A stretch of DNA of 64,000 nt. It comes from Pseudactinotalea terrae. Lineage in GTDB: Bacteria; Actinomycetota; Actinomycetes; Actinomycetales; Beutenbergiaceae. The stretch is taken from assembly GCF_009733845.1 (NCBI RefSeq), contig NZ_WNXZ01000001.1, positions 744,001 to 808,000 of the forward strand, written 5' to 3'. Of the stretch, positions 1-64,000 are shown piece by piece. Position 1 is the stretch's first letter. The number at the start of each line of letters is the position of its first letter. Both the position numbers and the translations under genes were made by a program. The notes under the pieces are model-generated. The model had not been told where the DNA came from. It ran no database searches and was given only the letters and a program-made list of their open reading frames with translations.

Positions 1-1
1 G

Positions 2-463
2 ATCGTTCCGGGTGGTGCGACCCCCACTCCGGGGACCGTGATCACGCCGAGCACCTCAGCACCGAGCGGCCTCGAACAAGGCCCGGAGAGCGCGGCCGCG
101 ATGCCTGATTCGCGACCCGGGGTTCCCGCTGGCGCCGTCATCCTCAGCGACGAGTGGGGCCCGAGCAGTGGCCATGCCGGGGCGAACGGCGTAGCTGTGC
201 CCTCGACGACCTCCGCTGAGCCGGTGTCGGCGCCGCCGCACAGCCCCGAGCAGGTCCCGGCACCGAGCCCCTTGAACCAGACGTCAGCGCCTGCGCCGAC
301 CCCGGCGCCAGGGTCGTCCGCGCGCACGGTCCACGGCCACGAGGTCGCGGTCGTGGACCCCTTTCACCCGAGCCTTCCGAACAGCTACTGGACGGCCGCC
401 GATCGCGACGCGCGTGCGGCGCACCCGACGACGTTCCACGAGGTCCCTGTCTCACCTGGATGA
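2..463 (+). CDS. C-terminal part of a Pro/Ala-rich protein of unknown function (5' end outside window)
   Basis: The reading frame is open from the first bases of the window and ends at a TGA at 461-463, so this is the 3' part of a longer gene; a GTG at 38 is in frame but need not be the start. The visible ~150 residues are low-complexity (Pro, Ala, Ser, Gly, Thr). They end in a more ordinary stretch containing FHPSLPNSYWTAADRDARAA. No domain is recognised. Pro/Ala-rich segments are common as linkers in secreted or membrane proteins, but that is inference. It precedes a secreted surface protein gene by about 80 bp on the same strand. Confidence 0.5.
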   Translation: MVPGGATPTPGTVITPSTSAPSGLEQGPESAAAMPDSRPGVPAGAVILSDEWGPSSGHAGANGVAVPSTTSAEPVSAPPHSPEQVPAPSPLNQTSAPAPTPAPGSSARTVHGHEVAVVDPFHPSLPNSYWTAADRDARAAHPTTFHEVPVSPG

Positions 464-543
464 GCGGAGCACGCCGCGCCGTGTGCGCGGCACGTGCCCT
501 GGCGCGGATGCGCCAACCCACTCAGACAGGAAAGAGATCACTC

Positions 544-2220
544 ATGCATGCATTCGTTCGGCGCGCGCTGCAAACAGCGCTCGTCGCAGGCGGCCTCTTG
601 GTCGTCGGGGCCGGTGCGGCCCACGCTGCCGAGGATGACACCCTCGGCCTCCTCGGGCTCGATGTCGAGCTCGATCTCCCGCTCAGCGAGGTCACCGAGG
701 CATTGCCCGACGTCGCTGTCGACGTCCCGGTCGACGTCAGCGTGATAGTGGACGACGTGGCACTCGGGCTTCTTGGGGACGCGACGGTGGAGCCTGCTGC
801 GCAGCCGACGGCACCCGCAGCCGCGCCGGCGGCTGAATCCGACGCCGCTGAGCCGGCCACGACCAGCTCGATCGACGTCGACGCCCCGGTCACCGTTCCG
901 ATCACGGTCTCCGACGTCGCCGTCGGCGTGCTCGGCGATGCCGCAGTGCAGTCATCCGAGCCGGAGCCCGCCACCACGACCGCGGCTGACTCACCGGGTG
1001 CCACCTCAACGGCAGACGGGATCGCCGCGGATGTGCCGGTGACCGTTCCGGTGACGGTCTCGGACATCGCTGTCGGGGTGCTCGGCGACCCCTGGGTGGC
1101 CTCGTCCACCTCGACGCCGACCACCGATCCGGCCGAGCCTGCTCCGGCGGGCTCGAGCACCACGGACGGGATCGACGCGGACGCGCCGATCACGATCCCG
1201 GTGACGGTCTCGTGCATCTCCGCCGGCGTCCTGGGTGACGCCAGCGCCGCGTGCACGAGCCCCAGTGGGTCCGCGCCTGCTCCGGCAGGTTCCAGCAGCA
1301 CGGACGGCATCGACGCCGATGCGCCGATCACCGTTCCGGTGACCCTCTCGAACATCGCGGCTGGTGTGCTCGGCGACGCGGCAGTGGAGTCCTCCGAGCC
1401 CGCTCCGGCGCCCGGCGGACCCGCACCTGCGCCGACGGGTTCGAGCACCACCGACGGCGTGGACGCGGACGTCCCGGTGACGATTCCGGTCACTGTCTCG
1501 TGCATCACCGCGGGCGTGCTCGGTGATGCTGCCGCGACGTGCTCGACCACCGGTGCGGCTGCGCCTGCTCCGGCAGGTTCGAGCAGCACGGACGGGGTCG
1601 ACGCCGACCTGCCGGTGACGGTGCCCGTGACCATCACCTGCATCACGGCAGGGATCCTCGGCGATGCCGGTGCCACCTGCCCGGCCCCGGCATCTCCCCC
1701 GAGCCAGGAGTCCTCACCCGAGGAGGTCGACGGTATCGGGCTGGAGATCCCGGTCACGGTCCCGGTCGACCTGTCCTGCCTCTCGCTGGGAATCCTCGGT
1801 GACGCATCCGCCGCGTGCGGCACGGCGGGCGAGCGCGGTGACCCGGGCGACCCCGGTGACCCGGGCGACCCCGGTGACCCGGGCGACCCCGGTGACCCGG
1901 GCGACCCCGGTGACCCGGGCGACCCGGGCGACCCGGGCGACCCCGGTGACCCGGGTGACCCGGGCGACCCCGGAAACCCAGGAACTCCTGGCACCCCCGG
2001 GACCCCGGGTGGACCGGGTGGACCGGGTGGACCCGGTCGGAGCGCGCCGGGCAACGTCCCGTCGCTCGACATCGCGACGCTGAACGTCCCGGCCGACTCC
2101 TCGGAGGACTCGATGCCTCTTCCGGAGACGGGTCAGGGCCTCACCGGCCTGCTGCTCGCCGGCCTGATGACGCTCATCGGCCTCGCGCTGATCCGGGTGC
2201 GTTCGCTGACTCGGGGCTGA
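544..2220 (+). CDS. Secreted LPxTG-anchored surface protein with chaplin-like repeats and collagen-like stalk
   Basis: About 558 residues. The start at 544 is chosen because AGGAAAG at 528-534 is well spaced and the product then begins [17 protein letters not shown]..., a signal peptide ending near AHAA; an upstream in-frame ATG at 460 would bury it. The mature part has eight repeats of the form DGIDAD[20 protein letters not shown], joined by Pro/Ala/Ser/Thr linkers. Repeats 4, 6, 7 and 8 carry a Cys pair with 12 residues between ([14 protein letters not shown]). A Gly-Asp-Pro triplet run follows, then [14 protein letters not shown]. The C-terminus is a sortase signal: LPETG, a hydrophobic segment, then R/RSLTRG. 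Expected to be covalently wall-anchored. The repeats resemble the VPVxV...VxGLL pattern of streptomycete chaplins, but the match is by eye only. The function could be adhesion or surface coating (inference). Confidence 0.8.
1837..1971 (+). repeat. Tandem repeat encoding about 15 Gly-Asp-Pro triplets
   Basis: Fifteen 9-bp units alternate mainly between GGTGACCCG and GGCGACCCC, making a near-perfect 18-bp higher-order repeat inside the surface-protein gene. The product is a collagen-like (GDP)n run. Such tracts commonly change length by slippage, so the stalk length may vary between strains (inference). Confidence 0.9.
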
Positions 2221-2228
2221 CGCTCGCC

Positions 2229-2269
2229 GGGAGCGGCGCCGTGCACGTAGGGGGCAGGGCGCCGCTCCC
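2229..2269. terminator. Terminator-like hairpin between convergent genes
   Basis: Perfect 12-bp inverted repeat: GGGAGCGGCGCC at 2229-2240 and GGCGCCGCTCCC at 2258-2269, with a 17-nt loop. It lies 8 bp after the surface-protein stop and before the stop of the opposing gene, so it may serve both. There is no clear U tract, as is frequent in high-GC actinobacteria. Confidence 0.6.
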
Positions 2270-2325
2270 GCCTGCCGAAACCGTCACGGGGATCACGTGC
2301 CCTGGGCACCCGCTCCCGCGCTCGC

Positions 2326-3195
2326 TCACTCCGTCACGTGCCGTGCGCCCGCCTGGGGGATCGTCGCCCACCGGATGGTCGACACGACCGCACCGCCGAG
2401 CGCCCTCCCCGCAGTTCGCTCGAAGCCGAGGCGCGGTGCGCTCAGCCCGAGCTCGCTCCGCATCCACGGCGGCAGCAGCGCGATCGCGGCGCTCGTCAAC
2501 GCACGGTAGGCGGGCCGTACCGGTGCCGGGAGGTCGGGGCGGTTCATGAGCACCTCGACCGCTTCGTGAGCGGCGGTGGTACCGCGCAGCTCGGCGCGGT
2601 AACCCGCCAGCACCTGCCGGAGCTGCGTCTCGCTGGTCGGTGGGTCGAGCACGCCGAGCCTGCGGGCGACCACCGCGGTCTGCGCCAGGTACTCGTCACG
2701 GTCCGCAGCACTCAGCGGTCGTCGGCCGTAGACGCGGTGTGCCAGCAGGAAGCTCTCGACCTCGGCCACGTGTACCCAGGCGAGCAGGTGCGGGTCCGAG
2801 ACCCGGTACGGCACGCCGTCGTCGGTGACCCCGCTCAAGCGCTCGTGGATCGTGCGCACGGCGGTGACCGCCTGCTCGGCGTGCCTCGCGGCACCGAACG
2901 TGGTGACCGCGAGGAAGGTGCTCGTGCGGGCCAGCCGGCCCCAGATGTCGCTGCGAAAGCCGGAGTGCTCCGAGACGGCGGCCATCGCCACCGGGTGCAT
3001 GCTCTGCACGAGCAACGCCCGGATCCCACCCACGTACATCGAGTGGTCGCCGTGAACCCGGGTGATGGGCGACCCGTCGGGGAACCAGCGCGGCCCTGGT
3101 GTCAGATGGATGCGGTCGCGCTGCCTGGGACCGTCGGCGCCCGCCACCCGCTCGAAGATCGCATCGCCGAGCCGCTGCCTCAGAGGGGCGAGCAT
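2326..3195 (-). CDS. Oxygenase MpaB family (DUF2236) protein
   Basis: About 289 residues. The start at 3195 (MLAPLRQRLGDAIFERVAG) is taken because the frame upstream of it is the shadow of rpe; the ATG follows the rpe stop after one base, suggesting translational coupling. The DUF2236 signature is visible: RVHGDHSMYVGGIRALLVQS with MHPVAMAAV right after, then ARTSTFLAVTTFG, and later YRVSDPHLLAWVHVAEVESF. MpaB-type proteins include a haem-dependent oxygenase (latex-clearing protein) and fungal MpaB. Most bacterial members have no known substrate. The conserved histidines would be metal or haem ligands (family knowledge). No signal peptide is seen. Confidence 0.8.
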   Translation of the reverse strand: MLAPLRQRLGDAIFERVAGADGPRQRDRIHLTPGPRWFPDGSPITRVHGDHSMYVGGIRALLVQSMHPVAMAAVSEHSGFRSDIWGRLARTSTFLAVTTFGAARHAEQAVTAVRTIHERLSGVTDDGVPYRVSDPHLLAWVHVAEVESFLLAHRVYGRRPLSAADRDEYLAQTAVVARRLGVLDPPTSETQLRQVLAGYRAELRGTTAAHEAVEVLMNRPDLPAPVRPAYRALTSAAIALLPPWMRSELGLSAPRLGFERTAGRALGGAVVSTIRWATIPQAGARHVTE

Positions 3196-3196
3196 C

Positions 3197-3871
3197 TCAC
3201 TCAGCCCAGGACGCCGTCGCCAGGTCCCGCAGCGCGACGATCTCGGCGGCGGGGTCCTCGGCCCGGTAGACGGCGGACCCGGCCACGAAGACGTTGGCGC
3301 CGGCGCGCGCGGCTCGCCCCACGGTCGCGCGGGACACCCCGCCGTCGACCTGGATCCAGATATCAGCACCGAGCGCGTCGATCGCGGCTCGGGTGCGCTC
3401 GATCTTGGGAAGCACGCCGTCGATGAACGACTGCCCACCGAAGCCCGGTTCCACGGTCATCACCAGCACCATGTCGAGCTCGGGAAGCAGATCGAGGAAC
3501 GGCTCCACAGCGGTGGCCGGACGCAGCGCGACCGCCGCTCGGGCACCCTTGGCCCGCAGCTCGCGCGCGAGCTTGACCGGTGCTCGAGACGCCTCGGCGT
3601 GGAAGGTCACCGACGCCGCGCCCGCCTCGGCGTAGGCAGGCGCCCAGGTATCGGGATCCTCGATCATCAGGTGCACGTCAGCACGCATCGAGGTGTGCTC
3701 CAGAAGGCTCTCGACCACCGGCAGCCCGAACGTCAGGTTCGGCACGAAGTGGTTGTCCATGATGTCGAGATGCACGAGGTCGGCAGAAGCGATCCGCTCG
3801 ACCTCGGAGGCCAGTCGGGACAGGTCGGAGTCGAGGACACTCGGCGAGATCAGGATGGGCGGCGTGGGCAC
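3197..3871 (-). CDS. rpe: Ribulose-phosphate 3-epimerase
   Basis: 224 residues, GTG start. Interconverts ribulose 5-phosphate and xylulose 5-phosphate in the pentose phosphate pathway; cytosolic TIM barrel. Visible family motifs are [13 protein letters not shown] at the N-terminus, [18 protein letters not shown] (metal-binding His and Asp), [24 protein letters not shown] and [10 protein letters not shown]. Length is typical for the family. It lies 14 bp downstream of rsmB and is followed at once by the MpaB-like gene. The order fmt-rsmB-rpe is common in actinobacteria. Confidence 0.96.
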
Positions 3872-3885
3872 GTCTGGAGCCTACG

Positions 3886-5388
3886 TCAGGCTGTCCGGCG
3901 CAGGAGAGCGAGAAACATGGCGTCGGTGCCGTGCCGGTGCGGCCACAGCTGCACGAACGGCCCCTGCTGGTCCGGGACAGCCACCAGCGCGATCTCGTTC
4001 ATGACCTCGGTGGCGTCGAGCAGCTCGACCGGCGCCTTCTTCACGACGTCCTCGACCACGAGGCGCGTCTCAGCCAGGTGCGGCGAGCACGTGACGTACC
4101 CCACCACGCCCCCGGGGCGCGTTGCGGCGATCGCCGACCGCAACAGGTCCCGCTGCAGCGGACCGAGCGTGACGAGGTCGGAGGGCTGGCGCCGCCAGCG
4201 AGCCTCCGGTCGGCGACGGAGCGCACCGAGTCCGGTGCAGGGCGCGTCCACGAGAACCCGGTCGAACGTGTCCGGCTCGAGCTCGCCCAGCTCGCGGCCG
4301 TCGCCGACACGCACCTCGACGGAGACGGCCTTGCTCGCAGCGGCGACAGCCTGCTCGACCAACCGTGCGCGATGGGGCGAGACCTCGTTGGCGACCAGGA
4401 CGCCGCCCGGCGCCCGGTCACCCAGCAGAGCGGCCAGCAGGGCGGCCTTGCCGCCCGGACCGGCGCACAGATCCAGCCAACGCTGGTCGGTGCCCTCGAG
4501 CGGAGCGCCGGCGAGAGCGAGCGCGACGAGCTGGCTGCCCTCGTCCTGCACGCCGACACGAGCGCTGCGAACCGAGGCGAGGGAGCCCGGATCGCCGCCG
4601 GCCAGCACGCGTGCCGTCGGGGCGTACGGGGCGGGCGTGGCGTCGTCGGGCACGTCGCCCTCCTCCGCCAGTCCCGGGCGGACGGCGATCGTGACGGCGG
4701 GAGGTGTGTTGTCGGCCTCCAGCAGCTCAGCCAGGTCCCCCACGCCGAGCTCGGTCATGGCGAGCGACTGACGGAACGCTCGCACCACCCACGCGGGATG
4801 CGACCCGGCGATCGCCAGGCGCTCGGTGGCGTCCGCCGTCGTCGTCTCGAGCTCGCCGAGCCAGCCTGCCAGGTCGCGCTCACCGACGCGGCGGAGCACA
4901 GCGTTGACGAGCTGGCTCGGGCCGGTGCCGCAGACCGACCGTGCCAGTCCCACGGTCTCGGACACCGCTGCGTGGTCCGGCACACGCATCCCGAGGAGCT
5001 GATGAGCACCGAGGCGCAGCACATCCAGCAACGGGGCATCCAGACCCTCGGGGTCCCGGTTGCCCGCAAGGGCGATGATCGCGTCGTAGCGGCCCTGCAG
5101 GCGCAGGGTTCCGTAGGTCAGCTCGGTGGCGAAGGCCGCGTCGCGGCCACGGATGCCACGCTCGCTGAGCATCGGCGGGAGCACGAGGTTGGCGTAGGAG
5201 TCGGACTCGGAGACCGCGCGAAGCGTGTCGAAGGCCGCCCGGCGCGCGGGGTCTGCTCCGCGTGCCCGCTCGCTCGGTCGGCTCTGGGAGCGCAGCCGGT
5301 CGTCGCGGCGAGGACCACGGTCGTCACGGCGGCGACCCCGCTCGTCGCGGCGGGGCCCGCGGGACCCGCCCTGGCGGTGCTCAGGCAT
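3886..5388 (-). CDS. rsmB: 16S rRNA (cytosine(967)-C(5))-methyltransferase RsmB-like
   Basis: About 500 residues from ATG 5388, which overlaps the end of fmt by 8 bp. The first ~50 residues are a very basic Arg/Asp/Gly-rich tail ([20 protein letters not shown]), probably an RNA-binding extension. A NusB-like RNA-binding domain follows (AFDTLRAVSESDSYANLVLP...). Then comes the SAM-dependent methyltransferase domain: LDLCAGPGGKAALLAALL (SAM loop), VDAPCTGLGALRRRPEARW and YVTCSPHLAETR with the two catalytic cysteines of the m5C family. Modifies ribosomal RNA in the small subunit. A longer upstream frame exists but is the fmt shadow. Confidence 0.93.
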   Translation of the reverse strand: MPEHRQGGSRGPRRDERGRRRDDRGPRRDDRLRSQSRPSERARGADPARRAAFDTLRAVSESDSYANLVLPPMLSERGIRGRDAAFATELTYGTLRLQGRYDAIIALAGNRDPEGLDAPLLDVLRLGAHQLLGMRVPDHAAVSETVGLARSVCGTGPSQLVNAVLRRVGERDLAGWLGELETTTADATERLAIAGSHPAWVVRAFRQSLAMTELGVGDLAELLEADNTPPAVTIAVRPGLAEEGDVPDDATPAPYAPTARVLAGGDPGSLASVRSARVGVQDEGSQLVALALAGAPLEGTDQRWLDLCAGPGGKAALLAALLGDRAPGGVLVANEVSPHRARLVEQAVAAASKAVSVEVRVGDGRELGELEPDTFDRVLVDAPCTGLGALRRRPEARWRRQPSDLVTLGPLQRDLLRSAIAATRPGGVVGYVTCSPHLAETRLVVEDVVKKAPVELLDATEVMNEIALVAVPDQQGPFVQLWPHRHGTDAMFLALLRRTA

Positions 5389-6331
5389 CGGTGGCCTCCT
5401 GGCCGGTGTCGAAGGTCCAGCTCGGATCGGGTCGAGCGCCCCTGGCCCAGGCGCCCGCGTCCATCCAGGGCTTGCCGGGCGGTGCGATCTCGCCGAGCCG
5501 CACCGGCGCGGACCCGGTGCCGACGAGAACGCCGCTCGGGTCGACCCGCACCGTACCCGGGGGGATGAAGATCCGCAGCATCGTCGGCGTGACCGGGCCG
5601 ATCTTGAAGCGGATGCCCGCACGCGTGGTCCAGGCACCGGGCGCCGGCGTGAGGCCCCGGATCCTGCGGTCGACCACGTGCGCGGGTAGCGTCCAGTCGA
5701 TCTCGGCATCGGCCGAGACCAGCTGGGGCGCGAGCGAGATACCGTCGCTCGGCTGGGGCCGTGGCTGCGCACTGCCGTCGGCGATGGCGTCGATCGTTCC
5801 GACGAGCAGCGGTGCGGCGGCGCTCGCGAGCCGCTCCAGGAGCGTCCCGGCGGTGTCGGTGGGCCGGATGCTCTCGGTCATCGTGCCGAGCACCGGGCCG
5901 GTGTCCAGACCGGCCTCGATCGCGAACGTCGAGGCACCTGTGATCTGGTCGCCGGCCATCAGGGCGTGCTGCACGGGAGCGGCGCCACGCCAGGCGGGAA
6001 GCAGTGAGAAGTGCAGGTTGATCCATCCACGCCCGGGCAGCGACAGCGCCGGCTCGCGAAGCAGTGCGCCGTAGGCCACGACCGCTGCGACCTCGAAGCG
6101 GAGCTCGCGCAGCTCGGCCATCGTCTGATCCTGGTGCGGACGGTTCGATGTGATGACCGGCAGACCGGCCTCCTCCGCGCGCTGCTGCACGGGACTGGGC
6201 GTCAGCACCCGCTTGCGGCCCACAGGGGCGGGCGGTCGCGTGAGCACCCCGACCACCTCGTGGTCGGAGGCCAGCAGCGCCTCGAGGGCGGGGACGGCGA
6301 CAGCGGGGGTACCCGCGAACAGCACACGCAC
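5381..6331 (-). CDS. fmt: Methionyl-tRNA formyltransferase
   Basis: About 316 residues from GTG 6331, giving the usual start VRVLFAGTPAVAVPALEALL; upstream in-frame starts would overlap the HAD gene. Formylates Met-tRNAi using 10-formyl-tetrahydrofolate before translation initiation. The catalytic region INLHFSLLPAWRGAAPVQHA contains the Asn-x-His and SLLPxxRGAAP signatures, and GLDTGPV holds the catalytic Asp. A C-terminal OB-like domain follows (GLTPAPGAWTTRAG...). Ends within the start of rsmB, so fmt-rsmB-rpe is probably one transcript. Confidence 0.96.
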   Translation of the reverse strand: MRVLFAGTPAVAVPALEALLASDHEVVGVLTRPPAPVGRKRVLTPSPVQQRAEEAGLPVITSNRPHQDQTMAELRELRFEVAAVVAYGALLREPALSLPGRGWINLHFSLLPAWRGAAPVQHALMAGDQITGASTFAIEAGLDTGPVLGTMTESIRPTDTAGTLLERLASAAAPLLVGTIDAIADGSAQPRPQPSDGISLAPQLVSADAEIDWTLPAHVVDRRIRGLTPAPGAWTTRAGIRFKIGPVTPTMLRIFIPPGTVRVDPSGVLVGTGSAPVRLGEIAPPGKPWMDAGAWARGARPDPSWTFDTGQEATDA

Positions 6332-6341
6332 GTCGAGCAGT

Positions 6342-7004
6342 CTAGGAACCTGCAGCGATCTCGACTCCGTGAGCACGCAGAGCGCTCCGCAGACCGTCCG
6401 CCCCCGCGAACAGGTGGACCTGCAGTCCGAGCGACCGCGCTGCTTCGATGTTGGCGGGTGAGTCGTCGGTGAAGAAGGTCTCCGCAGGTGTCAGGTCGTA
6501 GCGCTGGACGAGCAGCTCGAAGATCGCGGGGTCGGGCTTGGCCAGACCCTCCCGACCCGAGACCAGCACGTCCTCCAGCAACGAGATGGCAGGTGCTGCC
6601 ACCGGCGCGTGATGAAACGTCTCGGCCGACCAGTTGGTCAGCCCGAGGAGTCGGAGCCCGAGATCGGCGATCTCGGAGACGATCTCGGCGCTGCCCGGCA
6701 CCGGGCCGGTGAGCGAGTCAGGTATCGCGTTCCAGTACGCGTCGAGCGTCGCCACGTGGTGCGGCGCCCGCTTCGCGAGCTCGGTGCGCGCCTCGGTGTA
6801 CGGCCTGCCGGCGTCCAGGGAGTGGTTGAGCGTCGCGAAGGCGGACTCCACGAGAAAGGCCTCGATCTCCTCCTCGGTGAGATCACGCGCCCAGATCCGG
6901 CGCGGGTCCCACCCGACCAGCACCTGCCCGAGGTCGAAGACGACGGTGGTGATCGTGGGACTTGTCTCGGTGCTCTGCGCTGTCACACCGCTACCCCACC
7001 ACAT
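6342..7004 (-). CDS. HAD-superfamily hydrolase (subfamily IA, YihX-like)
   Basis: 220 residues, ATG start at 7004, 9 bp after the LacI-family stop and 10 bp before fmt. Motif I is VFDLGQVLVGWDP; the second Asp of the usual DxD is replaced by Gly, which is also seen in the YihX-like branch (DLGNV). Motif II is LTNWSAE, motif III GLAKPDPAIFELL, and motif IV FTDDSPANIEAARSLGLQ. It would be a small-molecule phosphatase of unknown substrate; YihX of E. coli acts on alpha-glucose 1-phosphate, but the substrate cannot be assigned here. An internal start would remove the first ~20 residues. Confidence 0.88.
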   Translation of the reverse strand: MWWGSGVTAQSTETSPTITTVVFDLGQVLVGWDPRRIWARDLTEEEIEAFLVESAFATLNHSLDAGRPYTEARTELAKRAPHHVATLDAYWNAIPDSLTGPVPGSAEIVSEIADLGLRLLGLTNWSAETFHHAPVAAPAISLLEDVLVSGREGLAKPDPAIFELLVQRYDLTPAETFFTDDSPANIEAARSLGLQVHLFAGADGLRSALRAHGVEIAAGS

Positions 7005-7013
7005 CGGAGCCGT

Positions 7014-8036
7014 TCAGGCTGCAGGCGGCGCCGTGCTCTCTCGGACGACCAGCGAGGTGGCCAGGTCCACGCGTCGCAGCGGCGGCTCCTGCCCGCGCGC
7101 CAGCGCGACGAGCATCTGCGTGGCGGTTCGAGACATCGCGCGCAGCGGCTGCTCGATGGTCGTGATGCCGAGCCACTCGGTCAGCGGCACGTTGTCGTAG
7201 CCGACCACCGACAGATCCCCCGGGATGCTGAGGTTGAGCTCGCGGGCGGCGCGATAGACGCCCAGCGCCTGGATGTCCGAGCCCGCGAAGATCGCTGTCG
7301 GGCGGTCGGGCTGGCCGAGCAGGTCGAGGCCGTGCACGTAGCCGAGGTTGGCGTCGAAGTTGCCCCATCGCACCAGGTCGGGGTCGAACGGTACGTCGGC
7401 CTCCGCGTGCGCGGAGCGATAGCCGTCCACGCGCGCACGGGAGCAGAGCACGTCGTCGGGTCCAGAGATCATGCCGATCCTTCGGTGCCCGAGCTCCAGC
7501 AGGTGCTGCGTCGCCGCCAGCCCGCCGTTCCAGTTGTTCGAGCCGACCGTGGGGACATCCTTCGGCGGCTCGCCCTCGGTATCGATGACGACGAACGGGA
7601 TGGAGCGCGACTCCAGCTGGTGCCGCTGCGCCGCGCTGAGGCTCGACATGACCAGCAGCACCCCGAGCGGCCGCCGGGCGAGAACGGCGTCGAGCCATTC
7701 CTGCTCGGGGTGGTGCTTGCCACCCAGCTCGGTCAGAACGACGCCGACCCCGAGCTCGGACGCCGCGCGCTCCACGCCCCGGATGATCTCCAGGCCCCAC
7801 TCGTTGCCGAGCTCGTGGAAGCAGAGATCGATGAGCGGCGGTCCGGTGCGTGCAGGTCCGCGGGTGCGGCGGCGGTAGCTGTGCCGCGCGAGCACCGACT
7901 CGACCCGCTCGCGTGTGGCGGCGGAGACGTCGGCACGTCCGTTGAGCACCTTGGACACGGTGGGCACCGAGACGCCCGCCTCCTCCGCGATGACGCCGAT
8001 CGTCGCCCGCACCGGAACGGCGGCTTTCTCCGCCAT
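7014..8036 (-). CDS. LacI-family transcriptional regulator of the adjacent glycoside locus
   Basis: About 340 residues from ATG 8036, preferred because GGAG sits 5 bp upstream and the product starts MAEKAAVPVRATIGVIAEEA; earlier in-frame starts at 8054 and 8105 lack this. An N-terminal helix-turn-helix with hinge (IGVIAEEAGVSVPTVSKVLNG, then ADVSAATRERV) is followed by a periplasmic-binding-like effector domain (VLLVMSSLSAAQRHQLE, GHRRIGMISGP, AIFAGSDIQALGVYRAARE, LSVVGYDNVPLTEWLGITTIEQP). Divergently transcribed from the GH3-ABC-GH42 operon, so it most likely represses it and responds to a sugar (inference). The 24-bp dyad at 8176-8199 is a candidate operator. Confidence 0.92.
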   Translation of the reverse strand: MAEKAAVPVRATIGVIAEEAGVSVPTVSKVLNGRADVSAATRERVESVLARHSYRRRTRGPARTGPPLIDLCFHELGNEWGLEIIRGVERAASELGVGVVLTELGGKHHPEQEWLDAVLARRPLGVLLVMSSLSAAQRHQLESRSIPFVVIDTEGEPPKDVPTVGSNNWNGGLAATQHLLELGHRRIGMISGPDDVLCSRARVDGYRSAHAEADVPFDPDLVRWGNFDANLGYVHGLDLLGQPDRPTAIFAGSDIQALGVYRAARELNLSIPGDLSVVGYDNVPLTEWLGITTIEQPLRAMSRTATQMLVALARGQEPPLRRVDLATSLVVRESTAPPAA

Positions 8037-8086
8037 CGCAACTCCATCCCACATCGGCGATCGCTCGCCGTCGCAACTTTCGGAGC

Positions 8087-8116
8087 AGGCTAGCACCGTG
8101 CTCACGTGCCCGTCAG
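8087..8116 (-). promoter_or_regulatory. Possible promoter of the LacI-family gene
   Basis: On the minus strand CTGACG (8116-8111) and TAGCCT (8092-8087) are separated by 18 bp and would start transcription roughly 40 bp before the chosen ATG. The boxes are weak matches to sigma-70-type sites. Confidence 0.3.
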
Positions 8117-8129
8117 TGCGTCACGCTCT

Positions 8130-8159
8130 CGATTCCGACGCTTGACGTCGCTCGAATCG
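8130..8159. promoter_or_regulatory. Nested inverted repeat overlapping the -35 region of the glycoside operon
   Basis: CGATTC at 8130-8135 pairs with GAATCG at 8154-8159, and inside it CGACG (8136-8140) pairs with CGTCG (8146-8150). The inner arm covers the TTGACG box at 8142-8147. It could be a second regulator site. Confidence 0.35.
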
Positions 8160-8170
8160 TTGGCTACCTT
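8142..8170 (+). promoter_or_regulatory. Promoter of the glycoside-utilisation operon
   Basis: TTGACG at 8142-8147 and TACCTT at 8165-8170 with exactly 17 bp between them. This is the best promoter match in the window. The predicted start site is near 8177, about 70 bp before the GH3 ATG, and falls in the dyad at 8176-8199. Confidence 0.6.
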
Positions 8171-8175
8171 CGCTC

Positions 8176-8199
8176 ACTATCGGCCCGACGGTCGATAGT
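8176..8199. promoter_or_regulatory. Candidate operator (24-bp dyad at the predicted transcription start)
   Basis: ACTATCG (8176-8182) and its exact complement CGATAGT (8193-8199) flank a 10-bp spacer. The site starts at the predicted +1 of the GH3 promoter, a position where a bound LacI-type repressor would block transcription. It is wider than the classic LacI-family core, so another regulator is possible. Confidence 0.5.
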
Positions 8200-8246
8200 T
8201 GCGATCCAGTTGGCACGCGGGCGTGTCACCACGACGAAGGAGTCTG

Positions 8247-10565
8247 ATGGCGTCGACCACTCAGGACGTCGCCACCCCCACCGGGTGGCGTGACCGGCAC
8301 CGCTCCCCCGCTGACCGTGCGGCGTCACTCGTCGCGGAGATGACGCTCGAGGAGAAGCTCTCCCAGCTGGTCGGCCTCTGGGTGAACTCCAGCGCCGAGG
8401 GCGACGTCGCACCGCAGCAGTCCGAGATGACCGGCGAGATCAACTGGGACACCGCGATCCGCGACGGCCTCGGCCAGCTCACCAGGCCCTTCGGCACCAG
8501 CCCCGTGGCGCCCGAGGTCGGGGCACGCGCGCTCGCCGCGGCCCAGCGCCAGATCATGGCCGCCAACCGGTTCGGCATCCCCGCACTCGTGCACGAGGAG
8601 TGCCTCGCAGGCTTCGCCGCGTGGCAGGCCACCTGCTATCCGGTGCCGCCCTCGTGGGGCGCCACCTTCGACCCGGAGCTGGTCGAGCAGATGGCAGCCC
8701 AGATCGGCACCACCATGCGCGCCGCGGGCATCCATCAGGGGCTCGCGCCGGTGCTCGACGTCACCCGCGACTACCGGTGGGGCCGCGTCGAGGAGACGAT
8801 CGGTGAGGACCCCTACCTCGTCGGTGTGATCGGCAGCGCGTACGTCACCGGGCTTCAGAGCGCCGGGATCATCGCCACCCTCAAGCACTTCGCCGGCTAC
8901 TCGGCCTCCCGCGCCGGCCGGAACCTGGCGCCCGTCAGCATGGGCCCGCGCGAGCTCGCCGACGTCATCCTCCCGCCGTTCGAGCAAGCCGTCCGTGAGG
9001 CGAAGGTCCGCTCCGTCATGCACTCCTACTCGGAGATCGACGGCGTTCCGGCAGCGGCCAACGAAGCCCTTCTCACCGGGCTCCTTCGCGACGACTGGGG
9101 CTTCGACGGCGTGGTCGTGGCGGACTACTTCGGTGTGCGGTTCCTCGAGACCCAGCACCGCGTCGGTGCCACCGCCGGCGAGGCGGCCGGGCTCGCCCTC
9201 CGGGCGGGCGTCGACGTCGAGCTCCCCACCGGCGACGCCTACGTGGGGCCGTTGCTCGCAGAGGTACGCGAAGGCAGGGTCTCCGAGCACCTCGTCGATC
9301 GCGCGGTGCTGCGCGTCCTCACCCAGAAGGCCGAGCTGGGACTTCTCGACGGCGACTGGTCGCCGGACCCCGAGGGGCCCGTCGTGCTGGACGACGCCGC
9401 CGGCACCGACCTCGCGCTGCGGCTCGCACGCGAGGCCGTCGTGCTCGTCGAGAACCGTGACGGTGTGCTCCCGCTGGCCGCGGGCGGTTCGGTCGCGCTC
9501 GTGGGCCCGCTCGCCGACGACCCTTACTCGATGCTGGGCTGCTACTCGTTCCCCGCCCACGTCGGCGTGAGGTTCGGGGCGGAGATCGGCGTCGAGATCC
9601 CGACGGTGCGCGAGGCGTTGGCGGCCCGTACCGAGGTGCGGTACGCGCGCGGATGTGACGTGACCGACCCGGACACCTCCGGGTTCGCCGAGGCGGTCGC
9701 CGCCGCCCAGGAGGCCGACGTCGCCGTCGTCGCGGTCGGCGATCGCGCCGGGCTCTTCGGCCGCGGCACCTCCGGGGAGGGCTGTGACGCGACCGACCTC
9801 CAGCTGCCCGGCGTGCAGGCGGAGCTGATCGAGGCACTCGTGGCAACAGGGACACCTGTCGTCGTCGTGCTGCTCACCGGGCGGCCCTACGCGCTCGGCG
9901 GCCTGCTCGACGGTGTTGCCGGCATCCTGCAGGCCTTCTTCCCGGGCCAGCAGGGCGGTCAGGCGATCGCCGAGATCCTCACCGGCGAGATCGCGCCGTC
10001 GGGCCGGCTGCCGCTCTCCCTGCCGCGCGAGGCCGGGGCGCAGCCCTCGACGTACCTCAACCCGCCGCTGGGCCGTCGTTCTGCCGTGAGCAACGTGGAC
10101 CCCACCCCGGCGTACCCGTTCGGCCACGGGCTGGGCTACAGCACGTTCGAGTGGACCGACCCCGGTATCACGCACGGCAGCACCGACTGGCCCGTCGACG
10201 GCGAGGTCGAGATCGGTGTGACGATCAGGAACACGGGCGACCGGAGCGCCGCTGAGGTGGTGCAGCTGTACCTGCACGACAAGGCAGCGCAGGTCACCCG
10301 CCCCGAGGTACGCCTGATCGGGTTCGCTCGGGCCGAGCTGGAGCCGGGAGCATCGGCCCGGGTCACGTTCGAGATTCCTGCCGATGTCACCGGCTTCACC
10401 GGGCTCCGTGGTGAGCGCATCGTCGAACCGGGCGATGTCGAGCTGCGGCTGTCCCGATCCAGCGCCGATGTGGTTGCGACCGTCCCGCTGCGCCTCGTCG
10501 GTGACGAGCGCACGCTCGGCCGCGACCGTCGGCTGACCACGACCGCACGCGTGGAGGGCACATGA
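8247..10565 (+). CDS. Glycoside hydrolase family 3 beta-glycosidase
   Basis: About 772 residues. ATG 8247 is preceded by AAGGAG at 8237-8242. GH3 barrel: AAGIHQGLAPVLDVTRDYRWGRVEETIGEDP, LKHFAGYSAS with the conserved Lys-His near residue 213, and GFDGVVVADYFGV with the expected nucleophile Asp near 293. The (alpha/beta)6 sandwich domain follows, with DVAVVAVGDRAGLFGRGTSGEG. The C-terminal fibronectin-III-like domain is seen at VEIGVTIRNTGDRSAAEVVQLYL. No signal peptide, so it probably works inside the cell on imported oligosaccharides. Beta-glucosidase and beta-xylosidase are both possible. First gene of the operon; its TGA overlaps the next ATG. Confidence 0.93.
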   Translation: MASTTQDVATPTGWRDRHRSPADRAASLVAEMTLEEKLSQLVGLWVNSSAEGDVAPQQSEMTGEINWDTAIRDGLGQLTRPFGTSPVAPEVGARALAAAQRQIMAANRFGIPALVHEECLAGFAAWQATCYPVPPSWGATFDPELVEQMAAQIGTTMRAAGIHQGLAPVLDVTRDYRWGRVEETIGEDPYLVGVIGSAYVTGLQSAGIIATLKHFAGYSASRAGRNLAPVSMGPRELADVILPPFEQAVREAKVRSVMHSYSEIDGVPAAANEALLTGLLRDDWGFDGVVVADYFGVRFLETQHRVGATAGEAAGLALRAGVDVELPTGDAYVGPLLAEVREGRVSEHLVDRAVLRVLTQKAELGLLDGDWSPDPEGPVVLDDAAGTDLALRLAREAVVLVENRDGVLPLAAGGSVALVGPLADDPYSMLGCYSFPAHVGVRFGAEIGVEIPTVREALAARTEVRYARGCDVTDPDTSGFAEAVAAAQEADVAVVAVGDRAGLFGRGTSGEGCDATDLQLPGVQAELIEALVATGTPVVVVLLTGRPYALGGLLDGVAGILQAFFPGQQGGQAIAEILTGEIAPSGRLPLSLPREAGAQPSTYLNPPLGRRSAVSNVDPTPAYPFGHGLGYSTFEWTDPGITHGSTDWPVDGEVEIGVTIRNTGDRSAAEVVQLYLHDKAAQVTRPEVRLIGFARAELEPGASARVTFEIPADVTGFTGLRGERIVEPGDVELRLSRSSADVVATVPLRLVGDERTLGRDRRLTTTARVEGT

Positions 10566-11569
10566 GCACCGATGTCACGATCAACTCGGCCGACCGCAGC
10601 TCGACTGCGGTCGAGACGGTGGCGCCGCCGATCAAGTCACGTCGTCGGAACAAGCGCGGCGGCTACCACCAGACCTGGCGCGAGGCGATCAGGAAGGACT
10701 GGCGCCTCTACACGTTCCTGATCCTGCCGCTCGTGTTCCTGGCGATCTTCCGGTACCTACCGATGGCAGGCAACATCATCGCCTTCCGCCGGTTCCGGCC
10801 GGGCGGGTCGCTGTTCGGTGACTACTGGGTCGGCTTCTACTACTTCGAGATGTTCTGGAACGACCCCACGTTCTGGCGGGTCTTCACGAACACGATCATC
10901 ATCGGGGCGCTCAGCCTCGCCATCGTGTTCCCCCTCCCGATCATCCTCGCGCTGCTGCTGAACGAGGTGCGGGTACGTAGGTTCAAGCGTGTCGTCCAGA
11001 CCATCACCTACCTGCCGCACTTCATGTCGATCGTCATCGTCGCAGGCATCGTCTTCCAGCTGACCTCGCTCGACGGAACGATCAACCAGATCATCAGAGC
11101 CGTCGGCGCCGATCCGATCTCGTTCATGCAGGATCCCAGCTGGTTCAGACCGATCTACATCGGGTCGGAGATCTGGCAGACCGTCGGCTGGGGCACGATC
11201 CTGTACCTCGCGGCCCTCACCACGATCGACGACCAACTCTACGAGGCCGCCCGCATCGATGGTGCCAACCGATGGCAGCAGACCTGGCACGTCACGATCC
11301 CCGGCATCACGCCCACCATGGTGGTGCTGCTGATCCTCAACATCGGGTCGTTCCTGGCCGTCGGCTTCGAGAAGATCCTGCTGCTGTACAACCCGCTGCT
11401 GTACCCGACAGCCGACGTCATCTCGACATACCTGTACCGCGTCGGTATCGCCTCGGGCAGCTATTCGTACTCGACCGCCATCGGACTGTTCGAGGCGATC
11501 ATCGGGCTCACGCTCGTCCTGTCCGCCAACGCGATCTCGCGCCGACTCGTGGGGAGCTCACTGTGGTGA
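10562..11569 (+). CDS. ABC sugar transporter permease, LplB type
   Basis: 335 residues, ATG overlapping the GH3 stop (ATGA). A basic N-terminal tail of ~45 residues (SRRRNKRGGYHQTWREAIRKDW) precedes six predicted membrane segments. The family signature FRYLPMAGNIIAFRRFRPGG and the EAA loop EAARIDGANRWQQTWHVTIPGI, which contacts the ATPase, are clear. LplB/YtcO-type permeases take up complex oligosaccharides in Firmicutes and Actinobacteria. It would pair with the next gene. No ATP-binding subunit is encoded in this locus. Confidence 0.93.
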   Translation: MSTDVTINSADRSSTAVETVAPPIKSRRRNKRGGYHQTWREAIRKDWRLYTFLILPLVFLAIFRYLPMAGNIIAFRRFRPGGSLFGDYWVGFYYFEMFWNDPTFWRVFTNTIIIGALSLAIVFPLPIILALLLNEVRVRRFKRVVQTITYLPHFMSIVIVAGIVFQLTSLDGTINQIIRAVGADPISFMQDPSWFRPIYIGSEIWQTVGWGTILYLAALTTIDDQLYEAARIDGANRWQQTWHVTIPGITPTMVVLLILNIGSFLAVGFEKILLLYNPLLYPTADVISTYLYRVGIASGSYSYSTAIGLFEAIIGLTLVLSANAISRRLVGSSLW

Positions 11570-12489
11570 CGATAGACCCGACCAAGGATGCCCCCGATCT
11601 CGCCGACATCCGTCCCTCGACACGGACGGTCAAGGAGACGACCGGTTACAGGATCTTCAAGTACGCGAACTACTTCACGCTGCTGATGATCTCGGCCATC
11701 ACGCTCTATCCGTTCATCAACCTCGTCGCGAAGGCGTTCTCCGCCGAGGGCTACATCGCCGCCGGGCAGGTGAACCTGATCCCGCGTGGGTTCAACACCA
11801 CCACCTTCGCGGCGGTGATGAGCGACAGCATGTTCTGGATCAACTACCGCAACACCGTGGTCTACACGGTCGTGGCCACCGCGATCGCGATGGTCCTGAC
11901 GACGACGTTCGCCTACGCGCTGGCCAAGAAGCACCTCAAGGGTCGGTCGATCTTCGTCGGCATCGCCGTGTTCACCATGTTCTTCAGCGGTGGGCTCATC
12001 CCGAACTACCTGCTGATCAACTCGATCGGCTTCAAGAACACCATCTGGGCGATCGTCATCCCGAACGCGATCAGCGTCTTCAACCTGCTGATCATGAAGT
12101 CCTTCTTCGAGAACTTCCCGACCGAGCTCGAAGAAGCAGCAGCGATCGACGGGCTGTCCACCTACGGCATCTTCGGCCGGATCGTGCTGCCGCTGAGCAA
12201 GGCCGTGCTGGCCACGATGATCCTGTTCTACGCCGTCTCGTTCTGGAACTCCTGGTTCCAGGCGTTCCTCTACATGGACAGGTCCGAGCTCTACCCGGTG
12301 ACGATCTACCTGCGCAATCTGCTCGCGGCAGCGACCTCGATGGAGGACATGGGCTCGGACAACGTGCAGATCGCCTCCAACGTGCAGTCGGTGACGATGG
12401 TTCTCACCGTGCTGCCGATCGTCTGCGTCTACCCCTTCATCCAGCGCTTCTTCGTTTCAGGAGTGATGCTCGGCTCCGTCAAGGGCTGA
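11566..12489 (+). CDS. ABC sugar transporter permease, YtcP/AraQ type
   Basis: About 307 residues from GTG 11566, whose GTGA overlaps the stop of the first permease; GTG 11563 is an alternative, with GGGGAG at 11551-11556 serving either. Six membrane segments are expected, starting YFTLLMISAITLYPFINLVAKAFS. The EAA loop is EEAAAIDGLSTYGIFGRIVLPLSKAVLATM, and the typical ...FFSGGLIPNYLLI segment is present. Ends with a short hydrophilic tail (FVSGVMLGSVKG) seen in this family. Forms the transmembrane channel with the preceding permease. Confidence 0.93.
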   Translation: MTIDPTKDAPDLADIRPSTRTVKETTGYRIFKYANYFTLLMISAITLYPFINLVAKAFSAEGYIAAGQVNLIPRGFNTTTFAAVMSDSMFWINYRNTVVYTVVATAIAMVLTTTFAYALAKKHLKGRSIFVGIAVFTMFFSGGLIPNYLLINSIGFKNTIWAIVIPNAISVFNLLIMKSFFENFPTELEEAAAIDGLSTYGIFGRIVLPLSKAVLATMILFYAVSFWNSWFQAFLYMDRSELYPVTIYLRNLLAAATSMEDMGSDNVQIASNVQSVTMVLTVLPIVCVYPFIQRFFVSGVMLGSVKG

Positions 12490-12544
12490 GATCGCCGCTC
12501 CACCTCCCTTTTCCCGCCCCAGCAACGACGCAAGGAGAAACTTC

Positions 12545-14227
12545 ATGAGCGAGACCCGTACCCCCCTGAGCCGCCGCAGCGTGCTGCGCGGTGCCCTGTT
12601 CACCGCGGCAGCTGTTCCGTTCGGCATCGGCCTCGCGGCCTGTGATACCGGCGACGTCGGGGGCGAAGGGGGCGGGGGTGACGATGCAGGCGGTTCCGAC
12701 CTCAGCGACAAGATGGTCGGTGCGATGGAGGACTACGACGTCGGGACGACGTTCGTGGCTACCGAGGCGCTCGCCTTCAACGTGCTCTACCGCGACCACC
12801 CGAACTACCCGCTGAAGGACGACTGGTCCTTCCTCACCCACATCAGCGAGGACAACAACGTCTCGTTCGACTTCACATCGGTTCCGCTGTCCGATTTCGA
12901 GGACCGCAGAAGCCTGCTGATCGCCGCCGGTGACGCCCCCACCGTCATCACACAGGCGTACGCGGGCACTCTCGACCAGTTCGTTCCCAGCGGTGCGCTC
13001 CTCCCCGTCTCGAAGTACATCGACCACCTGCCCAACTACCGGGCGAAGGTCGAGGCGTGGGGACTCCAGGCCGACCTCGACCGCACACGTCAGATCGATG
13101 GTGAGTACTACGTGCTCCCGGGCCTGCTCGAGTCAGCGAAGCCCGGCTACTCCTTCGCCATTCGCGACGATCTGTGGCAGGCCGCAGGCTTGACCGACCC
13201 CGCTACCTTCGAGGAGTTCCGCGAGCAGATGCGCGAGGTCAAGGCCAAGAACCCTGACCTCGAGTACGTCTTGTCGGACCGCTGGAACTCCGGTGGTCCG
13301 ATGGAGGCGACCCTCAGCGCGTGCGCACCCAACTTCGGCGTGCGCGCTGGATGGGGCTTCGGCGACGGCACCGTCTGGAACGGGAGCGCCTACGAGTTCA
13401 CCGGCGCGATGGATGGCTACCGCCAGCTGGTGGCGTTCTTCGCGAGTCTCGTCGAAGAGGGTCTGATGGACCCGGAGTCGATCACGCAGGACGATGACGC
13501 CGCCATCCAGAAGCTCACCAACGGGCGCACCGCCGTCATCGGGTCGAACGACCAGGAGATCCTCACCTATCGCACCAATCTCGCTGACGCCGGAAACGCC
13601 GACGCTGTCCTGCGTCAGATCGTCGTCCCTGCGGGTCCCGCCGGTGACATCATCGACACGTCACGATTCGAGTCGGGGGTCGCGCTCTCCTCGAGCGCGT
13701 TGGAGCAGGACAACTTTGTCGCGCTGCTGCAGTTCATCGACTGGCTGTACTACTCCGACCAGGGGCTGGAGTTCGCGAAGTGGGGCGTCGAAGGCGAGAC
13801 CTTCACCAGGACTGCGGATGGCAAGCGTGAGTTGATGCCGGACATCGACATCAACGGGCTCAACCCCGGGGCGCCGAAGATGCTGAACGCCGACTTCGGC
13901 TACCACAACGGTGTCTTCATGCCCGCGCACGGCTCCACGCAGGACCTGGTCAGCTCGATGCTGCGCGAGGAGGTCGTGGACTTCCTCGCCAAGATGAACG
14001 AGAAGGAACAGCTCGATCTCGGCCCGGGCTTCCTCCTGAACGAGCTCGACGCCGAACAGGTGGCGCTCAAGCAGACTGCGCTCAAGGACGCCAGCTATCA
14101 GGCAACCGCTGCGTTCATCCTCGGTCAGCGCTCGCTCGACGACTGGGATGCCTATGTCGGTGAGCTCGAGGCGGCAGACATGCCCGGCTACCTCGAGATC
14201 ATCAACGGCTCGCTGCGCGAGAGCTGA
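12545..14227 (+). CDS. Extracellular sugar-binding lipoprotein (Tat type) of the ABC transporter
   Basis: 560 residues, ATG 12545 with AAGGAG at 12532-12537. The N-terminus has a twin-arginine signal (LSRRSVLRG) and a lipobox ending LAAC with Cys33, followed by a Gly/Asp-rich linker (GGEGGGGDDAGGSD). It is therefore expected to be exported folded and lipid-anchored on the outer face of the membrane. The body is like the large LplA/YtcQ family of solute-binding proteins that serve LplB/YtcP permeases (DNNVSFDFTSVPLSDFEDRRSLLIAAGDAPTVI, then GALLPVSKYIDHLPN). Binds the oligosaccharide delivered to the two permeases; the ligand is unknown. Confidence 0.92.
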   Translation: MSETRTPLSRRSVLRGALFTAAAVPFGIGLAACDTGDVGGEGGGGDDAGGSDLSDKMVGAMEDYDVGTTFVATEALAFNVLYRDHPNYPLKDDWSFLTHISEDNNVSFDFTSVPLSDFEDRRSLLIAAGDAPTVITQAYAGTLDQFVPSGALLPVSKYIDHLPNYRAKVEAWGLQADLDRTRQIDGEYYVLPGLLESAKPGYSFAIRDDLWQAAGLTDPATFEEFREQMREVKAKNPDLEYVLSDRWNSGGPMEATLSACAPNFGVRAGWGFGDGTVWNGSAYEFTGAMDGYRQLVAFFASLVEEGLMDPESITQDDDAAIQKLTNGRTAVIGSNDQEILTYRTNLADAGNADAVLRQIVVPAGPAGDIIDTSRFESGVALSSSALEQDNFVALLQFIDWLYYSDQGLEFAKWGVEGETFTRTADGKRELMPDIDINGLNPGAPKMLNADFGYHNGVFMPAHGSTQDLVSSMLREEVVDFLAKMNEKEQLDLGPGFLLNELDAEQVALKQTALKDASYQATAAFILGQRSLDDWDAYVGELEAADMPGYLEIINGSLRES

Positions 14228-14243
14228 CACACCCCGTGACACC

Positions 14244-14960
14244 ATGACGATCGTGACCGGAACCGACCCGCTCCCCGGCGAGCTCAGCCGGGGCCCGCTC
14301 GGCCGTGCCACCGTCTCGCTCCAGCGCTACGGCGCGATCAGCCTCGGCTTCACGATCGCCAGCCTGCCGGCGGTAGCAGCGACAGTCCTGCTACCGCCGA
14401 GCGGGCTCACGCTCGGCCTGATCGTGTTGCTGGGCGTCTCGGTCGCTGTGGCGCTGTCGGCATCGCTCGCAGCCTGGCGCGCTGAGCGCACGGTCGTGCA
14501 CCCCGCACCGTGGTCCGCGTTCTGGCGGGGGTGGCGCCGAAACGCCCTCGACGTCGTGCGGGCAGTGGCACCGGGCCTGCTGCTCGTGACGGTCATCGCG
14601 GTCACGGTCCTGAACGCGGACGGGGCCGGCATCGGTGGCGCCTATGCCGGAGTGCTGCTCGGGATCGCAGGTGTCACCACGCTGATCGGCGTCCGGGTCA
14701 CCGTGCTTGCGTCGGTGTTCTCGTTCCGCACACGCGACCTCTGGCGTCTCGCTGCCTACACGCTCTTCCGGGTACCCCGTGCCACGGTGGCGCTCCTGGC
14801 CATGGCGATCTGCGCAGTCGGTCTGGTGTGGCTGACCAACGAGGCGGTGCTGCTGGTGCTGGGCGGCGCCGCCGCTCGATTGTTGCTGCATCACGAGCAG
14901 CCCGTGATCGACCACGTCCGGCACCACTTCACCCACGAAGGGCAGGAAGCAGCACCGTGA
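14244..14960 (+). CDS. DUF624 / YesL-like membrane protein
   Basis: About 238 residues from ATG 14244, 16 bp after the binding-protein stop; no strong ribosome-binding site, so the start is uncertain. Four to six hydrophobic segments (ISLGFTIASLPAVAATVLL, LIVLLGVSVAVALSASLAAW, LDVVRAVAPGLLLVTVIAV, VALLAMAICAVGLVWL) with a W-x-A-FWRGWRRN loop between the second and third. YesL-type proteins sit beside LplB/YtcP-type sugar transporters in many Firmicutes and Actinobacteria and are of unknown function. The context suggests an accessory role in the uptake system. Confidence 0.72.
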   Translation: MTIVTGTDPLPGELSRGPLGRATVSLQRYGAISLGFTIASLPAVAATVLLPPSGLTLGLIVLLGVSVAVALSASLAAWRAERTVVHPAPWSAFWRGWRRNALDVVRAVAPGLLLVTVIAVTVLNADGAGIGGAYAGVLLGIAGVTTLIGVRVTVLASVFSFRTRDLWRLAAYTLFRVPRATVALLAMAICAVGLVWLTNEAVLLVLGGAAARLLLHHEQPVIDHVRHHFTHEGQEAAP

Positions 14961-16948
14961 CCACGCCGAGGATCCGCTACGGCGGCGACTACAACCCCGA
15001 GCAGTGGCCCCCGGAGGTGTGGGAAGAGGACTACGACGCCTTCGACCTCGCCGCGATCGACACACTGACGATCGGCGTCTTCGGCTGGTCGCACATCCAG
15101 CCGTCGGAGAACTCCTACGACTTCGCGACCCTCGACGCGATCGTGCAGCGGGCGGTCGACGGCGGACGATCGATCGTTCTTGCGACGCCCACGGGCGCGA
15201 TGCCGCCGTGGCTGTCTCATCGATACCCGGAGGTGAACCGGACCGACTTCGAGGGTCGCCGCCACGTGTACGGGCAACGTCACAACCACTGTCCCAGCTC
15301 GCCGGTCTACCAACGGCTCTCCACCGAGCTGGCCGATCGGATCGCCGAACGGTACTGCGGCACACCGGGGCTGGCCGCCTGGCACGTCGCCAACGAGTAC
15401 GGCGGCCCTGACGGCTCGTGCTACTGCGAGCGGTGTGCGGTCGGGTTCCGCGATTGGCTGCGGCATCGGTACGGCGACCTCGAGGGTCTCAACGAGGCCT
15501 GGAACACGATGTTCTGGTCGCACGTCTTCACCGACTGGGACCAGGTGGTCCCACCCAACGCCCTGAGCGAGCACTGGCGCGGCCCGAACCACACGGCGTT
15601 CCAGGGCATCACGCTCGACTACCGCCGCTTCATGTCGGACGCCCTGCTGGCCAACTTCGTCGCAGAGAAGGAACGCATCAGACGGCACGACCCCCTCACT
15701 CCCGTCACGACCAACTTCATGGGCCCGTTCCGCCCCATCGACTACCACCGGTGGGCACCGCACCTCGACCTTGCCAGCTGGGACAACTACCCGCCGGGAC
15801 AACGTCAGGAGGTGCGGATGGCCTTCAGCCACGACCTCATGCGTGGGTTGAAGGATGGCGCACCGTTCTGGGTCATGGAGCAGACCCCGACGATCACTGC
15901 CAGCCGGGATGTGAACCCGGTCAAGCGGCCTGGTGTGCTGGGACTCTGGTCGTGGCAGGCAGTCGCGCACGGCGCGGACGCGGTCCTCTACTTCCAGATG
16001 CGGCAGTCGCGGGGCGCCTGCGAGAAGTACCACGGCGCGGTGCTCGATCACGCCGGCCGCACCGATACCCGATCCTTCAAGGAGATCGCCGACCTCGGGC
16101 ACCAGCTACAGCAGCTGGGTGATGCCGTCCTCGGAGCTCGCACTCCTGCCCGTACCGCGGTGATCTTCGACTGGGACTCCTGGTGGGCGGCGGAGATGAC
16201 CGACGGCTTCAATCGCCACGTGAGCTATCTCGCCGTGGTGCTCGGCTACTACGGTGCCCTCTGGCGCGCCAACGCCGCCGTCGACGTGGTGCCGTGCACG
16301 GCCGACCTGAGCGCCTACGACGTGGTAGTCGCACCCGCTCTGCATGTCGTCAAGGGCGACATCACCGAGCGGCTGCGTGCCGTCGTCGAGCGCGGTGGAT
16401 CCGTGATCACCTCCTACTGGGCGGGTCGCGCAGACGAGAGCGCGCGGGCTTTCCTGATGGATGCCCCCGGACCGTTCGGGGACCTCTTCGGAGTCCGCGT
16501 CGAGGAGACCGACTCGGCTGCTCCCGGTGAGCACAACCCGGTGACGCTGAAGCTTGACGACACCTCGGTGACGACACCGGCGTCACTCGTCTTCGAGGTC
16601 CTCGTGCCGGAGGGCGCGGAGGTGGTCGGCACCTACGACGAGGACTTCTACGCCGGGCGGGCAGCCGTCACGCGGCACCGCACAGGTGAGGGCGAGGCCT
16701 GGTACGTGGGTACGGACCTGGCCGCCGACGGTCTGGACGCGGTGGTGCGAGCGGTGCTCGAGCGCCACGACCTCGTGGGTCCGCATGCCGACGACCCACA
16801 CCTCGAGGTGGTGGACCGCGTCAACGACTCGGGGTGCTACCGCTTCTTGCTGGACCACGATCGCAAGAGCGTCGAGATCCAGCGCCTCAGCACCGGCTCC
16901 GGCACCCCCACGACCCTCCTACGCACCTCGGCCGGGTTCCGCGCCTAG
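14957..16948 (+). CDS. Glycoside hydrolase family 42 beta-galactosidase
   Basis: About 663 residues from GTG 14957, whose GTGA overlaps the YesL-like stop. GH42 start RIRYGGDYNPEQWPPEVWEED. The acid/base Glu is at about 147 (AAWHVANEYGG) and the nucleophile Glu at about 308 (FWVMEQTP). A zinc site like that of Thermus A4 beta-galactosidase is visible: Cys112 plus the CYCERC cluster at 155-160. A trimerisation-type second domain follows (TAVIFDWDSWWAAEM..., VVVAPALHVVKGD, GGSVITSYWAGR), then a small C-terminal beta domain. No signal peptide: intracellular cleavage of beta-galactosides from imported oligosaccharides. Last gene of the operon. Confidence 0.94.
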   Translation: MTTPRIRYGGDYNPEQWPPEVWEEDYDAFDLAAIDTLTIGVFGWSHIQPSENSYDFATLDAIVQRAVDGGRSIVLATPTGAMPPWLSHRYPEVNRTDFEGRRHVYGQRHNHCPSSPVYQRLSTELADRIAERYCGTPGLAAWHVANEYGGPDGSCYCERCAVGFRDWLRHRYGDLEGLNEAWNTMFWSHVFTDWDQVVPPNALSEHWRGPNHTAFQGITLDYRRFMSDALLANFVAEKERIRRHDPLTPVTTNFMGPFRPIDYHRWAPHLDLASWDNYPPGQRQEVRMAFSHDLMRGLKDGAPFWVMEQTPTITASRDVNPVKRPGVLGLWSWQAVAHGADAVLYFQMRQSRGACEKYHGAVLDHAGRTDTRSFKEIADLGHQLQQLGDAVLGARTPARTAVIFDWDSWWAAEMTDGFNRHVSYLAVVLGYYGALWRANAAVDVVPCTADLSAYDVVVAPALHVVKGDITERLRAVVERGGSVITSYWAGRADESARAFLMDAPGPFGDLFGVRVEETDSAAPGEHNPVTLKLDDTSVTTPASLVFEVLVPEGAEVVGTYDEDFYAGRAAVTRHRTGEGEAWYVGTDLAADGLDAVVRAVLERHDLVGPHADDPHLEVVDRVNDSGCYRFLLDHDRKSVEIQRLSTGSGTPTTLLRTSAGFRA

Positions 16949-16949
16949 G

Positions 16950-16966
16950 CCGCGCGCACCGCGCGG
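16950..16966. terminator. Short GC hairpin between convergent genes
   Basis: CCGCGCG (16950-16956), loop CAC, CGCGCGG (16960-16966), starting two bases after the beta-galactosidase stop. No U tract; possible terminator for the operon and for the converging priA. Confidence 0.4.
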
Positions 16967-17015
16967 GACGCTGTGAGCGCTCGGCGTGTGGGACCGGCCC
17001 GGGAAGCGTGTGGCG

Positions 17016-19034
17016 TCAGGGGGTGAGCGAGGAGGGATCGATCTGGGTCCGGGCAGCAGGGTCCTTGCGGGCGCTGCCGATGGCGGCGGCGGCCTTGAGC
17101 GCTGCCGACAGCGCTGCCCCCTCGGCCCGCGGGACGCGGACGATCGCGTGCGCGAGCTCGTTGCCGGACTCGTCGACGTAGGGCTGCGGACCGAGGACCT
17201 CTGCCGAAGCCGGCAGCGACACGCGCGCCAGCAGGCCGCGCACCGCGGACCACTCGCCTGTCAGGCTCGCGAGCCTCGCCGACGGCGGGAACCTGAGCTC
17301 CGCACGCTCGCTCAGCTCACGCTGTGCGTACCCGACCGCGTCCCAGCGCAGCAGCGCTTGTGACGGCGCCGCCGGCGGCTGGCCGAGGAGCATCACCTCG
17401 CCGTCGGGGCGCACCAGGGCCGCGGCGTTGAGCCAGCGGCGCAGCGCCTCCACCGAGGCGTCCAGGTCGTCCCGCGCGGCCATCACCGCACCGTCGAGCA
17501 GGACCGCGGCGGCGTAACCGCCCTCGGCCAGCGGCTCAGCCCCCGGTGTGGAGACCACCAGCCTGGGTCTCGAATCGACCGAGCCGACCACCCCGCCGTC
17601 CCGGCCCGAGGAGGTCACCGGGGTCCCGGGGAATGCCCGCCCCAGCTCCTCGGCCGTGCGGCCGGACCCGTAGCGCAGCGCCCGCACCTGATCGGCACCG
17701 CACTCCCCGCAGCTCCAGGCGATCGCCCGGCGCCCGCACCAGCGGCACGACGGCGGCGCATCACCCGAACCGAGACCGAGCGGACCCGCGCAGTGCACGC
17801 ACCGAGCAGGCGTGCGACACCGCGCGCACGCCACCACGGGCAGATAGCCGGCGCGCGGGACCTGCACGAGCACGGGTCCGGTCGCCAGCGCCCGCCGCAC
17901 CAGCTCCCACGCCGGCCTGGGGAACCGTGCGGCACCGGCCGCACCCTCACGGGCGAGATCGACCTCCGATGGGACGATCACCCGCGGTGTCCGTTCCCGC
18001 ACCCGCTCACGCGGCGCGGCCAACGAGCGTGCCCAGCCGTCGGCGACCAGCTGTTCGGCCGACGGGGTCCGCGCGTACCCTCCGAAGAGCGCCGCTGCTC
18101 CCTGCTGCTCGGCGCGGGCCACGAGGACCTCGCGGGCGTGCGGGTACGGCGCCCTGGGCTCGGCGTACAGGTCGTCGCCGTCGTCCCAGCAGACCACCAG
18201 CCCCAGGTTCTGCACGGGCGCGAGCGCGGCCGAGCGCGTCCCGACCACCACCCCGACCCGCCCCAGCAGCGCGAGCAGGAACCTCCGGTACCGCGCCGAG
18301 CGCCCCTGCTCCGCGGTCAGCACGACGTGCTCGACGGTTTCCGCCTCGAGCGCAGCCGCCATCAGGGTGACGTCCCGCGCGTCCGGAACGATCACCAGCG
18401 CACCCCTGCCGGAGGCTCGGACCGCCCGCACGGCTGCCGTCACCGCTGCCGGCCACTCAGGACCGCCGCTCGGCGCCGGCAGCGCCGACCAGACCGCGCG
18501 TGGCGACTCCCCCGCCGCGAGCCTTCTCAAGAACGCCGGACCAGCGGGATACACATCCCACACGCCGCCGTGTTCGCTCTCGGCGAACACGCCCTCGTGG
18601 AGCTCGGCTCGCTCCTCGTGCTCGGTCCCGAGCACCGCGGCCTCGGCGGTGGCGTGCCGCGGCGGGATCGCCAGCCGGAGCACGTCCGTCGTGGTCCCGG
18701 CGTAGGTCTGTGCCACCGTCCGCGCGAGGCGCAGCACCTCCGGCGCCAGCACCGGCACCGTGGAGACCACCTTCCGGATCGCCGCGAGATCACCGTGATG
18801 CGTGCTGGCAGCGCTGCGGCCGACAACCCAGCCGTCGCGCTCTTTGCCGGCGAACCGGACCTTCACACGCACCCCGACCCGGACCTCGCCGTCGAGGTCC
18901 GCCGGCACGCCGTAGTCGAACGGCCGGTCCAGGTGCGGCAACGGCACCTCGACGAGCACCTGCGCGACGCTCGCCCATGGGCTGACCCGTGCAGGCTCGG
19001 CACGCGGGTCGAGGAGGCTCGGCTGCTCGGACAC
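17016..19034 (-). CDS. priA: Primosomal protein PriA-like, helicase motifs lost (actinobacterial type)
   Basis: 672 residues. The N-terminal 3'-DNA-end-binding domain is clear (VAQVLVEVPLPHLDRPFDYGVP, VGVRVKVRFAGKERDGWVVG), and so is the zinc-binding Cys cluster (CARCRTPARCVHCAGPLGLG, then CRWCGRRAIAWSCGECGA). The ATP-binding GxGKT is missing where it should be, and the DEEH box is replaced by VVCWDDGDDLY. Family knowledge: many actinobacterial PriA proteins lack ATPase motifs and are annotated as probable primosomal protein N' without helicase activity. Likely role in replication restart or DnaB loading by DNA binding alone. Lies 8 bp after metK. Confidence 0.9.
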   Translation of the reverse strand: MSEQPSLLDPRAEPARVSPWASVAQVLVEVPLPHLDRPFDYGVPADLDGEVRVGVRVKVRFAGKERDGWVVGRSAASTHHGDLAAIRKVVSTVPVLAPEVLRLARTVAQTYAGTTTDVLRLAIPPRHATAEAAVLGTEHEERAELHEGVFAESEHGGVWDVYPAGPAFLRRLAAGESPRAVWSALPAPSGGPEWPAAVTAAVRAVRASGRGALVIVPDARDVTLMAAALEAETVEHVVLTAEQGRSARYRRFLLALLGRVGVVVGTRSAALAPVQNLGLVVCWDDGDDLYAEPRAPYPHAREVLVARAEQQGAAALFGGYARTPSAEQLVADGWARSLAAPRERVRERTPRVIVPSEVDLAREGAAGAARFPRPAWELVRRALATGPVLVQVPRAGYLPVVACARCRTPARCVHCAGPLGLGSGDAPPSCRWCGRRAIAWSCGECGADQVRALRYGSGRTAEELGRAFPGTPVTSSGRDGGVVGSVDSRPRLVVSTPGAEPLAEGGYAAAVLLDGAVMAARDDLDASVEALRRWLNAAALVRPDGEVMLLGQPPAAPSQALLRWDAVGYAQRELSERAELRFPPSARLASLTGEWSAVRGLLARVSLPASAEVLGPQPYVDESGNELAHAIVRVPRAEGAALSAALKAAAAIGSARKDPAARTQIDPSSLTP

Positions 19035-19042
19035 CGGTTGCG

Positions 19043-20244
<1,202 letters not shown>

Positions 20245-20248
<4 letters not shown>

Positions 20249-21522
20249 CCGGGCAGCGTAGTCGCCGCCGCCGACAGCCCGCTGGGCCCGTCCACCGGTG
20301 CCCGGGAGTCGAGAACGGCGACGACGGCATCCAGCAGACCCCGCGCCACGTCGGCCTTGGAGCCGCCGGCCTCGGCGACCACCTCGCCTTGCGTGTCGAG
20401 GATCACGACGGCGTTCGGCACGTCTCCGAAGCCGGCACCCTCTCCCACCGCGTTGACGGCGAGCAGGGCGGCGCCCTTGCGGCGCGCCTTCGCGCGGCCG
20501 TGCTCCAGCACCGAACCGGAGGCGTCACCGGTCTCGGCCGCGAAGCCGACGACGACCTGGTCCGCGCGTGCCTCGCGCGCCAGCCCGGCCAAGATGTCGG
20601 GGTTCTCGACCAGGTCGATGCTGAGACCGTCGCCGGACTTCTTGACCTTGGCCTCGGCGACCGTGGCCGGCCGGTAGTCGGCGACGGCCGCGGCCATGAT
20701 GAGGACGTCCGCGTCCGCGCGTGCGCGCATGGCGACCTGCAGGTCGGCGGTGGTCTCCACCTCCACCACCTCGACCCCGGGCGGTAGCAGAGCTGCGTCG
20801 ACGTTCGCGGCCACCAGCGTGACGTCGGCGCCCCGAGCAGCCGCCTCGACCGCGATCGCGATGCCCTGCCGCCCCGATGACCTGTTGCCGAGGAACCGGA
20901 CCGGGTCGAGCGGCTCGCGGGTCCCCCCGGCGCTCACCACGAGCGAGCGACCGCCGAGGTCGCCCTGACCGGCGGGGCTGCCACTGGCTGCCTGGCCCAG
21001 CAGCCTCAGGGCCTCGTCGAAGATCACCCCGGGCTCCGGGAGCCGGCCCGGCCCGCTGTCGGCGCCCGTGAGACGCCCGTCGGCGGGATCCATCACGTGG
21101 ATGCCGCGGCTGCGCAAGGTCTCGACGTTGGCGACCGTGGCCGCGTGCAACCACATCTCGGTGTGCATCGCCGGGGCCATCAGCACCGGGCAGGTCGCCG
21201 TGAGCAGCGTGGCGGTCAGCAGGTCGTTCGCGAGCCCGCCGGCCGCGCGGGCCATCAGGTCAGCCGTGGCGGGTGCCACGAGCACCAGGTCGGCCTCCCG
21301 GCCGATGCGCACGTGCTCGACCGTGTCGGTGCCCTCGAAGACCGAGGTGGTCACGGGCTGACCCGAGAGCGCCTCCCAGGTGGGCGCGCCCACGAACTGC
21401 AGCGCGGCCGCCGTCGGCACCACGCGCACCTCGTGGCCCGCCTCCCGCAGGAGGCGCAGCAGCAGGGCGGACTTGTACGCGGCGATACCGCCGGCGACGC
21501 CGAGGACGACGCGCACGTCCAC
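20245..21522 (-). CDS. coaBC: Bifunctional phosphopantothenoylcysteine decarboxylase / phosphopantothenate-cysteine ligase
   Basis: 425 residues. Coenzyme A synthesis. The CoaC flavin domain comes first ([21 protein letters not shown], catalytic His in [21 protein letters not shown], then [12 protein letters not shown]). The CoaB ligase domain follows ([61 protein letters not shown]). The usual PxMNxxMW motif carries His in place of Asn, which I believe is common in actinobacterial enzymes. Sits 19 bp after rpoZ. Confidence 0.96.
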
Positions 21523-21541
21523 TCCCCCTGCTGCTCGGTGC

Positions 21542-21805
21542 TCAGTCCTCTTCGGGCTCGACGGTCAGCAGACCGGAGCTGATCTCCCGCATCGCGATCG
21601 ACAGCGGCTTCTCCTGCGGCTCGGTCTCGACGAGCGGGCCGACGTACTCGAGCAGACCCTCGTTGAGCTGCGCGTAGTAGGAGTTGATCTGGCGGGCGCG
21701 CTTGGCGGACCAGATCACGAGCGCGTACTTGGAGTCGACGGCCTCGAGAAGGGTGTCGATCGGCGGATCGGTGATGCCCTCGGGGGCGGCAACGGTTCCG
21801 GACAT
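21542..21805 (-). CDS. rpoZ: RNA polymerase omega subunit
   Basis: About 87 residues from ATG 21805 ([20 protein letters not shown]); an upstream in-frame start at 21853 gives an unlikely N-terminus. The omega core is recognisable: [20 protein letters not shown], then [14 protein letters not shown] (here with the actinobacterial insertion before [11 protein letters not shown]) and [16 protein letters not shown]. Helps assembly and stability of RNA polymerase. Genes gmk and coaBC flank it, the standard order. Confidence 0.95.
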
Positions 21806-21877
21806 GTCAGTGACCTCGCAGTCGTGGGGGCGGCCGGCGGCACACGCGTGCACGTCTCAGCCAGGTGGCCTGGACCG

Positions 21878-21883
21878 ATTCTA
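21878..21883 (-). promoter_or_regulatory. Possible -10 element upstream of rpoZ
   Basis: TAGAAT on the minus strand, sharing its first three bases with the gmk stop codon, about 72 bp before the rpoZ ATG. No convincing -35 is seen. Confidence 0.3.
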
Positions 21884-22474
21884 CCCGGATTCGCCCGTGA
21901 TCAGGGCGACCAACTCGTCAGTGGCGCGCCTCACGTCGTCGTTGACGATCGTGTGGTCGAACTCCGACTGCGCGGCCATCTCGATCTGGGCTGTCGCGAG
22001 GCGGCGCTCGCGCTCCTCGTCGGACTCGGTGCCGCGGCCCACGAGCCGGCGCACGAGCTCCTCCCAGGTGGGCGGCGCGAGGAACACGAACCGTGCCTCG
22101 GGCATCGTCTGACGCACCTGCCGCGCACCCTGGAGGTCGATCTCGAGCAGCGCCGGCCGGCCCTGTGCCAAGCAGGCCTCGACCGGCCCGCGAGGGGTCC
22201 CGTAGTGGTGCCGACCGTGCACGACGGCGTGCTCGAGGAACTCTCCGCGCGCCACCATCTCCGCGAACTCCTCGGGCGAGGAGAACAGGTAGTGGACGCC
22301 GTCGATCTCGCCCGGGCGTGCTGGGCGCGTGGTCGCCGAGACCGAGAGCCAGATCTCGGGGTACCTCGCCCGGATGTCGGCCGACACCGTGCCCTTGCCG
22401 ACGGCGGTGGGTCCCGCCAGGACGGTCAGTCGCGCTGGTGCGGCGGGTCGGTTCGGGTGGGCCGCCTCAGCCAA
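21881..22474 (-). CDS. gmk: Guanylate kinase
   Basis: 197 residues. Converts GMP to GDP with ATP. P-loop [13 protein letters not shown]-binding region [19 protein letters not shown] and [27 protein letters not shown]; lid region [16 protein letters not shown]. The only start compatible with the frame is TTG at 22474, inside the last codons of mihF and 8 bp upstream of its end, so initiation probably depends on translational coupling with mihF. The N-terminal ~15 residues ([14 protein letters not shown]) are a flexible extension. Confidence 0.95.
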
Positions 22475-22778
22475 ACTGCTCGACCAGCTTGGCGATCTGG
22501 TGCGGGCCGAGGCCGCGGACGCGCCGCGACTCGGAGATGCCGATCTCGGTCATGATCGCCTTCGCGGTCACGCGCCCGACCCCGGGCAGCGACTCCAGCA
22601 GCGAAAGCACCTTGAGCTTGCCGATGGCATCCACCGTCTTGCCCTGCTCGATCACCTCGGAGAGCTTGCCACCCGAGTACTTGAGTCGGTTCTTGACCTC
22701 CGCACGGACGGCGCGCGCTTCGGCAGCCTTCTCGAGCGCGGCGGCGCGCTGCTCGGGCGTGAGGTTGGGGAGGGCCAC
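22467..22778 (-). CDS. mihF: Integration host factor, actinobacterial type
   Basis: 103 residues, GTG start. Nucleoid-associated DNA-binding protein, unrelated to proteobacterial IHF and essential in mycobacteria. The typical sequence is present: [20 protein letters not shown], then [19 protein letters not shown] and the helix-two-turn-helix region [21 protein letters not shown], ending [19 protein letters not shown]. It lies in the conserved pyrF-mihF-gmk order and has its own promoter candidate at 22812-22840. Confidence 0.95.
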
Positions 22779-22811
22779 GGTCTCACCTCGGGTCGGGGAC
22801 GCTTGACTGGC

Positions 22812-22840
22812 AACCTAGCGATGCGCGGCCGGTGCGGCAA
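22812..22840 (-). promoter_or_regulatory. Promoter of mihF-gmk
   Basis: On the minus strand TTGCCG (22840-22835) and TAGGTT (22817-22812) are separated by exactly 17 bp. The start site is predicted near 22805, about 27 bp before the mihF GTG. The -35 lies just past the pyrF stop, so mihF-gmk may be expressed apart from the pyrimidine operon. Confidence 0.5.
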
Positions 22841-22842
22841 CC

Positions 22843-23708
22843 TCAGCCGCGGCCGGTAGCCGCGGCGAGGTCCCCCGCGAGGCGCTTGGCCGCTTCGCGC
22901 AGGGCGCCGGCGTCCGGGCCCGCACGGAGCACGCTCCTGCTCGCGCTGGCAAGCACAGCGCCGACAGCGTCGCCGAACGTCGCCCGCAGATCCTCGGGGC
23001 GGCCACCCTGCTCGCCGATCCCAGGCGCCAGCAGCGGACCGCGGACCGCCGCGAGATCGGCACCGACCTCGGTCGCTGCCGCGCCGATCGTGGCCCCCGT
23101 GACGAGGCCGACCGTGCCGAGCCGTGCGCCGGCGGCGAGGTCCGGCTCGTTGTCGGCGGCCGCGTGCGCGGCGATCGTCGCGGCCACGCTGGCACCCGTG
23201 GCCGTTCTCGCGTGCTGCACCTCGGCGCCCTCCGGGTTCGAGGTCAGCGCGAGCACCAGCACGCCGCGCCCGGTCGCGCGCGCCTCCGCGATCGCCGGCG
23301 CGAGCGAGCCGTACCCGAGGAACGGCGACAGCGTCACGCAGTCCCCGGCCAGCGGCGACTCCTTCCCCAGGAAGGCGTCGGCGTACCCGTTCATCGTCGA
23401 CCCGATGTCACCCCGCTTGGCATCGACGATGCAGAGCACACCTGCGGCGCGGCTCGCGGCGATCACCTCCTCGAGCACCGCGAACCCGGCACTCCCCCAG
23501 CGCTCGTAGAACGCCGCCTGCGGCTTCACGGCCGCCGCGTAGGGGCCGACGGCCTCCAGTGTGCGCAGGGCGAACTCACGAAGCCCTGTGACGCCGTCGG
23601 GAAGCCCCCACGCGGCCACGAGCCCGGGGTGCGGGTCGATCCCCACGCACAGCGGCCCCTGCGCGTCCATGGCGTCGGCCAGCCGGGTGCCGAAAGGTAC
23701 GGCAGCGG

Positions 23709-23712
<4 letters not shown>
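22843..23712 (-). CDS. pyrF: Orotidine 5'-phosphate decarboxylase (type 2)
   Basis: 289 residues from ATG 23712, which overlaps the carB stop (ATGA). Last step of UMP synthesis. Active site [18 protein letters not shown] is the type 2 pattern found in mycobacteria and relatives. [12 protein letters not shown] at the N-terminus and [14 protein letters not shown] bind the substrate. [11 protein letters not shown] and [11 protein letters not shown] complete the barrel. A longer open frame continues upstream but is the shadow of carB. Confidence 0.96.
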
Positions 23713-27049
<3,337 letters not shown>

Positions 27050-27050
<1 letters not shown>

Positions 27051-28231
27051 CAGCTGGTGCTCTTTCCGGAGATCAGGTCGACGAAGCGGTCGAAGAGGTA
27101 CGCGGCGTCGTGCGGGCCGGCCGCGGCCTCGGGGTGGTACTGGACCGAGAAGGCGGGGATGTCGAGGCAGCGCAGACCCTCGACCACGTCGTCGTTGAGG
27201 CCGACGTGCGAGACGACCACGCGGCCGTAGCGGCCGCCGTCAAAAGGCGCCGTGACGGGGTCTCCGATAGGAGCGTCGACGGCGAACCCGTGGTTCTGGG
27301 AGGTGATCTCCACCTTGCCCGTGAGCAGGTCCTTGACCGGCTGGTTGATGCCGCGGTGGCCGAAGGTGAGCTTGTAGGTGCCGAGTCCCAGCGCACGGCC
27401 GAGGATCTGGTTCCCGAAGCAGATCCCGAAGTACGGGATCTTGCGGTCGAGCACCTCCCGCAGCAGCGCCACCTCGTGCACCGAGGCCTCGGGGTCGCCC
27501 GGTCCGTTGGAGAAGAACACGCCGTCCGGCTCGACCGCCAGCACGTCCTCGATCGTCGAGGTGGAGGGCAGCACGTGCACCTCGACGCCGCGCTCGGCGA
27601 GCCGCTGCGGCGTCATGGCCTTGATGCCGAGGTCGACCGCCGCCACCGTCGCGATGGGCGCCTTGCCCTCGAACGGGCCTGCCGGCGGCACCACGTAGGC
27701 GGACGCGGTGGTCACCTCGCGCGCGAGGTCGGCTCCCACCATCGACGGCGCTGAGCGCACCTTCTCGAGCAGCTCCGCCTCCCCGTGCTCTCCAGGAAGG
27801 GTGGGCAGCGCGTCCCCGGAGAAGATGCCGGCTCGCATCGCGCCGCGATCGCGCAGGCGCTTGGTGAGGGCTCGGGTGTCGACGTCGCAGATGCCGACGA
27901 CGCCCTGCTCGGCGAGCTCGTCCTCCAGCTCGCGCGTGGACCGCCAGCTGGAGGCCCGGCGCGCGGGGTCGCGGACCACGTAGCCTGCGACCCAGATCTG
28001 CCGGGACTCGGGGTCCTCGTCGTTGACGCCGGTGTTGCCGATGTGCGGCGCCGTCATGACCACGATCTGCCGGTGGTAGGAGGGGTCGGTGAGGGTCTCC
28101 TGGTAGCCGGTCATGCCGGTGGAGAACACGATCTCGCCCACGGTCGCTCCGCGCGCACCGTAGGCGCGTCCACGCAGCACGTAGCCGTCCTCGAGGACGA
28201 CCAGTGCGGTCTCGGGTGCGGTGGTGGTCAT
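27050..28231 (-). CDS. carA: Carbamoyl-phosphate synthase small (glutaminase) subunit
   Basis: 393 residues. Releases ammonia from glutamine for CarB. The N-terminal domain has [20 protein letters not shown]. The class I glutaminase domain has the nucleophile Cys in [25 protein letters not shown], and the His-Glu pair in [13 protein letters not shown]. One-base overlaps with the PH-protein gene upstream and carB downstream. Confidence 0.97.
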
Positions 28232-28695
28232 CAGACTCCCTGGTTCTCGATGAGAGCGGTCACGCGTTGTGCGAGCCGGTCACGTTCTGCGTCGTTGCGC
28301 ATCCGGATCCCGGTCTCGAGCTCGTACCCGCCGTGGGTCCACTGGATGATCACGAGCGAGGACGTCGTGCGCACACCGTCGAGCTTGACGGTGGGGATGA
28401 ACAGCTTGGTGGCGCGACGGCGGTCCATGAGCACCCCGTCGGTCCGTACGACCACGATCGCGGTCCCGCGCCTGTCGAGGCCGCGGGCGACCACCTTCTG
28501 GTCGTAGTCGCCCTTGACGCTCGTGACGACGTACTCCCCCTCGAGCCCGTGGTCGGCCCCGCCCGCGGGGATCTTGGGCAGCGCGGGGATGTTCGGGCCC
28601 TCCTGCGGTGCCGGCGCGAGCACGGTCTTGCGGAGCAACGAGAACACGAGCAGTCCGACCAGGACGACGGCGAGGACGATCCAGACGACCTTCAT
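28231..28695 (-). CDS. Small membrane protein with PH-like domain, encoded in the pyr operon
   Basis: 154 residues. One N-terminal membrane segment ([19 protein letters not shown]), then a basic/Pro linker and a compact beta-rich domain ([20 protein letters not shown]...[17 protein letters not shown]...). Similar small proteins with a PH-like fold occur between pyrC and carA in many actinobacteria and are often annotated as transporter or PH-domain protein. No function is established. Its ATG overlaps the pyrC stop frame (ATGA), so it is translated with the pyrimidine genes. Confidence 0.75.
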
Positions 28696-30014
28696 GCGCC
28701 CACCTCGATCGGCTCGCCGGCCAGCACCGTGGCCCGGCCGCCGTAGAACGTGGCGACGACCCGACCCGGCAGCTCTCGTCCCGCGAAGGGCGTGTTGTCG
28801 CTCGCGGTCCGCAGCGCGCGCGGGACCACAGGCCAGCGGGCATCCGGGTCCACCAGCGTCAGGTGCGCAGGCTCGCCGACGGCGAGGGGTCGCCCCTGGT
28901 CCGCGACGCGCCCGATCGCGGCGGGAGCGGCCGACATCGTGCGTGCGACGTCTTCCCAGCCGAACTCGACGTCGTCGGCCAGCACCATCGACTCGATCAC
29001 AACCGAGAGGGCGGTCTCCAGCCCGGTCATGCCGAACGCGGCGGCGTCGAACTCGCAGTCCTTGTCCTCGCTGGGGTGCGGCGCGTGGTCGGTGGCGACG
29101 ATGTCGATGGTGCCGTCGGCCAGGCCCTGCCGCACCGCCAGCACATCGGCAGCCGTGCGCAGCGGCGGGTTGACCTTGAACTGAGGGTCGTAGCCCCGCA
29201 CGGTCTCGTCGGTCAGCAGCAGGTGGTGTGGCGTGACCTCGGCGGTGACCTGGATGCCACGGGCCTTGGCCCAGCGCACGATGTCCACGCTGCCGGCGGT
29301 CGACAGGTGGCAGATGTGCACGCGAGAGCCCACGTGCTCGGCGAGCAGCACGTCCCGCGCGATGATCGACTCCTCCGCCACCGCGGGCCAGCCGGTGAGC
29401 CCGAGCTCGGCGGAGACCTCACCCTCGTTCATCACGGCGCCCGTCGTGAGGCGGGGCTCCTGCGCGTGCTGGGCGATCACGCCGTCGAAGGCCTTGACGT
29501 ACTCGAGAGCCCGCCGCATGAGGACCGGGTCGTCGACGCACACGCCGTCGTCGGAGAAGACCCGGACGGCGGCGGCCGAGTCGGCCATCGCGCCCAGCTC
29601 GGCGAGGCGCTCGCCCCCCAGTCCGACCGTGACGGCACCCACGGGGCGCACGTCGACCCAACCGGCGTCGCGGCCCAGGCGCCACACCTGCTCGACCACC
29701 CCGGCGGTGTCGGAGACCGGCATGGTGTTCGCCATCGCGTGCACGCAGGTGAAGCCACCCAGTGCGGCTGCGCGGGTGCCGGACCAGACGGTCTCGGCGT
29801 CCTCCCGCCCGGGCTCGCGCAGGTGGGTGTGCAGGTCGACGAGGCCGGGCAGCGCGATCAGACCGGTCGCGTCGAGGGCGACGGCATCGCTCGACCCGTC
29901 GGCAGCGTCGGCCCCGAGCGCGGCGATCACGCCGTCGCGCAGCAGCAGGCTCGTGCTCGTGCCGTCGGGCAGCGTGACCCCGCGGATCAGGTAGTTGCGC
30001 GTGGTGCTCGTCAT
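28692..30014 (-). CDS. pyrC: Dihydroorotase
   Basis: 440 residues from ATG 30014, which overlaps the pyrB stop by one base; the longer upstream frame is a pyrB shadow. Cyclises carbamoyl aspartate to dihydroorotate. Metal-binding motifs: GLVDLHTHLREPG, HAMANTMPVSD, IAQHAQEP, SRVHICHLSTAGS, EVTPHHLLLTDE, and IVATDHAPHPSEDK with the catalytic Asp. Class I bacterial type. Confidence 0.96.
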   Translation of the reverse strand: MTSTTRNYLIRGVTLPDGTSTSLLLRDGVIAALGADAADGSSDAVALDATGLIALPGLVDLHTHLREPGREDAETVWSGTRAAALGGFTCVHAMANTMPVSDTAGVVEQVWRLGRDAGWVDVRPVGAVTVGLGGERLAELGAMADSAAAVRVFSDDGVCVDDPVLMRRALEYVKAFDGVIAQHAQEPRLTTGAVMNEGEVSAELGLTGWPAVAEESIIARDVLLAEHVGSRVHICHLSTAGSVDIVRWAKARGIQVTAEVTPHHLLLTDETVRGYDPQFKVNPPLRTAADVLAVRQGLADGTIDIVATDHAPHPSEDKDCEFDAAAFGMTGLETALSVVIESMVLADDVEFGWEDVARTMSAAPAAIGRVADQGRPLAVGEPAHLTLVDPDARWPVVPRALRTASDNTPFAGRELPGRVVATFYGGRATVLAGEPIEVGA

Positions 30015-30984
30015 CAGGCAGCCCCTCCTGTCGCGCCCTCGGACCCTCCGAGAAGCATGTAGAGCACGGCCATCCGGACCGCGACACCGTTGGTGACCTG
30101 CTCCAGGATCACCGCCTGGGCCGAGTCCGCCGCCTCCGCCGAGATCTCCAGGCCGCGGTTCATCGGGCCCGGGTGCATCACCAGCGCGTCCGGGCCGAGC
30201 GCGGCCAGTCGGTTGCGGTCGAGACCGAACTTGCGGGAGTACTCCTGCGGCGAGGGGAAGAACCCGCCGCCCGCCGCACTCATCCGCTCCCGCTGCACAC
30301 GCAGCATCATGATCGCGTCCACGCCCTGGGCGATCGCGCCGTCCAGGTCGTAGGACACCGCGCAGGGCCACCGGTCGACGCCGACCGGCAGCAGCGTGGG
30401 CGGGCTCACCAGGGTGACGTGGGCGCCGAGCGTGTGCAGCAGGTCCACGTTGGACCGCGCCACCCGCGAGTGCAGCACGTCGCCCACCACGAGCACCCGG
30501 AACCCGGACAGGTCGGCACCTCCTGCGTTCTCGCCCTGCAGATGGCGGCGCATCGTGTACGCGTCCAGCAGCGCCTGCGTGGGGTGCTGGTGCTTGCCGT
30601 CACCGGCGTTGATGACCGGTGCGTCGATCCAGCCGGAGGTGGCGAGCCGGTAGGGGGCGCCCGAGGCGGCGTGCCGGATGATCACGCCGTCGGCGCCCAT
30701 CGCCTGCAGCGTCTGCGCCGTGTCCTTGAGGGACTCGCCCTTGGAGACGCTGGATCCCTTGGCGGAGAAGTTGATGACATCCGCCGAGAGCCGCTTCGCG
30801 GCGGCCTCGAACGAGATCCGGGTCCGGGTCGAGTCCTCGAAGAACAGATTGACGATCGTCTTGCCCCGCAACGGCGGGAGCTTCTTGATCTCGCGCTGCT
30901 GGGTGGCGGCCATGGTCGCCGCGGTGTCGAGGATCGCCACGGCCTCGTCGTGGCTGAGGTCCTTGGCCGAGAGCAGGTGGCGCA

Positions 30985-30985
<1 letters not shown>
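30014..30985 (-). CDS. pyrB: Aspartate carbamoyltransferase catalytic subunit
   Basis: 323 residues. Joins carbamoyl phosphate and aspartate. Carbamoyl-phosphate site [19 protein letters not shown]; the K-G-E region [29 protein letters not shown]; aspartate domain [19 protein letters not shown] and [12 protein letters not shown]-terminal [13 protein letters not shown]. No regulatory-subunit gene (pyrI) is present, typical of Gram-positive bacteria. Confidence 0.97.
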
Positions 30986-31606
<621 letters not shown>

Positions 31607-31634
31607 TTAAAGGTGGTGGTGGCCGGGTCCGAGG

Positions 31635-33020
31635 TTACCCGACGGCGGAGGCGTCCGGGTCGATCACCGCGGCCAGGAGCCGGGCGAGGAGGGTGGGAGA
31701 TTGATCACGCGGCAACGACTCGAGCGTCGCCATCACCCCGGCGAGCCGATCGGGCAACCCGGTCTCGGCCACCTGGGCGACCAGTGCGAGGTCGGGTTGT
31801 GGTGGTGCTACCCCACGGACCTCATCGGCAGCCGCAGCGATCGCGCCGCCGAGCTCGTCGACGATGTCGAGGGACACGGGGGTGAGGGTGGCGTGCGCCG
31901 AGCGCGGCAGGAGGCTGCCGTCGGGCTGCGTGAACGCCGGCTGCGCCTGCAGCAGGAAGCCGCGCGCGCGGACGGCATCCACCAGCAGGAAGGGATCCAC
32001 GCCGCCCTCGCCGCTCGAGGTCAGTGCGAGCAGCGGTCCGGTGGGGGTGCCGAGCACCGAGAGCCCCTCGATCCTCTCGACCACGCTGCGCAGCCTCGTG
32101 GTGGCCTCGGCGGTGCGACGCACCAGCTCCGCGTAGCCGTCGTGCCCCAGCGCCCTCGTGAGGGCCCACGCCGCGGCCAAAGCTGTCGCGGACCGGCTCC
32201 CGAGCACGGTTGGGTTCACGACCGGGTAGCCGGGCCACGACGACGTCGCGAAGTACTGCGCCAGGTGGCGCTCCCGACCCCGGTAGAGCACCACCGACGC
32301 ACCCTTGGGCGTGTACCCGTACTTGTGCAGGTCTGCCGAGATCGACGTCACACCGGGAAGCCTGAAGTCCCAGGGCGGCGGGGCGTCCGGCCACCACGGC
32401 AGCACGAGTCCCCCGACGCAGGCATCGACGTGCAGGTCGACGCCCCGTTCCGCGCAGCCCGCGGCGATCGCCTCGATCGGGTCGAGCGTCCCGGTCGGAT
32501 AGCTCGGCGCGCTGACGACCGCCAGCGCCAGGTCCTCGCGGTGCTCGTCGACGACCGCGAGGAACCGCGCGGCGTCGACCGCGCCGCCGGGCTCGACCGG
32601 GACCTCGAGAAGGTCGAGCCCCAGGTAGGCGGCCGCCTTCCGGAAGGCGGGGTGCGCCGTCGTCGGCATCACCAACCCAGCGCGGGCGGCGCCCGAGCGG
32701 TCGCGGGCGGACTTGACCGCCAGCAGGCACGATTCCGTCCCGCCCGAGGTCACCGAGCCGACGACGTCCTCGTCGCCGTGCAGGGCGCCGCGGACGAACC
32801 GGACCAGGTCGCGCTCCAGCACCGCGACCGAGGTGAACGTGGTCGGGTCCAGACCGTTGACCGGCTGGAACAGCGCCGCCGCCTCCCGCGCCAGGACGTC
32901 CAGGTCGGAGCGCCCGCTGTCGTAGACGTAGGACAGCACCCGACCGCCGTGCGTGGGCGGGTCCGCCGCCCGCAGCTCGCGCAGCTGCTCGAGGATCTCG
33001 CGGTCGGCGCCGTCGCTCAT
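31635..33020 (-). CDS. PLP-dependent decarboxylase/lyase (group II, sphingosine-1-phosphate-lyase-like)
   Basis: About 461 residues from ATG 33020, with AAGGTGG seven bases upstream. Fold-type I PLP enzyme: SVTSGGTESCLLAVKSARDR (phosphate-binding), MPTTAHPAFRKAAAYLG, VVSAPSYPTGTLDPI, VDACVGGLVLPW (Asp contacting the pyridine N), and the Schiff-base Lys in SADLHKYGYTPKGASVV. The HAYLGL/FRKAA region and spacing match the sphingosine-1-phosphate lyase / aspartate decarboxylase-like group. The natural substrate cannot be told from sequence. It lies between a strong hairpin upstream and the pyrR leader downstream, so it appears to be a separate transcript. Confidence 0.88.
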   Translation of the reverse strand: MSDGADREILEQLRELRAADPPTHGGRVLSYVYDSGRSDLDVLAREAAALFQPVNGLDPTTFTSVAVLERDLVRFVRGALHGDEDVVGSVTSGGTESCLLAVKSARDRSGAARAGLVMPTTAHPAFRKAAAYLGLDLLEVPVEPGGAVDAARFLAVVDEHREDLALAVVSAPSYPTGTLDPIEAIAAGCAERGVDLHVDACVGGLVLPWWPDAPPPWDFRLPGVTSISADLHKYGYTPKGASVVLYRGRERHLAQYFATSSWPGYPVVNPTVLGSRSATALAAAWALTRALGHDGYAELVRRTAEATTRLRSVVERIEGLSVLGTPTGPLLALTSSGEGGVDPFLLVDAVRARGFLLQAQPAFTQPDGSLLPRSAHATLTPVSLDIVDELGGAIAAAADEVRGVAPPQPDLALVAQVAETGLPDRLAGVMATLESLPRDQSPTLLARLLAAVIDPDASAVG

Positions 33021-33063
33021 GACGCACCACCTTGGCACAGCAGCAGACGCTCCGGGATGCGAC

Positions 33064-33098
33064 GGGCCGCGGCGCCCCGGGAGGACTCGCCGCGGCCC
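33064..33098 (-). terminator. Strong GC hairpin after the Pro-rich membrane protein gene
   Basis: Perfect 11-bp stem GGGCCGCGGCG (33064-33074) and CGCCGCGGCCC (33088-33098) with a 13-nt loop, about 20 bp past the stop at 33121. Separates this gene from the decarboxylase. Confidence 0.6.
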
Positions 33099-33120
33099 GC
33101 CGATGACGCGGCCGGTCAGA

Positions 33121-34131
33121 TCACATCGTCTGCAGGATCGAGGTCGCCATCTCCCCGTAGTCGGCGTTCAGGCGGTCGATGTCCACCGCGTCCGGGAAGT
33201 AGAACGCCGTGGACAGCGTGATCAGACCGTCCGCCTCACGTGCGATCACCGTGGTGAAGGCCTGCACCCGGACCGAACCCGACGAGTCCGAGGCCGTCCA
33301 CGCTGCGCTCTGCTGCACCCCTTCGTAGCCGTCACCGACGTCGATGGCCTGCGGCTCACCGATCTCCCCGTCGGCGCCCGACTCTGCCAGCTGTTCCATG
33401 TAGCCCTGCGCCAGATCGCTCGGACCGACGTAGGACTCCGGCAGGAACGCCTCACCGTAGAAGTCCGAGGTGCCGTCGGACAGCACCACCACACCGGCGT
33501 CGGTCCTGACCTCCGACCAGCCCGGTGCGGGCACGACCGCGACGCCGTGGTCGATCGCGATCGCGTCGCCCGAGGGCGGCGTCGTCGGGTCGTCGGTGGT
33601 CGGGTCCGTGGTCGGGTCGTCGGTGGTCGGGTCCGTGGTCGGGTCGTCGGTGGTCGGGTCGTCCGTCGGGTCCTCGGTGGGCGGGGCGGAGGTCCCTTCG
33701 GTGGGGCCGACGGTCGGGTCCTCGCCGCCGCCCCCGGCGAGTCGGGTGATACCGAACACGAGCAGGACCACGAGCACCAGCGCACCGATGCCGAGCCCGA
33801 TCATCTTGCCGTTGCTGTTCTTGCGCGGCGGTGGATAGCCGCCGCCCCCGTAGCCCTGCTGCGGGTGACCCGGCTGACCGTAGCCACCGTGGGGCGCCCC
33901 GTACCCGGGCTGCTGGGCCGGCGGGAACCCCTGCGGCGGCACCTGAGGTGCGCCGTAGCCCGGCTGCTGCGGCTGCTGAGGGGCGCCGTAGCCCGGCTGC
34001 TGCGGAGCGCCATATCCGGGCTGCTGGGGTGCTCCGTAGCCCGGCTGCTGCGGCTGGTGCGGAGCGCCGTAGCCGGGCTGCTGCTGTCCCTGCGGAGCGC
34101 CGTGCCCCGGCTGTCCCTGCTGGTCGCTCAC
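33121..34131 (-). CDS. Pro/Gln/Gly-rich single-pass membrane protein with extracellular domain
   Basis: About 336 residues, GTG at 34131 overlapping the PrsW-like stop (GTGA). Residues 1-105 are a low-complexity cytoplasmic tail with repeated QQPGYGAP units, then a basic stop (PPPRKNSNGK). One membrane helix follows at about 110-129, then a Thr/Asp/Pro linker of DPTTD repeats. The last ~145 residues form a folded domain (DHGVAVVPAPGWSEVRTDAGVVVLSDG... to YFPDAVDIDRLNADYGEMATSILQ). This architecture is frequent in Micrococcales, but the domain's role is unknown. The overlap suggests it works with the PrsW-like protein. Confidence 0.8.
   Translation of the reverse strand: MSDQQGQPGHGAPQGQQQPGYGAPHQPQQPGYGAPQQPGYGAPQQPGYGAPQQPQQPGYGAPQVPPQGFPPAQQPGYGAPHGGYGQPGHPQQGYGGGGYPPPRKNSNGKMIGLGIGALVLVVLLVFGITRLAGGGGEDPTVGPTEGTSAPPTEDPTDDPTTDDPTTDPTTDDPTTDPTTDDPTTPPSGDAIAIDHGVAVVPAPGWSEVRTDAGVVVLSDGTSDFYGEAFLPESYVGPSDLAQGYMEQLAESGADGEIGEPQAIDVGDGYEGVQQSAAWTASDSSGSVRVQAFTTVIAREADGLITLSTAFYFPDAVDIDRLNADYGEMATSILQTM
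33892..34083 (-). repeat. Tandem QPGYGAP-coding repeat
   Basis: Roughly six copies of QQPGYGAP with QQPQ interruptions, residues ~17-80 of the Pro-rich membrane protein. The repeated DNA unit makes the segment prone to length change. Confidence 0.75.
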
Positions 34132-35378
34132 TTCTGCTCCCCCTCGGTCGTCGTGGTGGCACTCGGGGCAGGCGAGGCGGATGGCGCTGGCGATCCTGCA
34201 CCCACCGGTTGCGCGAGCGCCGTCTGGCCGTCCTTGGCGCGTGCGCGCGAGCTCGCGCCGCACGCGCTGCAGAACGAGGATCCGAGGATCATCGGCATCT
34301 CGCACTGCGCACAGAACTGCTGCTCCGCCTGCGGCAGCGGCGCCCCGGCCTGTGCCGCTTGTGCGGCCTCGAGCGCGGCCTCCAGCAGGCCGACGTGCAG
34401 GATGCGCCGCATCCGGATCACGAGGACGCCGAGGATCAGCAACCCCCAGACGATGCTGAGCACCACGCTGAGCGTGGCGTTCTCGAGGTTGCTGAACAGC
34501 TGGATGCCGCCGAAGTAGAGGACGTTCGCCAGGATCGCCTCGGCGACGCCGCGGAAGTAACGAGGCGTGAAACCGTCGTACCCGCGGCCGAGACCGGAGA
34601 ACTCGGCGCACGCGATCCCGGAGGCGGTGCCGATCACGAGCGGCTTGACGAAGCCCTCGAGGAAGATCAGCGACATCCACAGTCCGGGATCGATCTCGCG
34701 CGTGAAGCCACCGGTGAGCAGCTCCCAGTGCCGTACGAGGGTGTCGGCGGTCGCGAAGGCGACACCCGAGATCACCCCGAAGCTGGCGCCGTCGAGAAGG
34801 TCGTCGAAGCGGGGCCGGCTCGCGAGGAACACCGGACCGACCTGCCGGATGATCTCGCCCACGACGGGCACGAGCACCGCGGCCACGAGCAGACCCGCGA
34901 GGTTGACGCTGCTGACGGCGGCACCCTGGCCCGCACCGCTGCCGCCAGGGCTCGCCGTGCCGATGCCCACGAACCACAGCATCGTGAACCCGAGCCCGAG
35001 CACGAAGGTGAGCAAGAACGCCATCACGGTCACCTGGACCGGGTTGTCGTCCCACAGGTTCACGTCGTACAGGTACATGATGTAGACGACCGGGATCGCG
35101 AACGCCGCCACCAGCACGGCGAGCGGCACGGCGCCGAAGCAGGCGGCGAGCAGCGCGATCACCAGCGCCACCACGAGCGTGATCCGGTAGGTCTGGCCAC
35201 GCTGGCCAGAGCCCCGAGGCATGATCGTCGACACGATCGCGAACGAGGCGACCGGTTCATCGGGCTTGACGGCGAAGTGCTGCTGACGCGACTCTGCCGA
35301 GCTGCGGACATCACGGCCGCACGTGTGGCAGTAGTGCGCGACGTCAGGTAGCGGGGTATGACACTGCGGGCATTCCAT
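34128..35378 (-). CDS. PrsW-like multipass membrane protein with N- and C-terminal zinc ribbons
   Basis: About 416 residues from ATG 35378. Residues 1-20 form a zinc ribbon (MECPQCHTPLPD, then YCHTCG), and a second one lies near the C-terminus (FCAQCEMPMILGSSFCSACG). Between them are about eight membrane segments with a PrsW-type layout: VPVVGEIIRQVGPVFL, RPRFDDLLDGASFGVISGVAF, and EGFVKPLVIGTASGIA. In active PrsW proteases the first motif is EExxK and the third contains a catalytic His; here these read GEIIRQ and FVKPLVIG, so proteolytic activity is doubtful. Ends with a Ser/Ala/Pro tail. Confidence 0.75.
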   Translation of the reverse strand: MECPQCHTPLPDVAHYCHTCGRDVRSSAESRQQHFAVKPDEPVASFAIVSTIMPRGSGQRGQTYRITLVVALVIALLAACFGAVPLAVLVAAFAIPVVYIMYLYDVNLWDDNPVQVTVMAFLLTFVLGLGFTMLWFVGIGTASPGGSGAGQGAAVSSVNLAGLLVAAVLVPVVGEIIRQVGPVFLASRPRFDDLLDGASFGVISGVAFATADTLVRHWELLTGGFTREIDPGLWMSLIFLEGFVKPLVIGTASGIACAEFSGLGRGYDGFTPRYFRGVAEAILANVLYFGGIQLFSNLENATLSVVLSIVWGLLILGVLVIRMRRILHVGLLEAALEAAQAAQAGAPLPQAEQQFCAQCEMPMILGSSFCSACGASSRARAKDGQTALAQPVGAGSPAPSASPAPSATTTTEGEQK

Positions 35379-35421
35379 GCGATCTCCTGCGACGGACGGA
35401 GCCGGCCTGGCTACGAGGGAG

Positions 35422-35450
35422 GTCGTGCACGGGATCGTCCCGAGCACGAC
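35422..35450. terminator. Hairpin in the gap between the transporter and PrsW-like genes
   Basis: GTCGTGC (35422-35428) and GCACGAC (35444-35450) flank an inner GGGATCGTCCC palindrome. It could end the transporter transcript or be a leader structure of the PrsW-like gene. Confidence 0.35.
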
Positions 35451-35501
35451 GCTTATCGTGGCGGAGGGCGGCACCTGGCGCAATGCGAACGCGCGCTCAC
35501 C

Positions 35502-36854
35502 TCAGCCAGGGACCTGTTCGTTATGGACTCGTAACCTCGCGAGCGGCACCACCGAGGCCAGGGCGAGCAGGGCGGGGACGAGGCTGAACGTGATCACGAC
35601 GCCCCACAGCGCCGCTCCCGGCTGAGCCACCACCACGCTGCTCGTGCGGGAGACGAACCCGGTCACGGCGAGCACACCGAGCACGAGCGCCGGTCCCAGC
35701 GCCAGTCCCGCGGTCTCTCCCGCGGTCCAGACGCCGGCGATCACTCCCGCACGGTCCTTGCCGTGGGCGCGGGCGTCGAGATCGATCACATCGGGCAGCA
35801 GTGCGAGCGGGTACAGCTGCATGCCGGCGTACGCCACGCCTGCCAGCCCCACGCAACCGAACACCCAGCCGCCCGGCATCGGGCGGGCGAGCACCAACGC
35901 GGACGTGGCGAGCACGAACACGACCGTCGAGCCCAGCAGCGCTCGCCGCTTCCCGATCCGGTCCGCCACCCGCCGAGCCAGAGGCATCACCAGCAGCGCC
36001 GGTGCCACCAGCGCCACGAACAAGCCGGTCAGCGCGCTCTCGTCGCCGAGCGTGTAGGTCGCCACGTACTGCGCCGCACCGAGCATCGCGCCGGTCGCCA
36101 GCGCCTGCAGCACGAACGCTGCGAGCAGCAGCCGCAGCGCGGCCGACTCCCGCAACGCGCTCAGCCCGGCGCGGAAGCCGCCGTCACCGCTCGACGGCGG
36201 GACACGCCCGGCGACCCCGACCTCGCCACCGCGTGTGGTCAGGACGGCGGCCAGGGCCATGCCCGCGCCGATCACGAGGGCGGTCACGATCCCCATCGCG
36301 AGGTAACCGGGGCGCCCGCCACCCATGGCGGTACGCAGCTCGGGGCCACCGGCACCGAACGCGAGGATGGCGATCGCCAGCACCGCGATCCTGGGCGCCA
36401 CCAGCCGGGTGCGCGCGGACGGCGTCGAGGCCAGCTCCGCCGGGAGCGCGATGTAGGGCACCTGGAACACCGAGAACGCCGTGGTTGCCAGCAGGAACGC
36501 GACGACAACCCACACGGCGGCCGCGCCGCCGTCGAGGCCGCCCGGCACGGCGAACACGAGCGCGAAGCACACCGGCAGCAGCACCGCCCCGGCGAGCAGG
36601 AAGGCGCGGCGGGAGCCCCGCCGTCGAGCGCTCGCATCGCTGGCCCGCCCGATGATCGGGTCGACGATCACGTCCCAGATCTTCGGCAGGGTGACCGCCA
36701 GGCCCGCCAGCCCGGCCGCGACACCGAGGGTGTCCGTGAGGTAGTAGGCGAGCACCAGCCCCGGCAGCGTGCCGAAGCCGCCGGTCCCGACCGACCCCAG
36801 GGCATACCCGACCACCACACGCCGCGACGGTGCGGTGACACTCTCGTTGCTCAC
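35502..36854 (-). CDS. GPH-family (MelB-like) sugar:cation symporter of the major facilitator superfamily
   Basis: 450 residues, GTG start with GAGGAGG four bases upstream. Twelve hydrophobic segments. GPH signature YYLTDTLGVAAGLAGLAVTL, then PKIWDVIVDPIIGRASDASA and RRGSRRAFLLAGA; second-half counterpart LARRVADRIGKRRALLG, and QLYPLALLPDVIDLDA, typical of this family. Probably imports a glycoside with H+ or Na+; the substrate is unknown. Inserted between nusB (28 bp upstream) and the PrsW-like gene. Nothing nearby points to a sugar pathway. Confidence 0.85.
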   Translation of the reverse strand: MSNESVTAPSRRVVVGYALGSVGTGGFGTLPGLVLAYYLTDTLGVAAGLAGLAVTLPKIWDVIVDPIIGRASDASARRRGSRRAFLLAGAVLLPVCFALVFAVPGGLDGGAAAVWVVVAFLLATTAFSVFQVPYIALPAELASTPSARTRLVAPRIAVLAIAILAFGAGGPELRTAMGGGRPGYLAMGIVTALVIGAGMALAAVLTTRGGEVGVAGRVPPSSGDGGFRAGLSALRESAALRLLLAAFVLQALATGAMLGAAQYVATYTLGDESALTGLFVALVAPALLVMPLARRVADRIGKRRALLGSTVVFVLATSALVLARPMPGGWVFGCVGLAGVAYAGMQLYPLALLPDVIDLDARAHGKDRAGVIAGVWTAGETAGLALGPALVLGVLAVTGFVSRTSSVVVAQPGAALWGVVITFSLVPALLALASVVPLARLRVHNEQVPG

Positions 36855-36882
36855 CGGCCTCCTCGCGGCAGCAGCCGCCCGA

Positions 36883-37323
36883 TCAGTCGAGCAGCGTGGC
36901 CTTGAGGCTAGCGAGCCTGCCGAGGAGCCCGTTGATGAACGTCGGCGAGTCGTCGGTGGAGAGCTCGCGAGCGAGCTCGATCGCCTCGTCGATCGCGACG
37001 GCGTCCGGTACCTCGTCGTTGTACAGGAGCTCCCAGGTGCTCACACGGAGGATCGCGCGGTCCACGGCCGGCATCCGCTCCAGGGTCCACCCCTGCGAGT
37101 AGGTGCTCAGCGCCTCGTCGATGGCGGGCAGCCGCTCGGTCACGCCCTCGACGAGGCTCACCGAGTACTCCGGCAACGACGTCTGCGTGCCCGGCTGCAC
37201 CAACCGCTCGGCCAGCACTGCCGCGAGCGTACGCACCACCGGCACAGCCGTGCTCAGAGCCCGCTGGTCGGCCTCGTAGACGACGTCGATCGCGCGCTTG
37301 CGCGCCTTGGTCCGCGCACCCAC
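36883..37323 (-). CDS. nusB: Transcription antitermination factor NusB
   Basis: 146 residues, GTG start. All-helical RNA-binding protein acting with NusE (S10) on rRNA operon boxA. Motifs: KARKRAIDVVYEADQRAL at the N-terminus, ERMPAVDRAILRVSTWELLY, AIDEAIELARELSTDDSPTF and INGLLGRLA. Follows efp by 28 bp, the conserved order. Confidence 0.96.
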   Translation of the reverse strand: MGARTKARKRAIDVVYEADQRALSTAVPVVRTLAAVLAERLVQPGTQTSLPEYSVSLVEGVTERLPAIDEALSTYSQGWTLERMPAVDRAILRVSTWELLYNDEVPDAVAIDEAIELARELSTDDSPTFINGLLGRLASLKATLLD

Positions 37324-37351
37324 CTGCCGGCCTCCTGCTCTCGCCCTGGCC

Positions 37352-37909
37352 TCAGGCCCGGCCGAGGTAGTCGCCGGTGCGGGTGTCGACCTTGACCTTG
37401 GTGCCGGTCTCGAGGAACAGCGGGACCTGGATCTCGTAGCCGGTCTCGATGGTGGCGGGCTTGGTGCCGGCCGAGGAGCGGTCGCCCTGGAGCCCCGGCT
37501 CGGTGTAGGTGATCTCCATGACCACCGAGGCCGGCATCTCGACGTAGAGCGCCACGCCCTCGTGCATCGCGACGATCAGCTGCTGACCCTCGAGGAGGAA
37601 GTTGGCAGCGGTGCCGACCACGTCTGCGGGGATCGTGATCTGCTCGTAGTCGGCGACGTCCATGAAGACGTAGCCCTCGCCGTCGTTGTACAGGTACTGG
37701 TAGTCACGCCGGTCGACGTTCGCCGTCTCGACCTTGACGCCCGCGTTGAAGGTCTTGGCGACCAGCTTGCCGTTCGTCACGCCCTTGAGCTTGGTCCGCA
37801 CGAACGCGGGGCCCTTGCCAGGCTTGACGTGCTGGAACTCCACGACGGACCAGAGCTGTCCGTCGATGTTGAGAACCATGCCGTTCTTCAGGTCGTTGGT
37901 CGATGCCAC
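37352..37909 (-). CDS. efp: Translation elongation factor P
   Basis: 185 residues, GTG start. Relieves ribosome stalling at polyproline. Three beta-barrel domains: [20 protein letters not shown], the tip loop [17 protein letters not shown], and the C-terminal [20 protein letters not shown] and [16 protein letters not shown] signature. The PGKGPAF loop with Lys is the form that works without modification in actinobacteria, and no epmA or yeiP-like modifier is seen nearby. The polyproline-containing proteins in this window (e.g. PYPPPRK-type tails) are natural clients. Confidence 0.97.
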
Positions 37910-37968
37910 GCGTGTTCCGTTCCTGTCCGTGAAGCCCCGTGAAACTGCGGCCCTCAGGGTAACGGTAG

Positions 37969-38415
37969 TCAGGCGCCCCGCGCGCCGACCAACGCCTGCA
38001 GCGCCAGCCGGTAGGAGTCGGGGCCGAACCCCGCGACGGTGCCGGTGGCCACGCCCGCGACCACCGAGGTGTGGCGGAAACGCTCGCGGGCGGCCGGGTT
38101 CGTCAGGTGCACCTCGACCAGTCGGCAGCCGCCCGTGGTGACCTGCGCCACGGCGTCACGCAACGCGTACGAGTAGTGCGTGAACGCAGCCGGGTTGAGC
38201 ACCACGTCCTGGCGCGCGTCGACGGCGCCGTGGAGCCAGCCGACCAGCGTCGCCTCGTCGTCGGTCTGGCGGACCTCGACGGCGAGGCCCAGCTCGGTCC
38301 CCCACCGGACGACGGTCTCGGCGAGCGTGGGCGCGTCGAGCGCGCCGTACACATCGGGCTCGCGTGTGCCGAGCCTGCCGAGGTTGGGACCGTTGAGGAC
38401 GAGGACGTCAGTCAC
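37969..38415 (-). CDS. aroQ: 3-dehydroquinate dehydratase, type II
   Basis: About 148 residues from GTG 38415, giving [20 protein letters not shown]; the longer frame upstream is an aroB shadow. Converts 3-dehydroquinate to 3-dehydroshikimate in the shikimate pathway. Motifs: [14 protein letters not shown] with the catalytic Arg/Tyr region, [19 protein letters not shown], and [20 protein letters not shown]. Dodecameric type II enzyme, unrelated to AroD. 5 bp downstream of aroB. Confidence 0.96.
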
Positions 38416-38420
38416 GGTTC

Positions 38421-39497
38421 TCAGCCTAGGGTCACGGCGGCGTAGGCCTCGACGAGGAGGTCGTCGGCCGGCCCCTCGAGGCGCCCGGGCTGGGCGATGC
38501 CGTCGAGCACCACGAAGCGGAGCCGGTCGCCGCGGGTCTTCTTGTCGCGGCGCATCGCCTCGTGGAGCTGCAGCCAACGGCCGCCCACGTAGCCGAGCGG
38601 AAGCCCGAGCCGACCGAGGAGGTCCCGGTGCTGTGCCACGGTGCCGGGATCGAGGCGTCCGGCCAGCCGCGCGAGCTCGGCCGCGTAGACCATCCCCACG
38701 CTCACGGCCTCGCCGTGGCGCCAGCGATAGTGCTCGCCGTGCTCGATCGCGTGGCCGAAGGTGTGCCCGTAGTTGAGGATCTCCCGCAGGTGCGACTCCC
38801 GCAGATCGGCCGAGACCACGTCGGCCTTCACCTGGATCGCGCGGCGCACGAGCTCGGCGAGCTCCTCCGAGACCGGGTCCGTCGCCGCCTCGGTCGAGGC
38901 GTCGACGATCCGCAGGATCTCCGGGTCGGCGATGAAGCCACACTTGACGACCTCCGCGAGGCCGGCGACGAGATCGGCACGCGGCAGCGTCCGCAACGTC
39001 GAGAGGTCGCACAGCACCGCCGACGGCGAGTGGAACGCTCCCACGAGGTTCTTTCCCGCGGCGGTGTTGATCCCGGTCTTGCCGCCGACCGCGGCGTCGA
39101 CCATCGCGAGCAGCGTGGTCGGGACCTGGATCACGCGCACGCCGCGCAACCAGGTGGCTGCGACGAAGCCGGCCAGGTCGGTGGTCGCGCCGCCGCCGAT
39201 GCCGACGACGACGTCCTCACGCCCGAACGCCGCCTCTCCCAGGGCACTCCAGGAGCGGGTGAGCATGTCCGCGGTCTTGGCGTCCTCGCCGTCGGGCACC
39301 TCGATCGTGCTCACCCCGTAGCCCGCGGCGGTGAGCGCCTCGGACGCCCCCGCGACGGCTCGCGCCACCGGAGCCGCGTGCATGAGCAGGACCCGCCGCG
39401 CCTGGTCACCGACCAGCGGCACCAGCTCCTGGCCGAGGTCGGTGCCGATGACGACCTGGTAGTCACGCTCGGCGCGGACGTCGATGCGCTGGGTCAT
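38421..39497 (-). CDS. aroB: 3-dehydroquinate synthase
   Basis: 358 residues from ATG 39497, overlapping the aroK stop (ATGA). NAD- and zinc-dependent cyclisation of DAHP. NAD loop GIGGGATTDLAGFVAATWLRG; PTTLLAMVDAAVGGKTGIN; metal ligands in AGLAEVVKCGFIADPE, and in LNYGHTFGHAIEH, with HGEAVSVGM. Normal length. Confidence 0.97.
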   Translation of the reverse strand: MTQRIDVRAERDYQVVIGTDLGQELVPLVGDQARRVLLMHAAPVARAVAGASEALTAAGYGVSTIEVPDGEDAKTADMLTRSWSALGEAAFGREDVVVGIGGGATTDLAGFVAATWLRGVRVIQVPTTLLAMVDAAVGGKTGINTAAGKNLVGAFHSPSAVLCDLSTLRTLPRADLVAGLAEVVKCGFIADPEILRIVDASTEAATDPVSEELAELVRRAIQVKADVVSADLRESHLREILNYGHTFGHAIEHGEHYRWRHGEAVSVGMVYAAELARLAGRLDPGTVAQHRDLLGRLGLPLGYVGGRWLQLHEAMRRDKKTRGDRLRFVVLDGIAQPGRLEGPADDLLVEAYAAVTLG

Positions 39498-40012
39498 CGC
39501 TGCCCCAGCTCGGCGAGCACCTGGTCGGCGACCTGTGCGGGAGTGAGGCCGTCGGTGTCGACCGTGATCTGCGCGAGCGCGCTGTAGATCGGGCGGCGCG
39601 CCTCGGCCAGCGCGAGCCACTGCTTGCGGGGGCTGCCGATCAGCAGCGGGCGGCTCGCGGAGAGCCCCACCCGCGGCGAGGCAGCGGCGAGCGACACCTC
39701 GAGGTGGACCACCCGCCGGTCGGCGAGGTCGGCCTGGGTGTCCGGGTCGAGGATCGCCCCACCACCGAGCGCTAGGACGCCGGTGTGCTCGGCGAGCGCC
39801 GCCCGCACGGCGGCACGCTCCAGGGCGCGGAAGTGCTCCTCGCCGTGGTTGATGAAGATGTCCGCGATCGGCTCGCCTGCGGCGGCCTCGACGTCGCTGT
39901 CGCTGTCGCGGAAGCCGACGCCGAGCGCCTCGGCCACCAGGCGACCCACGGTCGACTTGCCGGCCCCGGGCAGCCCGATGATGATCGCCGCCGGTCCTGT
40001 CACCGCGCTCAT
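39494..40012 (-). CDS. aroK: Shikimate kinase
   Basis: 172 residues. P-loop [21 protein letters not shown]; shikimate-binding [19 protein letters not shown] and [23 protein letters not shown]. The Asp of the DxD pair is retained. Its ATG overlaps the aroC stop and its stop overlaps aroB, so aroC-aroK-aroB are coupled. Confidence 0.96.
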
Positions 40013-41226
40013 CGCATCGACTCCGGAATCTCGGCAAGGTAGGCATCGACGTTGCGCTTGATCTCGGTCAGGCTGTCTCCGCCGAACTTCTCCGTGAGCG
40101 CCTCGGCGAGCACCAGCGCGACCATTGCCTCGGCGATCACGGCAGCGGGCGCGGCGGCGCAGGTGTCGGAGCGCTGGTGCAGCGCGGTGGCTGCGGCGCC
40201 GGTGGCCACGTCGATGGTGGCCAGTGCGCGCGGAACCGTGGAGATGGGCTTGAGCGCCGCGCGGACCTTGACGATCTCACCGTTGGTCATCCCGCCCTCG
40301 ACGCCGCCCGCCCGGTTGGTGCGACGGCGAACACGGCCCTGCGCGTCACGCTCGATCTCGTCGTGGGCCTGGCTCCCACGCCGTGCGGCGGTGCGGAACC
40401 CGTCGCCGACCTCGACCCCCTTGATCGCCTGGATGCCCATCAGGGCACCGGCGAGCCTGGCGTCCATGCGACGGTCGCTGTGCACGTAGGAGCCGAGCCC
40501 CGGGGGGACCCCGTACGCGAGCACCTCGACGACGCCACCCAGGGTGTCGCCGTCCTTCTTGGCGGCATCGATCTCGGCGACCATCGCCGCCGAGCTCGGG
40601 GCGTGGAACGAGCGGATCGGATCGGCGTCGAGGGCGTCGACGTCCTCGGGTCCGGGCAGCGGCGCGTCATCGGGGGTGCCGACCTCACCGACCGAGACCA
40701 CGTGCGAGACGAGTCGGATGCCGGCCGCCTGCTCCAGCAGCGCAGCGGCCACGGAACCGAGCGCGACCCGGGTGGCGGTCTCGCGGGCGGACGCCCGCTC
40801 GAGAACAGGGCGGGCGTCGTCGAGGTGGTGCTTGACCATGCCGACGAGGTCCGCGTGACCGGGACGTGGCCGCGTGAGGGGCTTGTTGCGCGCCTGCTCG
40901 CGCTCGTCACCGGTGCCGGCGTCGACGGCGAGCGCCTCGGTCTCCACCGGGTCGGCCGCCATCACGGTCTCCCACTTGGGCCACTCCGAGTTGGCGATCT
41001 CGAGCGCGATCGGACCGCCCTGCGTGAGCCCGTGGCGGACGCCGCCGAGGATGCGCAGGGCGTCCTTCTCGAACTTCTGCCGCGCGCCGCGGCCGTGACC
41101 GAGCCGGCGTCGAGCAAGCGCGGCCTCCACATCCCCGGTCGTGAGCGACACGCCGGCCGGCATCCCTTCGAGGATGCCCACGAGCGCGGGACCGTGCGAC
41201 TCGCCGGCCGTCAACCATCTGAGCAT
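40009..41226 (-). CDS. aroC: Chorismate synthase
   Basis: 405 residues. Flavin-dependent final step from EPSP to chorismate. Signatures: [21 protein letters not shown] (1), [20 protein letters not shown] and [17 protein letters not shown] (2), and [21 protein letters not shown] (3), plus the [17 protein letters not shown] region. Length matches actinobacterial enzymes, with their C-terminal part [19 protein letters not shown]. Confidence 0.98.
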
Positions 41227-41269
41227 GTCGCCATCCTGACACGCCGGCCGCGGCGTGCCGCCGCGGCGT

Positions 41270-41917
41270 TCAGGGTGTGGTCGTCAGTCCGGCCGAGGTG
41301 ACGGCGACCGCCGCGACAGCGCCGAGCACGAGCCAGGGCCCGAACGCGAGCGCCGTGCTGCGGCTTGCCCGCGCGAACGCGAGCAGCACGACGGCGGCGA
41401 GCCCGCCGAGGAGGAACGTGGCGACGACCCCGACGAGCACCGACGTCCAGCCGAACCAGCCCAGGAAGACACCGAGAAGGCCTGCGAGCTTGACGTCGCC
41501 CAGCCCCAGCGAGCGGGGCGAGATCAGTGCGAGCGCCAAGAACGCGAGCCCGAGCACCACCCCGGCCGCGAGTGCACGGCCCAGTGGGTCCCACTGGCCC
41601 TGCTGCGCCGAGACCACGACCAGGCCCGCGACGAGCGTGGCCGCCGTCGGGATCGTCACGACGTCGGGCAACCGATGGCAGTCGAGGTCGACGGCGACCA
41701 GCACGGCACATCCGAGGCCGAGGGCGGCGAACGTGACGAGCTGCAGCCAGCCCTCGGCGAGCACGGCCGCGCCGGCACCGGCCAGCGCGGCGAGCAGGGC
41801 GACGGCGACGCGTGAGGTCCAGGCTCCGGGGTCGCCGGTCACGAGACGGCGCACCGGCAGCGCCGTGGCGATCGCGGCGAGGGCCGTCGCCGAACCGGCG
41901 ACGACCAGGGGGCTCAC
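41270..41917 (-). CDS. Prepilin peptidase, A24 family, catalytic domain only
   Basis: About 215 residues from GTG 41917, whose GTGA overlaps the aroE stop. Seven or eight hydrophobic segments. The two catalytic Asp of type IV prepilin peptidases are in [18 protein letters not shown] and [21 protein letters not shown]. The N-terminal methylase domain with its Cys pairs is absent, so this is the short form (compare archaeal FlaK and some actinobacterial tad-type peptidases). No pilin gene is in the window. A peptidase of this kind between aroE and aroC is seen in several actinobacteria. Confidence 0.88.
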
Positions 41918-42774
41918 GAGCCCGCGACGGCGCCCACCAGGGCCGCGCGCATCGCCTCCACAGGCGCCGGCCGGCCGGTGAACAGCCGTACCTGCTCGCA
42001 CGCCTGGTGCAGCAGCATCAGATAGCCCGGAGCGACCGACCCACCCGAGGCGAGCCACTGGGTGGGCAGCGGGGTGGGCCAGCCCTCGTAGACGACGTCG
42101 ATCAGCGCCTGCGCGGGGTCGAGCGCGGTGGCGGCGACCAGCGGTGCGAGGTCGGCCGATGCGCCGCCGGGCACGGTGCTGATCACGATCTCGGCGTCGC
42201 GGAGCAACCCGCCCGCCCGGTCTGTACCCAGCGCCACGAGCTCGGGCTCGACACCCATCGTCGCTGCGGCGCGCAGCACGGTGCCGGCCCGGCCGAGGCT
42301 GCGAACCAGGACCACCGGGCGGTGGACGCCGAGCTCGCCGAGCGCGGCGACCGCGGAGGCTGCGGTGGCACCGCCACCGATGATCACGCCGCGGCTGCGC
42401 CCGCCCGTGGCCGGCTGCGGCGAGGCCTCCTTGAGCGCCTGCACGAGACCGTAGACGTCGGTGTTGGCCCCGACGCGCAGGCCACCGGGCTGGAAGATGA
42501 TCGTGTTGACCGCGCCGACGGCATCGGCGAGCGGCTGCACCACGTCCACGCACCGCAGCGCGGCCTGCTTGAGCGGCATCGTGAGCGACAACCCGGCCCA
42601 CTCGGCACCGAGTCCGCTCAGGAACCCGGGGAGGTCGGGCTCGTCGACGTCGTGGAGCCCGTAGCTCCAGGCGTCGAGTCCGAGCGCCTGGTACGCGGTG
42701 CGGTGCAGCACCGGGGAGAGCGAGTGCGCCACCGGGTGCCCCAGCACCGCGGCGCGACGCTCGGATGTCGTCAC
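41914..42774 (-). CDS. aroE: Shikimate dehydrogenase
   Basis: About 286 residues from GTG 42774 (VTTSERRAAVLGHPVAHSLSP), 4 bp after the downstream mltG-like stop; an ATG at 42828 would overlap mltG. NADPH-dependent reduction of 3-dehydroshikimate. Substrate site AHSLSPVLHRTAYQALGLDAW and LTMPLKQAALRCVD with the catalytic Lys; NTIIF; GANTDVYGLVQAL; NADP fold GVIIGGGATAASAVAAL. Confidence 0.94.
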   Translation of the reverse strand: MTTSERRAAVLGHPVAHSLSPVLHRTAYQALGLDAWSYGLHDVDEPDLPGFLSGLGAEWAGLSLTMPLKQAALRCVDVVQPLADAVGAVNTIIFQPGGLRVGANTDVYGLVQALKEASPQPATGGRSRGVIIGGGATAASAVAALGELGVHRPVVLVRSLGRAGTVLRAAATMGVEPELVALGTDRAGGLLRDAEIVISTVPGGASADLAPLVAATALDPAQALIDVVYEGWPTPLPTQWLASGGSVAPGYLMLLHQACEQVRLFTGRPAPVEAMRAALVGAVAGS

Positions 42775-42778
42775 CGTC

Positions 42779-43951
42779 TCAGCCCTCGCTCTCGGTGGGT
42801 TCGTCGGCGGCGGCCGACTGCTCCTCACGCCAGCCCTCGAGCCACTCCCGATACCTGGCGCGGTTCTCCTCGTGCTCGGCCGGGTCGTCGGTGAACAACG
42901 TCTCGCCGGTCTCGAGGTTGACGGTGACGAAGTAGCACCAGCTTCCCTCGGGCGGGGCGAGCACGGCCTCGATCGAGGCGGTGCTCGGCGAGTTGATCGG
43001 CGCCGGGGGCAGCCCCTCGAACACGTAGGTGTTGTACGGCGTGCTGTCGTCGGAGAGGTCGTCCAGGGTCAGGTCCGTGACCGCCTTGTCCAGCCCGTAC
43101 GCCACGGTCGAGTTCATCTGCAGCAGGGGGCCGACGTCGGAGCACCCGGCGAGCCGGTTGGTCAGCACCCGGGCGACCCGGCCGCGATCCTCGGGATCCT
43201 TGACCTCCGCCTCCACGATCGAGGCGCGGATCAGCGTGCTCTCACGATCGGCCGGCGCGACGCCGTACTCGTCGAGCACCTCGACCGTGCGGTCGATCAT
43301 CCGCTGCAGCACCTGCAGCAGCGGCTCCTCGGGACCGATCGAGTAGGCCTCCGCGTACAGCCAGCCCTCGGGCCCGCCGTCCGCGCCCTCGGGGAGGGTG
43401 ACCTGGGCGAGCGCGGCCTCGACGTCGGCGACGGGCACCCCCATGACCTCGGCGACCTTCGCGATGATCTGTCCCTGGCGCCAGCCCGGTGGGATCGTCA
43501 GCGTCCGGTCGGCACGGTTCGCGGGGTCCAGCAGCGCTACCACGGCGTCGGAGGCACGCATCTGCTGCGCCAGCGTGTAGGTGCCCGCGCCGATGCCGCT
43601 CGCGGCCTCGTTGTTCGCGTACGCGTCGACGAAGGCATCGGCTGTCGCCACGACGTCCGACTCGACCAGCACGCCGGCGATCGCCTGCGGGTCGGGGTCG
43701 TCGATCACCACCGAGACCACGCCCGATCCTGGGCCGGGGTAGTCCGTGACCGGTTCAGCACCCGGTTCCTCGAACAACGGCAGCACGAGTCGCCACGCTC
43801 CCCCGATCAGCAGGACCAGGGCGATCACGAGCACGACGAGAACCGTCAGGTTCCGACGCCGCCTGTCCCGCACCCGGGAGTGACGGCGGCCCTCGGAGCC
43901 GGAGGTGTCGGTCTGTGACGAGTCCTCGTTCAGCGGTTGGACTCCCGCCAC
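42779..43951 (-). CDS. mltG: MltG-like endolytic murein transglycosylase, second (downstream) copy
   Basis: 390 residues. Cytoplasmic basic tail, membrane segment at ~36-58, then a LysM-like and a YceG catalytic domain outside the cell. The catalytic Glu is retained at about 247 (IRASIVEAEV). The usual EGxLFPDTY stretch reads EGWLYAEAYSI, and the D of the following QxDSTV motif is N (LQMNSTVAYGLDKA), so this copy has diverged. Ends with an acidic tail. Its start overlaps the end of the neighbouring homologue by 22 bp. MltG releases growing glycan strands and sets their length. Confidence 0.88.
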   Translation of the reverse strand: MAGVQPLNEDSSQTDTSGSEGRRHSRVRDRRRRNLTVLVVLVIALVLLIGGAWRLVLPLFEEPGAEPVTDYPGPGSGVVSVVIDDPDPQAIAGVLVESDVVATADAFVDAYANNEAASGIGAGTYTLAQQMRASDAVVALLDPANRADRTLTIPPGWRQGQIIAKVAEVMGVPVADVEAALAQVTLPEGADGGPEGWLYAEAYSIGPEEPLLQVLQRMIDRTVEVLDEYGVAPADRESTLIRASIVEAEVKDPEDRGRVARVLTNRLAGCSDVGPLLQMNSTVAYGLDKAVTDLTLDDLSDDSTPYNTYVFEGLPPAPINSPSTASIEAVLAPPEGSWCYFVTVNLETGETLFTDDPAEHEENRARYREWLEGWREEQSAAADEPTESEG

Positions 43952-45093
43952 TGCTGGTACTCCTCCTTGAACGCCAGGAACTCCTGGTAGTCGCCGGTGA
44001 ACTTGGTCTCACCGGTATCGAGGTTGACGGTGACGAAGTAGCAGTACTCGCCCGCCGGCGGGTTCGCCGCCGCAGCGATCGAGCTCTCCCCCGGTGAGGC
44101 GATCGGGGTCGGTGGCAGCCCGACGATCACGCGGGTGTTGTACGGCGTGTCGGCCGCCCACTCGCTCTGAGTGATCTCGCTCGCAGGCTTGTTCAGCTCG
44201 TAGGCCAACGTGCTGTCCATCTCGAGGCGGCCGCTGTCGTTGCACTGCTGCAAGCGGTTCTCGATCACCTGGGCGACGTTGCCGCGGTCCTCCTCGCGAG
44301 ACACCTCACGCTCGACGATCGAGGCCTTGACGATCACGTCGTGCCACGCATCCTGCGGGACCTCGTTGCGCTCGAGGACGCTCACGGTCATGTCGACCAT
44401 GCCCTGCAGCACGGCCAGGGGCTCGGCGTCCTCGGCGATGGAGTAGGTCGACGGGAACAGCCAGCCCTCGATCGCACCCTCGGCCTCGGCGGGGAGCGTG
44501 ACCTCCGCGGCCGCGGCCTCGACGTCGGCGACGTCCAGCTCCAGCTGCTCCGCGAGGCGTTCGTAGATCTGGGTCGCGCGCCAGCCCTCGGGGACCGTGA
44601 TGCTCGAGTCGGAACGGCTGGCGGGATCCAGCAGCGCGGCCACGGCGTCGACCGCCGGGAGCTGCTGCATCAGGGTGTAGGTGCCCGGCTGGATGCCTGC
44701 CGCGTCGGCGTTCGCGTTGTAGGCGGCGACGAACGCAGGAACGGTCGCGACCACACCGGCATCGACCAGGGTCTGCCCGATCGCCGCGCCGCTGTCACCG
44801 GGGCTGACGACGACCTCGACCGAGCCCACACCCGGGCCGGGGAAGTCGGACGGACCCGAGCTGGGGTCCTCGCCACCGCCGCTGAAGAGCGGACGCAGCA
44901 GCAGGATCGCACCGACGACGATGACGGCGAGGCCGAGCACCATCGCCACGAAGGTGAAGATGGTCCGCTGCCGCTGGGCACGCTTCTTGGCGCGACGACG
45001 CCGCTCAGCACGTGCGCTGCGGTCGGAGGGGCCGGTGTCCTCATGGCCGTCCGAGCCCACGTCCGAGTCGGATTCGTGGAACAGGTCCGTCAC
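43930..45093 (-). CDS. mltG: MltG-like endolytic murein transglycosylase, first (upstream) copy
   Basis: About 387 residues from GTG 45093 with AGGAG upstream; GTGA overlap with the ruvX stop. Acidic then basic N-terminal tail (DLFHESDSDVGSDGHEDTG... to RRRRAKKRAQRQRT), membrane segment at ~45-67, YceG domain with catalytic Glu at about 261 (VKASIVEREVSREEDRG). The EGWLFPSTYSI motif is the standard one, and MDSTLAYEL keeps the Asp. By position (ruvX-mltG-aroE) and motifs this is the orthologue of the single MltG of other actinobacteria. Confidence 0.92.
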   Translation of the reverse strand: MTDLFHESDSDVGSDGHEDTGPSDRSARAERRRRAKKRAQRQRTIFTFVAMVLGLAVIVVGAILLLRPLFSGGGEDPSSGPSDFPGPGVGSVEVVVSPGDSGAAIGQTLVDAGVVATVPAFVAAYNANADAAGIQPGTYTLMQQLPAVDAVAALLDPASRSDSSITVPEGWRATQIYERLAEQLELDVADVEAAAAEVTLPAEAEGAIEGWLFPSTYSIAEDAEPLAVLQGMVDMTVSVLERNEVPQDAWHDVIVKASIVEREVSREEDRGNVAQVIENRLQQCNDSGRLEMDSTLAYELNKPASEITQSEWAADTPYNTRVIVGLPPTPIASPGESSIAAAANPPAGEYCYFVTVNLDTGETKFTGDYQEFLAFKEEYQQWRESNR

Positions 45094-45584
45094 GGGATCT
45101 CCTCTTCTCCCCCTCGATCGGTCTCGAGCAACGTTCCGGCTGGTGAGCCGGTACCCCGTTCGGTGTCGAGTGCGTTCTGCAGGATAAGCACAGCGGCGAC
45201 CTGATCGACTACCTGCCGCTGGGTGCGTCCGCTCCGCCCGGAACGGGTGAGTGCCTGGTGGGCCGTCACGGTCGTCAACCGCTCGTCCACCAGGCGCACG
45301 GGGACCGGTCGCACCGCGTGTGCCAGTCTGGAAGCGTACGCGAGGACGTCCTTGGCGGCGCGTCCTTCGGCACCGGAAAGGCTGCGCGGGAGCCCGACGA
45401 CGACCTCGATCGCCTCCGCCTCGGTAACGATCTCGGTGATCTCGGCGATCTGGTCCTCGCGGGGTGTCCGCTTCAGCGTGGCCACCGGGGTGGCGAGCAT
45501 CCCGGAGGGATCGCACCGCGCGACGCCGATCCGGACCGACCCGACGTCGATCCCGATGCGGGCGCCTCGACGGACCTCAGGCAC
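45090..45584 (-). CDS. ruvX: Holliday-junction-resolvase-like pre-16S rRNA nuclease RuvX/YqgF
   Basis: About 164 residues from GTG 45584, 8 bp before the alaS end. RNase H-fold: GARIGIDVGSVRIGVARCDPSG (catalytic Asp), VVVGLPRSLSGAEGRAAKDVL, PVRLVDERLTTVTAHQAL, and VVDQVAAVLILQNAL (Asp). Trims the 5' end of pre-16S rRNA. Normal length plus a ~20-residue C-terminal tail. Confidence 0.95.
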   Translation of the reverse strand: MPEVRRGARIGIDVGSVRIGVARCDPSGMLATPVATLKRTPREDQIAEITEIVTEAEAIEVVVGLPRSLSGAEGRAAKDVLAYASRLAHAVRPVPVRLVDERLTTVTAHQALTRSGRSGRTQRQVVDQVAAVLILQNALDTERGTGSPAGTLLETDRGGEEEIP

Positions 45585-48252
45585 GCGCCAGCTCGTCCGC
45601 CACCGCTGCCAGGGCGGGCTCGACTGCGCCTGCATCGGTACCGCCGCCCTGCGCGATGTCGTCCTTGCCGCCGCCGCCACCGCCGAGGACCTTGGCCGCG
45701 ACGCGTACGAGCGCACCGGCCTTGGCGCCGACCGCGCGTGCCGCGTCGTTGGTCGCCACCACGATCACGGGACGATCCGCCGCGACACCGGTGAGGGCGA
45801 CGAGCGCCGCCCCGTCGTTGCCGAGCCGGTCCCGAAGATCGAGCACCAGCGTGCGCAGGTCGTCGGCCGAGGAGATGTCGCCGACGTGTTGGAGCACCGC
45901 ACGCACGCCACCGATGTCGCGGGCGGTCTCCACCAGCCCGCCGGCGTTGGCGAGCAGCTGCCCCTGCCGGATCTCGGCGAGCTGCTTCTCGGCGTCCTTG
46001 AGCTTGCCGAGCAGCCCGGAGATGCGCTCAGGGAGCTCCTCGCCGCGGGCGCCGACCAGCTGCGAGAGCTGGCTCACGAGCGCATGCTCCTTGGCGGCGT
46101 ACCCGTACGCGCCCTCACCGACGAGCGCGTCGATGCGCCGGACACCGGACCCGATCGAGGCCTCCCCCAGCAGCGTGACCAGGCCGAGCCTGCCCGTGCG
46201 CTCCACGTGGGTGCCCGCGCACAGCTCCTTGCTCCAGTCGCCGCCGATCGAGACCACGCGCACGTTCCGGCCGTACTTCTCGCCGAAGAGCGCCATCGCA
46301 CCCGCCGCACGTGCGTCGTCGATGTCCATGATCTCGTCGGTGACGTCGAGGTTCTCGGTGAGCTGGCTGTTGACCCGGCCCTCGACCTCGGACAGCACGG
46401 ACGTCGGGACCGAGCTGCCGTGCCGGAAGTCGAAGCGCAGCCGCGAGGGCGCGTTCTCCGAACCCGCCTGCGTGGCCTGCTCACCCAGGTGCTCGTGCAG
46501 CGCCTTGTGCACCATGTGGGTGGCGGTGTGGGCGCGGGCGATCGCACCACGGCGGTGCGTGTCGATGGTCGCCACGCCCGCCTCGTCGAGCGCGAGCGTG
46601 CCCTCGACCAGCCGGCCACGGTGCACGTGCAGCCCCTTGACGGGGCTCTGGACGTCGGCGACGTCCACAAGACCGCCGCCGGTGAACCCGATCGTGCCCT
46701 GGTCGGCGAGCTGACCGCCGGCCTCGGCGTAGAACGGGGTCTGGTCGAGGATGACCTCCACATCGGCCGGTGCCTGCGCGACCTGCGCCGGGACGCCGTC
46801 GACCAGCAGTCCGACGAGGCGGACCTGAGCGGTGTCGTCGGTGTAGCCGAGGAACCTGTCGGAGCCACCCAGGCGGTTCAGCACCTCCTGGTACACGCTC
46901 GCGTCGACGTGGCCCGACTTCTTGGCGAGCGCGTCGGCGCGCGCACGCGAACGCTGCTCCGCCATCAGCGAGCGGAACCCCTCTTCGTCGACCTGCACAC
47001 CCTGCTCAGCCGCCATCTCGAGGGTCAGGTCGATCGGGAAGCCATAGGTGTCGTGCAGCGCGAATGCCTCGGAGCCGGCGAGGACCGGTGTCTTCGAGCC
47101 GCCCTTCGCCCGCGCGACGGCGGTGTCGAGGATCGTGGTCCCGGACACGAGCGTGCGCCGGAACGCGTGCTCCTCCTCGTACGCGACCTGCGAGATGACC
47201 TCGAAGCCCTGCTCGAGCTCGGGGTAGGACTCCTTCATCGCATCCTTGGACACCGGCAACAGCTCCGGCAGCGTCGGCTCGTCGAGACCCAGCAGCCGCA
47301 TCGACCGGACCGCACGGCGGATCAGCCGGCGCAGCACGTAGCCGCGGCCGTCGTTGCCGGGGCGCACGCCGTCACCGATGAGCATGAGGGAGGACCGCAC
47401 GTGGTCGGCGATGACGCGCATCCGGACGTCGTCCTCGCGGACGTCGCCGTAGCGGCGTCCTGTCAGCTCCTGCGTCTTCTCGATGACGCCGAAGACCTCG
47501 TCGATCTCGTAGATGTTGTCCTTGCCCTGCAGGATCGCGGCAACCCGTTCCAGCCCCATCCCCGTGTCGATGCTCGTCATGGGGAGGCCGCCCAGCAGCT
47601 CGTAGTCCTTGCCGGTGCCCGGACCGCGCAGGAACTCGTCGAAGACGAGGTTCCAGATCTCCACGAACCGGTCGCCACCGGTGTCGAGGGCCGGGCCGCC
47701 GTCGGGCCCCCGCTCCGGGCCACGGTCGAGGTGCCACTCAGCGGTGGGGCCGGCCGGCCCGGGCTGCCCGGTGTCCCACGAGGCCTCGGCCCACGGCAGC
47801 GGCACGATCCGGTCGTTCGCGACACCGACCTGTCGCAGCGCGTCACGCGCGACCTCGTCCTCCTCCCAGATGGTCACCCACAGCAGGTCGAGGTCGAGAC
47901 CGTAGCCGCCGTCGTCGACCGATCGCGTCAGGAGGTCCTTGGCGAACTCGATCGCGCCCTCCTTGAAGTAGTCGCCGAACGAGAAGTTGCCGTTCATCTG
48001 GAAGAACGTGCCGTGCCGAGTGGTCTTGCCGACCTCCTCGATGTCGTTGGTGCGGATGCACTTCTGCACGCTGACCGCGCGCGGCCACGGCGGCTCCTCG
48101 GTCCCGACGATGTACGGGATGAACGGAACCATCCCGGCGATCGTGAACAGGATCGAGGGGTCCGGGGACACCAACGATGCGCTCGGCACGATGGTGTGCC
48201 CGCGGTCGGCGAAGTAGGTCAGCCAACGCTGACGGATCTCTGCGGTGCGCAT
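45577..48252 (-). CDS. alaS: Alanyl-tRNA synthetase
   Basis: 891 residues, full length. Aminoacylation core: IRQRWLTYFADRGHTIVPS, then RTNDIEEVGKTTRHGTFFQM and GNFSFGDYFKEGAIEFA (motif 2-type). Editing domain zinc site: RAHTATHMVHKALHEHLG (HxxxH) and KELCAGTHVERTGRLG (CxxxH). C-Ala domain with the Gly-rich stretch GGGGGGKDDIAQGGG. ATG 48252 is preceded by an AGGAA site. Confidence 0.98.
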   Translation of the reverse strand: MRTAEIRQRWLTYFADRGHTIVPSASLVSPDPSILFTIAGMVPFIPYIVGTEEPPWPRAVSVQKCIRTNDIEEVGKTTRHGTFFQMNGNFSFGDYFKEGAIEFAKDLLTRSVDDGGYGLDLDLLWVTIWEEDEVARDALRQVGVANDRIVPLPWAEASWDTGQPGPAGPTAEWHLDRGPERGPDGGPALDTGGDRFVEIWNLVFDEFLRGPGTGKDYELLGGLPMTSIDTGMGLERVAAILQGKDNIYEIDEVFGVIEKTQELTGRRYGDVREDDVRMRVIADHVRSSLMLIGDGVRPGNDGRGYVLRRLIRRAVRSMRLLGLDEPTLPELLPVSKDAMKESYPELEQGFEVISQVAYEEEHAFRRTLVSGTTILDTAVARAKGGSKTPVLAGSEAFALHDTYGFPIDLTLEMAAEQGVQVDEEGFRSLMAEQRSRARADALAKKSGHVDASVYQEVLNRLGGSDRFLGYTDDTAQVRLVGLLVDGVPAQVAQAPADVEVILDQTPFYAEAGGQLADQGTIGFTGGGLVDVADVQSPVKGLHVHRGRLVEGTLALDEAGVATIDTHRRGAIARAHTATHMVHKALHEHLGEQATQAGSENAPSRLRFDFRHGSSVPTSVLSEVEGRVNSQLTENLDVTDEIMDIDDARAAGAMALFGEKYGRNVRVVSIGGDWSKELCAGTHVERTGRLGLVTLLGEASIGSGVRRIDALVGEGAYGYAAKEHALVSQLSQLVGARGEELPERISGLLGKLKDAEKQLAEIRQGQLLANAGGLVETARDIGGVRAVLQHVGDISSADDLRTLVLDLRDRLGNDGAALVALTGVAADRPVIVVATNDAARAVGAKAGALVRVAAKVLGGGGGGKDDIAQGGGTDAGAVEPALAAVADELARA

Positions 48253-48257
48253 GATTC

Positions 48258-48596
48258 CTAGAAGTAGTCGGTGCCGTCGTCGGGAAGGATGTCGTCATCG
48301 TCGACGGCGGAGCTCGGGCGTGCGCGGTGCGCCGCCCTGGTCTCGCGGGCCCTGGCCAGGGTCTGCTCGTCGGGAAGCAGCGCGTTGCGCAGCGCTTCCT
48401 CGTTGGCGGCCATCGACTCACGCAGCTGGGTGCCCAGTGTCCCGACGTTGTCGGCGAGCGAGCTGATCGAGGCCGCGATGCCCGCGGGGCTGACCGCGAT
48501 CGCCACGTCGTTCACGCGGTTGTTGAGCTTGGAGACCTGCTTGAGCACCACGACCGTGACGGCCACGCCGACGCCGATCCAGAACAGCCGCTTCAC
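48258..48596 (-). CDS. Small membrane-anchored protein (DUF6167-like)
   Basis: 112 residues. A single N-terminal membrane segment (LFWIGVGVAVTVVVLKQVSKL), an amphipathic middle with possible coiled coil (LADNVGTLGTQLRESMAANEEALRNALL) and an acidic end. Found before alaS in many actinobacteria; function unknown. ATGA overlap with the upstream DUF948-like gene suggests the two products act together. Confidence 0.75.
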   Translation of the reverse strand: MKRLFWIGVGVAVTVVVLKQVSKLNNRVNDVAIAVSPAGIAASISSLADNVGTLGTQLRESMAANEEALRNALLPDEQTLARARETRAAHRARPSSAVDDDDILPDDGTDYF

Positions 48597-48961
48597 GAGC
48601 GCTCCGCCTTGTTCTCGTCGGAGCGCTTGAACAGGCCGCGCACCGCCATCGAGAACGCCGCGACCTTGATCAGCGGCGTGCCGACCGTCGCGGAGACGAG
48701 CGACGTCAGCGCGGAGACGTTCTGCGAGGTCTCCGCTGCTGCCGTGGTCACGGTGTCGACCTTGGCCAGCGAGGCGTTGGTCGTCGTGATCGTGACCGCC
48801 GCCTCGTCGATCACGGGCAGCGTGTGCTCCGTGACCTGCTTGAGGCTCTCGCGGGTCTCGTCCAGCACTCGGCCGAGCTTGATGAGCGGAACCGCGAGCG
48901 CACCGACGAGCAGCACGAACGCGATCGCCGCGATGAGACCGGCGACGTCACCGAGGTTCAT
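48593..48961 (-). CDS. DUF948-like membrane protein
   Basis: 122 residues. N-terminal membrane segment (VAGLIAAIAFVLLVGALAVPLI), then helical heptad-like stretches rich in Thr/Ala (LDETRESLKQVTEHTLPVIDEAAVTITTTNASLAKVDTV). DUF948 proteins are small, conserved and lack known function; in Firmicutes similar proteins are called general stress proteins. Located between rpsD and alaS as in many actinobacteria. Confidence 0.78.
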   Translation of the reverse strand: MNLGDVAGLIAAIAFVLLVGALAVPLIKLGRVLDETRESLKQVTEHTLPVIDEAAVTITTTNASLAKVDTVTTAAAETSQNVSALTSLVSATVGTPLIKVAAFSMAVRGLFKRSDENKAERS

Positions 48962-49004
48962 GCGAGTCCTCCAGAGGGTCGGGCAGAAACGAGCAGATAC
49001 ACAT

Positions 49005-49047
49005 GCGCCGCCGGTGGTCCGGCAAATGCCGAGCCTACCGACGGCGC
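49005..49047 (-). terminator. Terminator-like hairpin after rpsD
   Basis: Outer arms GCGCCGCCGGT (49005-49015) and ACCGACGGCGC (49037-49047) pair at 10 of 11 positions. An inner hairpin CGGCA-AA-TGCCG lies at 49020-49031. It sits 23 bp beyond the rpsD stop. Confidence 0.5.
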
Positions 49048-49069
49048 AAGCGTGCTGCGTTCGCGCGGG

Positions 49070-49699
49070 TCAGCGCGAGTAGTGCTCGACGACCAGCTGG
49101 ACCTCGCAGGTCACGGGCACCTCGGCGCGCTTGGGGCGGCGCACGAGCTGGAAGCGGAGCTTCTCGAGGTCGACGTCCAGGTACTCCGGCGTGGCCGGGA
49201 GCACGTCGCGGTGCGCACCGGCGGCGGCCACCTGGAAGGGGACGGTGGTCTGGCTGCGCGGCTTGACCTGGATGACCTGCCCCGGCTTCACACGGAAGGA
49301 GGGGCGGTCGACGATCTTGCCGTCGACGAGGATGTGACGGTGCGTCACAGCCTGCCGGGCCTGCGCGATGGTGCGGCCGAAGCCGGCGCGCAGCACGAGG
49401 GCGTCGAGACGCATCTCGAGCAGCTCGACCAGGGACTCACCGGTCAGGTGCGGCTCACGGCGGGCCTCGTCGAAGGCGCGGCGGAGCTGGACCTCGCGGA
49501 GCCCGTACTGGGCACGCAGACGCTGCTTCTCCTTGAGTCGGACCGCGTAGTCGGACTCGTTGCGGCGGCGGGCACGACCGTGCTCACCCGGCGGGTAGGG
49601 GCGCTTCTCGAAGTACTTGACCGCCTTGGGCGTCAGGGCCAGGCCGAGCGACCTGGACAGGCGCACCTGGCGGCGCGTGCGATCCGATGATGCGGGCAT
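49070..49699 (-). CDS. rpsD: Ribosomal protein S4 (zinc-free type)
   Basis: 209 residues. Small-subunit assembly protein that can repress its own translation. S4 N-terminal domain RSLGLALTPKAVKYFEKRPY, then PPGEHGRARRRNESDYAVRLKEKQRLRAQYGL; S4 RNA-binding domain RLDALVLRAGFGRTIAQARQ, then AVTHRHILVDGKIVDRPSFRV. No Cys cluster, so the C-minus form as in the S4 next to alaS in Streptomyces. Preceded by a ~164-nt structured leader. Confidence 0.97.
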   Translation of the reverse strand: MPASSDRTRRQVRLSRSLGLALTPKAVKYFEKRPYPPGEHGRARRRNESDYAVRLKEKQRLRAQYGLREVQLRRAFDEARREPHLTGESLVELLEMRLDALVLRAGFGRTIAQARQAVTHRHILVDGKIVDRPSFRVKPGQVIQVKPRSQTTVPFQVAAAGAHRDVLPATPEYLDVDLEKLRFQLVRRPKRAEVPVTCEVQLVVEHYSR

Positions 49700-49863
49700 G
49701 CGGGATTCTTCTCTTCCTGTCGTGGAACTGCTACGTCACGCTCCCGCCGTCAGGGCGGGGCGCGGGGTCAACTCCACGGGTGCAGGACCCGGTCGGCTAA
49801 GACCCCAGGGTGTCGGCCCGGACGTGATACCGGACGGACAAACCACGACAGTCTAGCGCACCC
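49700..49863 (-). other. Structured leader / promoter region of rpsD
   Basis: Non-coding gap on the minus strand with two clear hairpins: ACCCG/CGGGT arms at 49777-49781 and 49787-49791, and CCCGCC/GGCGGG arms at 49743-49748 and 49754-49759. TAGACT near 49850-49855 is a possible -10. An S4-binding autoregulatory structure is plausible by analogy with rpsD leaders elsewhere but is not demonstrated. Confidence 0.4.
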
Positions 49864-50160
49864 TCAGCGGCGTCCCTTCCCCATGCCGCGGCTGCTGCTG
49901 CGGCGTGAGCCGCCGCTCGAACGCCGCGAGCTCGACGAGGTGCGTCGGCTGGTCCTGCGGATCGACGAGCTGCGCTTGCCGAAGCTCGAGGAGCTCCTCG
50001 AGGAGCTGCGCGACCCGCCGCTCGACCACGTGCCCGAGCGGCGGCGACGGCGATAGCCGTCGTCGTCGTAGCCGCCGCCCGACCCGCCGCCGAAGATGCG
50101 CCAGAGCAGGCTGATCACGACGATGACGACCAGGATCACGATGGCTGCGGAGCTGTCCAT
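49864..50160 (-). CDS. Small membrane protein with Arg/Ser-rich basic tail
   Basis: 98 residues from ATG 50160. Residues 5-23 are hydrophobic (AAIVILVVIVVISLLW). After a Gly/Asp stretch, residues ~37-98 are almost only Arg and Ser, with runs such as RSSSRSSSS and [17 protein letters not shown], ending GMGKGRR. Such a tail is strongly positive and disordered and could bind nucleic acid, anionic lipid or the cell wall, or be phosphorylated on Ser (inference). No known domain. It lies alone between rarA and rpsD; the codon choice (tcc, agc, cgc) is regular for this genome. Confidence 0.6.
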   Translation of the reverse strand: MDSSAAIVILVVIVVISLLWRIFGGGSGGGYDDDGYRRRRRSGTWSSGGSRSSSRSSSSFGKRSSSIRRTSRRTSSSSRRSSGGSRRSSSRGMGKGRR

Positions 50161-50230
50161 GCGCTCACCATGACACCGCACGGTGCCCTCGGCCAGCGCT
50201 CACCAGGGGAAGAGGTGCCCGTGGTCTGGC

Positions 50231-51589
50231 TCAGGACCGTTCGCTACGGCCCAGGATCTCGCGGATCTTGCCGAGCCGGTCCGCGATGCCACGCTCGTAG
50301 CCGCGGTCGCTCGGCTCGTAGTAGCGGGCGTCCGCGAGCTCGTCCGGAAGGTACTGCTGCGCCGCGACGGCGTGCGGTGCGTCGTGCGAGTACAGGTACC
50401 CGGCTCCGTGGCCGAGCCGCTCGGCGCCGGCGTAGTGGGCGTCGCGCAGGTGCGCGGGCACGGTCCCGATGCGGCCTGCCTCGACATCGGCGATCGCCTT
50501 GCCGATCGCGGCGTACGAAGCGTTCGACTTCGGCGCCGTGGCGACGTGCACCACAGCCTCGGCGAGGATGATGCGGCCCTCCGGCATCCCGATCAGCGCG
50601 ACCGCCTGCGCCGCCGCGACCGCGGTCTGCAACGCTGTCGGATCGGCCATCCCGACATCCTCGGAGGCCGCGATGACGATGCGGCGCGCGATGAAGCGCG
50701 GGTCCTCGCCCGCCACCAGCATGCGTGCCAGGTAGTGGAGCGAGGCGTCGACATCGCTGCCCCGCATCGACTTGATGAAGGCGCTGATGACGTCGTAGTG
50801 CTGGTCGCCCTGCCGGTCGTACCGCACCGCCGCGACGTCGATCGCCTTCGAGACCGCCTCGGGCGTGATCGTGGCATCGCCGACCTCGATGGCGGTGCCG
50901 GCCGCGGCCTCGAGGATCGTCAGGGTCTTGCGCGCATCTCCCCCGGCGAGCCGGAGCAGCTGCTCGCGTGCCTCGTCGTCGAGCTCGACCCGGCCCTTCA
51001 GACCCCGATCGTCGACCAGCGCACGCTCGACCAGCGCGGCGAGATCCGCCGTCGTGAGCGGCCTCAGGGTGAGCATGATCGAGCGCGAGAGCAACGGCGA
51101 GATCACCGAGAAGCTCGGGTTCTCGGTCGTCGCTGCCATCAGCGTGACCCACCGGTTCTCAACCGCGGGCAGCAACGCATCCTGCTGGGTCTTGGAGAAC
51201 CGGTGCACCTCGTCGATGAACAGCACGGTCTCGCCGCCGCCGAGCGAGAGCCGCCGGCGCGCCTCGTCGATCACGGCGCGCACGTCCTTGACGCCGGCCG
51301 TGACGGCCGACAGCTCGGTGAACCGACGCCCGGAGGCGTGCGCCACGAGGTAGGCCAGCGTGGTCTTGCCGGTGCCGGGCGGACCCCAGAGGATCACCGA
51401 CGACGACGGCAGGCCGCCCAGCTCGGGCGGCGCGATCAGTCGGCGCAGCGGCGAGCCGGGCTCCAGCAGGTGCCCCTGCCCGACGACCTCGTCGGCGCTC
51501 GCCGGGCGCATGCGGACCGCGAGAGGCGCGCTCTGGTCGACGGCCGGCACGCCGGAGTCGTCGGTCGAAGCCGCCTCGAACAGGTCCAC
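50231..51589 (-). CDS. rarA: Replication-associated recombination protein RarA (MgsA)
   Basis: 452 residues, GTG start. AAA+ clamp-loader-like ATPase: [20 protein letters not shown] (Walker A), [20 protein letters not shown] (Walker B), [18 protein letters not shown] (sensor 1 and Arg finger), [14 protein letters not shown] (sensor 2). C-terminal MgsA tetramerisation domain with [25 protein letters not shown]. Acts at stalled replication forks. Ends about 70 bp before the small Arg/Ser-rich protein. Confidence 0.96.
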
Positions 51590-51619
51590 GGCACCAGCGT
51601 AGGCGGGGCCGGGGACACC

Positions 51620-51985
51620 TCAGACCGGCGCGTTGCTGGTGCTGAGCTGCAGCCGGTTGCCGAACGGGTCGGTCACGGCCGCCCACCAGCCGAACTCCTC
51701 GCTGATGACCGTGCGCGGCACGATCACGGTCCCACCTGCGGCCGCCACGGCCGCCAGGTCGGCCTCGAGGTCGTCGGAGTCGAACGTGGGGCGGAAGAAC
51801 CCGTCCGACGGCGGCGCCTCCTCGACCTGCTCGAGGCTGCCGATCGGTGCTCCCTCGGGGGTGCTGAGCAGCAGGTACTCACCGAACGCGCTCGGCACGA
51901 GCCCGAAGACCTTGCCGTAGAACGCACTCGCTCGGTCGATGTCGGTGACACGCAGCTCCCAGAACCCCACGGTCGGGCTCGCCAT
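51620..51985 (-). CDS. VOC-superfamily (glyoxalase/bleomycin-resistance-like) protein
   Basis: 121 residues, ATG 51985. Two beta-alpha-beta-beta-beta modules: FWELRVTDIDRASAFYGKVF and ADLAAVAAAGGTVIVPRTVI, ending WAAVTDPFGNRLQLST. The metal-ligand Glu/His positions are only partly kept, so function is open (dioxygenase, resistance or isomerase-like). Situated next to a divergent MFS transporter. Confidence 0.82.
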   Translation of the reverse strand: MASPTVGFWELRVTDIDRASAFYGKVFGLVPSAFGEYLLLSTPEGAPIGSLEQVEEAPPSDGFFRPTFDSDDLEADLAAVAAAGGTVIVPRTVISEEFGWWAAVTDPFGNRLQLSTSNAPV

Positions 51986-52051
51986 GTCGTGCTCCTCTCC
52001 AGGCGCCCGGACCTCCCGGGCTCACCACCATGACGCATGAGGTGCCCAGAA

Positions 52052-52078
52052 TTCGACAGGCTGCCCGATCAGTAGGAT
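52052..52078 (+). promoter_or_regulatory. Possible promoter of the MFS gene, giving a leaderless mRNA
   Basis: TTCGAC (52052-52057) and TAGGAT (52073-52078), spacing 15 bp. The -10 ends 7 bp before the ATG at 52086, so transcription would start at or next to the start codon; there is no Shine-Dalgarno sequence. Leaderless genes are common in actinobacteria. Confidence 0.4.
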
Positions 52079-52085
52079 CAAGCCG

Positions 52086-53270
52086 ATGAGCTCGCCGCCC
52101 GGACCGCAGCGGCTCCCCCGGCGGCTCACGGTCGTCTTCGGCCTGGTCGTGGTGATCGCGTTCGGCTCCTGGTTCTACGGCTACGGGGTGCTGGTCTCCC
52201 CGATCGTGCTCGACACCGGGTGGTCGGAGGCGACGCTGACCACCACCTACGGGCTCGGGATGCTGGCGAGCGGGATCGGCGCCGTCGTCGCCGGCCGGGT
52301 CATCGACGCCCGCGGCCCCCGCACGGTGTTCCTCTCCGCGGCTGCCGCGGTCGCGGTCGGGACGGCAGTCACGGCCACCGCCACGGCGCCGCAGGTCTTC
52401 GTGATCGGTGCGATCGCGACCCAGTGCGTGGTGGGCGCCGCCGGGTACTACACGGCGGTCCACGCCAGCATCGCACGGCTCGCTCCGCAGGACCGCACCC
52501 GGGCGATCACGGTCAACACGTTGTGGGGTGCGTTCGCGAGTCCGGTGTTCCTGCCGTTGATGGCGCTGGCGACGCAGCACTGGGACTGGCGTGGCGCGCT
52601 CGCCGGCGCGGGCGGCGCGGTCGTGGCGATCTTCCTGGTGGCGGGCGTCGTCGTCCCCGTGCCGGAGGGTGCCGCGCCCGAGCGGCTGGGTTTCCTCACC
52701 GGGTTGGTCGCCGCCTGGCGGAACCCGGTGGTGCGGCGGCTCCTCGTGACGGCTGCGTGCGGCGGGGTGGCGTGCTCGGTCATGTTCCTCTACCAGGTGC
52801 CCGCGATGGTGACCGCGGGGCTCGCGCTGGCCACGGCCTCGACGCTCGCGGGGCTGCGCGGTGTCTTCCAGTTCGTCGGGCGGCTGCCGCTGCCCTGGTT
52901 AATGAACCGCGTCGGCGCAGGACCGCTGTTCCGCTGGAGCCTCGTGCTCATCGGGCTCTCGTCGTTGCTGCTGCTCGGGTCGGGACGCATCGCGGTCGCG
53001 CTGGCCTTCGTGGTGCTGGCGGGGATCGCGGTCGGCATGTTCACGACGCTCGAGAGCGTGTACACCGCCGAGCTGGTCGACGTCCGCACGATCGGGCTGG
53101 TGCTCGGCGCCTACTCGATGGCCCGTGGTGTCGGCTCGGCGATCGGCCCGAGCGCGGCGGGGCTGCTCACCGATGCGACCGGCGGCCGGCTCGCGGCGCT
53201 CGCGGTCGCGGCCGTGGTCGCCGTCGTCGGCGCGCTCACCATCCCGCACAGGGGCGCGGTTCAGTCCTGA
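52086..53270 (+). CDS. Major facilitator superfamily transporter
   Basis: 394 residues, ATG 52086, twelve hydrophobic segments. A loop 2-3 motif-A-like sequence is seen (GRVIDARGPRTVFLSAAAAVAVG), and GTAVTATATAPQVFVIG with ASIARLAPQDRTRAITVNTLWGAF is typical of MFS efflux/oxalate-formate-like proteins. Substrate unknown. Its 3' end overlaps the end of the converging polymerase-domain gene by 10 bp. Confidence 0.85.
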   Translation: MSSPPGPQRLPRRLTVVFGLVVVIAFGSWFYGYGVLVSPIVLDTGWSEATLTTTYGLGMLASGIGAVVAGRVIDARGPRTVFLSAAAAVAVGTAVTATATAPQVFVIGAIATQCVVGAAGYYTAVHASIARLAPQDRTRAITVNTLWGAFASPVFLPLMALATQHWDWRGALAGAGGAVVAIFLVAGVVVPVPEGAAPERLGFLTGLVAAWRNPVVRRLLVTAACGGVACSVMFLYQVPAMVTAGLALATASTLAGLRGVFQFVGRLPLPWLMNRVGAGPLFRWSLVLIGLSSLLLLGSGRIAVALAFVVLAGIAVGMFTTLESVYTAELVDVRTIGLVLGAYSMARGVGSAIGPSAAGLLTDATGGRLAALAVAAVVAVVGALTIPHRGAVQS

Positions 53271-54229
53271 GGTGCCTCCGCGCCGTCGGCCTCGTCCCGC
53301 TCCGCCCACTCGAGCAGCGGTGCGATGTCGAAGACGTGGTCGTCGATGTCGGCGTGCAGGTCGCCGATCTCGGCGTACCGCCGCGGCACGGTGGCGATCG
53401 TGAGGTCGCGCGGGTCGGCGTCGTCGATCTCGTCCCAGCGGATCGGCGTCGAGACCCGCGCGTCCGGCACGCCTCGCACCGAGTACGCCGAGGCGATGGT
53501 GTGGTCGCGGGTGTTCTGGTTGTAGTCGACGAAGACGAGTGCCGGGTCGCGATCCTTGCGCCACCAGGCGGTCGTGACGTCGTCGGCCGCGCGCCGCTCC
53601 ACCTCGCGGGCGAAGGCGAGCGCCGCCCGGCGCACCTCCTGGAACCCGTGCTCGGGCGGGATCCGCACGTACACGTGCAGACCGGACCCTCCGGAGGTCT
53701 TGGGGTAGCCGACGGCGCCGAGCTCGTCGAGGACCTCGTGGGCCACGTGCGCCACGCGGCGCACCCGGTCGTAGTCGCACTCGTCGCCGGGGTCGAGGTC
53801 GATGCGCCACTCGTCGGGCTTCTCGACATCGGCCCGGCGGCTGTTCCACGGGTGGAACTCGACCGTGGACATCTGCACCGCCCAGATGACGTGCGCGAGC
53901 TCGGTGACGCACAGCTCGTCCGCCGTGCGCGAGTAGCGGGGGAAGAACACCTCGACGGTCTCCAGCCAGGGCGGCGCGCCCGCCGGCACCCGCTTCTGAT
54001 GCACCTTGTCGCCCGCGAGGCCGGAGGGGAACCGGTGCAGCATGCAGGGCCGTTCACGGAGCGCGTTGACGATCCCGTCCCCGACCGCGAGGTAGTACTG
54101 GGCCAGGTCGAGCTTCGTCGCCCCGGTCTCCGGGAAGTACACGCGATCGGGCGAGCTCAGCCGCACGGTGTGCGGACCGACCTCGAGCTCGACCGGCGGG
54201 GTCTTGGCGGTGGCCACGACACCCACCAT
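53261..54229 (-). CDS. Stand-alone LigD-type polymerase/primase domain protein
   Basis: About 322 residues; ATG 54229 is used, but a GTG 12 bp further in is possible as neither has a strong ribosome-binding site. Archaeo-eukaryotic primase fold as in the polymerase domain of NHEJ ligase LigD: VRLSSPDRVYFPETGATKLDLAQYY, FHPWNSRRADVEKPDEWRID with catalytic LDPGD, KTSGGSGLHVYVRI, and RDHTIASAYSVRG. No ligase or nuclease domain is attached and no ku gene is nearby. Members may fill gaps or add ribonucleotides at breaks (family knowledge). Confidence 0.9.
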   Translation of the reverse strand: MVGVVATAKTPPVELEVGPHTVRLSSPDRVYFPETGATKLDLAQYYLAVGDGIVNALRERPCMLHRFPSGLAGDKVHQKRVPAGAPPWLETVEVFFPRYSRTADELCVTELAHVIWAVQMSTVEFHPWNSRRADVEKPDEWRIDLDPGDECDYDRVRRVAHVAHEVLDELGAVGYPKTSGGSGLHVYVRIPPEHGFQEVRRAALAFAREVERRAADDVTTAWWRKDRDPALVFVDYNQNTRDHTIASAYSVRGVPDARVSTPIRWDEIDDADPRDLTIATVPRRYAEIGDLHADIDDHVFDIAPLLEWAERDEADGAEAPQD

Positions 54230-54269
54230 AGGTGGGGGCGGGCCCTGCGCACCTGACAGACTGTGCGCC

Positions 54270-56537
54270 GTGTTCAGCCGCCTGGGAGCCGCAGCAGCCC
54301 GCCGCCCGTTGCTCATCGTCCTCGTCTGGATGCTGCTGGCGGCCTCCTGGCTCGCGCTCGCCGTCGTCGGTGTGACCGGGCAGGGCCTCTTCGACCGCCT
54401 GCACTCGGGTGAGCCGAGCGTGCCCGGCTCCGAGAGCCAGGTCGGCCGCCAGATCGTCGACGACGCCGCCACCACGGGCGAGAGCATCACGCTCGCCCTC
54501 GCGGACGTCGAGATGACCGACCCCGAGCAGCTCGCGCAGGTGCAGCGGACGCTGAACGCGCTCCGACCCAACGTCGCCGGTGTCGAGGGCGTCGCCGAGG
54601 TGATGGACCCGTTCCAGGTGCCGGGAGGTCTCGAGGACCCGGCGGCGGCCGTGCTGCTCTCGACGGCGGGTGACGGCTTCGTCGTCACGGTCACGCTGGA
54701 ACCCGACCTGTCCGCGACCACCGAGGCGGCCGCCCGCGACGAGGTCGTCGACCTGCTCCGCGCCGTGCCGCAGGACATCGGGCCGGAGGTCGACGGGCTG
54801 GTCTCCGGCAGCCACCTGATCACCGAGGAGATCGTCGGTCAGCTCGAGCAGGACCTGCAGCGCGGGGAGCTGGTGGCGCTGCCGCTGTCGCTGCTGATCA
54901 TGGTGGTCGTGTTCGGGGGCTTCCTCGCCGCCGGTATCCCGATCCTCGGTGCGCTGGCCTCGATCGCCGGCGGTCTGGGCGCCCTGTACGGGTTCTCGTT
55001 CTGGCTCGACCTCGACTCCGCCGTGGTCAACGTCGTCACCGTGATGGCACTCGGACTCTCGATCGACTACGGGCTGCTGATCGTCTCCCGCTACCGCGAG
55101 GAGGCACACCGGCTGCTCAGGGAGGTCGAAGCCTCCCCCACGCGCCGGAGCCGGTCCAGCCGCAAGCCCAAGCGGGGCAAGGACGAGCTGGGGCGCACCG
55201 CGCTCGTGCGGACGATGGCCACGGCCGGCCGGACGGTCGCCTTCTCCGGCCTCACGGTCGCGATCTGCGTTGCGAGCCTCATGGTGATGAGAGCCGACGT
55301 CCTCAAGGCTGTCGGTGCCGCGGGTCTGTCGGTGGTGCTGATCGCCGTGGTGACCGCGATGTCCCTGGTTCCTGCGCTGATCGCTCTGCTCGGACGCCGT
55401 CTGATGCGACCGGGCATGCTGACGAGGATCCCCGGACTCCGGGCGCTGTTCGCACGGCTCGGCGACGTCCCGCCCGAGCACGGCTTCTTCTCACGCCTTG
55501 CAGTGGTCACGCAGAAGCGGCCCTGGATCGTGGTGCTGCTCACCACGGCCGTGCTCGTGGTGCTGGCGAGCCCGCTGCTCACCGTGCACCTGCGCAACTC
55601 GACGCTCGAGATGATCCCCGAGGGGTCGGAGCAGCGGCAGTTCCTTCAGCTGATCGAGGAGTCCTATCCAGCCCTTGCCACACCTCCGGTGAGCGTCGTG
55701 GTGGAGTCGGTGGCCGCCGTCGACGTGGCAGCAGCGATCGCCGAGGTCTCGGACGTGACCGGGGTCGACCCGCCGCGGGCCATCGACGACACGTACTCGC
55801 TGCTCGGCGTGCGGCTCGAGGGCGATGACGCCGGCGGTCCGCTCGCCACCGAGGCGGTGGCCGCGATCCGGGACCTGCGCGAGACCGCCGACCTCGGCGA
55901 GTACTGGGTGATCGGGCAGGCCGCGTCGCAGGTGGACTTCGTGGACTCGATGGCCGAGGGCGCACCGATCGCCGGCGGCCTGGTGGTGCTCGCGATCTTC
56001 GTGCTGCTGTTCCTCATGACCGGTTCGTTGCTGATCCCCCTGAAGGCGCTGGTCGTCAACATGCTCTCGCTCGCGGCCGGGCTCGGTGCGACCGCGTGGG
56101 TGTTCGCCGAGGGCAACCTCGAAGGTCTGCTGGGCTTCACCTCGACCGGCGGGCTGGAGTCCTACGTGGTCGCGATGGCCGCGGCGTTCGGGTTCGGGCT
56201 GGCGATGGACTACGAGGTGTTCCTGCTCGCGCGGGTGAAGGAGCACTGGGACGCGGGCGAGGACAACGACACCGCGGTCCGCAACGGTCTGCAACGCACC
56301 GGCCGCATCATCACCTCGGCCGGCCTGGTGATGATCATGGTGTTCGGCGGCTTCATGACCGGCGAGATGCTGATGATCAAGCAGGTCGGGTTCGCGCTGG
56401 CCTTCACGGTGCTGCTCGACGCCACGGTGGTCCGCATCCTCCTCGTCCCCGCCACGATGACGATGCTCGGGCGCGCCAACTGGTGGGCCCCCGGACCGCT
56501 GCGCCGCCTGCACGCCCGGTTCGGCATCCAGCACTGA
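54270..56537 (+). CDS. MMPL-family RND transporter
   Basis: About 755 residues from GTG 54270, forty bases from the divergent polymerase-domain gene. Two repeats, each with one membrane helix, an extracellular domain and five helices. Signature loops LGLSIDYGLLIVSRYREEAH and FGLAMDYEVFLLARVKEHWD carry the Asp/Tyr pair that moves protons. A positively charged cytoplasmic insert SPTRRSRSSRKPKRGKDELG lies in the first half. MMPL proteins export lipids or small metabolites; mycobacterial-type mycolate transport is not implied. Ends before a 17-bp hairpin terminator. Confidence 0.92.
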   Translation: MFSRLGAAAARRPLLIVLVWMLLAASWLALAVVGVTGQGLFDRLHSGEPSVPGSESQVGRQIVDDAATTGESITLALADVEMTDPEQLAQVQRTLNALRPNVAGVEGVAEVMDPFQVPGGLEDPAAAVLLSTAGDGFVVTVTLEPDLSATTEAAARDEVVDLLRAVPQDIGPEVDGLVSGSHLITEEIVGQLEQDLQRGELVALPLSLLIMVVVFGGFLAAGIPILGALASIAGGLGALYGFSFWLDLDSAVVNVVTVMALGLSIDYGLLIVSRYREEAHRLLREVEASPTRRSRSSRKPKRGKDELGRTALVRTMATAGRTVAFSGLTVAICVASLMVMRADVLKAVGAAGLSVVLIAVVTAMSLVPALIALLGRRLMRPGMLTRIPGLRALFARLGDVPPEHGFFSRLAVVTQKRPWIVVLLTTAVLVVLASPLLTVHLRNSTLEMIPEGSEQRQFLQLIEESYPALATPPVSVVVESVAAVDVAAAIAEVSDVTGVDPPRAIDDTYSLLGVRLEGDDAGGPLATEAVAAIRDLRETADLGEYWVIGQAASQVDFVDSMAEGAPIAGGLVVLAIFVLLFLMTGSLLIPLKALVVNMLSLAAGLGATAWVFAEGNLEGLLGFTSTGGLESYVVAMAAAFGFGLAMDYEVFLLARVKEHWDAGEDNDTAVRNGLQRTGRIITSAGLVMIMVFGGFMTGEMLMIKQVGFALAFTVLLDATVVRILLVPATMTMLGRANWWAPGPLRRLHARFGIQH

Positions 56538-56586
56538 GGCCCAGTCCGTCCCGGCGGTGACTGAGCGTCCTCCGATCTGGGGCGCA

Positions 56587-56633
56587 GGTGGCTCAGCGTC
56601 CACGCGTCGGGACCGGGTGGACGCTGAGCCACC
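56587..56633. terminator. Long perfect hairpin between convergent genes (bidirectional terminator)
   Basis: GGTGGCTCAGCGTCCAC (56587-56603) and its exact complement GTGGACGCTGAGCCACC (56617-56633), 17-bp stem, 13-nt loop. It sits 49 bp after the MMPL stop and before the GNAT stop. The downstream sequence repeats GTGGACG...ACCGGCCG imperfectly. Confidence 0.7.
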
Positions 56634-56687
56634 GGCCGTGGACGGTGGGCTACCGGCCGCACGCGAGCAGCCGGCGGTGGGCGGCCG

Positions 56688-57404
56688 CTAACCGGGGCGT
56701 CGGGAGTCCGCCGAGTAGGCGACCGTGAAGCCGAGGCGTTCGTAGAGCGCGATCGCACGTGAGTTCGCGGCGTAGACGCCCAGGCTGACCTGGCCGGTCG
56801 CCGCCAGGCCCATGCGTGTCACGGCCGCCGTCAGAGCGGCACCGATCCCCCGGCCGCGCCAGGACTGCTCGGTCGCGACCGAGCCGAGGTGGACCTCGTG
56901 CACCCAGTCGCCCGCGCCGGCCATGCTCCGGATCGCGCCCTCGTCGTCGTACCAGCCGAACCAGCGCGTGCCCGGTCTGTCGAGGCTCGTGTAGGTGTTC
57001 GGCAGCGCACGCCGCTGCAGGTCGGCCAGGGCCTCGCGCTCACGGCTCATGTCGACCTCACGCACGTGCGACTCCCCCGGCCGCGGTTCCGGGGCGACGT
57101 GCGTGACCATCCACTCCCATCGGGCGCGCGTGGGCAGCGCGAGGCGCGCGACGTCGTCGGGGCCCATCGCGTCCCACGCCTCGGGAGGCATCGTGAGGAC
57201 ACTGAGCTCACCCCGCAGCCGGGTCGCCAGCCGAGCGAGCCCGACGGCGTCCCCCAGGCCGAGCGCGGCACGGCGGCCCGGGTCCTCGGTCGCCATCGTG
57301 ACGAGGAGGGCGCCGGGTGCCCTCTCGACCTGCGGTGATCGCCAGGTCGGCTCGCTCACCCGGACGAGCGGGTGCTCGGCCCACTCAGCGGGAACGGCGC
57401 TCAC
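56688..57404 (-). CDS. GNAT-family N-acetyltransferase
   Basis: About 238 residues from GTG 57404, overlapping the aspS stop (GTGA). The C-terminal ~100 residues are a GNAT domain: [20 protein letters not shown] (acetyl-CoA motif RGRGIG), [21 protein letters not shown] and [15 protein letters not shown]. The N-terminal ~120 residues are not recognised. Substrate unknown. Being coupled to aspS is probably chance or expression linkage. Confidence 0.85.
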
Positions 57405-59215
57405 GCCCCTCGAGCAGCCTCCGCGTGCGCGTCGGCCTCGGTTGTGCCCGCCGACTTCGGCTTGGCGTCCACGCCGGCCTCCTTGCGCTGCTCGGGTGTG
57501 ATCGGCGCCGGCGCCTGGGTCAGCGGGTCGAACCCGCCGCCGGACTTCGGGAACGCGATCACCTCGCGCAACGACTGCTCGTTCGCGAGCAGCATGACGA
57601 TGCGGTCCCAGCCGAACGCGATGCCGCCGTGCGGCGGCGCCCCGAACTGGAAGGCGTCGAGCAGGAAGCCGAACTTCTCCTGAGCCTCCTCCTCGCTCAG
57701 ACCCATGATCGCGAAGATCCGCTGCTGCACGTCGCGGCGGTGGATACGGATCGAGCCGCCGCCGATCTCGTTGCCGTTGCAGACGATGTCGTAGGCGTAG
57801 GACAGCGCGCTCGCCGGGTCCTGCTCGAACCTGTCGATCCACTCCGGGTTGGGCGAGGTGAAGGCGTGGTGGGTGGCGGTCCAGGCGCCACCGCCCACCG
57901 CGACGTCGTCGTCCTCGCCCACCGGCTTGAACAGCGGCGCGTCCACGACCCAGACGAACGACCAGGCGTCCTCATCGATCAGGCCGACGCGGCGGCCGAT
58001 CTCGAGACGAACCGCACCGAGCAGTGCGCGCGAGGACGATGCCGGACCGGCGGCGAAGAAGATGCAGTCTCCCGGCTGCGCGCCAGCCGCCTCGACCAGC
58101 CCGGCACGCTCCGCCTCGGACAGGTTCTTGGCGACCGGACCGGTCAGCTCGCCATCGGCGCCCACGAGCACGTATGCGAGGCCCTTGGCGCCGCGCTGCT
58201 TGGCGAAGTCCTGCCAGGCGTCGAGCGTGCGTCGGGGCTGGTCCGCCCCGCCGGGCATCACGACGGCACCGACGTACGGAGCCTGGAACACCCGGAACGG
58301 GGTGCTGCTGAAGTAGTCGGTCAGCTCGACGAGCTCGACACCGAACCGCAGGTCCGGCTTGTCGGTGCCGTACCGGGTCATCGCGTCGGCGTAGGTCATG
58401 CGGGCGATCGGGCGCGGGATCTCGACGTCGATCAGCGCCCACAGCGCGGCGAGGACCTCCTCCGCGACCTCGATGACGTCGTCCTGCTCGACGAAGCTCA
58501 TCTCGACGTCCAGCTGGGTGAACTCCGGCTGACGGTCGGCGCGGAAGTCCTCGTCGCGGTAGCAGCGGGCGATCTGGTAGTACCGCTCCAGACCCCCGAC
58601 CATCAGCAGCTGCTTGAACAGCTGCGGGCTCTGCGGCAGCGCGTACCAGGAGCCGGGCGACAGCCGCGCCGGCACGAGGAAGTCGCGCGCGCCCTCGGGG
58701 GTGGACCGGGTCAGCGTCGGGGTCTCGACCTCGACGAACCCCTGCTCGTCGAGCACCCGGCGTGCGGCCCGGTTGACCTTCGCCCGCAGCCGGAGCGCGT
58801 GCGCGGGCGCCGGCCGGCGGATGTCGAGGTAGCGGTACCGAAGGCGCGTCTCCTCACCGACGACGCCCGACTCCTCCGACGCCCCGGTGGAGACCTGGAA
58901 CGGCAGCGCCGCGGAGGTGTTGAGCACGACGACGTCGGTCGCGACCACCTCGATCTCACCGGTCGCGAGGGTGGGGTTCTCGTTGCCCGCGGGTCGCTTG
59001 CCGACCTCACCGGTCACCTGCAGCACGAACTCCGAGCGCAGCGGGTGGGCCACCTCTTCATCGCGGATCACGACCTGGGCGATCCCCGAGGCATCCCGCA
59101 GGTCCACGAACGCCACGCCGCCGTGATCACGCCGACGGTCCACCCACCCGGTCAAGGTCACGGTGGTGCCGATGTCACCGGCGCGCAGAGCGCCGGCGTT
59201 GTGGGTTCGGAGCAC
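57401..59215 (-). CDS. aspS: Aspartyl-tRNA synthetase
   Basis: 604 residues from GTG 59215 ([21 protein letters not shown]), the standard start. N-terminal OB-fold anticodon domain ([22 protein letters not shown]), class II motif 1 to 3: [61 protein letters not shown], and the GAD insertion in the middle. Bacterial-type length. Whether it also charges tRNA-Asn is not shown here. Confidence 0.97.
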
Positions 59216-59295
59216 GAGCGGGTGTTTCCCTTCACGGAGCGTGGATACGGGTCGCTGGCGGCACGACCGAGCGGTGGTGCAGCGCCCGGACGATC

Positions 59296-60990
59296 CTACT
59301 TGCCCTGCGCCAGCGCGATCCCGTCGACGAAGGCGCGCGCGTGCGCGACCCGCCCCGTCAGCGGCGCCAGCACCGTGCGACGCACGGTCTCGGTGATCGA
59401 CCGGCGCAGGGCCGCGCGTGCGCGGGATGCCCGGCGTCTCGCGCCGATCCGCGCGCACAGGCCGGAGAGCAGCGCGACGAGGATGCCGAGCACCGCTCCC
59501 CCGACCAGCAGCGCCGTCGGCCACGGGATCGCCGGCAGCGCGGGTAGCGGCGGGTCCGCCGGCACCGGCCCGATCTGCGGCACCCACGGGGCCGCGATCT
59601 GCAGGTACCCGAGCACCGCGTACACGCCGAGCCAGAGCGCGCCCGCGACGAACGCAGCGAACACGAGCCACTGCAGCGCCCCGATGAGGCTGAACCAGCG
59701 TGGGTCGCGGCGCGAGGCGACGTCGGTGCGCACGATCGCCTGGTCGAGCTCGTCGGGCAGGTCGGCGGCCGCATCGGTGGCGCCGGAGCGGATGTAGGAG
59801 CGCCAGGGCTCCTCGGAGCTGCCGGCCACGGCGTCACCGACCGCGCGCAGCGCCGTGTGCACCTGTGCCTTCTGCACCGGCGAGGCCTCCGGGATGGACG
59901 AGGCAGTCAGCACCGGGCGGCCCTCCTCGCCCGCGATGCCACGATCCAGGTGCAGCCGTCGCAGCGGGTCCGCGCGGAACCGGCCCAGCCACCGCACAAG
60001 GGGCCAACCGGTGCGCTTGGCCGCGCGGTAGCGGAACGAGGTGCCCACCGCGTCGGCGACCCGGTCCACCCCGGCCGCGCTCGAGAGCGCCCTGAGCAGG
60101 TTCCGCTCGACGTTCGGCGACAGCTCGGGGACGGCGTCGACGTGACAGCTCTCGTCGAGCGCATCGGCCACGGTCGCGACATCCGCGCCGAGCCGTGCCT
60201 CGGATGCGCGCCGCTTCTGCACGAGCCGCAGGATCGTGCTGCGGACCTCGTCGAGACCTTCCCCGGTCCGCGCCGAGACGCCGAGCAACCTGGCCCGTCG
60301 CAAGCCGTCCTCGGCGAGCCGCTCACCGAGGTCGGCCAGCACCGGGCCGCGGTCGGCCTCGGCGAGCCTGTCGATCTGGTTGAGCAGGACCACGGTGACC
60401 TCGGCGTGCCGGGCCATCGGGCGCAAGAAGTCGGCGTGCACGACGGCGTCGGCATACTTCTGCGGGTCGAGCACCCACACCAGCACGTCGACGGTCTTCG
60501 CCAGCCGCTCGGCGCGAGCGCGGTGCTCGGGGTTGACCGAGTCGATGTCGGGCAGGTCGAGCAGCACCAGCCCGGCGACGTCGGAGACATCGGACCACGC
60601 ACCCGGCCCCGCGCTCGCCTCCGAACGGCGGTCGACCTCCAGCCAGTCGAGGAGCGGCCGTGCGGCATCGGCGTCGACCTCGTTGCCCGGCCACAGCACG
60701 GCCATCGGGTGCGAGGTCGTCGGCCTGCGGGCTCCGGTGGTCGCGAGCTCGAGGCCGGAGAGTGCGTTCAGCAACGAGGACTTGCCGCTGCCGGTCGCCC
60801 CAGCAAGCGCGACGACGGTGTGCGCTCCCGACAGCTCCCGGCGCCTGCCGACGTTGCCGAGGACCTCGCGTGCGCGGTCGAGGGCCGGTGTCGGCCCCAG
60901 CGTGCCCTCGGGCATCGCGTCGAGCGCGGTGACGGCCTGGCGCAGGCCCTCCAGCCGGGTGGTGAGGTCTGCGCGGTGCTTGGCCCTCAT
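59296..60990 (-). CDS. Dynamin-like/YfjP-type GTPase with C-terminal membrane segments
   Basis: 564 residues, ATG 60990 overlapping the stop of the next GTPase (ATGA). G1 [18 protein letters not shown]3 [13 protein letters not shown]4 LLNQID, G5-type VSARTGEG. Two or three hydrophobic segments near the C-terminus ([21 protein letters not shown], then AVLGYLQ, and [20 protein letters not shown]) before a basic tail. Pairs of such GTPases occur in actinobacteria. In Streptomyces, similar DynA/DynB proteins act in sporulation septation; whether these are orthologues is not shown. Confidence 0.85.
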
Positions 60991-62687
60991 GCGTTGGTCG
61001 CCTCGGCGAGAACCGCCCGGGCAGCGGCGCGCAGCTCGTCACCGCTCACGCCGTCGTCCGCGAGCAGGTCGAGGAAGCGCTGCTTCTCGAAGGTGAGCAG
61101 CCGGTCGACCCGAGCGAGCAGGTCCTCGCGCGCGGCCTGCGCGAGACGGCGGACGCCGTCCTCTCCGAAGATCGCCTCGAGGAGGCGCTGGGCGACGACG
61201 GCGGTCCCGCCCGCGATGACGATCTCGCCGCCCAAGAGGCCACCGGTGGCCGAGAACGCCAGGATCATCAGCACCACCCCGACACCGTTGACGCCGAAGG
61301 CGAGCAGCCTCGCGCTGGTGCGCTTGCCCTGCCCCTCGGTGCGGACGAGATCGATGATGAAGTTCTGCCAGTCGCGGATCGTGGCCGCGGCGCGGTCGGA
61401 GAACCCGTCGGTGGCGCGGCCCCAGCTGCGACCCGAGAGCAGCACGCGCCCGGCCGAGTCGGCACGGAGCGCCGCCTCGGCACGCTCGGCGGCGGCATCG
61501 GCCTCGGCGACGATCACCGCGTGCAAGCCGTCGCCGATCGCCTGCTGCACCTCGTCCTCACGCTGGGGCCGACCGGTGACCCACGCGGAGAGCTTGTCCC
61601 GGACGCGGCCGATGCGCGACTCGAGGTTGCGGAAGAACTCGCCGGTACCCACGAAGTCCTGCCAGCGCGCGAGCACCTCGCCGCGGAGCAGCGAGCCGTC
61701 GCCGAGCGCCGCGGCGACACCGTTGCCCTGGAACGCCGCCTCGACGCGGGTGCGCAGCTCGGCGCGGGTGGAGTCCTGGGCGTCCACCGCGTCGGCGAGC
61801 ACGAGGACCTCCTCGGCAGCGTGCCGGGTCGCACCGGCGAGGGTGCGACGGACCACCTCGGAGCGGGAGGCGGCGTCGCTCGTCAGCGCGTCGAGCCAGC
61901 CCCGCAGATCGGTGACGGCGGCCTCCGGGAGCCGGCCCTCGCCGTCGAGGACCTGTTCCTGCAGCAGGAACAGCGGCGCGTTCGCCAACCCCTCCCTGCC
62001 GAGCATCTGGTGGAGGTCGTACGCCACCTCCTCGAGGACCTCCCCAGGGATGCGGTCGAGCACGATGGCGACCACGACGTCCCGCTCGGAGGCGCCGCGC
62101 AGCAGCGCCCACGGCACGGCGTCCGCGTACCGGTTCGCCGTGGTCACGAAGATCCACAGGTCGGCGGCTGCGAGGAGCTGCGCCGCGAGCTGTCGGTTGC
62201 TGTCGACGACCGAGTCGACGTCCGGGGCGTCGAGGAGCCCGAGGCCCTGCCGCACGCCCTCGTGCGCGACCAGGCGCAGCGCGGATCCCGGGGCGGTCTC
62301 GGCGGCCGCCTGCGAGGGCGGCCCGTCGCCCTGCACGCGAGGCAGACCGGGCAGGATCCGCTGGTCGGAGAACCACCGCTCGTCGGCAGGGTGGTGGATG
62401 AGCACGGGGTCGCGGGTGGTCGGGCGCAGCGCGCCGGGGCGGGTGACCTTCGCGCCCACCAGCGCGTTCACCAAGGTGGACTTGCCCGCGCCGGTGGATC
62501 CACCGACGACCGCCAGCAGCGGTGCGTCGAGCTGCGCGTAGCGGGGCACGATGTAGTCGTCGAGCTGGTTGAGCAGCGCACCTCGCAGCGCGCGCGCCTC
62601 GTCCGCACCCGCCGCCGCGAGCCCGTAGCGGGCTCCATCGACGGCGAAGCGCAACGCCGCGAGCTCCGACTCCATGGTCGCGATCAT
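60987..62687 (-). CDS. Dynamin-like GTPase with a membrane hairpin
   Basis: 566 residues, ATG 62687 overlapping the LysR stop (ATGA); ATG 62675 is an alternative start. G1 AVVGGSTGAGKSTLVNALVG, G3 LLDAPDVDSVV; the G4 spot reads VLDRIPGE rather than N/TKxD, so base specificity is uncertain. A long helical stalk-like region follows, then a hydrophobic hairpin LLAFGVNGVGVVLMILAFSA and LGGEIVIAGGTAVVAQRLL before a helical end. It overlaps the next GTPase gene by 4 bp. A heteromeric membrane-remodelling pair is the simplest idea (inference). Confidence 0.85.
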   Translation of the reverse strand: MIATMESELAALRFAVDGARYGLAAAGADEARALRGALLNQLDDYIVPRYAQLDAPLLAVVGGSTGAGKSTLVNALVGAKVTRPGALRPTTRDPVLIHHPADERWFSDQRILPGLPRVQGDGPPSQAAAETAPGSALRLVAHEGVRQGLGLLDAPDVDSVVDSNRQLAAQLLAAADLWIFVTTANRYADAVPWALLRGASERDVVVAIVLDRIPGEVLEEVAYDLHQMLGREGLANAPLFLLQEQVLDGEGRLPEAAVTDLRGWLDALTSDAASRSEVVRRTLAGATRHAAEEVLVLADAVDAQDSTRAELRTRVEAAFQGNGVAAALGDGSLLRGEVLARWQDFVGTGEFFRNLESRIGRVRDKLSAWVTGRPQREDEVQQAIGDGLHAVIVAEADAAAERAEAALRADSAGRVLLSGRSWGRATDGFSDRAAATIRDWQNFIIDLVRTEGQGKRTSARLLAFGVNGVGVVLMILAFSATGGLLGGEIVIAGGTAVVAQRLLEAIFGEDGVRRLAQAAREDLLARVDRLLTFEKQRFLDLLADDGVSGDELRAAARAVLAEATNA

Positions 62688-63580
62688 GCCAGGCGGGCGG
62701 CGCTCGCCCGGTGCGTCTTCGCCCTCTCGAGCTCACGGAGCACCGCGGCGGTGGCGGGAACCGACTGCGCACCGCGGCGCATCAGGCTGCCGTACCGCCG
62801 GGTCCCGAAGCCGTGACGCACCTGGACGTCGGGGTGCCGGTAGGCCTCGAGAGCCGAGCGCGGCAGCATCGTGACCCCGAGACCGGCCGCCACGAGCTTC
62901 TGGACCACCACGTAGTCGTCGCTGACGTGCCGCACCCGAGGCGTGAATCCCGCTGCCTGGCAGCGCGCGACGGCGTGTGCCCGGCACTGCTCGCACCCCA
63001 CGATCCAGTCCTGCTCCGCCATGTCGGCGAGGGTCGCAGCCGCTGCCGGGTGCCCGGGAGGGAGCACGAGCAGGACCGGCTCCTCCCCCAGCGGTCGCCA
63101 CAGCAGGTCAGCTCCGCCGTCGGGCGCCTGCTCGTAGTCGAAGACCAGGGCGAGGTCGATGTCGCCCGAGGCGAGCAGGCTGCGGGCCTGCGGCGGTTCC
63201 GCCTCGGTGAGCTCGACGTCGATCGCCGGGTGGTCGCGCCGTAGCCGTGCGAGCGCATCGGGCACGAGCGTGGAGGCCGCGGAGGGGTAGGCGGCGAGGC
63301 GCACCCGGCCGCGCCGTAGCGTGGCCAGATCGGCCAGCTCTTCGGCCGCCATGTGCAGCTGGGCGGCGATGTCGTCGGCGCGGGCGAGGAGCACACGGCC
63401 CGGCTCGGTGAGCTCGACGCCGCTCGAGGTCCGGACCAGGAGCGGGGAACCCACGCTGCGCTCCAGCGCGCGCAGGTGCTGGCTGACCGCCGGCTGGGTC
63501 CAGCCGAGCTCACGTGCCGCGCGGCTGATCGAGCCGGCGCGAGCGACGTCGCGGAAGATGAGCACACGGCGGGGATCCAC
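62684..63580 (-). CDS. LysR-family transcriptional regulator
   Basis: About 298 residues from GTG 63580 (VDPRRVLIFRDVARAGSISR). Winged HTH with LysR residues GSISRAARELGWTQPAVSQH, LRALERSVGSPLLVR, then an effector domain (RGRVRLAAYPSAASTLVPDAL, HPAIDVELTEAEPPQ, ASGDIDLALVF). Divergent from the racemase gene with 82 bp between. It probably controls the racemase and perhaps itself (inference). Its stop overlaps the first GTPase gene. Confidence 0.9.
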   Translation of the reverse strand: MDPRRVLIFRDVARAGSISRAARELGWTQPAVSQHLRALERSVGSPLLVRTSSGVELTEPGRVLLARADDIAAQLHMAAEELADLATLRRGRVRLAAYPSAASTLVPDALARLRRDHPAIDVELTEAEPPQARSLLASGDIDLALVFDYEQAPDGGADLLWRPLGEEPVLLVLPPGHPAAAATLADMAEQDWIVGCEQCRAHAVARCQAAGFTPRVRHVSDDYVVVQKLVAAGLGVTMLPRSALEAYRHPDVQVRHGFGTRRYGSLMRRGAQSVPATAAVLRELERAKTHRASAARLA

Positions 63581-63590
63581 ACCCGCACCA

Positions 63591-63603
63591 TAAGCGCACG
63601 TAA
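63591..63603. promoter_or_regulatory. Candidate LysR-type binding site (T-N11-A)
   Basis: T at 63591 and A at 63603 with 11 bases between, in the sequence ATAAGCGCACGTAAT, 11 bp upstream of the LysR GTG. The match is minimal and frequent by chance, though the divergent position fits. Confidence 0.2.
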
Positions 63604-63662
63604 TGGCTCCCCACAGACGATCGCGGGTTCCTTTCAGCGGCTGCCGGCTCGACCATGGGTGC

Positions 63663-64000
63663 ATGCGCACCCTGGGTCTCGTCGGCGGCATGAGCTGGTA
63701 CTCGACCTCGGAGTACTACCGCGTGATCAACGAGGGCGTGCAACGCGCACGCGGTGGCCACACCTCGGCCCGGATCGCACTCCAATCGCTGGACTTCTCG
63801 GAGATCCGGGACTGCCAGAGGGCCGGCGACTGGCAGCGTGCCGGCGCGCTGCTCGGCGAGGCGGCGCAGCGGTGCGAGGCGGCGGGCGCCGAGACCGTGC
63901 TGATCTGCACCAACCTCATGCACAAGGTCGCGCCGGCTGTGGCGCAGCGGATCGGGGTGCCGCTGCTGCACATCGCCGACGCCATCGCGGACCAGGCCGA
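63663..64000 (+). CDS. Aspartate/glutamate racemase family protein (3' end outside window)
   Basis: ATG 63663 opens a frame that runs to the window edge, so only ~112 residues are visible. It begins MRTLGLVGGMSWYSTSEYYR, typical of the Asp/Glu racemase superfamily, and has ALQSLDFSEIRDCQRAGDWQ. The first catalytic Cys lies in VLICTNLMHKVAPAVAQRIG, like the YgeA broad-specificity branch. PLAD-type start of the next segment is IADAIADQA. Racemises an acidic or neutral amino acid; likely regulated by the divergent LysR gene. No ribosome-binding site is clear. Confidence 0.85.
   Translation, partial: MRTLGLVGGMSWYSTSEYYRVINEGVQRARGGHTSARIALQSLDFSEIRDCQRAGDWQRAGALLGEAAQRCEAAGAETVLICTNLMHKVAPAVAQRIGVPLLHIADAIADQA

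Follow-up and report, generated by a model that had tools for sequence, protein, structure and literature searches.

How should two mltG genes lying end to end in one genome be understood, and do their products cut peptidoglycan by the same chemistry? The question is raised by a gene pair in the window analysed here, a stretch of 64,000 nucleotides from Pseudactinotalea terrae (contig NZ_WNXZ01000001.1, positions 744,001 to 808,000 of the forward strand). The gene order on the minus strand is alaS, ruvX, mltG-A, mltG-B, aroE, a type IV leader peptidase gene and aroC, the names of alaS and aroC being read from their own sequences and those of ruvX and aroE assigned by Pfam. The features of the locus, in positions of the window, are as follows.

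43930..45093, minus strand: mltG copy A (upstream), 387 aa, GTG start; a YceG/MltG protein with the canonical active site, E263 and D293
42779..43951, minus strand: mltG copy B (downstream), 390 aa, GTG start; a YceG/MltG protein with E249 and N280
43930..43951, minus strand: overlap of 22 nt between the end of A and the start of B, read from the open frames
43960..43968, minus strand: AAGGAGGAG, Shine-Dalgarno-like, within the end of A and ahead of the GTG of B; read from the sequence, putative in function
43112..43114, minus strand: codon AAC for Asn280 of B, equivalent to Asp293 of A (sequence and alignment)
44215..44217, minus strand: codon GAC for Asp293 of A (sequence and alignment)
43205..43207, minus strand: catalytic Glu249 of B, assigned by column invariance
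44305..44307, minus strand: catalytic Glu263 of A, assigned by column invariance
43343..43369, minus strand: EGWLYAEAY motif of B (EGWLFPSTY in A); the motif also varies in single-copy relatives
45090..45716, minus strand: ruvX, upstream neighbour (Pfam RuvX; synteny); start codon provisional
41914..42774, minus strand: aroE, downstream neighbour (Pfam Shikimate_dh_N and SDH_C; synteny)

A sequence-only reading of this DNA had described two adjacent, overlapping MltG-like genes, and for this genome the description is borne out by the overlapping open frames and by the profile matches. Both proteins score above the cut-offs of Pfam YceG (PF02618; A 227.8 bits, B 198.8 bits, cut-off 32.4) and NCBIfam TIGR00247 (A 139.3, B 107.6, cut-off 103.4), and by these matches both are MltG/YceG proteins. 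They are 49% identical over 346 aa, and a profile search of the genome found no third YceG. The overlap itself is a feature of this genome and was not seen in two congeneric relatives, where, with starts that are provisional, the nearest candidate ATG of B is 2 and 12 nt beyond the stop of A. A and B probably form one operon and would then be co-expressed.

Each sequence has a hydrophobic N-terminal stretch, predicted as a membrane helix at residues 21–60 in the model of B. This model, built from an 11-row alignment, has a mean pLDDT of 85.6 and a pTM of 0.69, and compared with the PDB it gave 10 matches at E-values up to 0.001, all of them MltG/YceG chains. The entries matched are MltG of 8yoa, 4iiw, 8yq7 and 2r1f, with TM-scores of 0.44–0.54 by query length. 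To judge from model and sequence together, B retains the fold of MltG along with its catalytic Glu and a membrane anchor.

The usual state in actinobacteria had been given as a single mltG between ruvX and aroE, and our counts agree. A YceG match is present in 392 of 396 genomes of the order, and 33 of these (counted by eye) have two matches, so that the two-copy state is not usual across the order; as the two matches in G035 and in G365 are one broken gene each, about 31 order genomes have two genes. Within the family Beutenbergiaceae, mltG was found in 24/24 genomes and is double in four, three of this genus and G022. All three genomes of the genus examined (G000, G012, G013) have the pair, each time at the same location. 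Five single-copy family relatives (G016, G020, G011, G001, G023) have the order alaS-ruvX-mltG-aroE, and the pair therefore occupies the ancestral slot. The idea that the tandem duplication is unique was rejected: adjacent pairs occur in eight of the 396 order genomes (G000, G012, G013, G022, G207, G285, G347, G355), and there are more in other orders. In the class, 144 of 148 genomes have a match, 17 have two, four have adjacent pairs (G584, G652, G701, G692) and two have pairs about 1 kb apart (G664, G693).

One order genome, G228 (L083), has the arrangement mltG-aroE-mltG, with the second copy beyond aroE, and in the remaining 22 two-match order genomes the second YceG is located elsewhere. 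Two families carry a second YceG of this dispersed kind. One is f10, with 20 sampled genomes (L091, L092, L225, L228–L244), in which the second YceG of 19 (all but L225) deviates at 4–7 of the 20 near-invariant positions defined below, mostly N-terminal ones, and has Glu or Ala at column 293 in seven. The other is genus g126 of family f37 (genomes of 7–10 Mb), with a second YceG in 10/10 sampled genomes; among the nine listed, this gene is found elsewhere or on a different contig, with the profile match beginning at 63–68, and Asp at column 293 is present in all seven read (L354, L356, L358, L360, L362, L364, L366). No description of a duplicated or paired MltG was found by title or opening of abstract in the limited library searched. 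A passage of PMC8135044 states that B. subtilis has two MltG homologues, YrrL and the germination protein SleB.

A phylogeny of both copies settles part of their history. In a tree of 76 proteins the A copies of the three species form one clade and the B copies another, each with support of 100/100, so the pair is older than the split of the species. The stem of B is longer than that of A (0.68 against 0.31 changes per column) and the tips are alike. On the best trees A and B fall apart, and a constraint joining them as sisters is not rejected (AU p 0.34 with 76 rows, 0.28 with 27 rows). A local tandem duplication, as had been proposed, is likely and is favoured by the adjacency of the genes. 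Other tandem pairs are scattered over the best tree, and from these separate places it follows that tandem duplication of mltG has probably occurred several times.

The two copies appear to be under about equal constraint. Amino-acid identities within the genus are 73, 66 and 69% for A and 74, 70 and 66% for B, and pairwise dN/dS values are 0.30, 0.42 and 0.41 for A and 0.36, 0.35 and 0.49 for B, values from a simple pairwise method which are rough because dS between A and B (0.52–0.64) is no larger than within each copy (0.54–0.64), indicating saturation. On these figures purifying selection acts alike on both, and B looks like a working gene rather than a decaying copy. The neofunctionalisation suggested by the sequence-only reading is compatible with this, since a B as constrained as A fits neofunctionalisation or subfunctionalisation better than decay. 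Its more particular proposal, control of strand length, finds nothing that points to it; the specific change in B sits instead at a position tied to the type of bond cleavage, as we now describe.

Conservation was assessed on 135 single-copy rows read from about 361 one-gene order genomes. Most of these were high scorers, and 30 low scorers, chosen by eye, were included as a control. The second Glu of SIVExE (E263 of A, E249 of B) is the best candidate for the catalytic residue, because it is invariant in 168/168 order rows and the first varies. The first Glu was considered and dropped, being Glu in only 117/170. E218 of E. coli could correspond to either, and as A and B carry both, the claim that the catalytic Glu is retained in the two copies holds. 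The catalytic column has Glu in 135/135 single-copy order rows and in A and B of all three species. We defined as near-invariant those positions with one residue in at least 98.5% of at least 130 single-copy order rows, which gives 20 positions. A deviates at none of these. B departs from them in two places, by the deletion of G99 in its LysM-like region and by the substitution D293N. All near-invariant catalytic-domain residues other than column 293 are present in B of the three species.

Not all of the visible divergence of B is informative. Its departures from the MltG motifs, EGWLYAEAY for EGWLFPSTY and QMNSTV for EMDSTL, are real, as had been noticed, but the EGxLFPxTY change is not specific to B. 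We rejected this motif as a mark of divergence, as its F, its P and sometimes its T vary in single-copy relatives (for example EGWLAASTY). The specific change in B, by alignment, is that of the Asp at column 293 (numbering of A, MDST motif). This column is Asp in 135/135 single-copy order rows, in all four MltG sequences of solved structure that were aligned with the pair, and in A. The Asp of the lytic-transglycosylase type is absent from B of all three species, where it is replaced by Asn in G000 and G013 and by Ser in G012. The MpgA-type combination of Asn with the catalytic Glu is present in B of G000 and G013 and absent from B of G012. Asp to Asn and Asn to Ser are each a single-base change.

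As background to this loss, 12 of 63 order rows from two-copy genomes lack Asp, against none of 105 single-copy rows (Fisher 3.8e-6, the rows being related). This count is without G035 and one G365 fragment and takes the other G365 piece as two-copy; moving that piece to single-copy gives 12/62 against 0/106. The 12 rows have Asn (2), Ser (1), Ala (2), Cys (1) or Glu (6), and each stands beside an Asp-bearing copy. With independent pairs on the 76-row tree, which includes five of the 12 Asp-less rows, the association of Asp loss with two copies is not significant (median p 0.5, three losses). Asp loss is no regular outcome of duplication as read from these sequences, because in other orders of the class 26/26 rows from two-copy genomes keep Asp (13 of the 16 such genomes were read). 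The nine other adjacent pairs read have Asp in both copies with one exception, an Ala. This belongs to G347 (L085), a tandem pair from another family in which the upstream copy 1 has Ala and the downstream copy Asp; its sister genome G355 has Asp in both.

Single-copy rows from other orders have Asp in 19 of 20. The exception, G687 (L382, family f44), has a genome of 1.2 Mb and a single-copy MltG with Asn at column 293 (LQINATIDY), outside the streptococci, which fits the idea of Asn as a functional state. The rule that Asp is lost only beside a second copy was considered: it is true in the order sample, with 0/135 single-copy rows lacking Asp, and fails generally, as streptococci and G687 have Asn. 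Asn can, by these sequences, stand alone.

The streptococcal enzyme gives the column its possible meaning. Streptococcal MltG has Asn at column 293 in 86/86 rows, taken from 57 named records and 29 same-genus genomes (L119–L175, L288–L316; two repeats, 84 distinct), and Asp is found in 177 other rows, 42 from Lactobacillales or Paenibacillus and the 135 of the order. The 42 Bacilli rows were picked for absence of Asn, so that their Asp is partly by construction, and the 135 order rows were not. Column 293 was the only column found to separate the two sets, at a threshold of at least 97% one letter in the others and at most 10% of that letter in streptococci. Eight Lactobacillales rows with Asn were left out of the 177, three of them from genomes redrawn in the genus search (G399, G408, G455). 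With the column removed these eight cluster with the 86 streptococcal rows, at low node support, and all 94 Lactobacillales Asn rows fall in one group. The eight are 0.60–1.00 identical to their nearest streptococcal row, against at most 0.51 for any Asp row.

A residue swap in MpgA was reportedly made by Taguchi et al. in 2021. Streptococcal MltG (MpgA) is described as a muramidase in passages of three papers (PMC8563077, PMC12542702, PMC10269899). According to a passage of PMC8820737, a single active-site change gives MpgA its muramidase mechanism; the passage names S. aureus as the source. PMC10269899 calls N507 of S. suis MltG the enzymatic activity site and reports its change to Asp. The two annotated pieces of that protein total 65 kDa, very roughly 595 aa, which puts N507 some 90 residues before the C-terminus; in the streptococcal rows that were measured, the Asn of LQSN stands 99 to 103 residues before it. 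We infer that column 293 is the reported switch residue of MpgA.

The explanation that we propose is of two membrane-anchored MltG paralogues whose adjacent genes probably form one operon. A, of the ancestral type, would be an endolytic lytic transglycosylase, cleaving nascent glycan strands close to the membrane and producing 1,6-anhydroMurNAc ends. Because B has lost an Asp otherwise fixed in the family its chemistry is most likely altered, and it would most likely be hydrolytic (muramidase-type, giving reducing MurNAc ends) or be a much weaker transglycosylase. In such a cell, part of the newly made strands would be released with anhydro ends and another part with reducing ends, perhaps at separate synthesis complexes. 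Our prediction, from sequence and from analogy with MpgA, is that A works as an ordinary lytic transglycosylase and that B is an MltG of muramidase type, or at least one of altered chemistry; we consider this plausible if not quite probable. More tentative is the full division of labour, one operon with two chemistries set by the Asp/Asn switch within a single cell, which we regard as possible. Counting against the muramidase reading are the Ser in G012, since the position may simply be relaxed, and the other differences in B, such as EGWLYAEAY, which may have effects of their own.

Two serious rivals concern what B does. B may be a paralogue of little or no catalytic activity that is retained for regulation or as a scaffold, its LysM-like region binding nascent strands or A, and may compete with transpeptidation as inactive E. 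coli MltG does in vitro. An otherwise invariant residue is lost in B, Ala, Cys or Glu stands at the column in other two-copy genomes, and the Ser of G012 appears to fit loss of Asp better than selection for Asn, which is why this rival stays serious; a passage of PMC8135044 also reports that the inactive E218Q form of E. coli MltG still lowers crosslinking in vitro. We nevertheless think it unlikely, given that in three species B has kept its catalytic Glu and every other near-invariant residue of the catalytic domain apart from column 293, as dead enzymes do not usually do. That most of the fold and motifs are intact would suit a B that is an ordinary lytic transglycosylase of unchanged chemistry, diverged in partner, timing or strand length and tolerating the Asp change. 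Duplication leaving column 293 as it was is indeed usual, with Asp in both copies in 13/13 other two-copy class genomes read, but the absence of variation at Asp293 in 135 single-copy order rows speaks against tolerance, and we rate this reading, too, as doubtful.

The remaining alternatives touch on origin and survival. The second copy might be a xenologue, acquired from a family relative and inserted beside mltG, a matter of origin and not of function. The separation of A and B on the best trees would fit this, but the sister constraint is not rejected, and in each of the three genomes the genes are neighbours in one conserved slot, which favours duplication, so that transfer seems improbable. 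As for B being a decaying duplicate, the longer stem branch is what such a gene might show, but B is an open frame in three genomes under constraint about as in A, and we consider decay very improbable indeed.

Under our preferred reading, with altered chemistry in B, the locus would offer a natural pair differing at the proposed switch residue in one cell, so that both chemistries become directly comparable. What makes some bacteria leave anhydroMurNAc at their strand ends, and others reducing MurNAc, is to our knowledge an open question. The column also provides a candidate sequence rule, Asp or not Asp at position 293, by which genes annotated 'endolytic transglycosylase MltG' might be sorted.

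Among known systems, MpgA of Streptococcus pneumoniae and S. suis is like B in having Asn where others have Asp, together with the catalytic Glu. The residues that follow differ, IAILY or a close variant in MpgA and STVAY in B, and unlike MpgA, B is without a long N-terminal part ahead of the membrane helix. B also adjoins an Asp-bearing copy, whereas 117 of the 118 streptococcal genomes of the genus search have one YceG match. With MltG (YceG) of E. coli and B. subtilis, A and B have the family, fold, anchor and catalytic Glu in common and A has the Asp as well; B differs in its absence, and the locus in having two full-length copies in tandem. The other actinobacterial tandem pairs (G022, G207, G285, G347, G355, G584, G652, G701, G692) likewise consist of two adjacent YceG genes but, unlike the pair described here, keep the Asp in both copies, save for the Ala in copy 1 of G347.
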